NCBI GenBank assembly: GCA_947034895.1
Contig: OX344762.1
Location: 27,074,760-27,138,759, forward strand
Source: Rhytidiadelphus loreus
Taxonomy: Eukaryota > Streptophyta > Bryopsida > Hypnales > Hylocomiaceae
Direction of reading: 5' to 3'
DNA: 64,000 nt
The notes under the pieces were generated by a model, which was given only the letters and a program-made list of their open reading frames with translations, had not been told where the DNA came from and searched no databases. Shown here in pieces: positions 1-64,000 of this stretch (positions within the stretch are counted from its first letter, which is position 1; each line of letters starts with the position of its first letter). The translations under genes and the position numbers were made by a program.

Positions 1-3000
1 AGCCTCTCTGGTACCCTGGCTCCCACAATGTTCGATAGCCTGTCCGCTTCCTCAATACTAAAATATCCAATGGGCGCCCTTCTCCACAATTTGATAGAAT
101 GACCACTAGTCTAAAGTTGCCGTTCTCCTCGTTTCCTTTCCCCTGTTTCACTTTCTCAGAACGACCTTGTTTCAAGTCTTCTTTCTTATGCAGAGCCCAT
201 ACCTCCCCTTTCCGTGGGTACACTTGAATCACATTGTCAAGCTTTGGTGTGAACTCCATCCTATGCGAGAAGTAATTTACAACATTGAAGATTCTCGTCT
301 CCTTCAGTTCTTCAAAATCCCCACAACTCCTTGGATTCAATGCTTCCTGTGACGACCACGCTCACAACACTTTCCGTCAAAGCCTTTTCCATGAAAGCCT
401 TTATCAGTTCAAGCGAACGAAGCTTTTGGTGGCACAAAGCAAAAACATGCAAAACATTTTCATGTACACATAAAAGAAGAGGGGACAAACCTTTTGCCGT
501 TCATTTTTCTTGGATGCAATGTGAGGTTGTAGCCAGCTTGCCTTCACCCAAAAGGCACCATTCATGCTCACTTCCTTGACTCGAATCAAGGAACGTGGCA
601 TAAAATCAATTTCATGATAAAGAGCCCATACCTAGAATAGCCAGCATGAACAGGCAGTTAGTGTCAAATAAGAACTAAGCCACAATAAGCACATCTTTAG
701 GAACCAAAGCATAAAGATAGGAGCACAGTAGAACTTACCACCAAGATAGAATAGAAGAACCATGTTGCCCAAGGTGAACAAGACTATATGGGTGACAAAG
801 ATTGTACCTCGTTTGTTTTAATTTTCTCCTTCACGCGATCGCCATCAAAGTTATAGTAATCAGAATCAGGAACAGGCTTTTGTTGTTCTTCATCCACATC
901 TACAGAAGGGTGCCCTTGAGAGTTACTATGCTTGGGTCTTCCTAAAGGTCTTGATGAACGTGAGACCCGCTGCAAGTTAGTGTTTCTTGGATCTTTGTCC
1001 GATTGTGTAGTCCTGTCAATGCAGGTGTTTGCACCTGTTACACTAGGGACTATCAGACCTCACGAATCATTAAAATTGGAGGGGAGGGAGAGAAGGGAAA
1101 GGGCCACGAATCTTATCAAAAGGAACAAGAAACGATACGTGATGACCACAGAAAATATAATTACCTTGTGACATAGATTTTGTTGGGTTGGGATGCAATT
1201 GGGCTTTTGTGCCTGGAGGACGTCCCCTGCGACCAGGTAATTTTCGCCCATATAGTGGCCTTATGGACGCTGACTTCTCCCTTTGTTTGAATTTCAGCAT
1301 GTCGGCAACGGACTCACCAATCATTCTCTCGGTATCATTATGCAATCCGGGCTCAAATCTGGGCTCAAATACATGCTCTTCTACACTATCACTATCACCA
1401 TCATTCTCTAACTCAACGAACTCCTTCTCCACTTTTACTTTCTCGAGCTTCGAAACGTCGGATGAAAACCCTATGTTGCTCTTACCCAACTCTCTGGTGT
1501 GACTTCTTTCTGCATTTTCAGCGCAACCTCTATCTGAAAACTCCAGACGCTCCCTACAACTGTTCTCTTCGCTTGGAAAAAGGTTAACGTTCAGAGTCTC
1601 TCTTGGTGATTGGAGATGTTCAAAATCGGTGTGTGGAAAATCAACCACATCCAAATCCCTATCAAGCTTCTTCAATGAAAGCGGGGTGATTAGGTGTTTC
1701 GAATCACATGGTGAGCCCACATTTTCTGTAGGTTGATTTCCTACACAGCCTGATCCTCCTGTCATAGAGTTTCCGATTTGTATCTGCGCCTCCCAAGACT
1801 TTACTTCAGTTTTAGCTTCAGATATCCAGGTGTTCCACTGTGCTCTGACCACCCTCAACACCAACAATAACGACATCAGTACATATTGGATACATAATGC
1901 TTGTGAACACTATGCATTTTACATAATGCTTGTAGAATATATCCAGAGATCTGCTTGGCAGACCCTTTCTTCCTTAGAATGGCCGCCAGGCAATATAAGC
2001 TCGAACACATCGCGACGACTCTAGCAAACATCCAGAATCTTTACACCATTGATATATTAACCTTAAGCATTGAAGTATTTGAAAGTACACTGAAAAAACA
2101 GGCTACAGGCTTGTTGTGACGTTTAAGGGTTAAGCTAAATGGAAATATTGAAGGCATACCTGTTTTCATAGTTGAAAGAACTTGCAAACTTCTCGCTGCA
2201 ATTATCAGAAGTATTGTAAGCAGGTTTCCACTGTGCCCTAATCAATCTCAGAACCAATAAAGTCATCAGTATGCTGCACTAGATACGACAATTTGTGGAG
2301 CTTGTAGCACACAGTTTTGACAGCCTTTTCAAATACTCAACAGCTAGAGGAGCTTTGATACATCCCAATGACTTAAGGAATTATGTAGAATCTTGAAAAT
2401 CGCCAAGATGATGACACAAGCGAATATTGCAAACTTGAAGAAGCAAAGCATGTACCTGCTTCGATTATCGAAAGTGCTGGGATGCTTCCCAGAACGATGA
2501 TCCCCAGACTGCCAAAGTGCGTTCTGATCACTTTCATACTCACTCTCCGTCTTGATACAAGGAGCTGCACCAGCTGGTCTGCTTCTGTCCTCATGGGCAT
2601 CGTCCCTATCCTTCCGCTTCCATGACCTGCTTCGACAGTCAAGTGGGGCCTGTGCTTCAGCTTCCAGCCTTGATCGGCAGTGCTCATCTTTCACCATTGA
2701 CACATTCATATTCGGTTCCTCAATGTTCCCTCGCCAAGGATCAGGCATCGAGTCATTTAAGCGGTCAGCCCTAATTGTAAATTTTTTTCCGGGTTCATCG
2801 GGCAAGCCTTCCATTGCTCTTGGAATCCTTCGGTCCAGCAACTCTTCATCGTCCAAGACGCCAGGATCGACTTCAAGGTTGTGGAAGTCCTCTTCTTCAC
2901 TATCACTGAGCATGATGACGCCTTCTCGCCCCTGACTTGCACCATGTCCCTTCGACCCAGAGAGCTCAAACTTTCGGCTCTCCACACCAGTGTTAGACTT

Positions 3001-5082
3001 TCGAGGATTAATCCAACCACTGCCACCGAAGGTCGCCATACCCAGCTTTCTGGATTCATGCGACAGGACGGCCTTTTCACCAGCCGGGGTGTTGAGGACA
3101 TTTGGGGGCATTGCAACATCGTGAAACGTGGGCGCAGGCCTGCTCATTGAGTCAATGTCAACAGTCATAGTTCGGCTGGGTGTGCGGGGCTGAGCCCACG
3201 ACGACAGTCCGTGTTCATACAACCTTGCTGTAAATTCCGGGGAATGTTTGGGTGGTGGAGTTCGATTTAATCCGTCATACACACCCACTTTCTTAGGTAA
3301 CTGCAACTGGGAAGACCCCACTCTGTCCAAAATATAATCGCGATCATCAGTCATTGGAACTTGGATGGCCTCACCCCGCTGTTTTGGGGGCCTCAACCTC
3401 TGCGCTTCCGCCTGTGCCTGCTCTCTCTTATTCTCACTGATGCCTTGATACCCAGATGGTAGGGATTTCAGCTGCCCATGGGACACTCCCACGTAACTCC
3501 CCAAGCCAGTTGGCCTGTCGAAGCAGAAAGTCGGGGTCTGATGGCCAAAGCAAGGCACAGTCTCCTCCTCTGAGACGAGCCTCCCAGCATTGTACACTCC
3601 TAGGTTCAGCATCTTCGATGTCGACGAGACTGACTGCAAAACCTGTCTCGGTGATATCAAGTTCTCCATAGCAGGTGTCCGGAGTTCGTGCTGTTGAGCT
3701 CTGCCATCCAATGTTGTCAAGCTCGACGGATGCGTAGGAGTACTCAACCCCGAAACGGGCTCATAGCTGGCTGTTGATGAATTGAATTTCGGAGCACTAT
3801 TTGGAAATTCGGATTTGACGACTAATCCGTCCAATTCTCCACGCATACCCTCTGTGGTTGGTGCTTGTTGGGACAGACTTCTCTTTCTGACCTTCTGTGA
3901 TGCTGAAAACCGCATCGCCAATTGGCGGGCCTTCTTGCTCTTATCAATCTTGCACTTCGCCAGAAGATCCTGGGTGCAACATAGCATGCACACCATTGTG
4001 ATTGACAAGTTTGCTGACACATAGTATTTCTGGTCTACCCGCATGAATATCTCTCTTAGGGTGCATTGCATTTTACATTTATAGCCTCCTACAACCTTTA
4101 AAATTTGAAAATATATGTAGTCTATTGCACCTCCAAAACTTACAGCTTATTGGGACAACATTAAATGAGACTACCTTATCCATACTCGATCCAAGTTGCC
4201 AACGAGTGACCTCAACATACCTTCACTATGAGAGTCGTCTCCATTAGCACATTCAAGAACTCTGGTACGATTTCCATTGGGCTACTATCTTCTTGAAGGA
4301 AAAGAGCCACCCTTGGTTCTTCGTTATATCTCATGTCAGCTGTAGTCCAAGAAAGCTGCAATGGCAGACATAAATTAGTATCCAGGGAATAACACGTTTT
4401 CAGCCCTCGCAAAATGAAAATAAAATGAACTACAAGAAAAGATAAAAGCAAATGAAGAGCTTCCTGAGCTAAGGTAGTTCATGAATACCAAGGAGAGAGA
4501 ATGAAAGATATATACCCGCATAACGTTGGGTCTTCGACCTAGTGCCTCAAATGAATATTGGGAGTCTGAAATACCATCACCCAGATATAGACGCGCCTGG
4601 GAGAAAAATTCTTCACAATTAATGCCCAACATTGACGCTATGTCCCGTATCTCCTGCGACACCACTGTTTTTTGTTCACAATTTCGCATCCCACAGCCCG
4701 AGCACGCACACATTCACACAAACAATAATACACAGTGAGTATAAGATTGACAAGAGCATCTCCCAAATTCTTCAAGCACTCACATGACGAATCTCAGACC
4801 GCCCACAATATCTGCTGCAATCCCCAAGACCTAGGTGGTAACATTTCTAACATACCAAATCTGCCAGCTTGCAAAGGGAAGGTTCTGAAATGAAATGCAA
4901 AACTGGAAGGCCAAGATCAAACACATAGACATACCGTGGCATGACCAGGAGCGCGGAAAGTCCATAGCTGTGACGGAGAAGCTGGTATTGAACCATTTGG
5001 AGCGGAGAAAGATGTGGCTTCCATCCAGCAAAGTCAGACGTGTGCAGGTGATGGTGTGATTACCACCTGGCACCTCCACCAT
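1..5082 (-). CDS. XRCC4-head-like / AT-hook / DUF3444 protein (partial, 3' end off window)
   Basis: Exons read by eye: 4935-5082, 4516-4664, 4221-4355, 2456-3969, 2160-2273, 1165-1844, 808-1034, 491-631 and 1-346, which is open to the window edge. Phases agree at every junction, giving about 1150 residues. The ATG at 5080-5082 opens a segment (about residues 8-144) that matches the XRCC4 head domain in order: a CTRL beta strand, a K-W-F strand, RSWSC, an ARLYLG helix, YSF, RLSWT and an EFLNVLME helix. The long fourth exon is Ser/Pro-rich and looks disordered; it carries VIMLSDSEEED near residue 495. The next exons have an AT-hook core (GRRGRPPG, about residue 893) and a second GRP motif. The last exons match DUF3444: DSDYYNFDGDR, VWALYHE, MPR, KASWL, SCGDF, NYFSHRM, IQVYPRKGEVWAL. 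No J domain is present, although DUF3444 often follows one. DUF3444 partners of J domains are known in Arabidopsis as co-activators recruited by SUVH1/3. XRCC4 works with DNA ligase IV in end joining, but its long coiled coil is not evident here. Two adjacent genes, with the second starting in the 1165-1844 exon region, remain possible. Confidence 0.6.
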
Positions 5083-7800
5083 CGTGAGCAAGGAAGGGTC
5101 CCTCCCTCAGTTAGACGGTAAAGAAGCGGAAGGAGCACCCACCAACGTATGGAGCCTTGATACTAAGCTTCAGTCAAACAAATTATCATATAGCATACAG
5201 CTTTCTGCTTCCTTTCCTCTGTGACTGTTTGATTCTCCACACTGCTCAACCCCGAACTCTTAGGCCACCAAGTACGAAGGAAGAACCAACTGCAGCAGCT
5301 CGACATTAACAGGAACAACTTCAAATGACTTCAGCTTCAAATGGACTCGAGCGTATTAAGGGCAAGCTCAAATGTGAAAGTATCTATCTCTAAGTTTCTC
5401 TAATTCCTTACACACTCTTCTACAGCCAGCCAGAACGCTGCAACAGATATTGACAGTTGTACAGATACAAAATTCTACTGGAAATTGCAAATCATGAAGA
5501 AACCTAACCACAACATCTCCACATGAACAACCCCAATATCTGAGCTTCCAAGAACTTGACTTCAATCTAGACACAAAGCATCGTCTGAAATCAACCTTTT
5601 TAAGTATGTTGTTCCCGTTGCAACTGCGTCTGCTCTACCCACCGAATTACCAAACCCTAACTACACACAAAATCACCCTAAATATGCCCGATATATGCAT
5701 CAAGTTCCGTAATCTACCTTCACTCTAACCTCAGTTCATCATGCATGAATCAATTTCTGCAAGTTCTTGAGCTACCTTTCAATCGTTTCTGCTCTCAGCT
5801 CCAAATTGATAAACCCTAACTTCAAAAAGAAAAGCTCCCTCGAAGCAGTTCCATAGGATCTATAGCCAATGCAACTTTGACTTCAATCTAAACTCAAAGT
5901 ATCATGCAAGAATCACTCTCCTCGAGTTATTCAACCATTTTCCAATTCTATCCGCGCTTCCCTCCGAGTTGCTAAACCCTAATCGAGTAAACCTCCAAAA
6001 AGGAAGATAACCCACAACGCCCACAACCCTCAACATATGCGAAGAGCTTCAAAATTTAACTATGCTGCAGAGAAAGGATCATCTGCTGCACTGAGGAATT
6101 ATGCTCTGAAAGTTTAGTTTACCTGGCAGTGGAGACTCAACGAGCGGACAGGTAACTCGGGTGCAGCACGAGGACATGGCGATACACCACATGCGTCAGC
6201 CTCACCATCCAACCCTATGACCCGATTTCTACAGTCGAGGTTGAGTAGAGGTTGAGTAGTGCAGTCGCACTTTGCAAAGGGGTTTAGGGGTTTGATGATC
6301 TTGTTCAGGAGCTCCGGGCCAGATAGCTGCTGTTGAAGAAGGCAGACAGTTCGATTTTTAGAATCCAAGGATCCCTTGAGACCTTGAGTGACAACAGAAC
6401 TGGAAGTTCTAAAATCCACGGTCTAAGGAATCCTCTTCGCCCCTCAAAATGGTGTCTGGCCCGTTTTCTTTGTGGACTTCTTTGTTTTCTTCGTGGCAGG
6501 AGAGGCTGTGGTCCGTTGCTAGTTCTTCCGTTAGGATCGGAAGCCCTGCCATTCCGATGGACGAGTCCAGATCACCTTCAGATTCATTTCCTATGCTAAA
6601 ATACAAGAGGAACCAAGCATCAATGTTGTACATGGAAACTAAGAGCAAAGACCTACAAAATCATTGACAACATGAAAAAACACCCACTGTAGCTTCTCAA
6701 GAATCAAATGAAAAATGAAAAAGCTGAAATTCAAGGCGGAGAACGTTCAGTTAATGAACCTTGAATAAAAACAGTACCTTCTTTTTCAAATAAAAATGAA
6801 ATAGAAAATCCTTGCCAACCGTCAAGAATGAGAGGATTCCTTGCGCATGCGCAGGGTTACTTACCTCGGATCAAGGAAGAAAGACGGACAGGGTAGTAGC
6901 TCAACCCTGGCACTCCTCCTTAACCCTACATCTTAAATAATCACATAAAACATGAATCATCAGGTGCCACACTAAAAAATTCGAACAGAACACACACGTA
7001 TTAAACAATAACGCCAGAGGTCTAAGAAGCTCAATATTCAAGTTGACGAGTTCCACTGCCTCCACCACTGAAGCGACTTGAAATTAATAAAGTCAATATC
7101 ACAAGACACTAAAGATGATTCTTATCACACCCGAATACTCCAATGTCGAAGAACACATCAATAAAATCAAAATCCTAACATGCTGAGTGAAAAAAAAAAA
7201 AAAAAAACTAATATGTCAAGAAAGTAAAAATCCACTTCGACCTAGAAAAAATGCAACATTCGTAGAAACTCGTTCTTGGTATTTGACTCGCATATCCACG
7301 CCACCGCAAGAGACACAATAATCTCGAAGAAAACCATACAAAATTCCTAAAAGCCTAAAACAGTCCAAAAAAACAACGACCCTCACCAACCACAGAAATA
7401 GAAATCCCTCCACAACAAAATCACAACTACCAATCACCAAATTTAGAACCTCCCCCAACACCCCGCATGGAATAAAATCTCATTCCAGAACCAAATCTCA
7501 CTCACACTCCGCGCCCCTTCATCAACAATCGAATTTTCGCCATTGCCAGCACGAAACCCCAGTTCAAGCAAATTGGTAGTCACCGACCGAGGCATTGTAT
7601 GAATTCAGGAGAGAATGCTGACCTGAGAGGCATGGCGAAGAAGGGACGACGTTTGCAGTGGTGATAGCGACGTGAAGCCGAGGTTCATTCACAAGTATAG
7701 TGACGCCATTGCTGCGACTGCGACTGCGACTGCGGAGCTCCACGCCTTTCCAAGACTTCGTCAAACCCTTTGCCACTCATTCCGGGCTTCATTCCTTCGG
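5083..7800 (-). other. 5' leader/upstream region of the XRCC4-like/DUF3444 gene
   Basis: I find no convincing coding exon here. A likely non-coding leader exon lies at 6123-6590 on the minus strand, with an AG acceptor after a T-rich tract and a CCAG/gtaaac donor; its open frames are each interrupted. A short open frame at 7564-7776 (Arg/Ser-rich start, repeated GCGACT on the plus strand) could be an upstream ORF or first leader exon. The segment also holds the telo-box repeat array (5559-5982) and a run of A at 7190-7207. Where transcription starts cannot be told from the sequence. Confidence 0.4.
5559..5982 (-). repeat. Three diverged ~160-bp tandem repeats, each ending in a telo-box
   Basis: AAACCCTAA occurs at 5652-5660, 5811-5819 and 5974-5982, spaced 159 and 163 bp. 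Each is preceded by the same order of words: a CTTCAATCTA/CTTCACTCTA-like start, a CATC/CATCATGCA segment, a T-rich CTGCTCT/CCGCGCTT segment, then the telo-box. AAACCCTAA is a known plant promoter/leader element (telo-box), often near genes of the translation apparatus and cell cycle. Here it lies 570-900 bp upstream of the likely start codon. Confidence 0.6.
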
Positions 7801-10800
7801 CTGAATGGATGAATGCATGAAAAGGATGGATGGGTGAGTTGGATGAATTACAGGGTTTGGATGAACGACAGCTTCATCAGCTGTGGATGATTCTTTGTAA
7901 TAGGGATGGATGGAGGATTTTCCGATACAGGGGTGGTGACTCAGCATTGCCAGAACTATTTTGGTAGGGCCCACTAAGGTATCCAACCCATTTCCTACTT
8001 AAGCAATTGAGCATATCTAAAGTACGGGTAAGTTATATTGAGTGGAAATTTTTTCTTGTTTACATAAATATATTTTAAGAAGGATTCTTTAATTTTTCAC
8101 AATTTTGTTTCCCAGTAAAAAATTACCATGAATTTTTTAGGTGAAGATTTTGTTTGTCCTACATTGATCATATAAGTCATCCTATTTTTGACCAAGGGTT
8201 GGTTGCAAGATCAAGAGTGCTATTTTTAATCATAACTACTTCATAACTGATCATTTATTCATCTTTGCTTGCATGGAAATAGACCACCCTATGTTGATTA
8301 AATGAAGGGGTGATCAAGAATGGGTTAACTACCTTAGTCTCGGTTTTGCAATACTACTGAAGGACCTAGTAGGTTTGGGTTGGTAAGTTTTAGGATGGCA
8401 CTTGGTGAATCTAATTTTATTTTTGCATGCAATGTCCTACAAATACTTTCTTTAGCAAACAAATCATATATTTTATGAATAAAGAACATTTCCACAATTA
8501 CATGGCCCAAACAGCACACCAAAACAACTTAGGTAGGCTCATTATTTTAGTATGTGGAACATGTTGGGTTTGTCTCCACTCATACCCGATATCATGCCCC
8601 AACCGGAGCTAGATTTTATCAAATCAAATGTTGAAATTAGATTGTTGTTTGATTTAAGGGAGTTACTATTCATTGATTTAAGTTTCACAGCCATTGTTCC
8701 CCATAAATTTAGACTTCCAAAAAAGAATCAAAGTGATGCCAAGAAAATGTTCACCTTGAATTCAAGTAGTAAATCAAATTGAATGGGCACAATAGTAGAT
8801 GGCATGTAGAGCTTGATTTTCACGGGCCAAAGTGATGCTTTGAATGTTATTCTTGAAGAAAGTGAATGGGACATGTAATAAAATATACTCAAAATTTAAT
8901 AATGAAAATTCTTGTATAAATTAATTAGGACCATAGATGAAATAAACTTATAGAAAGAATTCAAGATACATATGTTCTTCTAGTTTATAAAAATTTGTCC
9001 AATTCATAATTTATAATAATATATCTATTCATGCATTAGGAAAAAATTGAACCCATGAAAGAGCCGCTTCATATTGCAATTTGGATGGGAAAGAACCTTC
9101 TCAAGTCACTAATTGGACCAAGATTTGTATGATGGGCTCAAATATTTGTCATGATTACTGAATTCATTTCCACGATCTCATCTTCAAGATTCATTTCCAT
9201 TATCCAATCCATCTCCACAATTTCTTGGCTTAGTCATGGAGGACGGCTAGCACATGCCTCCTACAAATTTTCACAAGACAAGTGGCCACTATCAATTTTT
9301 AGTGATCTTATATGGTGGTTGGAATGAAGATGTAGACAACCTCATATTCACTTCAATTAGTACTAAAATTAGTAAGAAAACTCAAAGCCCATTGATGGGT
9401 TCAATTCCCTTGTAATGTTGCATACTTCTACTCAAATATTTTTATTCTATGTTTATGACATAGAAGGTGTATGAATAGAAGTATTCAACCCAACAATGTA
9501 TGTCTTGCCATATATTAGTACATACCTCATATTCTAATAGTAAAAATACAATATTGTTATATATGGTTTTCCTTAAACCTTCAAGGATTACAGGTTAATT
9601 CAACAATTCTACCTTACAATAATTATAACAATTTAGAATTATGCAAATTGACAAGGCACAGGAAGTGACGCGGAAATTTGGAGTGTGTTTGATGAAATCA
9701 ATATCTTGTTGGTGACACTATTTTCATTCCAATTTAAGAATTGTGCTTGTCATCCAACTTTCATCCAACTTTCATGTTGGTGACACTATTTTCATTCCAA
9801 CTTAAGAATTGTGCTTGTCATCCTACTTTCATCCAAGATTCATCTAAGTGTGTTCCCATCCTTTGGAGTTGCCTGCCTCCCGTCCAACAAGAAGTAAGGT
9901 AGTATGCTCTAAAAGCGGACATCTTCTTCAAACCACCCCTATTTTGGGATGAAGAATGGAGATGGGGTGATCCTTAAATGGACCACTTTAGCAATTGAAT
10001 GCATCTAGAAAAAATTATTTTTCTATTGCAAGAGCCATTCATTGTCTTTGATTTCCACACATCTCTTTAAAAGTTGCAAGTGGACAGATTTGGAGAGACC
10101 TATGGTCACAAATAGGTGCCTATGCCCGGAATCTTTGAAAATTTACAAGTAATTAAAAAATTATTGGAAAAATACAAAACCACTTGTGTTAGGTTCCACA
10201 TCTATTTCTCTTTCTCTGAAAAATGATCTAAAAATAATTTTGTCCACAAAAGCCTATGAAAAAGGCGGACCAGCCCTTAACCCTTGAACGCCAGACCGGT
10301 CACCACGGAAATCATTTGTTTTGTCATTGTGTGAATTGTTGGCTTAAAAATATGAAAAACCACACATTGGAAGACAAACTACTATAGAAGACATTCCCTT
10401 TTCCACACAAAATCTGGAGGATGAATAGTTGCACTTCTGTCCCACATGGAAAGATTCTTTGTCATTCATTGGCCAGAAAACGTCCTCAGCGTCATTTATG
10501 ACCCTCTGTAGACTCAAATGGCACCCTGGCTTGAATAATTTTATAATGTGGGAGGTACACTTGAGTTCAGTAGTTGAATTAGCTGGATAACGAGCTGTAA
10601 CTATAAGCTTATCTCTCATTCTACCCATCTGAGAGGCAAAGTTATAACCACTAAACATAAGAATTTGTTTAGAAAATTCAAAATCCAATATGAAGATAAT
10701 TGCACGTTGCAACCTAGGCAACAGAATGCACACAATAATATGAAACTTCTCAACATTATGATAATCAATACCAGTAGTGACATTTGGTGTCAAGCATGTC

Positions 10801-11447
10801 GATCCCTTTTCATTCTAGTTCAATGACTTATTATCACACTATTTATCACATTATGCGCAACTTCTTGAGACAAAACAGTGTGCAATGAGGATACAGAGTG
10901 AGTTTGGAACAGGTTTCCTCCGATTCGTAGGTTGGAGAGAGAAGACCAGAGGATGTGATACTAGAGAAGGTGACAGTAAAGAGGAACGGCAGAACTTGCA
11001 TTAAAATGGTGATACATATTCGTAACAGAATGCCAAACTCAGAAGTTGACTCTTCTGCTCTATAAATAATCAGCTGGAAGCAAGAGCAACCATCAATGGC
11101 TGGCCTCACGCTCTTATAGCAACCAGCCTGCCTACCAATCCTGCTGCTTCTCAAATTCATCGCCTGCAGCGCATCGAACACCCACAACAGAAAAGAATCC
11201 AATCTACTACTCTACCTCACTCTCTGCCCTGCTATTCCCTCAATAAAATACAAGATCCACTTGAGACGAGTCTCTCACCCACCTCAGCTTGTCAATCCTC
11301 CGACTGGTCCCTAAAAATAAGTAAATACAAGAAGAATCAAAGTACTCTGGTGGGATTCATACGGAGGCCAGGAAAGGCCTGATTAATTCCCCTTTTTCTT
11401 CCCCAACTGGAGTTGAAAGGACGGGCATAGGCAGCAATGGAATGAGC
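7790..11447. other. Gene-poor spacer between DUF3444 gene and pyruvate kinase
   Basis: The first 200 bp is a degenerate GGATGAATGGAT-type simple repeat (7797-7920). The middle is AT-rich with no gene I can support. A 68-bp tandem duplication lies at 9708-9832. Two minus-strand open frames of 149 codons (10344-10793) and 118 codons (10846-11202) resemble no family I know and have no visible partner exons. The last ~250 bp is probably the 3' UTR of the pyruvate kinase gene. Confidence 0.5.
9708..9832. repeat. 68-bp direct tandem duplication
   Basis: The words GTTGGTGACACTATTTTC, then CATTCCAA-TTAAGAATTG and TGCTTGTCATCC, occur at 9708 and again at 9776 with few mismatches, so the unit is 68 bp. 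The high identity implies a fairly recent event. Confidence 0.8.
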
Positions 11448-14400
11448 TCAAGGAATACGGCGGACCTGAATGGACTGCAACATATCACTCGTGGAGATGT
11501 CAGAGACGGCCACAATGAGGTCCCCAGACTTCATCATGCCACGCGCTTTCAAGAGCGCAAACGTCCTCCGGAGGTTGCTCTCCATATCTCCGGAGAAGTC
11601 GAGGCGAAAGGGGATCAACCCCCACTGCAGGTTCAGTCTTTGCCGGACCGACTTGGTGTCGGTGAAGGCGAAGATGGGGCAGTCCGGCCGTGACCTGGAT
11701 AAGAGGGACGCCATGTAGCCGCGTCTTGTGTACACGAAGATGGCGTCGACTTCCAGTCTGTTGGCTGCGGTTGTCCACAAGACAGTGCGTTTCAGATATG
11801 TCAGCAACAGAATGTAAAACATGGTATGCACATGTATCACAAACCAAAACTCTCTACCAACAAGATGTGCAAAATGGGTCCAAATTCACCAGAATCTTCT
11901 CCAAACGTTGTTGCATATGATTCAGTTCTAGTGACCAGTTTCTACGCAATGGTAAAATTGGCTTAGAGCCACTTAAGATTGAACAGGCTGCGCAACGAGC
12001 TCAAGATAAATTCTACACCTTGATTAATGGAAAAAACATTTTTGAATTATTTTGTTCTTCTTAATGTCAACTTCAAACTAATCCAAATTACAAGAATGCG
12101 CATGAATAGGTGTACTTTCAAGGGTCCTCTAAAATCGATTTGAGGTAACAAGGTTTCAAACCGCCACTTTGAGGTGGATTGGACACTTGCTACCTCAAAA
12201 CATCGTAAATGTAATGAATTATATTTGGATTGTTATCTCACCCCTAGTAGAACATGAAGGACGTTCAAATTTTAACCTTGGAACTTCGACCTGCAAATAA
12301 AAGCCCTCACTCTATACCTTGATTCGACCCACTTGCTTCATATTGAAGCTATTTTGGTTACTATCGACAACTATTAGAAAACTAAAATTTAGCGAGATTG
12401 TGTACCCATCTGGGAGGCAGAGTTGCATATATTCTCTGAGATGCGGTCATGAAGCGCAGAGGAGAGTTCGGGAAGACGATCGGAGGCATGCTGCTTGTTC
12501 TCACGACACCACGACTCCATACGCAGACTGACGGTGCGCAGGACACTGAGCGCCTTCTCTGGGAACAGTCCCATGGCCGACTCTCCAGACAACATCAACG
12601 CATCTGCTCGTTGCCTCACAGCCTCCGAAACATCTGCCACCTACATGGGGCCATCACAACAAGGGTCTCAGATGAGAAAGTCAAAGTAATAACAAACAGT
12701 AGAATATCCATTCTCCCTTGTGAATTTACCTTAATTTGAAATGTATTTAACCGCTGAAGGACAGAGATTTCACGGTTTTAATTTGAACAATTCCATTGAT
12801 GGTACTGTGAAAAATCAATAACTCAGATAGGGCCAAATTTGATATCACCAGAGTCAATGAAGGACATTGCATGTGTTTGTAAAAAATAGAGATAAATGAG
12901 CTAAACTACTACAACATATAAGGAACAAATTGGGCCTCCAGGTCCCCTGAAGGACCAAGGTGAAGACCTTCTCTTGATCAATTTTGTTTATTTATTACCA
13001 ACATGTGCTGATTCTAGTACTATTAAAGTTGGTTCCATCCGAATTCTATAATTTTCACAATAGAATAATCTGAATTAACCATGAATCCTTGGGGTAAATT
13101 GAAAACTGAAGACAATAAGACTATCATGACGATTTCTGACCTCCGCTCGAGTGGGTGTCGGGAACTCAATCATGGATTCCAAGAGCTGCGATGCTACAAT
13201 GACCGGTTTGTTGAGCTCCCGGCATAAGTTGACAATCGTTTGCTGCACAGAAGGCACTTGCTCCAATGGAATTTGAGCACCTAAATCACCTCGAGCCACC
13301 ATAGCTCCATCTGAAACACGAATGATGTCCTCCAGGTTCTTCAAAGAGGCACTGCTCTCAATTTTGGCGAACACCCCAATTGATCTGTTCACAGATTAAC
13401 TCCGTATGTCAGAGAGGATGCAAACGTTGGCAGTATGGCCCCACCCGCACCAATCAATTATCAACAATTAACTAACTAAAATTCGCTACTAATAGCCCGA
13501 GTTGTGTCATTTAGCAAATTGGTGCTAAAACCTGCAAACTAACTTGCAATCAATTAGCTAACACTCCTATCTTGCACGAATAAACTAACTGTCCCTCTAC
13601 CAATGGTTGAAGTGCCAAATCTGCTGGCAACAACCAAAAACCAACAATATAGCCAACTGTAAGGCCTATCTCCACATCAGTTGCCTGGCAAGTGCAAGCA
13701 CACAATAAGTTCGTTAACTTCCAACAAGCTAATACAGTAAGTTAATTAACTTCCAACTAACACCGCAGTTAGCTAATTCACGCTGCTTGGTTGGAGAGAA
13801 GAAAGTAACAAATTGAACAATAATCGTTTAAGTCAGGAATATTCCTTTTTGCTGGTACGATGAAAGTACGATGGTAAGATCAAGTTGTCCAGCCCCTAAC
13901 GTAATAGATTTTCTGAAACAAAATTGAAAAGTGACTCGTACCCGTTTGGTGATCTTGCATGAATATAACTCTTCAGATGCTTAATGACCTCCGATGTCTT
14001 CACAAAGGAGACGGCAATAAAATCCACCCCTTCTGCAATTCCAAAGTCAATGTCAATCCAATCCTGCACAACACCAATTACCAGTATCAGCAAATATCTT
14101 AAGAGAACTCTTCGTCTTGCCCAACGAAAACATGTGAACACTAAGCGTTCCATGAGGCTCACCTTGGACGAAATGGTGGGAAGCATGGCATTTCGCTCTC
14201 GAACTAGCCGGCCTTCCCTCCAGAAAGTCAGATTGGCACGAGGAAGCAAGAGACCGGGATCAATGCACTTGCACTTGACATCCGGACCGACCTTCTCCTT
14301 CACTTCAAATCGAACCATCCCTCCATCCACCACCAACTCGTCCCCAACTCTAACATCTGTCAACAACCAACCAACCAACCAGGTCAGGATCTTTGGCCTA

Positions 14401-15870
14401 GAATTTCCAATTCTGAAGGTTATTCAACGATAAGAGTTGCACATGATTGCTGCTAAAATGAAGTAAACAACAATGCTTGCTGCCGAGATAAAATACCTTC
14501 AGCAAACCCGTCGTAGTTCACAATTGCGGTGTAGTCTGGCAGAGTTTCGAGTTTGCGGACCGTGAAGATCCATTCCTCACCATCCTTTACAACAAGAAAA
14601 TTCAAAACCACGGTCAGACATAAAATCAGAAACCTCAGATACCAATTTTCTTCAAATTGGTTCAACCCCCAGTTCATAGCGCCGTCACGTCGGACAGACG
14701 CTTCACAAATTCAAGTGTCTTGAGCGAATACTCGAAAGGATGACACCAAAAAGTACATGAAATCAGTTGGGATCACTCACTCACCCTTTCTCCACTCTAG
14801 AGCCAAACTGCAAAAACATGTCAAAAACTGTAGAGAACAATCACATAGAGCTAAAAGAATACTAAACAGTTGAGAAAATGCCTTCGCAAAGGCCATCATG
14901 AGCTCAAAAATATTAAATTTTCGTTGCTTCGTGTGATATTTCTCTACAGTGATTGATATACCACTTCAACTTGATTCTGGAGTGCGGAAGGGTGAGTGAT
15001 CGCAACAGTCCTAGAACGTTATGTTCGGTAGATTCATTTCATCATTATAAGATGCAAACTTCGGGAGGCTCACGAAAAACAATAATTCTGATTTGATAAT
15101 GATTTGTGGAAGAGATTGCTGTGGAAGAAGCGAGAGATTCCAGACTTCACTTCTTACTTGTTGTAGCTTGCGACATAAGTTGCGACACAAGCACTTCGTA
15201 TAGATTTGCTACATAACCTTGCATTTCTTATCGATGTAATCATATTAGAAAGTGTCATCACTCATACCTCGGCTTTGACAGATGGAGCGCCATTGAAGTC
15301 GCCCATGTGAATCTCGCTGCCCTCGGTGTCCATCATGATAGCCACGGAGTACCCCTTCTCCGAATTCAAGCTGCGCACATTGCGAATGACATTCGTGTGC
15401 CAGTCGCGAGTCCCATGACACATATTGAGCCTGGCCACATTCATGCCGCCCATAGCCAGCGCCTCCAACTGCTCGGGAGCGCACGTTGCAGGGCCGATGG
15501 TGCAGATCAGCTTCGTCCTTCGCGTGCTCCGGAACCCGTTCTCCTTCAATTCGGCTTCCGTCACCGTGTCCACTTCCATGGACTGCCCTTGCTGCCCTAA
15601 TATCGCTTCCTCCACCACGTTACGACCATTAGTAGCAGTCGCGACGCCATCGCTGCTCTTCTCCAAACCCAAGGTCGCCGTCACCACGGGCGGCGGCAAC
15701 CCCTTACGGTTCTTATGCCCTCCAGATTTCAACGTAACCAACTTCAACGGCGTCCCAAACGATGCAGCGCAGGAGAGGCGAGTATTGGATGCAATCTCCC
15801 CGTGAACACATGACGGCACGGACGCTGAGCAACGCAGTGATGATGACTGCATCATCGCCCCGTGCGCCAT
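11448..15870 (-). CDS. PKP2: Plastidial pyruvate kinase, beta-type subunit
   Basis: Pyruvate kinase (phosphoenolpyruvate + ADP to pyruvate + ATP), plastid isoform; in Arabidopsis its relatives supply pyruvate for fatty-acid synthesis. Exons: 15268-15870, 14497-14584, 14163-14356, 13942-14063, 13141-13384, 12406-12640, 11448-11764. All phases close, giving 600 residues, near the usual length. The ATG at 15868-15870 starts a Ser/Ala-rich region of about 75 residues that looks like a transit peptide. The catalytic domain follows with [41 protein letters not shown], a B-domain ([20 protein letters not shown]), [25 protein letters not shown] (catalytic Lys and Mg-binding Glu), [17 protein letters not shown] and SGESAMG. 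The C-terminal domain ends SDMLQSIQV. Overall it follows Arabidopsis PKP2 (beta1) very closely. One oddity is five extra residues, ISTSD, between AVSD and MLQSIQ near the C terminus. The gene is head-to-head with the ferredoxin/TPR gene. Confidence 0.93.
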
Positions 15871-17236
15871 GGCCACACAGAAAACCGTCCCTCGCTCAAC
15901 TCACAAACCAGATTTGAACGGAAACTCAAACACCCTCCCCAAGGATTGCACGCAATCTCAACACCTAAAATCTTTCCAAGGATTGAACGCAATCTCAATC
16001 CCAAACTCAACCGAGAGAATCACAGGAACGAGAAGAAACGAGATGAAACGCAGAAATCGGGGCAATGAGCAAAGATTGGGAGAACGTTTGCGTGAAAAGT
16101 GAAAAAAAACTTAAGGTAATCAGGGGTTATGCAGGGCTTTGCGACTTCTGAGATTGATTGTGAGCGCACGCAAGTGAGAGCGGGAGAACTGGGTTATGGT
16201 CGCATTGCACGAGAAGTGAAAATGGCGATGGATGGGAAGTGAAGAGCCTCGGCTGAAAATGGCTGAAGAGAATGGAATCGGTGGTGGACGGAGCATCTGC
16301 AACGGGGGAGCAGCGGAGCACACGAGGCAGCCAGCCAGCGTTGGTTGGGGGTCCCTGGTTAACTTAGCTCGCTTTCATCATACTTTGCCTTTCCCACGGT
16401 TATTAGTGCCGTGGTGGTTACCCGTCACCGTGAGGTTTGTGGCCGCCGTCGTCGTCATCAACCAACTTTTGTGACCCGAAGTCTGCTGATGCCACAGCGA
16501 TGGCGGTGCCCGAGCTTCTTCGCTTCTCCTTCTTGTTGCTGAGTTTCTTATTACAAGCATTTTTTACGAAGAACCGCCGGATATTCCAGATTCGAGTTCT
16601 GGGGACTGTTTTTTCAGGAACGAGTTCTGCGCTTTATTCTGTTTTTTTATCAACAGCCTGTGTTCTTGAGCTGCAACTGAACCTGTCTGGTGTAATTGAA
16701 AATCGTTGGAAAATCCTTCAATTCCCGCTGAGCGAGAAAGTGAGAACGTTCTTGAACTCTTTACTTGCACGTAGCTCTCAGTAACCATCTCGCACCGACC
16801 TGCTGACAAGCTCTTGGACTTGTGTTTCGAATTCAGTTCTTTCGCCGTCAGAGTTCGGAGGATTCTGTTTCGTGTGAGTGCTGTAGTTCACTGCACTTGG
16901 ATTGATGGTGTAGAGATGTGCAAAACCAATTGATTTTCAAGAGGATATCAGTTCGTGACTATTGCCGTTCTCTTTTTCTGGTTCTATTTTTTGAGCTTTG
17001 GAGGAGATTGCACACACTTCTCATAGCTAGAGATTATCAGAGAGAGATTAATCAGAACTTGATTTTTTTCGTTTCTGGAAGTTTAATGTTTCTATGATCG
17101 AAAATTTGACGACATCAATAGTGTTAGAAGCTTCGATTAGTTCGGTTTAGGATTGGATGTTTTGACGACTGTCATAATTTAGTTCGATTTGAGAGTACGA
17201 GGTTTTCAATTGGAAAATAGGTTGCCGATTCCAGCG
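15871..17236. promoter_or_regulatory. Shared divergent upstream region (pyruvate kinase / ferredoxin-TPR)
   Basis: This 1.37-kb stretch separates the two start codons. It is richer in GC than the distal spacers and holds several short open frames on both strands (for example 16120-16323) with no family match. It must contain both promoters and 5' UTRs. I cannot place transcription starts or a clear TATA box. Confidence 0.5.
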
Positions 17237-19691
17237 ATGGCAGTTGCTGGGTTTGCTACAGTTGGTCAGCTGGTCATAGTACCTTTCCAAGAGCACAGTC
17301 GTATACATCCCAAACGAGTTCATACTAAGTTCAAACGTAAGACTCTTGGGGCTTTGAGATTTTGCAATGGTGAGAAGACACGCGGTGTTTTGAGAATTAG
17401 GGCAGATGCAAGCACGTACCGTGAGCAGAAGCTGCGGGAACAGCAGCATGAGATCCGAGTTTGCATCAACAAGACATGTCGGAAGAGTGGGAGCTTGGAA
17501 ACCTTGGACGTGATGCGAAGCTTGGCACCGCCCAACGTGAAGGTGGAATCCTGCGGCTGCATTGGTATGTTTTTAACCCTAAACCAATTCTTCAATGAAT
17601 TTTGGTTGCAGTGGATACAGTGAAAATGACGTTCTTATGAAATTATGCACATGTTGGTTGATTGCAATGGATGCAGTGACAGTGGCTTTCTTATAATATT
17701 CCGCACATGTTGGTTGATTGCAATGGGATGCAATGAACATGAGTTGGTCAATTGGAATGGATGTAGTGAATGCTACTAGGCTTCTTTTATATTACCTTCT
17801 CGAGTATCACATCCTTTGTTCTCTCACCAAACCTTAGCAAGCGGATGCACCGAGTTCAGTACTCTCAGCATCCCGCTCCGTTATGTCTCATGAATTTGCA
17901 TATAAATGCGGTTATAAGGAATTTGTCAAAGGGTTAAGACCACTTTCCTGAGTATTTCTCTAAGGTCACTTCTACTTGCAACACTATTGATTGTATTACG
18001 ATGTTCTAGAACTCCACTGATAATCACGTGCGCTTTGGGTGCCTAGGTTGTGACAGTCAAGAGTAATGGGTGTAATTGTTACTGTCTTGTGTGAAATTAT
18101 GTGATTTCAGGTAAATGTGGCAATGGTCCGAATTTGATGATCTTACCAGCTGAGATGATGGTGAGCCATTGCAACACTGCGGCGCATGCTGCTCGTCTTC
18201 TGGCTCTGCAGTGTGGAGTTTCCAATCCAGAGAGCAACCTTAAGGCTCTGGGTCTGAAGCAGCAGGCTAACAAAGCCTTTGAATGTGGCAGCCTTTTGGA
18301 AGCCGAGGAGTTGTACACACAGGTCGGTTGTTCATTATTATTCTCTATGTCTCATGAATTGACCTAAAGAGGCGTAAACTAATCCTACGTGCTTGTCATT
18401 TATGGTTTATGGTATTTTAGTTTGTCATTTTAATTCCTATAATGCTAAGTTACCCAATCATCACGGATGAGTTAAGATTATTTTTGTTTGAGAGGAAGAG
18501 GATTATAACCGCCACCACTGTGTTCAATTTGAGCCCTTTGATGAACCAAAACGGACATTCTTGGATGTTCTTCATTCAAGGGATGATTGTAGCATTATGT
18601 CCAATAGACCTCTTTTCAGCCTTTGATTCTTTCTTGATTATCTAGCCCTTTTGTTCTAGTTTGTTAAAGGATCATAATCTCGTTTTTTTAAGTTCTCGTG
18701 TGGTTGCTTTCGTCTCAATGTCTCCTGCAGGCAATAAATATTAATCCATCTGGAGGGCTTTACTTTATACTCGCTAACAGGTACCCTCTTCATTCCGTAA
18801 ATAATTTTCAGTTGCGTCATCTTCTCCAACTCTTGCTACGATTGCCCGGAATGTGAATTTTGATTTTAATGAGTGGATGCTACAGGTCTGCATTAAGACT
18901 AGCTCAAGGGAACTTCCACGGTGCTTTGGAAGACGCTCAAGAGGCTGGACGTATTGCTCCCAAATGGGCTCAGGTACCAAAATAAATTCTTATCTTGTAG
19001 AAAATCGAAAAACTAACAAGGTCTGGCATGGGATTCGTAACATTCTGTAGGATAAGCAAATGATGTCCATGGTTGAGTACGAATGGCTGTAGAACCAAGC
19101 ACAAGCGTTACGCTGTCACGTACTTTGTGAATGCAGTATTTCAACATCTGTAAATAGAGGTGCTGTTCTGCAATGGTTAAAGAATGTAATTTTGACTTGA
19201 GTGATGCTGGAATATAATCGCAGGCTTTTGTGCGTCAGGCAGATGCATTTTCTGCAATGGGCAACGCTGAGACTGCTCTTGCTGCTCTTTCCACTGCTCT
19301 TCGTTTGGATCCTCTCTTGAGACGCTCTAAAGGATTTCAGGTACTGCTTTATCTGAATTGTTATAGATTCTTAAATTATTTTTGAATTGAGTCCCTGTTC
19401 CCTGTCTCTAGGTTCAACAATAAATCATTTCAAAAAGGTAGTGCCAAAACTATGAGTAACTTTTGAGCCACATGATGCTGGAGTGCAGCAATGTATGATG
19501 CCTTGTTGATGCTAAAGATCTTGCTATTGATTCCTTTGTTATTTTCCTGCGTTGGAATTTGTTTATATTTTAGATAGTTTGGCAGACTATAAACATTCAA
19601 TAGCAGTGAATCCAGATTTGGTGGTTGTTGGATGCAGGCGAAAACACGAGAACTTCAATCGAAGTTAGCCACTGCCAGTGCCTCCGCATAA
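17237..19691 (+). CDS. Thioredoxin-like [2Fe-2S] ferredoxin plus TPR protein, probably plastidial
   Basis: Exons: 17237-17564, 18111-18322, 18731-18780, 18886-18973, 19224-19340, 19638-19691. Phases close to a TAA stop, giving 282 residues. The ATG at 17237 precedes a basic, Asp/Glu-poor leader of about 60 residues, consistent with a transit peptide. Residues ~72-125 form a thioredoxin-like ferredoxin module: VCINKTC, then CGCIGKCGNGPNLMILP. Cys76, Cys81, Cys106 or Cys108, and Cys112 are the likely cluster ligands. Residues ~155-265 contain TPR helices, including LKQQANKAFECGSLLEAEEL, YFILANRSALRLAQGNFHGA and AFVRQADAFSAMGNAETAL. The combination occurs in uncharacterised plant plastid proteins; electron transfer or cluster binding coupled to a protein-docking platform is an inference. 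The upstream in-frame ATG at 17189 is possible but less favoured. Confidence 0.85.
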
Positions 19692-20134
19692 CAGTGTAGA
19701 GTGTTGAGCTGGTCCTTCATTCTAGGAGTTAGTGGAATTGTAAAGTGGGATTGTAGAAAAGATTATTGCAGAGGTCTTGGTTTTGATTATCCTGGATTGT
19801 AATTTTGTCTCATGCTTCTTGACTGCTTGATGCCAGTGTAGCAGTGTACCTTCTCCAATTCAACTGCTTGTTGAATTTTCAATCCTAGCAATTGCTATAT
19901 ATTCTTCTTCCTCTTTTTTATTAAAGGGAGCCTTTTACCTTGCTAAATAATGTTGTTTATTTATTTATTTATTGTTGTATGATAATGAACCTTGAATCAT
20001 GTGATAGTGAATTGTGACATACTGTACCATTCAAAGCAAAATTGCCATTACTGAATGTTCTCTTGTTGTGGGCATACTTTGTCATAGGATGGACTAAAAC
20101 ATTTGGAAGATAGGAGGTCCATGAAGTGTCCGGG

Positions 20135-20265
20135 CTCTAAAAGCATTCACCTCCTAAAATGTACACTATTTGTACATTTTGCTTCTCATTGCACTAGCAA
20201 TGTACAAATAGTGTACAATTTAGAAGGTGGACACTTTTAGTGACTGTAGCGTCTCAACTTCAAAG
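20135..20265. repeat. Fold-back (MITE-like) element, copy 1
   Basis: Arms at 20135-20177 and 20200-20241 are inverted copies. An 18-bp core (TGTACACTATTTGTACAT) pairs perfectly, and the outer parts (CTAAAAG-n-CACCTCCTAAA with its complement) pair with a few mismatches; the loop is 22 nt. A diverged copy lies in the opposite orientation at 33969-34075, so this is a dispersed family and not a local hairpin. Confidence 0.75.
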
Positions 20266-21185
20266 ATTCATACATAAATTTCATGAAGCTCCAAAAAAAT
20301 ATGAAATGACTTAGGTTAGGTGCCAATTCCATTCGTCTTTCAAAAAAAATTTATTGAAAATATTTCAAGAAGTCTAACCTCCCCAAATTAGTTTCAAGAT
20401 TTTAAATGGGCAGTTTGTGGACCTCCTACCTTATGCTAAGTCAATCAAGCCATATCATTTCATAATTTGCCATACAAAAGTGATTGCATCTCTTCTTTAA
20501 TGTAACAGCCCTGGTGTACAAAAATGCCTGTGATAATATGGGTTTTTATGACAATATATTCTGTTATAAAATAAATGAGATATTACAGAAGTACCTCAAA
20601 GTTTCAAGGATTAAGGAGAGTCTACAACTTTTTCACTATAATAGTCAAACTTCTTACTATCACATGTGTATGCAACTTTCTTATTAGTGTGATGGGAAGA
20701 ATTCTGAAGGGCTCTTCCCACTTGGCCTTACATACTACCTAGGAGTTATTTCTAAGCATTGTCCTATGAAGGTTTTGGGTGCATACACAATATTGACCGC
20801 GTAAAAGGAAGGTTAAAATACTATAGGGTTCTATAAAAAAAGGATACCATTCACACCAGGCCTAGTGTTACCAACTTTTTTAGCCACCTCTATCAGTTTA
20901 TCACTTGGCGTTCACAACAGTAGGACGTTAGGAGTAGTGGGGTCCATGTTTTTGAAGACAATCATCGTCAGAGGACCAGAACGTTGCACTTCAACGTTGT
21001 CACTATGTTGTCGTTCTCCATCAAACTCTTGTGAATGCTCCTCTTTATCATAGCCTTTGTGTTCCATTTGCTAATGTTCCTATCTTGCACTAAAGTCTTG
21101 ATGTGGCTTCTATTGCTCACCATGTACTTGTTTTTACTTGATTGCTACTTGTTGCAATCTTCGTTTTGATGTGATTGGCGTTCCG

Positions 21186-21400
21186 CTCCTGCTACACTTC
21201 AGGTCCGCTTCTATTGTGCTTCTGTTGCACTCCTATTGCGCTCTTGCTACACTCCTTGTCTGCTCTTGTTGTGCTCCTATTGCGCTCCTTCTGCGCTCTT
21301 GTTGCACTCTTGTTGCGCTCCTCGTCCACTCCTGCTGCGCTTTTATTGTGCTCTTGTTGTGATCCTATTGAGCTCCTAATCCGCTCCTCTTCTGTTGTTG
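21186..21400. repeat. Pyrimidine-rich minisatellite, ~15-bp degenerate unit
   Basis: The stretch repeats a GCGCTCTTGTTGCACTC-like theme with substitutions, mostly in 12-15 bp steps that keep a triplet frame. Open frames on both strands here are repeat artefacts. Confidence 0.7.
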
Positions 21401-22084
21401 TTTCACTCTTTTCCACAGTGATGACCGCTTCTGTTCCTATTTCAGAGGTGAGACTACGCTCCCGCTCCCACTCAAATTTCATTTAAAAAATTTCCGTTGA
21501 TGAAATGTAATGTCTTCAAATTGAAAGTTGCTGCGTCGTTTTGTATCATCGTTCCAGTTCAGAGCAAAGAACTTCTGGGTTAGGGTTCCTCCACAATATT
21601 TCACTTGTTCATGACCTTTATCATTTAGTCATTTGCTACCATAATTGTGTCAACCAATTTTTTTTGGTCCTCTAGTTTTTGCTCACTCTTCCTTCTATAC
21701 TACACCTAATGTTCAATTTCAAATTTTTTTGCGCCAAGTGTAGAGGACAGTTGAGAAACTGACGGCATGGATCAATTTGGAAACCCTCACAATGTCCTGG
21801 CATTTACCGTCTAGCTGTTGTCATTGTTGTTGCATGCCAATGAGACAATGCAGAGTCCCGTTCTACTTGAATAAGATGAAGATTGCGATGAAACTTTGCC
21901 TTCTCTTGCGTAAAGTATACACATCCCAGTGATTGATACATTGTTAGTCATAAAAATAACACTCTATAATTACAGGCTATGTACTTCCTTTTAATTTCTT
22001 CGATGAAGAACTCAGTTTCTAGGTGAAGCCCCGTTCGACAACGTGGTTTTCACGGTTCCATTTGGAATAGTATGACAATAGTCG

Positions 22085-23057
22085 ATGGGTTACCATGTTC
22101 AGATTGACAAAATCCTCCATATTTTCTTTGGCAGAATTCCTTCGGCTGCATGTGTAGAAAAAAACACAAAATACCGATTGGCGATTACAGTACTGGTTCG
22201 TGTGGCCTGCACATTATTCAAACTTACACATGGTGCAAACTTCACTATTTGTAGTGAAATGTTTGCTATTGGCAGGAGCACGGGCTCAAAAGTCCTATGA
22301 GAGGTGGTGAGCACCATCAACGACACATACAACACGAAATCTCTGAGCCCTCTGGAGACAGAATGCGAGAAACTCAAATGAAGTTTGCTAACCTATGTGG
22401 TTTGCCTACAATTGCAATTGGCGGTATGCACGTGAGTATATCTAAGCCCCAGTTTGAAACTGCGGACTATTTTTATTTCAAATCAGGGGGATATACTGTA
22501 AACTGTCAAGTTGTCGTTGACAGTGACAAACGATTCCTAGATGTCTTTGTAGGCATGCCAGGTTCCACAAATGATAGTTGCATGTTGAAGCGTTCATCAC
22601 AGCATACTTTGGCTATGCACAGCAATCTTATGGATTTAACTTGTTCGGTAAATGGTTTCACATCCTACATCATTGGTGATTTAGGGTATCCACTTCTTCC
22701 TTGGTTGATGGTTCCGCATATGGCCAAGGCTTATCAAAGGCTCTATTCAACAGAAGATTGCGGAGAGGCCGTTGTGTAGTAGAAAATGCATTTGGCATTT
22801 TAAAACAATCATTTCGAGAGTTGCTTGATAAATCTTATCTGAAACTCACTCTCCTACTGGACATCATTATCTGTTGTGCCATACTCCACAACGTTTTACT
22901 ACGGCAGTCTCACCAGGATGTGGAGGAACTCCTCCTCGTGCTACGTACTAAAGGCATATACGGTGAGGTGGATGATGACAAGGATGTTCCGATAGATGGC
23001 GGTGGACTTATTCCTGAGAACATGGCCACAGCAATGGGGACGGAGAAGAGGTCATAG
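22085..23057 (+). pseudogene. Decayed PIF/Harbinger transposase (DDE_Tnp_4)
   Basis: Three frames together give a Harbinger-type transposase. The N-terminal part (22085-22300) has the helix-turn-helix-like words YRLAITVLVRVACTLFKLTHG and FAIGRSTGSKVL, then a TGA at 22298-22300 where the family has Arg (REVV). A frameshift near 22375 leads to the catalytic part: ADYFYFKSGGYTVNCQVVVDSD, FLDVFVGMPGSTNDSCML and YIIGDLGYPLLPWLM. A second frameshift near 22710 leads to VVENAFGILKQSF and IICCAILHNVLL. The second Asp (GDLGY) and the Glu (VVENAFG) of the DDE triad are present. The first, normally in AIDGTH, is Gly here (AIGGMH). The element cannot make an active transposase. Confidence 0.8.
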
Positions 23058-23504
23058 CTCGGCATCCATTTGAGTACTAGACGTCGTCATCAACCATAGA
23101 GAAAGAGGTAACAATGTTCTTCTTTTACTTTGCATTATCATACAATTCATAAACTTCAATTCACTTTGAAATGCAGAATTTGATGTCTTTACTTCAAAAT
23201 GGAAATGACAGATTCAATGTAAGGCACTTACAACCTACTTATCCATTGCAGACTACAAAGCAATCCATCTAGTGGAAACTTTGAGCAAGAAAGAAGGACT
23301 AGAACTTTGGTAGTACCTTTGACAAAGGAATTTGGTAGTAACTTCTAGTATCTGCACTACATTTATATATCGTAGTAGTCATCTATATGTTATTGTTTTC
23401 AAAGTCACCGTCTGGGACACTTCTTAGGTCTACACTAGCAGGGTTGATGTCAATGCTGTTGTGCTAGGTTCAGTAGAGGAAGACGGTGGAGGTACGCAAT
23501 CATA

Positions 23505-24110
23505 CTAGAATCCCGTGCTTGTCGTAATAAATTGGTTAGGGGCAGCATTTTCATTGTTTTGTACTGCCATGGTTTTTGATGGCAGCAGAACTCTACCTAA
23601 AACACTTGAGAGCTGGGAAAGATAGCTAACTATTTCCACTTGCTTTAATATGGCCAATCTTGCATTCTCGTTTGCCACCATGCTTGCCTTGTACATGCGT
23701 CTATCTTTTTCTCGCTGGTATACCATTTGTTCGGTAAAGAATTTGAGTTGAACATCAATTTTAGACCTCTCCAGCTAAAATGATGCATCAACGATTTCTT
23801 GCATTTGTAAGGCCATTACTGCCCATGTAGCCTTCATGGCCTCTACAATTACAGCATGGCCAGAAATATTTTTTCGTTGTACATCTGTATTGCCTGGATG
23901 CCTATGCACATCAAATTATGTGTTGTCTGAAGAGCTAATGATTTGTGGACTTACACCAGGAGGAAGGCCGTTGAATGGTTCAAATGTTGGGGTACTCATA
24001 GGCTCCCTTATTGGTGTTGGCTGAGAGGGAGTGGAGACAGAGTGGCTTGGAGAAGAACAAGGTGAATTGGCGTCGCTGGTCTCCATCAGCAATTGTTGCG
24101 AGACCTCCAA
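23505..24110 (-). pseudogene. Decayed Myb/trihelix-like accessory gene of the Harbinger element (C-terminal part)
   Basis: One minus-strand frame runs through a Ser/Pro-rich linker (PSHSVSTPSQPTP) and then a charged helical tail (EQMVYQREKDRRMYKASM, LAILKQ) typical of the C-terminal part of Harbinger second-ORF proteins. It is broken by TAA at 23916-23918 and TAG near 23776, both explainable as C-to-T changes of CAA and CAG. The gene is convergent with the transposase, as expected for this superfamily. The N-terminal Myb-like domain was not recognised. Confidence 0.55.
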
Positions 24111-24315
24111 AGGATCTTCAATTTCAGGTTTCTTGTCATCATCTTCTTGGATAAATGAAGTTTGAAGTTCAAAGAAAAAACACTAGTAATTGTGTTAAAA
24201 TCAAAACTTCACTATTAAAAAAGATCTTCATTTCCATTTATAACATATGATTCAATGAAATTTCTCCATATCACCAAACAAATGTATGATCTTGATTTTC
24301 AAGCATTTAAAAAAT

Positions 24316-24372
24316 AAATAATAAATAAATAAAAAATTTAATATATATATATATATATATGTATATGTATTT
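24316..24372. repeat. AT microsatellite (TA)n next to (AAAT)n
   Basis: AATAAATAAATAAAAAATTTAA is followed by about 11 TA units and GTATATGTAT. It is simple sequence. Confidence 0.9.
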
Positions 24373-24736
24373 TGCAACTCCTTCCTAGGAATATTTTCAT
24401 AAATATTCAACTTTTGATTTCTTATTTAATTTTTGCCGAGCCTAGTTACCAAGAAGGTAATTAACAATATGGTTTCACAATTATTATACAATAATACTTT
24501 GGTACAAGTTAATTCAAGTATACTAATTTGGATAAATGTTGGATGACTACCAATTATTTAGAACATACATTTGGATTAATTTTAGATGAAAAGTCCAAGA
24601 CAATGGAATACCTTAATCAATTTTGTAAAGTCCCTAAGGACTCAAATTGTTTAAGGAATGATTTTGTAGGAAAATGTATTAGAAGAATTAAAAAATGCAC
24701 CTATCCATCCTTGGTTAGACAACGACACTCCAAATA

Positions 24737-24816
24737 TAGAGAAGCTTGAGCTTTTGTACCAAATTTTCGTGTTTCTTTATAGAGAAGCTTGAGCTTTTAT
24801 ACCAAATTTCATGTCT
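24737..24816. repeat. 43-bp direct tandem duplication
   Basis: TAGAGAAGCTTGAGCTTTT, then TACCAAATTT and a GTnTCT end, begins at 24737 and again at 24780. Confidence 0.8.
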
Positions 24817-27498
24817 CTTCATTACTTTGTTGAAAAGGCTTGTACTCTCCAAATTTAGTGCTTCCTTTATTTATGTTCTTAGGTTTCAACTTATCATCAT
24901 CAATTGTGTGAAAACATAGTTTTCTAAACATGGTAATCACAAAGTAGTTTGCCTTTTGGAATTGATTGTGGAAAACATTGGGCTAGGGGGATTGACCCCC
25001 TCATTGCCCTGCCTTGAATGGATGGACGGGAGTTGAGCAAGGACTTGCTCATGACCCGACCTCCTTCCATTCTCGACTGCCTTCCAAATCGTTCTAGTTT
25101 CTTAATTAGAGTTCACTAAACTTTTGCAATTATCTTTTTCCAAAGTGCACATGAATTATGTAATTGAACTTATGCTCATATTTCTCATTGTTCACTAATA
25201 AAAACTTAGAATGCAGATATTTGAAAAGTAGTAAAGCCATATCACAAGAGTAATTGTGAGAATCCTTGAGTGTCTAAAGCAAAAATTGTATGTAAAGTAA
25301 GTAATGATTCATCAAAAAAGTAGGACTAAAATTAGGATTCAAGGAATTAAAGCTTCATAATTGGTAGGAGGTGAAATATTACTTTTAGACAAAGGGTAGT
25401 GTCGGAATTTGTACACTTGCACAATTGCAAGCTCTCATGAAATATTTGTAACTAGTTTGAAATATGATACAGTTTGTCATAAAGCCTATGGAAGAGTTTG
25501 AAACTACAAACCCTAAATCTGAAATTTACTCTTGACAAAGCTTTCTAACCCCAATTTGTCTTGCACTCATCCCTCTACCTAAAATTCTTTGTAAAAGTGG
25601 GTTCACAATGCAAAATGTTTGACATCAAATGCTTGCAATGTTATAATGGGAGGAGGACTATGAACGCAATCTTAGAAAAAATATTCCATTAAGATCACAT
25701 TGGAAGATGACCTTCAAATGTCATTGCATGTATTGATGCAATTGATTGAAGCCGATTCAAGTGCTCCATTCGAATCTACATTTTGCCTTCTTTAATCTGC
25801 TTACTTCCAAGACAACATTCAATATGAAGTATTAACAGTCAAATAGTTTAAATATGATGACAAAATAATGTACTATAGTCATAAACAATTTGCCAACTGT
25901 GCACGATGATACAGGATGTCGTTTTTGAAAAGGTCAAATTTATAAATGAGGGATGAGGCATGAGTTGCACCTAGTTTTGTTTTTCTACTCAGAAATGTTT
26001 GCCATTCTTATGGCTAATTTTGCTTTGTCCGATTTCACAGTAAGTGCTTGTAGACACAACATTTTCACTGTATTTTCACTGTATTTTCTAAACTACGAGT
26101 TTCTTAGGTTGACTTCACTTCGAGCAGTTGTGACCATGGAAAGGTCCCGTGTGGAAGGTCTCTCGCATTTTTTATCCTATCTTTATATGCCGCACACATT
26201 CACTCGCATCACAGAGCTCCTTTTGTGTATCTAAACCCATTACGTTGAAGAAATCTCAAAATTTCGTTTCTGTAAGTTTGTGGCTTTACCTAATCAGGCT
26301 AGATATTTATTACAAATTTACACAGCGTGACAGTCTCAACTATTCTCTCCAAATTTTATTAACATAAGATTGAGGCAGCCACAATACGAAATGTTTACAC
26401 TAACGGGTTACTTTATCGTCAACTCCCTCGTCATGGCATTCAACCCCCTCTAGGGACACTCTGAATTGAATGTTTCATTAATAACTCAGAATTTGTCTGA
26501 AGAAATTCCAGCATTTTCAGCACTTTAAAGGAAATCAAACAAAAATTATTCACTTAAACTGGAAACATTAGTCAGTGAGTGGAAGTAGTCAACACCGACC
26601 TACTACTACGAGCTTTGAAGGCCAGAGAGAAGATTGATGTGTCTCACTGTGACAAGAGCTTCAGATCCAGCTTTGACAGAGAATAGCGAAGATCGAGGCA
26701 ATTCTCCTCGTTACCATCAAAATGCAATGGGTGGCCGGGATGTGAGTCTGACGTGTCCGACCGCTTCAAGATCGATACGACCCAGATCTGAAAATTTCAT
26801 CAATACCACGTTTCTTTGATTCTGTAACAACCAACTACTACGCAGACGTACACTACGGTTACTTCCGACATCGAAGTCCACATAACATCGGAAACCTAAG
26901 CCTCCACCAACGACACCGATAACAACATACGAAACAAAATAGCAATGCGGATGGATTCTGATGAGATTTCAAAGGGCAGCGGAAGCAGGTCGGAGGGGAG
27001 CTGGGAGAAAGTGGGAGAGGAGACTAGAAGGTCGGACTGAATGATGTTTTGAGATCATGACGATTTCATTTTCCTTGCACTGGATACGGTAGAGAAACAA
27101 GCAAGACCAACCATTCTGAGGGGACCTACCAGCCTGCAAATTTGAAATGGACTTCATCAGGTTCCTTCGCTTCTTGAACCAACACGGTAGGTTGCCAAGA
27201 GAACTCGAGAATTACGAAGAATTACGAAGACTTCCGAAGAGCGAACATATTTGAGCCAAAATTTGACTCTCTCGCAAGAATCAGTACTAGTTTGAACACA
27301 AATACAACCAGCTCTTGCAGCCAAGGACAATTTGAGACGAAACATAAAGTAAACAGCGCTTTATGAAACAAAGATTCAAAAATGTAACCCGGAAAGATGA
27401 AGCAGCCAGGGCTTAGATAATAGGCTTCGTTCCCAGTACAAAGCTCATTCTAAAATCGTAGATACGAATCGAACACCCGCAGCGTTGATAGAACTCGT

Positions 27499-29176
27499 CT
27501 CTGCAAGATTACAAAAGAATATATCAGAATATGACACAGGTTGTCGCAGCTTTGTTGACCTATTTCTGAAGGAAAAATCATCAAATTGAACATCCGAAGA
27601 GATTCCACTAATATCCCTTGAATCAGGGACTACAGGTTACATAAAAACTTTTAGCGGGCATGGGTTCCGTTGAGAGACTTGCTCGTAACCCCCAACGGCA
27701 AACCCCTGAAAATTGAGGAGATAATAACCTTTGGAATTTCTGGTTCCCGTAAAGAACAGACTTTACTCAAAACAGCTCCCCAGACATTAACTCTCATGCC
27801 TAGTGATAGGGTACTTACAGATCTTGTTGAACGCGACGATATCGCAACTCTGAATATACTCATTATTGGGCTCTGAAGTGAGATGGTCCTCAATCAGGTT
27901 GTCGATACTGACCAAGTCGTCCACGATGGTCATCATGATCGACAGCTTCTTGATACCGGCAACAACAGTCACCAGCTTGGCTGTAACCAATATCAAAAGT
28001 GTGAGTTAATAGAAGTAATTCATTATCTCTGACACTCGAACAACCTTTATTGTCGACCACCAATAGTGGAAATCAAGGATCGGGGAAAAGATAGATTGAA
28101 AGAACTTACAAGCTCCCCAGTGAAGACCCTCCATCTCGATAGCGCGAACACACTCCTCCAATTTCGCCATGTCGGTCTCATCATCCCAAGGCTTGACGTC
28201 CATCACGATAGATGACTTTCCAACTATTCAAAACAACGAGTTGCCAACTATTAGCATCCTTCAGCAGTTTTATTCCTTGCTACGAAAAACCACCCAGCAT
28301 GATGCAGACAAACCAATAACATTCAAGCGGCCAATGAAATTACTTACTAACTTTAGGCTTGGTGGATTTCTTCTTCTCGGCCTCACGCTTCTCGGATGCG
28401 GCCTTCTCCTCTTCAGTTTCGTCGCCGAAAAGGTCAAGGTCGTCATCATCCTCATCCTGGCAAGAACAATATAGAATACATAAATAATTTACTAACCAGC
28501 TACCAACACTGCTCAACTGGAAATCAGCATACCCAGTTCCATCGCGCGAATCATAAAGAGCAACAGCGAATCAATTATCATAAACTCAAATCCTGAATTC
28601 CAGAAGACATACAGCATCCGCAGCAGGCGGGGAGAGCTCCTCAACAGCCTCCACCGACTTGGGGGCCGCGGCAGGGGTGGCACCACTCTCGATCTGCACT
28701 CCAACTCCTGGTGCAGCGAACCTAAAAAACGAAAAGAACTTTTAAGCGAGCCTCTCAATGTAAAATTGCAATATCGAAAAAAACCCTCTAAAATCGAATT
28801 TCTCCTACAAAAGCAATAGAGTTACCCCTTCGTACACAAAACACTATGAGTAACACGATTGCAACAAAGGCTGTTCAGATGCGTACTGTGGTCCAGCCAA
28901 AGCTGAGATGTGCTTGAACCACCTCGCAGCGTTCACGTACTCCGCAGGCACGCTCTCCAAAGCGACAAACACAGCAAGGTCATCCCTGGAAGCCTGATAC
29001 CTGCAGACAAACCCTGAAACATCAGTAACCCTAAAAACTGGAACTGGACGGGAAGAAAGGAATGGGTGGAAGCGGATCCGCGGCGCTTACCCTGAGATGT
29101 AGCTGCGAGTAGCAAGGTGCTGGTCGAGCTTCTTCAAGCCAGCGGGCGTAGACAGATTATCGAAGGAGACACCCAT
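27499..29176 (-). CDS. Translation elongation factor eEF1B beta (eEF1-delta/beta-type GEF)
   Basis: This is the nucleotide-exchange factor that recharges eEF1A with GTP during translation, acting in the cytosol in the eEF1B complex. Exons: 29091-29176, 28887-29000, 28613-28721, 28348-28456, 28110-28223, 27819-27980, and a last exon starting at 27500. The ATG at 29174-29176 opens [20 protein letters not shown], the plant N-terminal helical region (to ~residue 68), followed by an Ala/Pro linker with [10 protein letters not shown], the acidic [17 protein letters not shown] stretch, a Lys-rich KREAEKKK segment and the catalytic C-terminal domain ([56 protein letters not shown]). The total is 231 residues, the usual size. 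The last intron appears to split the stop codon: T at 27819 joined to AG at 27499-27500. Without that splice the protein would end in ten extra residues. A telo-box lies about 115 bp upstream. Confidence 0.92.
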
Positions 29177-29287
29177 GGCGACCGAGACTTGGAGACGGAG
29201 GGCGGTGAAGTCGAAGGAGTTCGGGAGCTTGAGTACAATGGGGGAATGGACAAATGCAGCGGCGGCTCCTGGAAGATGAAGTACTTC

Positions 29288-29300
29288 GTTTTAGGGTTTG
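29288..29300 (-). promoter_or_regulatory. Telo-box upstream of eEF1B beta
   Basis: AAACCCTAA on the minus strand (29291-29299) sits about 115 bp before the start codon. Telo-boxes are known in promoters and leaders of plant translation-factor genes such as EF1-alpha, so the placement fits. Confidence 0.5.
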
Positions 29301-32300
29301 GGGGGAGGGCTTACTTGATGCCGGCGCTTTCACACGGCCAGGAAATACCGGTCCATTTCCCCTTTAGAGCATCCCCACGGAAGACTCAGCAAATAGGGAC
29401 GGCTACAGGAGTCGGGTCTTTGCCGTGCGGTTTTGAAGACCGCGGCCGGCCTGCTCCTTGTGCGCCACGGTTGATGTACCTAGTGAAGTATGCAATCTGA
29501 AGTTTTCTTCCTTGAAAATTGAAATATAAATTTTTTTAACTTTGAATCCCTTGAGAATTACCTCTCATAGTTTCAAATGTTTTTCTAGCTTGAGATATTC
29601 CTTTTTATTTTATTTTTTGGGGCACAAGATGATAATGTTTTTGAGCAATTTGTTAGTTAAAAAAAAAAATTAATGCATTTGAGCTCTTTAGAGTGCCAAT
29701 TGGAGGTTGGTACCTTGAAATCAAGGTCAAAAAGGAAAGTCAATCCTTTCACCAGACCTTGGCAAGATCCCCATTTGGCCATTTGCTTAGGAAATTTGGT
29801 TGTGGTCAGCCATTTTTTGGCCCTTCCTGTACCTACCGTGGAGCAATCATTTTCAGTGGACCCAACCAATCACTAAGTTTGCACCACGTGTTGAGTAACC
29901 ATGCGGATGCTCTTAAGGTCCCATAATTCTTGATTTTAAATCAACCATTTTGATTTTAAGAAATCTAGGCAATGTACAATCCCACCATATAAAATGGAAG
30001 AATATGTGATGAACATATCGTATGGCAAAATGATTGTGATCCGCCATCTACATTAGAAAAAAATTGTAATGAAAGTGAGTGCTTAAATATGTCTTGTTTG
30101 TGATGTAAGAGAAAGTGTGAAATACAATGTCTCGACATCGTTACGAAGAGAAGAAAAAAAATGAGACATTTTGAATTATCAAGACATAGTGATAATGTTG
30201 TCATTTAGAAAGAATCACATGCAAATACATATATTGTTCCAAGAAATGTGAGCATCATACAAGAAACAATTGGGTTTGGGATATATAGAATCTTTTATTG
30301 AAACCATCAAAGCTTCCGACGACATTAGTATAGGTTGTAAGTAACACATCAAGAATAAATGAATTAAAAAATGTTACAAAATCCTACAAAAACTATGATT
30401 ATATTGAAAACTTGGTGATATAAAGATGGAGACACCACATTTCTTTCAATCCCTCCTCTTTTGCTACAACAGTTGGCGAAATAACCATTATTTTTTATCA
30501 TTGTCCCCCCCCCAAGAGCTCCTCAACTTGCTTGTTGTTCCACCTAGATGCACATGTGGCTAATAAATCTCGCATCTTCTACACTTCTTTCCATATATTC
30601 AATGGTGACTTCCAATAAAATTTGTATTTGCAAAATTTCTAAATCGACATGTGGCATTGAATTTGACACATGACATTGAATCAAATGAAAATGTTATAAC
30701 TAGTAGAGCTCTTGTTCAATACACGAGGCAACGTTAAAAATGCACTCTATTCTTATTTAGTACCTCCTATTTTAGCCCATATAAATGTGCTTGGCTTCAT
30801 TACTCACTATTCATTTCAAATCGCATTGAAAACTATGTTTAACAACATTGTTTAGAGCGTGTATATATACTATTGTTTGTGGGGTTATCAAATTAGTAGC
30901 CTACAAATTTTAATTTTCCTTCATGCAACAAACACATGTGGATTGTGAAAATTCAAAAAAGATAAAAATTGTTTTGAAAAGCATACATAGGATGAAATCT
31001 CACAAACCAACATATTATATTCAAAACTTCAAACAAACAAAAAATTTACACTCAAAGCCAATATAATCTATTTCAGTTTACATATTACCCATCTATCATG
31101 ATTAGTTTGAGTCTAGCTATATTCAACTTAACTACTCTCTAGTGTGTACTATCTCACTTTAAGAAACACATATAAAGTTGCAAGTTTGAATCTCAATGAC
31201 TTAGAATTGAAGGAACTAGTAAAATGTACCTAAATAGTAATAACTAATCTTTTATCTTTTCCTACTTTTTTTTATAAATATTAATTAATAATTGGGCACA
31301 TACACACTAAAGCTACAAAAAATATTGTATTTATAAATTATTCTAAGAAATTCACCCTTGCTAATATAAATTGCAACTTTTTTTTACAATATTCTTCCTA
31401 AACTAACTATTTGAAATTTCAATCAATTGCAACTTTTAATCATTTGTTGATAGAACAAATACAAATTGACTAAACAAATTGGATTTCAGGTCATTATGTG
31501 AATTATAAACGCACGGATTCAAATGACATAAAAACAATTAAATCTACAATTATTAATAATTTGTAGATTTTTTATAGAAGTCAAAACTTATCCATAATAC
31601 AAGTGACATTTTGATTGAAGATGACAAATATTTAAATACTTAATGTTCCTTTATACAATCATAAAACCACTCTTATATAATATCTTCATTGGAATATTTG
31701 TGCATTTAAGCATGAAATGCATATAAATGCAATTAAAGTCTCTAACTTCACACAACTTTGAATACAATTTATTATTTATTAGGTTTTATTAAACTCTCAT
31801 ATATATAATATAGAAGTAGATTGATAGAATTATGAATAGCTTTCTTCAAGCTTGTACAAAAATTATTTATTGATTGACCACTCAAAAAATTGTACATATA
31901 ATTTAGAAGGTATTGTTTTAGAGTAGTGATCATTTCTAAACATTTCATCACCTTTTCATTATCTTTGAAATTTTTCTTCACATTTTTATTATTACTTTAT
32001 TATCTTTCTCTTACTTGTTATTCAATTTATTTTTAAGTTAAAACATATTTTTATCTTTTGAACCTTATAATATTTTCAAAAAAGTAATTTTGAGTACAAA
32101 TTTTAAGTACAAATTTTGAGAACTAACAAAGGAATCTACAAACATTTAAATGGATGAAAAAACTAAGACTTTGAGTGCTTCATACATTTGTTGTTCAAAA
32201 TTGAACACTTGGTCTATTAAGGGTTAGTCATAAGACTTGATGGATAAATTAATTCATGATGGGATGTACACTAATTATTTGACTATGGTTAGTGCATAAA

Positions 32301-32394
32301 CAAATATTGCTTTGAGATAGACATTTGAAAGTGAAGGATTTGTGCATTGGAGTTAAGTAGCTCCCAGGTCATGACATGTACAATAGACAATATA

Positions 32395-32524
32395 CACTAC
32401 TAGAAAATTTAATTTTTTCTGTTGGTTTGGTTGTGTTAATTTGGACAAAAATCAACAATAATCTATTGATTTATGTTCAAATCAACATGACCAAATCAAC
32501 AAAAAAAATTGAATTTCTAGTAGT
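32395..32524. mobile_element. CACTA-type miniature element (non-autonomous, fold-back)
   Basis: The left end reads CACTACTAGAAAA and the right end TTTCTAGTAGT, the signature of plant CACTA (En/Spm) termini. Arms 32395-32441 and 32478-32524 pair over ~47 bp with a few mismatches, and the interior also folds. There is no coding capacity. The last base of the right terminus looks mutated, and I could not identify a clean 3-bp target duplication. Confidence 0.65.
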
Positions 32525-32985
32525 AAATACACTAGAGTTAGTCAACTCCCTAATGAAGACAAGGTATTGGAACTTAGAGTTAGACAATTCTAAATGGAGG
32601 ATTAAAGATTGGGATAAGATGTGCATTGGAAGTTAGAATACTTCTAAGTATGAATAGGATTTTTACTTTAGTGGATGATACTAGATAGAAATAGAAATAG
32701 AAAGTCAAAAATAAAAAATAAATCTTATGAATTGATATTGTAGTCGTCTATTATGTACCTAGAGCTTACTAGTGAGGAAATGATCTTTTAAATTTATCAG
32801 TCTTCTATAGTTGGGTGGTTTTTGTTCCATTTGAAAGTTTTGTTTTCAAAATTGAATTCAATATATATTGGGTTATTTTTTAAGGAAATTTTGGTTTGAA
32901 AATTGAATTGTAGTTGCAAGCCATAGAAGGATAACTTTACCAACCCAACAACATTTATTGAAGATGATGGATTTTTTGAATCCTA

Positions 32986-33264
32986 ATTACAAAAAAATTC
33001 AGGCCAAAACAAGGCCATTGAAGTTTCAGACCGTGGTGCAAGTACAAGAAAAATTTTAAAATAATTTTTAGTTTTTTAATAAAAAAATTTCAAAAAAAAT
33101 TTCAAAATTAAAAGAAAAATTTTTATCCCCAAACTAATGCGACAAAACTAGTGCCATGTCAATTCTTGAAATTTTTTTTGGTAAATTTTAATAAATTTTA
33201 AAGTTTATTTGCACTAGTTGTTGGCTATCTTGCAGCTTTGTTTTGGCTTGAGATTTTTTGTAAT
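32986..33264. mobile_element. TIR element (ATTACAAAAAA...AGGCCAAAACAA), non-coding
   Basis: The left end 32986-33016 and the complement of the right end 33232-33264 share ATTACAAAAAA, a TC(A)AGGCCAAAACAA-like block and a trailing GC, about 28 bp in all. The 279-bp body is AT-rich. Related ends occur in the two elements at 62127-62765. Confidence 0.55.
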
Positions 33265-33968
33265 GTTAGTTTCCTTTACACAATTATGACCATTTGAATC
33301 AAATTTCTTTTTCATTGGACTAGTATTTTCAATTTACAAATGAGATGGGCAAAAGTTATGAGCTTAAATTTTGAATGCAAATATTTCTTCATTAACTTAA
33401 AAAAAATAAAATCTCTTTTTATACAATGTTGTATATTATAGTGGAGATAATTATAGTTAGATGTTCAAAAAAACAATTTCAAATCTTTTTACTCTTTGCT
33501 ATAGAAATGGTAGTTTTGTGTGTTTTTTGGTAGAAAAAAAGGTTATGGTCATTTAGGGGTCAAAGCTCTCATTTAAGAGCTGGATATTAATTTGTGAAGG
33601 TTAGAATTTTAAAAAGATTTTCATTAAATTTTCCTTGAAAAATAGATGGAATTGGCATCTAATCCAAGTTGTTTTATCTTTTTGGAGCTTTGTGGAATGG
33701 GGAGTGCTTGTATATGAGCATAGAAACTATAAATCCATGAGTCTAGGATTCATTATTATAGACACTTTTAGTAGTTATAGGAATCTATATTATAGGTATC
33801 TATGTGATAGACTCTTTTAATGTTATCATGTACCTATATTATAGGTACGTATGTTATAAACACCTTCAAATGGTTGTAAGTACATGCCTACAACTAGGTT
33901 TAAGGCTTTTAGGCTCACGTCTTTGCACTCACGGGCTAGCATTGTTGTTTGTAGAATTAGTTGTGAAT

Positions 33969-34075
33969 TTTTGAAGTTGAAATGTAATGGTCACTAAAAG
34001 TGTTGCCCTCTTGAAATGTACACTTTTGGTACATTGTTACTGCAATGAGAAAGCAAAATGTACTAATAGAGTTAG
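33969..34075. repeat. Fold-back (MITE-like) element, copy 2, inverted relative to copy 1
   Basis: It shares, in order, TTGAAGTTGA, GTCACTAAAAGTGT, TGTACACT-TTTGGTACATTG, TGCAATGAGAA and GCAAAATGTACTAATAG with the complement of 20135-20265. The right arm has decayed, so it no longer folds well. Confidence 0.65.
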
Positions 34076-35936
34076 AGATCAAAAGATTCATTCTTCAATG
34101 AGACATCTCTCGACTAAGTCAATACTTCACCAAATGTTACAACTATCTACATATTTTGAAAGCTAGAGACAAAAAATATTAAATTTTGAGGTGTATCAAA
34201 GAAAGAGAAATAATAGTAAAAAAATTTAGAAATAATAAATTAAAATCATTTTTGGAAAGTTCCAAAAGTTGTTTTAAATCCATTATCAATCTACTACCAA
34301 ATTGATACTAATCCATTCTCAATTTAGAAGAGGCTTATTTGATTTGAGGTACTTTCAAGTTCTAAAGAGTGATTTAGAGCCAAAACATTGTTGTTGGATG
34401 TTGATGAGTATAGCACATTCCTTTGGAATTATAGATGCAAAATTGTACTTAGTTGAGATTCATCCCTCAAGGTTCAATAATGTTCTGACAATAGAGATTT
34501 TTAATGAATTGTTCGACTTTGATATTTTTTTGCACATGAATGTGTTTGAATTTTGTTAATTTTAATTGCATGAAAGTAAAGATTGTTGCGTCAAAATGCA
34601 TAAAATTTATTGTGGAAAATTTCAACCGTTGGATTTTTAAATTATAAAAATATTGGATGATCAACTTTTTAGGCAAAAAACGCAGCTTTGGGGGAAGAGA
34701 AATTATAAGAAGGTGAATAATGCTTTTTTACCTCACCCCACCCACCCCCAAAAATTGTATCGGAATCTTAGGCAAATGTAGTTTTTTTTTAATTTAAAAA
34801 GTTGAGAAATAAAAAACTCTCTCAAATTAGTTCACATTTTCAAATTTAATTTGGTTAGTTTGAATCCTACGAAAAATTTAAAATTTTGTATATGCGTAAA
34901 TTTTTGAAATTTACCAATTGATATTATTAGTGAGCTTCCCATTCTCAAATTTTGAATTTTTTTCAAATTAAAAATTACTTCTAGAAAATAGGTTGTGTTA
35001 TGAATCCAATGGTGGTAGTTTAATCAAATTCCAAGTTAAACCCCACCTTGGGGAATTTCTTAAAGTTATGTGGGGTAGTGTAGTTCATGGCTCATTTTTT
35101 TAGGTTCAACTTGGGCATGGACCAAAAAGTCAGCCAACCAATGCAATTGTTGCCCACCTCAAAAAGAGTTGATCCAAGGAGCTCAAGGAAAAGACAAGTG
35201 TGCTATCCAAAATGACAAAATGACCAGAATGTTGTGAAATTTTAGATGAGCATTCTCAACTCTCTTGTCTTCACTAAGCGCAAAAAGGTCATCATTTCAA
35301 AATATTCTCACTAACTAAAGGTATGCTCCTTCAAAGTGAGCTGCCCTATTTTCCATTAACCCAAATAAAACTTCAAACTTCAATACTTACTAAACTCTTC
35401 AACCAATAAATCTGAATTTTTTTTGAAGGGCTAACTCTCAATGTGAATTGCAAGATCCTACGGTAACATTCCATTGGATCTCAAGAAAAAACAAACAAAC
35501 AAATTGCTCAAGTTCTTAGTAGTTTTGGTCCATTTTAAAAGTACACCCCCCTCTCATCACAAGGGGTTATTCCATAATACATTTCCCCCCTTTAGCTTTC
35601 AAAATATATAAACTTAGATTCAGCATAAATTAAGTAATTGTTGTAATAAAATATCACATGTCATTTTGTGAGTGCTGTGAGGTGACGTGGACCCCTCAGA
35701 ATGAAAATTCTGGCTGAAAATTCAATTTCGGCACTGAGGAATTCAATCACACCATTTGCTCCAGAATTTGATTCCACAGGAAAGGTCCAAGTGAGGAATG
35801 ATCTTTTTTGTCCACCCTGCAAGAAGCTGCCACTGCTGCTGCAGGCATTTGCTTGCGCCGCAATTCCTTCGCTTCTCCCGTGCATGCACTCTAAAAGTAG
35901 TGGGTTTTTCTAGATCATCAATTTTCGAACTACCTG

Positions 35937-35943
35937 TATAAAT
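35937..35943 (+). promoter_or_regulatory. Possible TATA box of the quinone oxidoreductase gene
   Basis: TATAAAT lies 106 bp before the start codon, in the GC-richer segment just upstream of the gene. The assignment rests on position and motif only. Confidence 0.35.
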
Positions 35944-36048
35944 TAGGTGTGTTGCCATTCATCGATTGTGACACACAGAGGGATTCTTGGGTGGGTGTGT
36001 TGCTGTTTCAGCTTTGGAGTTTGAGAATCGATCGCGCAGAAGACAGCC

Positions 36049-38615
36049 ATGGTGAAGGCGGTGAGAATCTTCGAAGTGGGTGGAACCGACGTGAGTATAC
36101 ATGCATCTCTTTCCTGCATTTCGAATTTCTCAAGGAAGAAAACACACTTTCAGAGAGACTTCAATTTGAGCATTGCGGGAAGGATCAAGTTATGCGAGAT
36201 TGTAAGTAGTTTTGGGGATTTGGGGATTTGGGGTTTGCCATAGCTCGATTTCTGAAGGTTTTTTTTACCTTGTGATGACAGAAATTGAAATTTGAGGATG
36301 TGGAGGTTGGGAAGCCTGGCCCTGGACAAGCCAGGGTGAAGCATACCGCAATTGGCTTGAACATGATCGATACCACCTTTAGAAAAGGCGTGTACAAAAC
36401 GGAGCTCCCCTTTATTCCAGGTATTTGCATTGATCTCGTATCCCAGGATCTTGATTCTGTCGAATTTGTGTATTTCGCATTTCTTTCTTTTGTGATCATT
36501 CGGTAATGACATTGACAATGGGAGATATCATATCCACACAGGCATGGAGGCCGCTGGCGTTGTGGAAGAAGTGGCGTCGGATGTTACAGAAGTTCGTGTT
36601 GGAGACAGGGTTTGCTATGCAGGTATAACATCGACCTCTCTCTCTCAACGTCTTCAACACGGAGTTTGGGAAGCTCAATTTTGCTGCAATTGTGACCCTT
36701 GTTTTTCCTTTTTCATCTCTTTGTAATGATAATCCTCGACGTTTCTGCGCTAATGGAATCTATCATTTAAGTGACGCTTGGTCTAATTCAACCACCTGAG
36801 CGAGGATATGGGCTGCAAAAGTAAGATTAAAGTGTCTGCAAATGAAAGAGAATCATATTGCAAGTCGTTTTGGGATTACTTTCGACACTCCGACAATGTT
36901 CTCTGGATTTCCAAAGTTGAAATGACAAGAATCCTAATGTGGACACTAGAGTACCGCTAAATTGGACGACCTTGACTCACGAAATGTTTCGATTCCTATT
37001 GGATCTGCACATTTGCATTGGGTACTTTTGAAGCTTATGACGATTTTAGAGACTTTGCACTTTCCTTGTAATGCGAAAGTGGTTATCACGTCTTGGATTT
37101 TGTCTCGTTTGGGGTCACCTACCTTAGGATCAGAGACTTCAAAGCTGATTACACATCCATGCGTACAGGTTCGCTCGGCGCCTATTCCGAAGAGAGGTTA
37201 ATAGCGTCTGCGAAACTAGTGAAGATACCTGACGAAGTGGACGATGTCACTGCCGCTGCCATCTTTTTGAAAGGAATGACAACTCAAGTTTTACTCCGCA
37301 AAGTTTTTAAGGTCTCTTGAACTTGTGCCTCTCTGCGTTTATGAAATCGGAATTTTCACCTCTCTGCGTAAACACTATTTTTTACCTCATCAGTATCATA
37401 TCTATGATTTCTCTAGGGGTTTGGAGAGCTTAATGTGAAAGGTCTGAATGGGCCTTCTTGTTGCATTATTAGCATTATCTTGGTGTTAATTCTTGAGAAT
37501 GGATGTCATCAGGTTGAAAAGGGGCAAACAATTCTTGTTCACGCAGCCGCTGGTGGAATGGGTTCGCTGATGGTGCAGTGGGCCAGCAGCCTAGGTGCAA
37601 CTGTCATTGGGTGTGTATCTACGGAGGAGAAAGCGAAGAAGGCCAAAGCGGACGGTGCACATCACGTAATTTTGTACTCTGACAAGAATCTTGTGCAGAG
37701 AGTGAAGGAGATTACCAATGAAGCCGGTGTTTCGGTAGTCTACGACTCGGTCGGCAAAGATACTTTTCAGGTGAAACCATTTGACTGGAAAATTACTTGT
37801 TTCCCATTTCTTTCAATTCGGATTTTTTCAACCCCTTCGGAGACTGGACTTCTGTTGATGTCATCAAGGTTGAGTTTCAGTGACAGTGTTCAGATACATC
37901 TGGCTTGGAGAGCCTTTTACAAGAAGTGATTTGCTGCTATGTGACCAATCTGTTTGTCCTAGATGTGCATAGTGTTCTTGATGAGTTGTTTGTGAAGAAG
38001 AATCTTGCTTCCTTTTGGACACGATGTTAAGCTCCTTACAGTCCTTGCAAAGTCATGTGCTCAATTGTTTAGATTCTTTCTAGCTCCATGTGATAGAACT
38101 TCTCTTCACCGATTCGCTTCGTTTTTAAATTTGAGTCTATGTCAGTGGAAATGGATGAGTGATCCCAACTTGTCTCGAATGAGATGTTGGATAGGCTGTG
38201 TTCATTGGATAATTTCTTATGATTTCCAATTCAGCTGTGTACAGATTCCATTGTTTTCTCCTGTCTAACTGAGTGTCTCATTCAACATGTTCAGGATTCA
38301 TTGGATTGTTTGGCTAACCGAGGAATGCTTGTATCGTTTGGGCAAGCTTCTGGAGCTCCTGAACCTATCGCTCTATCTTCCTTAGCTGCGAAAGCCTTAT
38401 ATCTCACCAGACCTTCAGTGATGCACTACACCGTGACACGAGAGGAGCTGGAAGAGGTCTCCAGTGACTTATTTGCAAATATTGCAAACGGAGTGCTCAA
38501 AATCCGCTTGCACGGAACCTATCCACTTTCTCAGGTCGCCAAAGCGCAAGACGATCTTGAAGGGCGTAAAACAACAGGATCCACGGTTTTCATACCTGAT
38601 GCTTTGTTTAAGTGA
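36049..38615 (+). CDS. NAD(P)H:quinone oxidoreductase, zeta-crystallin type (MDR family)
   Basis: A medium-chain dehydrogenase/reductase without zinc ligands, expected to reduce quinones or enones with NADPH in the cytosol or plastid. Exons: 36049-36090, 36282-36420, 36542-36622, 37169-37311, 37513-37770, 38295-38615. Phases close, giving 327 residues, the typical length. The N-terminal GroES-like fold shows FEDVEVGKPGPGQARVKHTA, IDTTFRKGVY, LPFIPGMEAAGVVEEVASDV and GDRVCYAG. The linker has LGAYSEERLI and AAIFLKGMTTQVLLRKVF. The Rossmann fold shows ILVHAAAGGMGSLMVQWA (the AxxGxxG cofactor loop) and GATVIGCVSTEEKAKKAK, and the family's substrate-domain end includes LFANIANGVLKI and QDDLEGRKTTGS. 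No transit peptide is obvious; the start at MVKAVRIFEVGG is standard. The introns carry no recognisable insertions. Confidence 0.93.
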
Positions 38616-39741
38616 TCTGAAGCGTTGATGGGCAGACATTTTGTGCCACTGGAGCCCTTTTGAGCCCGTGTCAATTCTCCATGCTGTTTCAAGGAGGATT
38701 CATGAACATGAAGATGTTTTTTCTTGAGGAAGGCCTCTCCGACCTTGATATTGTAGGCGTGGTAGGCAGACAAAAGGGGAATTCCTGTCCTTGTGTAATG
38801 CAGAGTCAAAGGGAGTCAAAGGGAGAAAGCCTTTGAATTCAAGTGAGTATGAGTTCATTAACTTTGTTACAAGGCAGCAATGTTAATGCTGAGTTCTGTT
38901 CAGAGGAGCTCTCCATGTCCGGGAATCGAGATTTTGTTCTCTTTGTCAGTTTGTGTAAACTTGACCACTTGACTTGGAGAGATTTTTGAAAAAATTAATT
39001 CTAAGTCCTTTCAATTATCTATCAATCCCAGGATTTTAAAATGTTTATGTTATGGAGTATATTTTTCTGTTGTTTAGAAATTTTTGAGTTAGAAAGTATA
39101 TTATTTCCGAAAGCTTCCAAAGAGCAGTAACTATAACCATTAAACGTCCAGAGTCTTCTCCCAAATTGATGATTTGGGAAAAATCATTAAGAAGTACTAT
39201 TTGGAAGAATATTTTGGAATTGATTCATGAATGAAAGTTATGGATTTTGGATTCAGATCCCATCCGAGATCCCATCCGTACGGTTAGATTCATCAATGAT
39301 ATCATCAATTTTTTTTTATAAATTTTGAAAGGGAAATTTGAAAATTCCTTCTAAATTTGATTGCAAATAAATATTATCATTTTTTGAGTAAAATTTGTTG
39401 GAATGGATTTGAAATGAGGTTGTCTTTGTGTGATGATTTTTTCAAATTTTTGTGTTCTTGAAATCTATGACCTCGTTTTTGCAAATCTGGTTTTGAACTA
39501 GAGTCAATGCAATTTTGCTTGGTCAACCACTTGACATACTTCTACATTTGTAATTTAGAAAAATACGTACTCTATGAAAACAAAATCCAACTATTAGATA
39601 GGACAACAACTTGATAAAATATCTTCACAAATTAAGATGACTTTCATCCAAGGAGTAATGAGGATGAAACTTGAGTTTCAATCTATAAGTCATCCAAAAA
39701 TTGGGTGTTGGAGCACTTCAAGGTTAAAAGTTACAACACAT

Positions 39742-39982
39742 TGTCAATTTCGTTAAAATGGCGGTATTCTGCACGCCATTTTAATGGAATATCTTCTACA
39801 CAAGAGTATATGTGTGTTGCGATAGGGTCATACATGTGCCAATTTTATGCCTAGCACATTCAAATCACTTCTAGTTCTCACATTTCCATTCCCCTCGGAC
39901 AATCTTTCCATTGTTTTCATTCTTTCAGTGGTTTCATTTTTTGCCATTTTAATGGAATACCGCCATTTGAACGAAATTGACC
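39742..39982. mobile_element. 241-bp TIR element (MITE), copy 1
   Basis: Termini GTCAATTTCGTTAAAATGGCGGTATTC (39743-39769, read in two parts: GTCAATTTCGTTAAAATGG and CGGTATTC) and the complement of 39954-39982 differ at about one position. The inside is non-coding, with a second inverted CCATTTTAATGGAAT motif near each end. A related element is at 55244-55564. Confidence 0.7.
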
Positions 39983-42900
39983 ATACACCTAAATGTGTAT
40001 GAACAAACAATTTAGCATGGTTTCCATTATTATATTGAAAGAGCTTTTGTAAGGTCTTGAAGGTAGTCAAAAGGGGATTCTAGATTATCTTAAATTGTAT
40101 TTTTTAGACATTGGATGAATAACCTATGAATTTTCAAAATATTGAAAATAGGTATTTCTAAAATTGACCTTAGGCTCTTATGAATAGAGGGAGTACATTT
40201 TAGGCAAGTATTTGTAGGGGTTACATTTTAGAAAACTAGGTATTGTTGTCTTACAACAATAAAAGATTTTGAAGTTTTGACCTATTTTATAAATTGGAAT
40301 ATCCCCCAATGATATGCAATAATTGCTTGTATTGAGAAGATGTCAAATTTGTATGCATTGAATGTGGAAGAGGTTGTATACTAAAGGTGGAGGCTGGCAA
40401 CAATTTGATTAGCTATCTCATTTGATTGATTTCAATTGCTTGTAAAAAGATTAACTTTGGAAAGATTAACCCTAAGGCCCAAAATGGTTGATGGATGACT
40501 TTCAAGATTATTTTTGTAGAAATGAAAAATGCATCTTTGGTCCATAAATTTGTATATTTTGGCAAAGTGCCTTAGGTGATAGCAACCCTTTTTCTTTTTG
40601 GCACCATGGGACCAAATTGGACCATAAAAAATAATCCAGATTGGACCCTTTTTCCATGGGACCAGATTGGACCCTTTTTCTTTTCAAAATAAATTTCTAC
40701 TTTTCGCCAAATAAAATTAATCTTTTTATGCCAAAATTTTCCCATTTGAATAAATTTGTGGATGAATATGATTGAAAAGTGGTGTTAGGTTTAAAAGATG
40801 GATGAATGCAAAAATACAATGCTTCATCAAATTTTAAGTAATCGCCATTCTGGCACTTTTTCAAAAAGTAGAAAAAAAGGGCTAGGTGAAAGGTCTTGTC
40901 CAGGTTAGACAATTAAGTGCCTCAGAAATTATCAAACAAAGTTGTGCAAGACAAGGGGCTCATGTAAAGTCTAAAAATAGTTTAAATGACTTGAATATGG
41001 TATCATGACTTATTGTTAAGATAGCCAAGCCAATCTATATCCATTATATTGTTGCATATGTTTATGCACATGTTTAGGCCTAGTTTATGCTTAAGGCCAG
41101 ATTGAAGCTAGGCTGGCCCAAAATCTTCAAGTTTGAACTGATACAATCACTTAATTTTTCCAAATTCAACCCAAGGGCTTTATATTAGGACAAGGTTAGA
41201 ACTACAATTCATCCAACGTGTCACTTTAGGTGACATAGTTTTGGTGCCAAACCTTTCGGCCCTAGAGAATTAATCAAGACAAGTTTTGGTTGGTTCAAAC
41301 TCCCATCTAGGGCTCGATTGGGTTCCTCCGTTGGATTGTGCAAATCTCCACCATCTATTGATGCAAGGTCTTTTGTTTTCTTTTTTGGTAAATTCTTATT
41401 AATTTCCTTCTTTCTATGATTGGTGAATTTTTGGAGCATTGTTGTTCACAAAATAAGCTCTCTCTTTTATTTTCAAAGTAGAAAAAATAGGAATAGAAAA
41501 GAAAAGGTGTGTATTTTTTTTTTAAATTGACTATTAAAAAATTTCAAAAGCATATGATTAGAAATTGGGCCTCAGAATTGGACCTCAATACTTTACAATT
41601 ACTGGGGCTAGAGTGTTGAATTTGGTCTGAATTGAGTTAGCCTTCCATCCAATTTTAGGGCTAATATAAACCGGGCCATAGACTTTAGTAGGTTGAACAT
41701 GTATTGAACACTGACACATAGTAGTTTATCCAAAAAGGATTGTAGTGTTTGAGGTTCAAAGTGCTTTAAAATACTTATACGCAAAGCAAGGTCAAGTGTT
41801 CATTTGCTTTTATTTTTTAACAAATTCAATTGTAAAATCCTTTAGTTGACTTATTTAATTACAACCTTCCCAAATTTGAGAGTGATGATCTCCATCCATG
41901 TGTCTAAAGTTCAAAAAATAGTTTTTTCTAGCCTTTCTTGAAAATAAGTTTTTCTCTTTCAACATTTTAAGGAAAAAATAGTTATGTCTTACAATTTGAG
42001 CGTTTTAGTTTGTATGTTGGAAAACATGTAATACAAAAGGGGAAAAGATTTAAATAAAAAGATTTAAATATTCCTCTTTGAGAAATTATAAAATGGAAGT
42101 CAGTACTTGATGAAATAAATATCTATATCGCTAATAACTTTGACAGGAAATTTGAGGATTGTAAATACCAATGGTGTAAATGTTTTTGTGAACAAAATAT
42201 ATCATGTTGTTTTGCTTTGTTTGAAAATTTTCAAAAATGAGTTCAAAAAGACAACTTTGTATGTTTTTTCTACCTTCATTGCTTACAAAGTACAACTCAT
42301 TACTCTCAAATCATTACTTGGAATTAAATGGTTCAAATGTTTTGATTAGGTATCAATTTCTTCACTAAAATTAAATTTATTAGTCTTTTTTAGAATTTAT
42401 ATTAGCTACCCTCTTTAACATTGAAATTGAAAAATTCTTACAACCTCGTTTACAACTTTTGCAAAATTTATCAAAATGACATGAAAAAAGTGTTAGCATC
42501 CATCCAATAAACATTTTATGCAAAAATCCAAATCATGAAGTCCATAGAGCCTTCCCAAGTTTCAAAAAATCCAAAGTGGGCTCATTAGTTCTTTAAGGGA
42601 TAAAAGTGCCACCTTGAACATATGACATAGAAGAAAAAAGTTGAAATAAAAATACAGTGAGTTAAAAATAAATTATTCTTGAACTTCAAGGCATAGATCA
42701 ATTACTTCCTATAAATCAAGTCTTTTTAATGTTCAAAATCTTGAATTCAAATTGTATAAAGAATTATTTTGTGACAATGACACTATAGAAAGATCCCAAA
42801 CTTCCTAATTCAAGAATGTTGTACACTTTGATTAATGCATTGGAGATAAAATAAAAATGAAAGATGATAAAATGAAAGAGTGTTATAGTGTACTTAGCAT

Positions 42901-45065
42901 AGATTGATTCCTTCTAAACACTTATATATAATAGGTAAAGTGTTCCTTTAATTAGGATATAAAAATAAAAGTTGAATACTAAAAATTAAATTATTATAAT
43001 TAAGCATTTATACCTATGCATGAGCCATAAACATTAAAAAATAAAAACAACTATAAGAATTGTGTGACTATGAGGCTTTGTTTACTTCAACTAAATCTTG
43101 ACTACATTGTGCAATGTAAATGCGATTGTAGATAGGATTTGGAAACTCAGATTGAGCATACAAGAGTCAATGCAATAGTCTTTGTTCAAAGGACACAAAC
43201 AATAAAAAAATAAATGTAAAAACATTGACAAATGAGCTAAGGGAAGTGAGGTGGAAAAGTGAGCATGGAAAGTAAGGTGGGCCCCCTAAAAAAATGACAT
43301 TTTTTGTTATCGTGCCAAGTTGCTATTATTGTACTAGTCAATTTTTCATATTTTCTTGTTGGCAAAATTGTTTCTTCCACATAGGTACATATTGATTTGG
43401 GGGGGTGTATTGTACACAAAGTGATGGTGGTGATTTTAGGTTAATGACACATTTGGGGATACCTTATATGTTATATGGAGACATGGACACGTGGCAGGAA
43501 AGTCTTCTGCACTGCACCAGTGATTGTCAATCATCCATATCAATTTTCATGCTCCTTCAGATTGCATTTTAGAATTTTGGATTTTAAAAATTGAATTACA
43601 AGAGAAGTTTGAACTAGGGAGAGATTTCAAGGGGAACCATCTCAGCATCCCCTTCCCCTACCATACTCTTCGATATGTAATATATTTACACTCAATCATA
43701 ATCATAATCAACATTGCCCAAAATACAACATGTACATTTAGACTGAAAAGTGTCATTGGACTTAAAACCAATGTTTAGGGAGGACCAATTAGTTCATTGT
43801 TAGCTAGTGGAATTGGGAAAATTCTGTTTGCAATTTGAAAACATTGAAGAAAACCTCATAGAAGAATCTATAAAAGTTCTACTTGGAATAAAAAATTGAA
43901 AAAAAACACCCAAATTGGTACTTGAAAAAATAGAGAAAACCCACGTGCCCATGAACGTCAATGGCTCTGTCTCACTCGTCAAACCTCATGATCTCCAAGG
44001 ACACGGATCCTTTTGTGAATCGCCCTTTGGATTCTGGACAATCATGTCCATGGTGAGAGATAGGAGATCCAGCGGTTACTTTGTGCATCACGATTGCATT
44101 TTGAGCACAAAAATTTCTCCACTTTCATGACTGCAATCCACTTTGCCAATGAGTCTGCTATGGTTGCGCTAGGGTTAACCTGTTGATAATTATTCAATAT
44201 ACCACCGGGAATTTCTTGGTTTGTGTCTTATATAATCCTATTGCAGAGTTTACAAAACCAAGAATTATTCAAGGAGAGGTTGTGTCCCCAAGACTTACAA
44301 TGTGTAGACAATTTAATACAATGAATGATATATGATCGAATATTGAGTAAACTTTGTCAAGAATTGAGAATTCTAACATGAAAGATTGAAGCAAATCGAA
44401 AAGAGGTGGTAAGGAGTGATATTAAACACCCTCTATAATGTCGGTCACACTAGATTGAGCGTAAATAAAAGCTCGTAACAAAAGGAAAGCGATACAATGC
44501 AACATTTTATTTCTTTTTGAATTGAGTGATATCATTGGAGGTAACCTTGGAGGTAAGGTAGAACTGTCCATTACTGTCGTTCATCCAATTCTTAGACTTA
44601 GGGAATCGTCCCATTTGCGTCAGTCACCCACCCATTACCATAATCTTACCAACCTATAATCATAACGGCAATGCACTTGGAAAGTGGACAGTCACGTCGG
44701 CCCATGCTTTAGCAAAGATTTGCCCATAGTTCAACAAGGGTCTAATCATATGCTTTAACATTTCACCTTTGAAAAATCACAGAAAATTCACTTCTTGTTA
44801 GAATGTCTTCATTCTTTTTCAATCTCTAGAAGAATGTGAGAGCTTAGAAATAACTTCTCCAAAGTGCCTAGTTAGCAAATCTATATGGTAATGGGCAGTT
44901 CTACCTTATACCTATGCATTGGTAGAAACACAGAGTTCAATTGAAAGAACTTTCAATTCCAATACCCTCTTTCTTAATGAAACCATTCAAAGTTGTAAAC
45001 CAATAACTAATTGGCATGCTGCAAACTTGACTCATGTCCAACACTGGTTGGAACCTCCTTTCGCA

Positions 45066-45177
45066 GAAAATCAATGAAAATTTGACTAGTCTAATAATAG
45101 TAACTAGACACAGTAGCAAAAATGCCAACAAAAAAAATCAGTGAAAATTTGACCAGTCTAATAATAGTAGTAACTAG
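45066..45177. repeat. ~45-bp direct duplication
   Basis: AATCAATGAAAATTTGAC, then TAGTCTAATAATAGTAACTAG, occurs at 45066-45107 and again at 45131-45177, with 65-67 bp between starts. Confidence 0.75.
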
Positions 45178-45733
45178 CAAAAAGGGGTCGGTTTTGGGGG
45201 TACCTACTTTATTAGTGTGTTCCTCCTCCTCTCCTTCCTCGTCAAAAGCTGCAATCTCTCCAATCTCGTTGCCAGCAGTGTTCACAGTTTCCCACGAAGA
45301 CCCACAGAATCTGAGGTGGACCCGGAGACAGATCCCAAGTGGAGGCCACGCCATCCTCTCGTCCTCTCGCACACTGCCAAGGCCATGCAACTCCCAGAGG
45401 GCCGGCCCCAGCAGTGGCTTGCACGAATTTCACTTCAGTACCAACGAAGTGAAGGAAGCAACAACGATCCCAAGGAAGCAATGCAGGAAGCAACACTTGC
45501 ACCAGGAATGCCCAATACCACACTAAAGCTTGGGACACACGCTCGAAGAAGAGCACAGAGCACAGGCAGCTAGAGGGAGCCCCTGCCTAGGGTTTCAATG
45601 CTCCCTCGCCATCGCTCTCCTTGGATTCCCCACAAGTGCACTCTCCTTGGATTCCCCCAATTTCGAACATTTTGGAGCGAGTGTTTGGCTAATTTTTGAA
45701 CATTTTTTCAGGGAGAATTGGAGTTTTGAACAT

Positions 45734-45790
45734 TGGGTTGGGTGGTTGGGTGGTTGGGTTGGGTTGGGTTGGGTTGGGGTGGGGTGGGGG
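45734..45790 (+). repeat. (GGGTT)n / G-run tract with G-quadruplex potential
   Basis: The plus strand repeats TTGGG and TTGGGTGG units, then GGGGTGGGGTGGGGGG, with more than four GGG runs separated by 2-3 bases. It lies 210-265 bp upstream of the F-box/kelch start codon, so it would fall in the promoter or the 5' UTR of the sense transcript. Confidence 0.75.
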
Positions 45791-45999
45791 GACGATTGGG
45801 GTTTTGTGCTTTTTTGTGGAATTGTTGGCCTACTGTTGAAGAGGACTTGCGTGATGGAGACGCGATGGGGCGGAGGTTCGGCATGTATCTTAGTTGGGTG
45901 AATTCAGGGATGAGGAGGGAATTGGGGGAATGCGGAATGATTAGGGTTTGCGATTGGTTTTTGAGGTTTGCGGTTTGAGGTTTGGAAGCGCTCACGGCG

Positions 46000-48477
46000 A
46001 TGGTGATGCTGGGGTTGAGCGAAGGCGGAGGTTCGGAAGGTGCGAGTTCCAGTTCCGAGATGCCGAACAAGTTGTGGAATGCCTTCGGCGAAGACGGCGA
46101 GTGTATTATTCCGGGCTTGCCGAACGACTTAGCCTGTCTGTGCCTTGCCGGTCTCCCTTTGTGTCAGCACAGTTCCTTCAAAGTCGTTTGCAAGTCCTGG
46201 AACGCGGTCCTCTCGAGCCGAGGTTTATTCGACATTCGGAACCGTTGGTCGAAACATGAAGAAATCATGTGCCTGTTCCGTGACGACCCGTCCATCACGC
46301 AAGGGGAGCTTTTCGACCCCCGGTCGCAACTCTGGAGTCTCCTCCCTCCCATGCCCTCGGAGGCTTTCACTTACGGGCTCACCAATTTCGAGTGTGTCTC
46401 CCTGGGAAATTCGCTTCTCATCATAGGCGGATCCCTCTACGACGCAAGAAGCTTCCCCATGGATCGCCCCTTGCCGTCTTCCGCCGTCTACCGCTTCGAC
46501 CCTATGAACTCGCGATGGGACAGACTTACAGATATGCGCACTCCACGAGGAAGCTTCGCCTGTGGAGTTCATGAGAGTTCAGTGATTGTGGCAGGTGGAG
46601 GCTCACGGCATGCGCAATTCGCTGCAGGGGGAAGTCGTCTTTCTTCTGTGGAGAAGTATGATTTGGGAGATGATCGGTGGACTGCATTGGGGAATTTGCA
46701 AAACATTCGAGCTGGTTGTGTAGGGTTTGTTCTTGGGGAGGAGTTTTGGGTTATGGGGGGTTATGGAGGCTCAAGAACGATTGCGGGGATATTGCCTGTG
46801 GACGAGTATTATGCTGATGGGGAGATTCTGAACCTGAAGACTGGGGTGTGGCGGATTTTGAAGCCAATGTGGGAAGAAGGCGAGCGCAGGAGGTTGGGGA
46901 AGGTTGCCGTGCTTTGCAATTCGAAGGGGGAACCGGAGAGTATTTTCATGTTGGACGGCTCTGCTCTTTTCAGGTACTACGCAGTTTTTATTATTATTCA
47001 AGAGTCTGGCTAGTATTTTAGAATTAAGAGTATGGAATTTGAAGTTAGGGAGAATTTTAGGTCGCAATTTGACCGAGAGCTGCCAGAACAAGAAAAACAC
47101 TGGTAGTAAATATCGAGGGGGTTCCGGTTTTCTTGTATGGAGTGTTACTTGCAATTAGGCCATGTGTTTACTTTCATATTCGAAAAGGTGCTAGTATTCA
47201 AAAATCTGGTTACCAATTCAAAATAACACATGGAATCCACTTGAAGTTAGTTATGTAAGATTTTAGGTCTGATAAGAGCCAGAAGATTTAAAAACACGGG
47301 TACTATACATTGAATGGTCTGGTTTTCTTGTGCCATTGCATGCTATAAGTGTTTTTATCCTTCAAGAGGTTTGGATATTCTCTTGTGGAACAATTTGATT
47401 ACAAAATTTAAGCAATTGGATATGATAATATACAATCATTGTAAGGAACAGGCTTTTGTTTTGAGAAAGTTGTCGAGATAATTAGTGTTAGCAAGTGTAC
47501 CATTTAGGGGTGGTCTCAGTTGGTGAAAATGTTTTCTTCGTTGGTCGGCCAACAGTTTCTACTATTGATTTAAGAATACTAATCCAACGTCTTGGTTCTG
47601 ACAGTTCTCATAATAAGGCAAAATCTGCATATTTGGAAAGTTTTTTTTTTTTTTTTGACAGAAATCAAACTGAATTTCATTTGCAAGGGTAAAAAATACA
47701 AGGTCTGCCAGCCACTAGTGGCCTGGCAGGAGAGACACAGGACTAAACATATTTGGAAGGTTGAGATGTATTCTAAACGCCATACAAAACCCCTATTTTT
47801 TATGTTTGTGTTATATGCCAACCCCATAATGAGCTTTGAAATGATAAGTATGGGTTCTTTTTTTGAAAATGTCTCTTGGGGTACAAAGACTTCTGGGATG
47901 CGAAATGTGTACGTCTTACAGCCTGACCTCTTTAATCTGACCGCCTGGGATCCCAAAACAATGACCTTGACGCAGTTTGAATGTTTGACAAGTGTGCTAT
48001 AGTCGATGATGGTATGTCATTTTAGAGATGGTCATACCGGCAATACAATTAGGTCAGAAGACCGAGACGACGTGGTTGCTCATACTGGTGCAGGAGTTTA
48101 GGGTGCAATTGCACACTCGGTTTTTTATTTTTCCAACTTAATGTTAATGTTGAGTATAAATTCGAGACTTGTTGTTTTGCAGATATGGCATTCAAGAGAA
48201 CCGGTGGATCAGAGAAGCACAACTACCAGGTACAGTGCTGGCTGAGGCATCATGCCGACTGGTTCCCTTGGGAGGAGAGTTGTATGTGATCCCTGGGGGC
48301 CCAGTGCTGGATATTGGAGACGGGAAACGGACACCGAAGAAGAAACGAGGATCAATAGTGTTTCAAGTATATAACCCCAAGACTCGTGGTTGGCGTTTCG
48401 TGATGACTCGTCCTCTGCTGGCCAAATCCGCCAGGAATAACTTGTCATGGGGAGGTGTGTGTACATTGAGGTTGTAA
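46000..48477 (+). CDS. F-box/kelch-repeat protein
   Basis: A likely substrate receptor of an SCF ubiquitin ligase. Two exons, 46000-46973 and 48183-48477, join in phase (TTCAG/ATATGG) and give 422 residues. An in-frame stop at 45976-45978 rules out a longer N terminus; the ATG at 46000 is the first available. Residues ~37-85 are the F-box: IPGLPNDLACLCLAGLPL, FKVVCKSWNAVLSS. Kelch-type beta-propeller repeats follow: WSLLPPMP, LLIIGGS, VYRFDPMNSRWDRLTDM, RGSFACGV, VIVAGGG, VEKYDLGDDRWTALGNL, EFWVMGGYGG, LNLKTGVWRIL, then LVPLGGELYVIPGG, VFQVYNPKTRGWRFV after the intron. The overall layout resembles Arabidopsis At1g55270-type proteins. The target is unknown. The 1.2-kb intron carries a retroelement fragment. 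Confidence 0.88.
47641..47755 (-). mobile_element. Truncated LINE-like 3' end in the F-box gene intron
   Basis: A run of 16 T starts the segment; read on the minus strand it is a GC-containing tail (CCACTAGTGGCTGGCAG, then GCAAATGAAATTCAGTTTG) ending in poly-A. That is the form of a 5'-truncated non-LTR retrotransposon inserted antisense to the host gene. Base composition differs from the surrounding intron. No coding domain remains, so a SINE is also possible. Confidence 0.4.
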
Positions 48478-50432
48478 GAAGCCAAAATTTACTGGCTAAA
48501 AGAACCCAACTACCAACAGTTTGGGTTTTCCAGGTTTGGTGATGTTGCAGAATCATGCAGCTTCATTGGTATCCTCCCTTGTTTCTAATACAAGGTTGTA
48601 TTGCTTTTGTACAGTGTACAATGCTTTCAGGAGATTACATTGTTTTAGATATTTCTGTACAGTATTTGTATGTCATTAGGGGGTGCTCCAAAACTTGTGG
48701 GCACTTCTCAAAAGACAGTCACATCACTCTCAATTTTTGGGAGGATCATCTTCACATTCTTTGTAACTTGTTATTACCATGTAACATGTAGGATCTGAAA
48801 TACCAAGATACTTGTCTGTGTTTATCTATGCAGAAAATATGGTGATTAGAATGTCTATGTAGGATTAGAGGGAGCAGAAACGAAGTTCAAAATGTTGGCG
48901 CTGTTCACTTTCTCTTGGTCATTGGTTGGTTTGAAACTATGTGCATTAAGAATCTTACCGTTGTACTACGTATCTTGTTTCTGGACTTCGCAAAAGAACC
49001 TAAGTCGACTACCATCCTTTGAAGTCCTTCCCTATTTGTATTATTATCGGTGCTGACCGATTGGCAGGGATACTCGCACATACCGTAAATTGAAAATTAA
49101 TGCTAGCCCCTAAGTCAACCTTATCTACATAAAAATGATTTGATAAAATGCTTTAAGAACTATCAACGTCCGTTCTGGAAGATATTGAAACAAAAAGTAC
49201 ACCTGAAACCAGAAAATGAACACAAAACACCAGTCCAAGATACATCACTCAAAAGAGAGAAATCCTAAAACAAAACTGGCTTCCACACTTGGAGACACTT
49301 TCCTAGCATAAAAACCAAGGATTCTGGTTTTAAGGTAATTGTCATATCCAGGTACCATTACATGGCCATTTACACATCATATTCATTCGGAACCACTCCC
49401 TAATGCTGAGTTTTTTCAGACACCTATGCTCTCCAGGGATGGTCAATATGAGGAAAAGTTAAGTCCATCACACCCTTGGTTCCATCGAAGTGAAACACTC
49501 TACTAAGGGTGCTAGTAAGTCCTCAATGTCGATAAACTGTTTTGAAAAGCAAGACCTGCTTGCCTTTTGGACTACCTTGTTCCTAAAAGAGTATCTCGAT
49601 TTGTGATCCTTGCACTTGTACCTTTTTAACATTCGTCTTGTAAGGTCGGAGGACACAAGAATTTGTATTTGTACAGTACAACTGCATCGAATAGGTGGTT
49701 ATTGTTTGACATCATTCTCCTTGGAATCTCTGATTCCCATCTCCAACTCTGTGGGTCCACTTTGCTGCAAGGATTCAACATCTAGTTGGGTCATCACAAG
49801 TACAACAGAAAACTGCAAAACTCTAAACCAAAGCTACATCGTTCCAGCTAGGTCATCACAAGCACAATCTAAGCTATTGAGTGTACTCCATGAGTAAATG
49901 AAACGCCGAAGTGGCGTGCCATTGAGTAATTTCGCTTTTGTTAAATTATGTAGCTGGGGACCAACCATCAAGAAGCTTTTGAGCGATTGGTAATTCAAGT
50001 AAGAATAGGCTAGTCAAAAGTGGCCAACATAAGATCCAAAGCGTAGTAAACGATGCTCACCAATAGGTACACACTAACACATAGTGATCATAGTGTATTA
50101 TAGGCCTATGAAAGAGTCTGTCATGCAATAAACAGTGCTGGCCTTATAATAACGGAGATCCTTCTAGGAAATCTCGAGTCTAAAGAAGTGCATCACATTC
50201 TTGAGTAACATGCAAGTTCTCAACGGTCGAGAAAAGGTGAGTTCTCACAAAAGCTAGAGGATGTTAAATGGATCCCTCTCCCTGTTGTCAAAAGTTACTA
50301 AATCAGAAGACACGGCAATACAAACAAGGCGACTTTCAATGGGGTATATTTAGCAACTGAAGTGGGGGAAATCTAACGAATGCATTACCTTGGGAATTTC
50401 AAAGGGTCTTATGTTTCTCCATCCCAAGAATG
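48478..50432. other. Spacer between F-box gene and transporter
   Basis: This contains convergent 3' UTR regions of the two flanking genes. A minus-strand open frame at 49468-49656 (62 codons, Lys/Arg-rich) matches nothing I recognise. There are no other supportable features. Confidence 0.45.
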
Positions 50433-53400
50433 TTACGTTACCTGTGACCCCAGCGTAATAATTGAATGAATTTTACAAACAGAACATCGCAATACACTGT
50501 GAAACCACACAACTTAGAAGTAAAAATGGAGCACATGCCAAGTTTTAGCAGAACTAACCTTGTGCTTGATAGTCGTGTTAGAGAGACCCAGAAGCCCCTG
50601 CCTCTCCTCAGCGGACTTATTGGCGGCTGCCAAAGCGGCATCCTTGAGTTTCTGTGAATTGTACATATATACGCCAACAATCGCTGCTCGCACACAGAAG
50701 TGCCGACAATAAATTCTTGGGAATATAAAAAATTGATATCACACAGATTTATCTAACTAATAAGATCCAAAGTGAAAACTCATGGTAAACTTCAAGTCCA
50801 GTACATTAGACATAACCAGAGCTAAGTAAACGTGTACTAACCCTCAACAAGGAAACTTTGCAAATAACTCAAAATATTCATGTCACCAGCCTACTACCAA
50901 AGCGCATGTGGACTTTGGTCTTCTTTATTGTAGAAGAGTTAACAACAATCAATACCGGTAGTCACTTACCGATCACATAACCGAAGATATTGATGGTTGT
51001 GAGTTTTGTATCCGCAAACAGGTACACAGAGACGAGCACCACGACCCAGTCCTTGATTACTCCGGCAACGCGAATGGTGAGAGCACTTGTGTGAGAGATC
51101 ACCAAAAACACCGATACATTCAAAGCAAACGTGCAAAGAGCGTTGAGGGTCATAATGACTGGATCAAAGTGCCATTGCGTTGCTGCATCCATCTTAGGCT
51201 TCTCCAAGACCAGCCATGGTACGAAGAGGCAAACGGCGCTGCATGGAACGCCAATTCAACGTTAGCGAGAAGAGTGCGAACAGCAAACAACGACAATGCC
51301 AAAAAAACTCAGTCTAAGCACATGACGCAAAGAGTAAATTTAACCAAAAATTTACCACACGCATGATATTTAGGATACCAAGCATATGGAGGCCGAGTAA
51401 TCACCAACCTGCAGGGGCTGACATAATACATCATAGTTATAGGGTCCATCTTCAGTCCTTTCCTCTTCAGAAGAAGCTCAATAAAAATCAAGCGAAATGC
51501 CTCGCCCACGACTCCTCCCATCATGTATACGACACCTATCCAATTGAAGTTGACTTCTCCATATGAAGCGATCAGTACGCCACCACTTATCACCGACATG
51601 GTGCCCATCATCTTCATACTCAGCTCTTCCAAGCCAAACGATGCCCCAAGCAGAAACACAGCCACAGGCACTGCACAGAACCATGTTTCCATCAGAGGGT
51701 TCGCAAAAAGGAATACAAAGAGTCTTTCTGTAATTTCATATTTTTTCATGTTTTTTAAGTATATTCTTAATTCTACAAAGAAAAATGTGGAGTGCAGTAT
51801 TGAATGGAAGCGTGCATCTAAATAAAGCAAGATGGACTTACTGATAGCTTTCAGCATCTGGGCGAATGACACGGAGATATACAAGTAGGACGTGTTGCCA
51901 AGCCAAAGCGTCAGCGCAAATGTTGCTCCAATAGGGAGAACAGAAGATACGTAACTGTAAAACCAGCCCCATTCACAAGTGTTATAACTACATTGACTAC
52001 AAACATCAAAAACGATGCACACAATTTCACTACACTTCTTTGATTCAGTTTCTTCAAGGTGTACACAATACAGGTGCAAATTAGAATTTAGCCGCTAAAA
52101 GACCAAAGTTTCATGGTTTTAAAGCGATCAATTCTATTGATCATATTGTCAAAAATATAATTCAGATGGGTCTAGGTTTTATATCAAAGATGGAGTTGGG
52201 GGAGGGGTTCGACTAACATCAGTCTAGCCATTGGATCCACATCAGTCTCGCAGTCTGGCGATACATGTAAACTTAGCCTAAATGGAACGTTGGGCAACCC
52301 TAATGTTAACATGTGTGTTTCCATGATTAACTGAAGTTCTCAACTGCGAAGGATTACCATAGGAAGACAAACTACCTCCAAAACTTGCAAAAGGTTCGTA
52401 GGGGTCAGCAAGGCTCACATGTCATAGGTCATGCCCTGCTTCAGCTTCACCCACTGGTGTCATAGCACACCACCCAAGTCTGTCAGCTACTGTTTCTGTC
52501 CCTCCCTCTCAAGCTTGCTGCAAATAGTGTACTCTCATTCAAGCTGAAAGGTAATAATAATCGATATTCCACTCAATTAATTGAAACCAGTGACGAAATA
52601 AATCAAAGGAACCTGCAACCTTATGAAAAAAACATACTCGCAAATGCTTATGGCAAAAATCAAAGTAGCAGCCCATACCTCGAACACTCTGACCACCAGA
52701 AAGCAGAGCAACGTTGAAAACACCATGTGCAGGAGGGTCAGGCCAACAGGGTAAGGGAAGTTGAATTTACTGTCCGACAACACCCACTACCCACATTCAA
52801 CAGAGAAAATTAGGTCAGAAACCGAGTGCACATCCAAGAACCCTATCGTGCCCAGGAAAGCGTTAGGGCTTGCAATGAAATGCAATCAGTAACAACTGAG
52901 TTCCACTGTAATGAAAAAATTTGCATCTAATCCAAAGGCAATGCTGATTACAACATACCTTTAGATGACTAAATTTATCACACGCTCTACTCAAGACATC
53001 GAACTCTTGAATTTGTAAATGCATACAAGACTCACATACCAATTCCATAACACGATATGTATTAAATAAAAAACACTCAAAATTTCCATTTCCTGTTATC
53101 AATAAAACCTCAATCAATCAACACACACAAGCTCAATGCACTCTTCAAGACTTTGAAAGCCATTGAACACTAAAGTCACAGCACAACAGAAAGACGCTCA
53201 TCACATCCAGAGTAACTTTGCCCCAAAATTCAAGAAGCATTAGGGTTTGCAAAGAAACGCAACCAGCAAAAAGTGAATTTCGATGCACTGAGAAAAATGC
53301 AGCTAATCCACAGGCCATGCTAATTACAACATACTTTAGAGGACTAAACCTACAACACGCTCTACTCACGACATCAAACTTACGAATTCGTGAATGCAAC

Positions 53401-53711
53401 CAAAATTCAATGCACAAATTCCAGACCTCAATATGTTCAAAAAAATACTCAAATTTTCGTTTCTCGTTACAGTTATAAGCTGAATTCGTTTACAAAACAC
53501 ACAAAATCAATCCACTCTTCCAAATTCTGCGACCCATTGACAAAGTATGATCCGCAAGGAACGAACCCAAGAAAGAGAACAGAGGCACCTTGTTGAAGAA
53601 AATTTGGCCGCTGGAGAGCAGAATGTAGACAAGGAGATATGTGTACATGAGCAGCAGCTGCTTCTTGTTGGAGCCTGGCACTGCAGCACTGGCAGCCATC
53701 TCCTCGGCCAT
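50433..53711 (-). CDS. Probable sugar-phosphate/phosphate translocator (TPT/NST family, At3g14410-like)
   Basis: A membrane antiporter-family protein of the drug/metabolite transporter superfamily, probably Golgi or plastid-envelope; the substrate is unassigned. Exons: 53589-53711, 52679-52786, 52419-52453, 51842-51954, 51409-51670, 50970-51238, 50559-50683, 50433-50441. Phases close, giving 347 residues. The start MAEEMAASAAV is followed by TM1 (LLVYILLSSGQIFFNK) and WVLSDSKFNFPYPVGLTLLH. A 35-bp micro-exon encodes WVKLKQGMTYD. Then come VLPIGATFALTLWLGNTSYL, FAQMLKAIMPVAVFLLG, NWIGVVYMMGGVVGEAFRLI, PITMMYYVSPCSAVCLFVPW, FALNVSVFLVISHTSALTIR, AGVIKDWVVVLVS and a cytosolic tail ending in a Lys-rich segment. 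About ten TM segments are expected. It follows Arabidopsis At3g14410 almost motif for motif. The last exon adds only VT and the stop and is the least certain. Confidence 0.9.
52863..53525 (-). repeat. ~375-bp tandem duplication inside intron 1 of the transporter gene
   Basis: Unit 52863-53150 recurs at 53238-53525. Shared blocks in order are AGCnTTAGGGnTTGCAA, CTAATCCAnAGGC, TGATTACAACATAC-TTTAGA, CACGCTCTACTCA-GACATC, ACTCAAA-TTTC and CACTCTTC. Identity looks around 70-75% by eye. Minus-strand open frames in both copies (FDVLSRACDKFS and FDVVSRACCRFS) reflect the duplication and are not genes. Confidence 0.7.
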
Positions 53712-55243
53712 TCTCAATTGGTTTTGTTTCCGCTATGGAGAGACTGACACCAGCAACGATCCACTTGCGAAAAATTCTGTTTTGCAAAACTTAGGTTCGG
53801 AGGAAGGAGAGAGAGACAGTCTCAATGCGAGAGAGACGAAATCAGTAATGGAAGTGATGCAAATTGAAGAAGGCTGCTACAGCTTGTTTGTGTGCGTCCT
53901 CGTGACAACGTTCTCGGGAACTTTGTCACTCATGCACCTGGCGGTGTGAACGCGATTCTTTTTATCTCATCCGTCTGGCAGTGTGAACACGATTCATTTC
54001 TATCTCATCCAACACGATTTTTTTATTATTGATTATTTCTTTACGATGGTATTACTGCCACTTTTTCAAACTTCAAAGTCCTTCTGCAGCTTCTCTATGT
54101 GAATGAAATTTTTTATAATTAGTTTTTCAGAGACTTGATCTTAAGTCTCTTATAAGTCATGAAAATTTCAAATTATTATTGATTTTTGAATAAAAAGTGA
54201 AAAAAATCCATAGTAAATGTAAAAATATGCTTCAAATATGTGAAATTTTTTCCATAGGTATACAATATAGTGTAATCATGGTGTAAGTCAATTTCCCTTA
54301 TCATTCTAAAATTTTAAAAAATAGCTATTCATGGAGGAATGAAAATAAATAAAAAATTAAACTTTCAAATTAGAGTAGAAACTAAACTTGATGAGTTTCA
54401 TTGTATTATTTGGTTTCAAAAAAGATAATTTTTGTGGCTAAAATTTAGATAAAGAAAAAAAAAATTAAAATTGCCAAAATACATAGAAATTGCACAAGTG
54501 ATACATAAATTTTCTATTTTTGCATATAGGAAAGTCAACAATATCTTAAGGAAGGAACATCTAACATCTTGTTTTGAAATTGGGTACAAGCAACCATTAC
54601 ATGCTTTTTTCCTACTGTAGAGGGTTGTGAGTTCCCATCTCCAAAACCCGCCAAAACCCACCAAAATCCGCCGTTCGCAAGCTGCACTGACCTAGCCAAG
54701 CGATTGCCAGGTCACTATTTTTTTTTATTCTTTATTTAAAAAATAAATAAATTTAACTTTGTTTTTCATTTTAAGGATTTTAAATTTTTTTTTTTTTTTT
54801 TGAAAAATAAATAAATCTGACATCAGCATACAATGAGACCGGGAGAGCGAAGTTGGGAACAAGACTCAAACGGCCCTCCGACCCCCGCGGATCTCATCTA
54901 ATGCCTTCCCAAAATATTGTTTCAATTGAAAGAAAGTTTTTCTTCATCCTTAAGGCTTCCTTGATATCTCATTCAAAGAACATAGATTAAACATCTCTTC
55001 AGAAATTTTAGGATTAGCTATGGAACAACAAAGCCCTATCTCCAATGAAAGTAATTAACCAAAAATTATTAGATCCCAAGATGAGTAGATGCATTCTTTG
55101 TTTCAACAATTTCATAATTTGAATTCATAGAATAATTTTAGCCCTCAACATCCTTCTTAGATTAAGAAGTTTGACTCAAATGTTAGATACTCACTAGGAT
55201 TGAAAGCTGTTGGATTGAAATTTGATGTAAGAATTTCCTTGAC

Positions 55244-55564
55244 GGGGAATTTTGTTGAAATGGCAGTATTCCATGTGTCATTTTTAGACCACCTAGTCTA
55301 AACCATAAAAGTGACATCTAAAATAGGTATAGATTTTAGACATCTTAGACTTATATAGATTTCAAAAATCTAGGATTGGTGTAGATTTCAAACTGCATAG
55401 TTTGAATTGTGAAAGTGTCATCTATGATACATGTAAATTTCAGACATCTAAGAATGATATAGATTTTAAAAATCTAGGATAGTTGTACATTTCAGACCAC
55501 CCAGTTTGAATTGTAAAAACTGTCAAAGTTGCAAACTTTTGCCATTTTAATGAAATTGCCCATC
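55244..55564. mobile_element. 321-bp TIR element (MITE), copy 2
   Basis: The left end GGGGAATTTTGTTGAAATGG plus CAGTATTCC and the complement of the right end (GATGGGCAATTTCATTAAAA plus TGGCAAAAG) resemble the termini of 39742-39982 (CAATTTCGTTAAAATGGCGGTATTC). The interior differs; it is made of ~103-bp tandem units. Confidence 0.55.
55288..55526. repeat. ~103-bp tandem repeat inside the TIR element
   Basis: The order GACCACC-AGT-T-AA, GTGACATCTA/GTGTCATCTA, TAGATTT-AGACATCT-AGA, ATATAGATTT, AAAATCTAGGAT, GTACATTTCA recurs in about 2.3 copies between 55288 and 55526. Confidence 0.65.
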
Positions 55565-55974
55565 TTGCTAGAATTGGTTCTAAAAACAATTATATAAATA
55601 TTTCATTACTTTTAATTTGGGGGGATCCAACCATTAGTTTTTTTAGCTGTTTTGGTGGAGTCTATTGTCTTAGATTTCAAAGGAAAACACCATATTTATT
55701 GTGAAATCATGCATAATGATTGTTGACAGCTCCAAAACAAGTTTCATTAGCATTGCAGCAACGCTTGGAGTCAGAGTGCCATTGGCAGATCGAAGTCCTA
55801 CAAAAGAATACTCAACCCAACACATTGAAAAACAGGGAGAAACAGAGAATCAAAGGAATAGATCGATGCAAGAAATATGCCGAGAAACACTTAGAATTAT
55901 GGCACAAGCAAGAACGAGTTTGCGAGATGGGACTCAAACATTCAGGGACACAATAATCTCATGCAGCTAGATTC

Positions 55975-56325
55975 CATTCCTCATTATCCTCAAAAATGAT
56001 TCCAACACAATTAAAATGCTTCTTCTGCATCCTAAGATTCAAAGTTTGACTCAAAGATCGAGTAAGCAGACACTCTGCTTCGTCTGCATCCTCAGTTTCA
56101 AATAGAACGCCAGTTAGTACGAGAGATCGAAGGCTTTCAAGGTAAGATAGAAGCAAGCCCTCTGAAAGAGTTCTTCTCAACAACACCGGCAGTGTTGATA
56201 ACCAGAATTGTAGAATAATTATAATTGCAATCAGTTGATGCAGTTCCCTCTGTCACAGGTGAAGCTGGAAGATTTGGGCTTCAGATTGAGCGAGGCTACG
56301 ACAAATGTTGTTGTACTGATGGAAC
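55975..56325 (-). pseudogene. Duplicated 3'-end fragment of the alpha-kinase gene
   Basis: This matches 56590-56908 (last coding bases plus 3' UTR of the kinase gene) block by block: CGCCAGTTAGTA, CGAAGGCTTTCAAGGTA, GnCAACACCnGCAnTGTT, CACAGGTGAAGCTGGAAGAT, TTGGGCTTCAGATT, GGCTACGACAAATGTTGTTG. On the minus strand it still encodes YNNICRSL, then a 4-bp insertion shifts the frame to a stop. The fragment starts within the zinc-binding segment, so it cannot make a kinase. Confidence 0.75.
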
Positions 56326-56824
56326 AGTAAGAATGGCATGTGCACATGATTATCAAGGACGAGATTGTGATCATCAGGACGAGGACATTTCATATCAGCG
56401 TGTAGCCCTAAATTAAATATCATAATTATTCAGAACCGTACTTTGAACTTCAATCATGAGAAATTAATGCATATCACCACAGAGTTCAGTACCCTGAAAC
56501 AAAACAAATGCATTTCACCAGACTTCCATGCCCTCAGGAGATAAATAAAAACAGCAAAACCATCGAGGAACTGTACAGACTTACAATGTCAGATTCAGTT
56601 CCTTATTCTCCCCAAAACGATTCCCACACTGCAATGCTGATAGGGCGCCAAGAAATCAGTGCATCAGATGTTTCTAAATGAATGCCAGTTAGTATGTACT
56701 TGAGGCTGCGGGTTCAGATGAGAGAAGGCTTTCAAGGTACGACAGAAAAGTCCTAAATAGTCCTTAGCTACAACGCCCGCAATGTTCACGACCAGATCGA
56801 GTTGCAGATTCATAGTTCATGCAG

Positions 56825-59800
56825 TCAATTGATGACACTGCCCGCACAGGTGAAACTGGAAGATTTGGGCTTCAGATTCAGGCTACGACAAATGTTGTTG
56901 CACTGATGGGTTTCAAAGAAGCTGTCCATTCCTGCAGTGCTCCAGTTGGTCTTGGTCCTCGCGTAGCGGTAGACATGCTTGCAGTGAACCGCAGGATCAC
57001 ACAACATGAACACTTTCTTCCCTTTGGAGTCCTCCACCTGCACGCCTTGCAAGTCGGTCACCATGAGCAAACCATTGGAGCGTTGGTATGTCCAGTGAGA
57101 GAAGGCGTGCAGAGTGGCCGCGTACTCCTTGGTGTTCACATAATTCACGTTGTTGCTGTACCGAATCCATGTCCCTTCCAACCACTTTTCCATGTTGTAA
57201 TATGTTGAAACTCCCACCTGGAGCACCGAAACCGCCGTGAACTGCACGGTCTTGTAGTCCGTGAGCCCCGATAACCTGTGTCAAAACAACAAGATAGAGC
57301 GATCATTCAAAAGGCAGTCGAGGTACTGGCTAGATTGAAATGGTCAGGAATTGATCAGCCAATACTAATTGAATTTCGAAATACCAAAATAGAAAATGCA
57401 AGAATTAATTCAGGTATTTGTTTGCTTTGCTTGCGAAGTTCTTTCACGCCTCGAGGGCCGGACGGGAGCAGTAGTTACTTCTTCAGTTCCTGGTTGAAGT
57501 GCTCGGCCATGAACGCTGCGACTGTCTGCACCTCCATTTGCTCACGATATGCCTCCATGGTGTGCACCTTGCTGACATCCTCTCCAATAAGCACCTTGAA
57601 TCTTTTCACTACCATCTTTCTGTAATGTTCAAATGTGTGCATATTCACACCATCAAACATGCCAATAAACACCCAAGTTTATTACATCCAGATCATGCGT
57701 GTTAACAACAAAACTGAAATAAGGTATCATTCTATGAAATCATTCTTTTTGCGAGCTCTGAACGTTAAGACCAAGATCGTGATGATATTGGGAATGAGCA
57801 AACTCCAGCTCCCAATGAATTGATAGAATTCTAATTGTACAAAAAGCCGAAGCACATATTGATCAAAAGGTATGAAGATGGATCTGAGTACCTGATATCC
57901 TGCAATGTTCACTTGATCTGAGCCTACTATCCAGGAGATCTATGTACTCACCTTGGTGGTTTCCATAGCGACTTGTGCACTTGTGCGTAATATGGCCACC
58001 TCACGTTCCCTTCATCCGTGAAAGGTCTTCGTGCAATCTTTACTTTTGAAGCAGGCGTTCGCTCCAGCACCAACAATCCATTATTATCCACAATCTTGAA
58101 CAAAGTTTCCAAAGTTTCCGGGAGCCTGCAGAACTCAGGGAAATTGAAATAGAAAATTAGCTTCAATGACCATCAATTTCTACTGCCCAATTAACGAATT
58201 GAGAGGGTCGATCAACTGTGTTCTTACAGGTAACTGAATTGCACTGCTTGTTGCCAATTGATAGCGTTCCACTGTGGCTTCTCATTCTTCCATGCCACCG
58301 GCACATACCTGGGGACAGATGGACCTGCGGGATTTCCATGGAATTCACAGCAAAGTTATGCAAGGGAGGAAATTGAGGCAGGTGAATACATAAATTAAAT
58401 CCCCGCTGCAATAACAGGGGAATCTCTTCAATTCCTTGAAGAGAAAGTGAGGGAATACATACAAATCCTCTGCTCTATGGTCTCACAGTCTCCTGAGGGC
58501 GAGGGTTTGTGCAATTGCTTTAATCTTGAAATCAATCCATTCCTATCATAGTAATCGACGGAAACTAACTTGTGCATCTCATTTTTGGCAAGCAATCGAA
58601 AACTTGCAGATGGAATTGAAATTGCCTTACCTGAGCCACCGACTATTCGAGTGGAGACCGCGATACTCTTGCAAGAAGCACTCACCACGACCTCCAGCAG
58701 GTTACTCATGTTGCCAAGCTCCTCCTCTTGGATCCATCCCCCCTGAGGAGCGCGCTCTCGGAACACCTTCAACATCTTCTTCGTGGAGTCGTTGATATGA
58801 CAAAAGAGGTAGTACATGATCTGGCAGTCATAACGAAGAGCTGCCAGCAATTTGCTGATGTCCCGGCCCTTGGAGTCGCCGTTCGGGTAATTATCTCGCA
58901 CTCCGTAGTGAAATTCCTTGCCGTGGCAAGGGGCATCACCGATGTGAATGAGAACTCGAGTTTTGGAGCTCCAGCTTAGAGTTGCCACGCGCTCCAGCCC
59001 AGAGAACACGTCCTCGGGAGTGTCCCCACCCCCTGTTGCTTTCACTTTGGCTATTGCGGAGACGAATACGCTCTCAGGACCTGCGGAAATTTCCATAAAA
59101 TTCAAGACTAGTTTCAGATCAAATGGACGAAATTGGTAAAATTGCACCTGCCCTTGTCATCAAAGCCCCCCCTCCCCATTAACCCCACCCCCGGGTGCGT
59201 CTCAGTAGTGGCAATTGGAAAATTCCCAAAACTGTCGGTGAAGCCTGACCTTCGAAACTGTCGGTGAAGTCGCACTTCTCGGCTTCGTCTTGATCGTGCT
59301 CGGCGTAATCTCGGTATGGCACAAACGCCACGCGCAACTTCAGTTTGGGAAACGCCTTCTTGACGTCAGTTGCAATCTTTGGAACCAGATTCTTCACCTC
59401 AACGATCGATTTCTGCACAACGTACCAAATTTAGCGAATCTATGAGAAACTTTCACTTATTTAATGAAAGGGGCCTGAATACTCACTAGTAGGTATAGCT
59501 AGTTTACTTGCAAGCCGTTTAAGAACGTCAGATGAATTGGAGGCCTAAGAAAGAATTGGAAGATTACATGCATGCTGCCCGTCGCGTCCACCACGAAAGC
59601 CAGGTCGAGCTCCTGCGCTTGCTGAAGCATTTTCTTGAGCTCGAGTTGACGAATCCTCTCTTCCCTGCCCTTGTCCATGAGGAACAACTGCTCACTACCG
59701 ACGTTATGAACCGACCCCTCGCTCCATATTGTCGGCACATTGAAATCCCCCCCGGCGGAAACTTTGTACTCGCTGATGGTCAGATTCTCTAACCTCGCAA

Positions 59801-59975
59801 GCTGATGCTCCAGTTGTTCATTGCGCTTCTGAACGGCAGCAGAAGCAGAGCTCAGTCCCGAGGATCGACTGAGCCCTGCCTTTTCTAACTTCGCCAGCCG
59901 CTGCTCAAGCTCCTTGTTCCGCTCATGGACAGCGAGAGAAGCCGAACTCAAACCAGACAAATCGACCTCCTCCAT
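56825..59975 (-). CDS. VWA-domain alpha-kinase (VwkA-type atypical protein kinase)
   Basis: Exons: 59568-59975, 59250-59412, 58463-59080, 58228-58324, 57952-58125, 57479-57619, 56825-57275. Phases close from ATG to TGA, giving 683 residues. Residues ~1-75 are coiled coil with an internal repeat (GLSSASLAVHERNKELEQRL, later GLSSASAAVQKRNEQLEHQL). A VWA domain starts at DLAFVVDATGSM; the metal site is Asp130-x-Thr132-x-Ser134, with GGGDTPEDV and HIGDAPCHG completing it. The C-terminal alpha-kinase domain has ARRPFTDEGNVRWPYYA, MVVKRF (Lys492, likely ATP-contacting), FMAEHFNQELKK, EKWLEGTWIRYSNN, LHAFSHWTYQRSNGLLMV, DLQGV (Asp608) and LCDPAVH...FFETHQCNNICRSL, with His631, His657, Cys659 and Cys663 as zinc ligands. 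The order coiled coil, VWA, alpha-kinase is that of Dictyostelium VwkA, a regulator of myosin II. Substrates in plants are unknown. The C terminus is short after the zinc site. Confidence 0.9.
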
Positions 59976-60767
59976 AGCTCGATCTTGATGCCGACTCTAT
60001 CTCTACAATTTGGCACCAACGCTCATGCCTCGATCGTCCTCTTCAATCCAGTGCTGGACAGAAACACTAATTAAGCGAGAAGTCGACACCCCTGATCCCC
60101 ATCGATCTGAAGCTTGCAATTTCAGTGAAAGAAACTTCCTGGAACTGTCGGTTGGGTCGATCAGTCGGGCGCTCGATCAGTTACGTAAGCTAGTTACATC
60201 ACTGTGCCATGTATTAATAGTAGTCCAGCTACGCATCGATCAGATTGCACTGAACTGAATGGACTGATTTGCTCCATCATTCTGCGGAGTCTTCTAGATG
60301 TCGGTAAAGATCCATTTGCCGATCGATATGAGTTGGCTATCTTGTAACAGACAGTTTGAATTCCAGCAGGCGATTGCGAACCAGTCCTGCAGGATCTGTG
60401 AAGCAGGAGAGATGGAGAGCGCGTGGCACGGTGGCATGGGGGTAATGAGATGGAATATATGCAGACAGAGAATCTGCTAAAGTAAGTTAACCCATATTAT
60501 ATAACGGTGTTGGAAGCCCAATTTTGACCAAAACATGGGCTTTTTTTTGTGTGTATTTGACTTACTAAAAGTGCATGAAACGAGGTATAAAGTAGTAACA
60601 AGAGTTTGTATTCATGCTAAGGCAGATTCGATGAAACATGCCATTAACAATATAATTTGGATGGTTATAATTGTATCTCCTATATGTATGAGAAGCTATG
60701 AAATGATCACTTATTACACATTTGGTGTTGTAGTTGACCAAGATAAGGTTTAGATCTACGTTGAAAC

Positions 60768-60926
60768 CTACAGAATCTTCTTTTTGGATTTTTGAACTCA
60801 TTTTTTTGAATTTCTGGGCGTATAATACATCATTGAAAAGGTATTTTCAAGATCTTTCCAACGGTGTATTATACGCCCAGAAATTCAAAATATTGAGTTC
60901 AAAAATTCAAAAAGAAGATTTTGTAG
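60768..60926. repeat. Long fold-back element with ~62-bp arms
   Basis: Arms 60768-60829 and 60864-60926 pair over ~62 bp with only a handful of mismatches (shared words: AATCTTCTTTTTG, ATTTTTGAACTCA, TTTGAATTTCTGGGCGTATA, ATACA); the loop is ~34 nt. There is no protein coding. It could be a MITE or the precursor of a small RNA. Confidence 0.8.
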
Positions 60927-60955
60927 TTGTTTAGGGCCTGCGCAGAATAGTGGTT

Positions 60956-60991
60956 AAAAGAACCGCACTCAATTTTGAGTGCGGTTCTTTT
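60956..60991. repeat. Perfect 17-bp hairpin followed by a T run
   Basis: AAAAGAACCGCACTCAA (60956-60972) and TTGAGTGCGGTTCTTTT (60975-60991) pair perfectly across a 2-nt loop, with further T after the stem. It starts 30 bp beyond the long fold-back and may be part of the same insertion. Confidence 0.85.
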
Positions 60992-62126
60992 TTATCAACT
61001 TTTGTTATAGTGTTTCTTTGCATATTTAATCATAAGATCTTGCACTAAACTAGTACAAGAATGTGCAAGAGTTTGAACTTTCACCATGTAATTAAATTGC
61101 AAGATAATTATTTGTGTTTAGAGTGAAGGAAATGGGTTAACTTTTTGTGTATGTTTCGTGACTACATTATTTGCCTTAAAATTATTCTACTACAATTCTT
61201 GATTTAAAAAAAATTATGTTGAAGATTTGAGTTGAAATTATTGAAAAAAATTCCCCCCAAAAAGTGATTTTTATTATTGAAAAAATTATTATATAGAAAT
61301 GTAGAAGTTGACTATATGAGATTGAAGGATTAACTAAATCGTTAATAGCTCTAAAATGAAATTGAAATACAATCATTCCAACAATGAGATTGTTCTAGCA
61401 TGCATACTTAACCTTATGGAACTTTTCTTTTGCAAGATTGTAAAAATTGAATTAAAAAAAGAATTTAGTATGTTATTTTTTCCAAAAGTTTCTATAATTG
61501 TCCACAAAATAAGCTCCATAACTTTCACATCACTAATCCAAATGGAATGAATCAAAGTTTTTCATTTAAACAAAAATTCAATCTATGAAAAAATAAAATT
61601 AAAGTTTTCATTTCAATGTTTTGTGGATTTTTTTCTATCCAATTTGACTCCCCTAATTTGAGGTTATTGTGGCATACCTTTTTGCCCCCAAATACCAATT
61701 GAAATAAAAAAAATTATTTTACCTATTGTAAGAGTTAATGTGTTTTTCAATATTACAAAAAAGTTTCAAAAAATCACATCACAAATTGAGGTTACACAAT
61801 CAATTTTATCCCCCATAGGTACAATGGGATTGTAGGGATTAAATTGCATCCAAATGAATAATACTAATAATATTCTGTTCTTCTAAACCTTACATGTATA
61901 TAATATGTAAAATTATATCTCTAGAATTTCAAGATACACAAATCATTATCTTTCTGTTGATTTGGCTGCATTGATGTGGTTCACTTTTTTGTTGATTTTT
62001 GTCCAAAATTAAATTTAAATAGAATGAAAGTATAATAAAATTTAATCTACCAACATCAAATTTAATTTAACAATCTGAATTAAATTAAATTTAAATCTAA
62101 TCTACCAATATTGAATTAAATTTGAC

Positions 62127-62422
62127 CATTAGAAGATTTTCAGGCCAAAATAAGACTGTAAGTTCCCAAGTGTTCCCGAACAGTGGGGAACGCTGGGAAC
62201 TATGCAACAGTAGCGATCCGACGTGGCCACGACTATACCATGTGAGCTGCTATTAATTTATTAATAATTAAAAAATAAAATTTTAATTTTTTTAATCAAT
62301 TTTTCAATTTTTCAATTTTTTCAATTTTTTAATAATTTTTTAATATTTAAAAATTCTGACTACTCCCAAGGCACGGAACAGGCCCGAAACAGCCCTCCCT
62401 AGCCCTGGAATCTCTTGTAATG
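62127..62422. mobile_element. CATTA-ended TIR element, tandem copy 1
   Basis: It starts CATTAGAAGATTTTCAGGCC and ends GGAATCTCTTGTAATG; the ends are imperfect inverted copies. Inside is a GC-rich hairpin (GTTCCCAAGTGTTCCC with GGGGAACGCTGGGAAC, 62163-62201), then AACAGTAGCGATCCGACGTG and AT-rich sequence. There is no coding capacity. Confidence 0.6.
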
Positions 62423-62477
62423 AATTTGAATTAAATTTTATTTAAATCTAATCTACTAATATTGAATTAAATTTAAC

Positions 62478-62765
62478 CATTAGAAGATTTTTCAGGCCAA
62501 AATAAGACTATAAGTTCCCAAGCGTTCTTGAACAACGGAGAACGCTAGGAACTATGCTACAGTAGCGATCCGACGTGGCCACGACTGTACCACGTGAGTT
62601 GCTATTAATTTATTAATAATTAAAAAATAATTTTTTAATCTTTTAATAATTTTTTAATATTTTATTTTATTTTAATATTTAAAAATTCTGTCTATTCTCA
62701 AAGCACGGAACAGACCCAAAACAACCCTGAAACAGCCCTCCCTAGCCCTGGAATCTCTTGTAATG
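62478..62765. mobile_element. CATTA-ended TIR element, tandem copy 2
   Basis: A close copy of 62127-62422, offset by 351 bp: same ends, same internal GATCCGACGTGGCCACGACT block and same GGAATCTCTTGTAATG terminus, but the internal GC hairpin has accumulated changes. The two copies are separated by a shared ~55-bp AT-rich linker (AATTTGAATTAAATTTTATT). Confidence 0.65.
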
Positions 62766-62796
62766 AATTTGAATTAAATTTTATTTAAATTTTATT

Positions 62797-62853
62797 TACC
62801 AATATTGAATTAAATTTAAATAGAATTGAATTTTTTTTAATTCAATATTGGTA
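62797..62853. repeat. Inverted repeat in the linker after the tandem elements
   Basis: TACCAATATTGAATTAAA (from 62797) and TTTAATTCAATATTGGTA (to 62853) pair perfectly across an ~20-nt AT-rich loop. The left arm word also occurs beside the two CATTA elements, so this may be a third, collapsed unit. Confidence 0.6.
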
Positions 62854-64000
62854 GATAAAAAAATTTAAGCAAAAAAGGTTCAAAGCCTTAAAATCTTCTT
62901 TGGAAGAGTCCAAAAAAATGTTTTCTTCACTAACAACACAAATACCTTGCAATCCAGAAGATCAAAGTTTTTGAAGTTTCTTCTACACATTCATATAATT
63001 ATTAGTCTAGTACAATATCTTGTGATTAAATATGCAAAAGAAAAAAATTCTAAAGTTTTTTTGGACTTTACAATAGATATGGTAGTTTTGAGTGAACTTT
63101 CAAGGGATAAAACATTATTGATTAGTAACTTGAAATATATAAATTTAGACATTCAATTCATTGCAAACTAGTAAAAATTAAAGTTTCTAATTTAAATAAT
63201 TTTGAGTTCTTATCACAAGAGAGTGGAAAACTTTTAGTCTTTTACTAGCAAGATGATATTAAAAGTTTTAAATAGTTAGACTAATAATTTTAAATCTATG
63301 AATTTTTAACTTTAAACGTAAATTTAACAAACAACAATTTTCAAAATTTACAATTTACATGTTTATAGCTTTCAAGAATTTAAGATGTTGAAATTTCAAC
63401 TTTTGCAAATTCCATAGTCTTCAACTAGTCACTAGAGAAGTGGAGCCCTAATATAAATTGAATTTGATCTACATGTAAATTGAATTAAAATTGTTTATCA
63501 ATTCTTACACAACAAAATTCAAATTCCATTAGTTGACATCTTACTTTAATTTAATTATTGTTTAGTGAACCACAATGGCTAATAGATTTGATGATGGCAA
63601 TAAACTAATGATGTACTCTACAAGCAAAATGACCAAAATTACAGACTAAATTCTACATTTTGTGAAGTTCTTTTTAGTATTATCGTAGTTCTTTTGTAGC
63701 CCAATGCTTGGTTTCTTCACTTCTCAACATTTTAGAGTTAATAATGCCATTCAAACCAAGCATTATATTCTTATTTTTTCCTACTTATTTTCTTACTAGC
63801 ATATTAGAAAATTTGAAATAAATCTATGTACACATTTTATTGAAGCTTTGTTGCTACAAATTTTAAGAAAGAAAGAATGATGTTTAAAATTTATAAAAAC
63901 AATCAAATCAATATTCAAGCAATCAAGCAATTGGAATTTTTAATATTTAAGAGCAATATCATTTTTGAAATTTGAAGTTTTCTATGAGAAACTAAAGTTT

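What the first reader, a model, noticed from the sequence alone, without database searches (positions are those of the whole stretch)
1..5082. Possible fusion of an XRCC4-type head domain with AT-hooks and DUF3444
Seen: five-prime exons encode a ~140-residue segment that follows plant XRCC4 head-domain motifs in order; downstream exons, in matching phase, encode AT-hook cores and a clear DUF3444. Known: XRCC4 pairs with DNA ligase IV in end joining and normally has a long coiled coil; DUF3444 usually follows a J domain and, in Arabidopsis, acts with methyl-DNA readers SUVH1/3. Neither the coiled coil nor the J domain is evident here. Inferred: a single protein would join a repair scaffold fold to a chromatin-associated domain. 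That architecture is new to me.
Basis: partly seen in the sequence, partly recalled or inferred. Interest (0 to 1): 0.75.

Follow-up and report, generated by a model that had tools for sequence, protein, structure and literature searches.

The report
Moss XRCC4-DUF3444 fusion protein family
Mosses carry a small, conserved family of proteins that join the head of the DNA-break-repair scaffold XRCC4 to a chromatin-linked domain, DUF3444; the gene in this window is a fast-evolving, intron-bearing member of that kind.

Summary
The window gene (minus strand, nine exons, 5082 to 145 bases past the window start) encodes 1190-1193 residues; Pfam finds XRCC4-N (E 1.2e-10) and near-complete DUF3444 (3.2e-43), both above curated cut-offs. 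The fusion does not rest on splicing guesses: a paralog carries both domains in one uninterrupted 698-residue frame. Of 21 hits from two database searches, 17 carry both domains, including Ceratodon, Physcomitrium and two Sphagnum species; a third search, with the window head, found nothing. Models of two relatives match solved XRCC4 best. A second intact copy keeps all nine exons; Ka/Ks is 0.27 (head) and 0.39 (DUF3444). The canonical XRCC4 of the same genome keeps the coil segment that I recall as the ligase-IV site; none of 17 fusions tested (of 21 at hand) has it. I infer dimeric, chromatin-associated scaffolds that no longer act as ligase-IV clamp. No paper in the held library has both names. 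The window gene may be a second, independent fusion; trees do not settle it. No RNA or biochemistry was available.

The parts
4935..5082 (-). exon 1, start codon and first part of the XRCC4-type head
   Evidence: 148 nt in both copies
4516..4664 (-). exon 2, XRCC4-type head
   Evidence: 149 nt in both copies; ends at the same alignment place and phase as intron 1 of the canonical XRCC4
4221..4355 (-). exon 3, end of head and start of the coil helix; 135 nt, as exon 2 of the canonical XRCC4
2456..3969 (-). exon 4, long linker, probably disordered (by reading); stands where the canonical gene has its coil exons
2160..2246 (-). exon 5, linker
1165..1853 (-). exon 6, linker with AT-hook; an in-frame acceptor 9 nt downstream (exon from 1844) is the one shared with the second copy
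1214..1240 (-). AT-hook core, PGRRGRPPG
   Evidence: sequence; coordinates worked out by hand
808..1034 (-). exon 7, second core GRPK (about 931-948) and start of DUF3444 (from about 882)
   Evidence: inner coordinates worked out by hand
491..631 (-). exon 8, DUF3444
1..346 (-). exon 9, rest of DUF3444; it continues past the window start to a stop codon at -143 to -145

Best explanation
The window holds one gene for a fusion protein: XRCC4-type head, little or no coil, a long linker with AT-hooks, and a C-terminal DUF3444. Proteins of this architecture are kept by mosses, in this genome beside a normal XRCC4 (shown). Most likely the head, with the short coil where it is kept, makes the protein a dimer (inferred from the fold); the linker and DUF3444 hold it on chromatin or on chromatin-bound partners (inferred from AT-hooks and from DUF3444 in DNMT3 and DnaJ proteins); and it works as an accessory or regulatory scaffold, not as the DNA-ligase-IV clamp, because the coil segment recalled as the ligase site is missing in the fusions tested (absence shown, consequence inferred).
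Against: No transcript, protein or phenotype was seen. XLF and PAXX act in end joining without that clamp (recalled), so its loss does not exclude a repair role. In the motif test four fusions have a weak best score that few of 200 shuffles reach: P0004 3, P0005 7, second copy 9, B 17. The window head was not folded, and as a single sequence it matches no XRCC4 chain in the PDB at E<=10 and no database protein at E<=1. None of the DUF3444 loci found in this genome is a DNMT3. PAXX chains are shorter, which lowers their Z. Whole-model confidence is low (mean pLDDT 49 and 59).
Confidence: 0.6

Rival explanations
1. The fusions are working end-joining factors, XLF- or PAXX-like accessories that bring XRCC4-ligase IV to breaks in particular chromatin.
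For: By fold the head is nearer to XRCC4 than to SAS-6 or CCDC61. Physcomitrella has a second XRCC4-like gene (PMC8803787, passages), which may or may not be the fusion. XLF and PAXX lack the ligase clamp too (recalled).
Against: No link to Ku, ligase IV or XRCC4 could be tested; the ligase segment is absent from the 17 fusions tested. In the window protein the DG of the head motif reads DF.
Confidence: 0.3
2. In the window, two neighbouring genes (one XRCC4-like, one with DUF3444) are wrongly joined.
For: No RNA evidence; exon 4, if unspliced, reads into a stop at 2344.
Against: Phase-matched splice sites are conserved in a second copy 61.7 Mb away; internal exon lengths differ only in threes, while introns differ by 4 to 760 bases, six of eight not in threes. 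Paralog A has both domains in one frame.
Confidence: 0.05
3. The window gene arose by a fusion of its own, independent of the A/B fusion family.
For: Its head shares two intron positions and phases with the canonical XRCC4, whereas A and B have no intron in the head. Its DUF3444 groups with J-type DUF3444 of the same genome (88/91) and scores 144 bits on a J-type profile against 97 and 95 on A and B; its head scores 42 on a canonical profile against 25 and 28.
Against: A single fusion clade is not rejected for DUF3444 (p 0.136). In the head tree all fusions already fall on one side, with negligible support (39/10), and C with canonical D is not rejected either (p 0.37). The branch is very long; more diverse profiles score distant sequences higher; the canonical profile used two recalled sequences. 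A and B could have lost introns by retroposition.
Confidence: 0.35

Closest known systems
XRCC4 (PF06632)
   Same: Head profile and, for two relatives, predicted fold; the window gene also shares two intron positions with the canonical XRCC4 of this genome
   Different: No ligase-IV segment in the fusions tested, shorter or missing coil, added linker and DUF3444, AT-hooks in B and C types
XLF, PAXX, SAS-6, CCDC61 (same superfamily)
   Same: Head fold
   Different: Rank below XRCC4 in the fold comparisons run; none has DUF3444 as far as I recall
DnaJ-DUF3444 proteins
   Same: C-terminal DUF3444; one such gene in this genome shows a J-type HPD motif by reading, and P0020 carries PF00226 with PF11926
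   Different: XRCC4-type head in place of the J domain
Plant DNMT3 with C-terminal DUF3444 (P. patens)
   Same: DUF3444 at the C-terminus behind an unrelated domain
   Different: No methyltransferase domain found

Membership tests
XRCC4 | N-terminal head domain by profile | tested here: met
   window protein 41.7 bits, cut-off 26.2; paralogs A and B
XRCC4 | head fold followed by a coil helix | tested here: met
   for relatives P0001 and P0016; not tested for the window protein
XRCC4 | coil segment recalled as the ligase-IV site | tested here: not met
   0 of 17 fusions tested, window protein included (21 at hand); canonical copy of the genome has it
XRCC4 | binds DNA ligase IV and supports end joining | not testable with these tools
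   needs biochemistry and genetics
DUF3444 family | PF11926 over cut-off, nearly full length | tested here: met
   148.2 bits, profile 4-210 of 211
DnaJ-DUF3444 proteins | J domain | tested here: not met
   none in the window protein at E<=10 or in A at E<=1
Plant DNMT3 | cytosine methyltransferase domain | tested here: not met
   no such Pfam match
XLF / PAXX | closer to XLF or PAXX than to XRCC4 | tested here: inconclusive
   XRCC4 ranks first, but rank depends on chain length and does not assign function

The most novel reading that the evidence does not exclude
Mosses joined an XRCC4 head to DUF3444 at least twice independently, in the A/B family and in the window gene, which would mean that tying an end-joining-type dimer to a methylation-linked chromatin domain gives a recurrent advantage in mosses.
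Probability: 0.3. Interest if true: 0.85.

Novelty: new variant of a known kind. Interest (0 to 1): 0.62.

Why it matters
Mosses are known for homologous recombination and high gene-targeting rates. A conserved family that couples an XRCC4-type head to a domain found on a moss DNA methyltransferase gives a testable link between break repair and chromatin state, and warns that 'XRCC4-like' genes of mosses may not be ligase-IV partners.

Tried and rejected
Homolog search with the window head (residues 1-165): 110 candidates, none at E<=1, so no ortholog outside this genome is shown; the word filter can miss a fast-evolving gene. PDB search by sequence with that head: four weak hits (E 0.014 to 0.39) to GRB10-interacting GYF proteins and a bHLH protein, taken as chance. 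Head tree: place of the window gene and of the Sphagnum protein P0014 unresolved. A fold for DUF3444 was not obtained: the rows cover mainly residues 4-201. XLF contact residues were looked at by eye only and left out.

Full report
Place. The window is C2:27074760-27138759 of a 407 Mb assembly. I infer a moss: the nearest named relatives of its fusion proteins are from Ceratodon (61% and 71% identity). The organism's name was not available.

Observation. I rebuilt the gene from splice sites. Nine exons on the minus strand, from the ATG at 5082 to a stop 145 bases past the window start, are bounded by AG and GT at all eight introns, match in phase and give an open frame (a first try with three borders one base off gave stops). 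Exon 6 has two in-frame acceptors 9 nt apart; only the downstream one is an AG in the second copy, so the protein is 1193 or 1190 residues. Pfam on the spliced protein gives XRCC4-N (E 1.2e-10, 41.7 bits, cut-off 26.2) and DUF3444 (E 3.2e-43, residues 959-1167), and no other family at E<=10.

Is the fusion real? Strongest is a paralog, A, at C2:59.27 Mb: XRCC4-N (1.2e-14) and DUF3444 (1.5e-54) lie in one uninterrupted frame of 698 residues. Paralog B (C3:40.4 Mb) has head, coil, AT-hook and DUF3444 in three exons with matching phases. The window gene (C) has a second copy at C2:88.77 Mb with all nine exons; corresponding internal exons differ in length only by multiples of three (three exons differ, five do not), whereas the eight introns differ by 4 to 760 bases, six of them not in threes. 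Nei-Gojobori Ka/Ks between the copies, with bootstrap range: head 0.27 (0.14-0.49, 144 codons), DUF3444 0.39 (0.25-0.61, 240 codons), linker 0.59 (0.45-0.79, 680 codons). Two relics with stop codons lie at C2:43.5 and C2:73.1 Mb: broken copies exist, and C and its second copy differ from them in being intact.

Distribution. A search with paralog A gave 15 proteins at E<=0.01; 14 carry both domains, one (Riccia, a liverwort) only DUF3444. A profile of B and four A-type proteins gave six at E<=1e-5; three carry both, two are single-domain hits from contigs under 2 kb and one is a J-DUF3444 protein. Named sources of two-domain proteins are Ceratodon purpureus, Physcomitrium patens, Sphagnum tenellum and S. 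compactum. In the DUF3444 tree one Sphagnum protein falls with A (94/92) and another with B (96/89), so the A/B split may be older than the split of Sphagnum from other mosses; the head tree leaves the A-type Sphagnum protein unplaced. In each of these searches only the nearly 8000 candidates sharing most words were scored, and proteins of very different length are not candidates, so absence from other plants is not shown. The window head itself found nothing.

Relation to canonical XRCC4. A fourth gene, D (C4:37.1 Mb), is an ordinary XRCC4: it aligns with human XRCC4 through the coil, including FVPVLNSKKAKLREL against FILVLNEKKTKIRSL, which I recall to be the ligase-IV site. Against a 22-residue query from D, that segment scores 60 in Arabidopsis (recalled sequence) and 53 in human (as printed), with 0 of 200 shuffles reaching it; the best score is 13 to 27 in 17 fusions. 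For 13 of the 17, shuffles reach the score in 18 or more of 200; for P0004, P0005, the second copy and B they do in 3, 7, 9 and 17. The 17 are the four fusions of this genome and 13 of the 17 database fusions; P0008, P0009, P0011 and P0013 were left out. Introns 2 and 3 of C sit at the same alignment columns and phase as introns 1 and 2 of D, around an exon of 135 nt in both, which indicates that C's head came from an XRCC4 gene by DNA copying. A and B have no intron in the head.

One fusion or two? C's DUF3444 joins what I call the J-type DUF3444 of the same genome (88/91), but a single fusion clade is not rejected (p 0.136). In the head tree all fusions fall on one side with negligible support (39/10), and C with D is not rejected either (p 0.37). 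Profile scores point to two fusions but lean towards more diverse profiles, and the canonical head profile rests on D plus two recalled sequences. The J label is seen by reading in one of the two genes (HPD motif) and was not checked for the other. I leave the question open.

Function. DUF3444 is the C-terminal domain of P. patens DNMT3 proteins, and that order is said to be conserved in non-flowering streptophytes (PMC6453930, passages). SUVH1/3 recruit DNAJ1/2 transcriptional activators (PMC11139477, one passage); that those carry DUF3444 is recalled. AT-hook-like GRP or RGRKP cores occur in the four B and two C sequences examined and in none of the eleven A sequences (one of the C matches lies inside DUF3444). 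I therefore favour dimeric chromatin-associated scaffolds that have left the ligase-IV role; an end-joining accessory role is the main rival.

Prior art. No paper in the held library contains both XRCC4 and DUF3444, and only nine contain DUF3444 (listing). Searches with XRCC4 plus Physcomitri (4 papers), XRCC4-like plus moss (23, 10 listed) and PAXX plus Arabidopsis plus XRCC4 (14, 10 listed) showed no title or abstract on such a fusion. PMC8803787 (12 of 13 passages seen) names two XRCC4-like genes in Physcomitrella, Pp3c1_38430 and Pp3c14_21160; it is not among the nine papers with DUF3444. The domain pair is visible in the precomputed Pfam columns of the protein database, so it is recorded but, as far as these searches go, undescribed.

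Noticed in passing
L034 (C2:73.09 Mb) and L035 (C2:43.53 Mb): Two broken relics of the window gene within the 9 kb fetched at each place: one with head exons (one piece on the other strand), one with DUF3444 exons, both with stop codons.
   Followed up: partly
window 1844-2246: Exons 5 and 6 begin in the same phase with a similar R-AQW stretch, as if one was copied from the other.
   Followed up: no
genome G000, DUF3444 matches: The eight DUF3444 matches fall in six loci (A, B, C, its second copy and two others); none was seen to be a DNMT3, though P. patens has DNMT3 with DUF3444. The search is exon by exon and scores only best candidates.
   Followed up: no
window 13896-15900, minus strand: Frames that look like a pyruvate kinase gene, by reading only.
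   Followed up: no
window 22258-22779, plus strand: Frame that looks like part of a Harbinger-type transposase, by reading only.
   Followed up: no
window 45979-47013, plus strand: 344-residue frame that looks like an F-box/kelch protein, by reading only.
   Followed up: no
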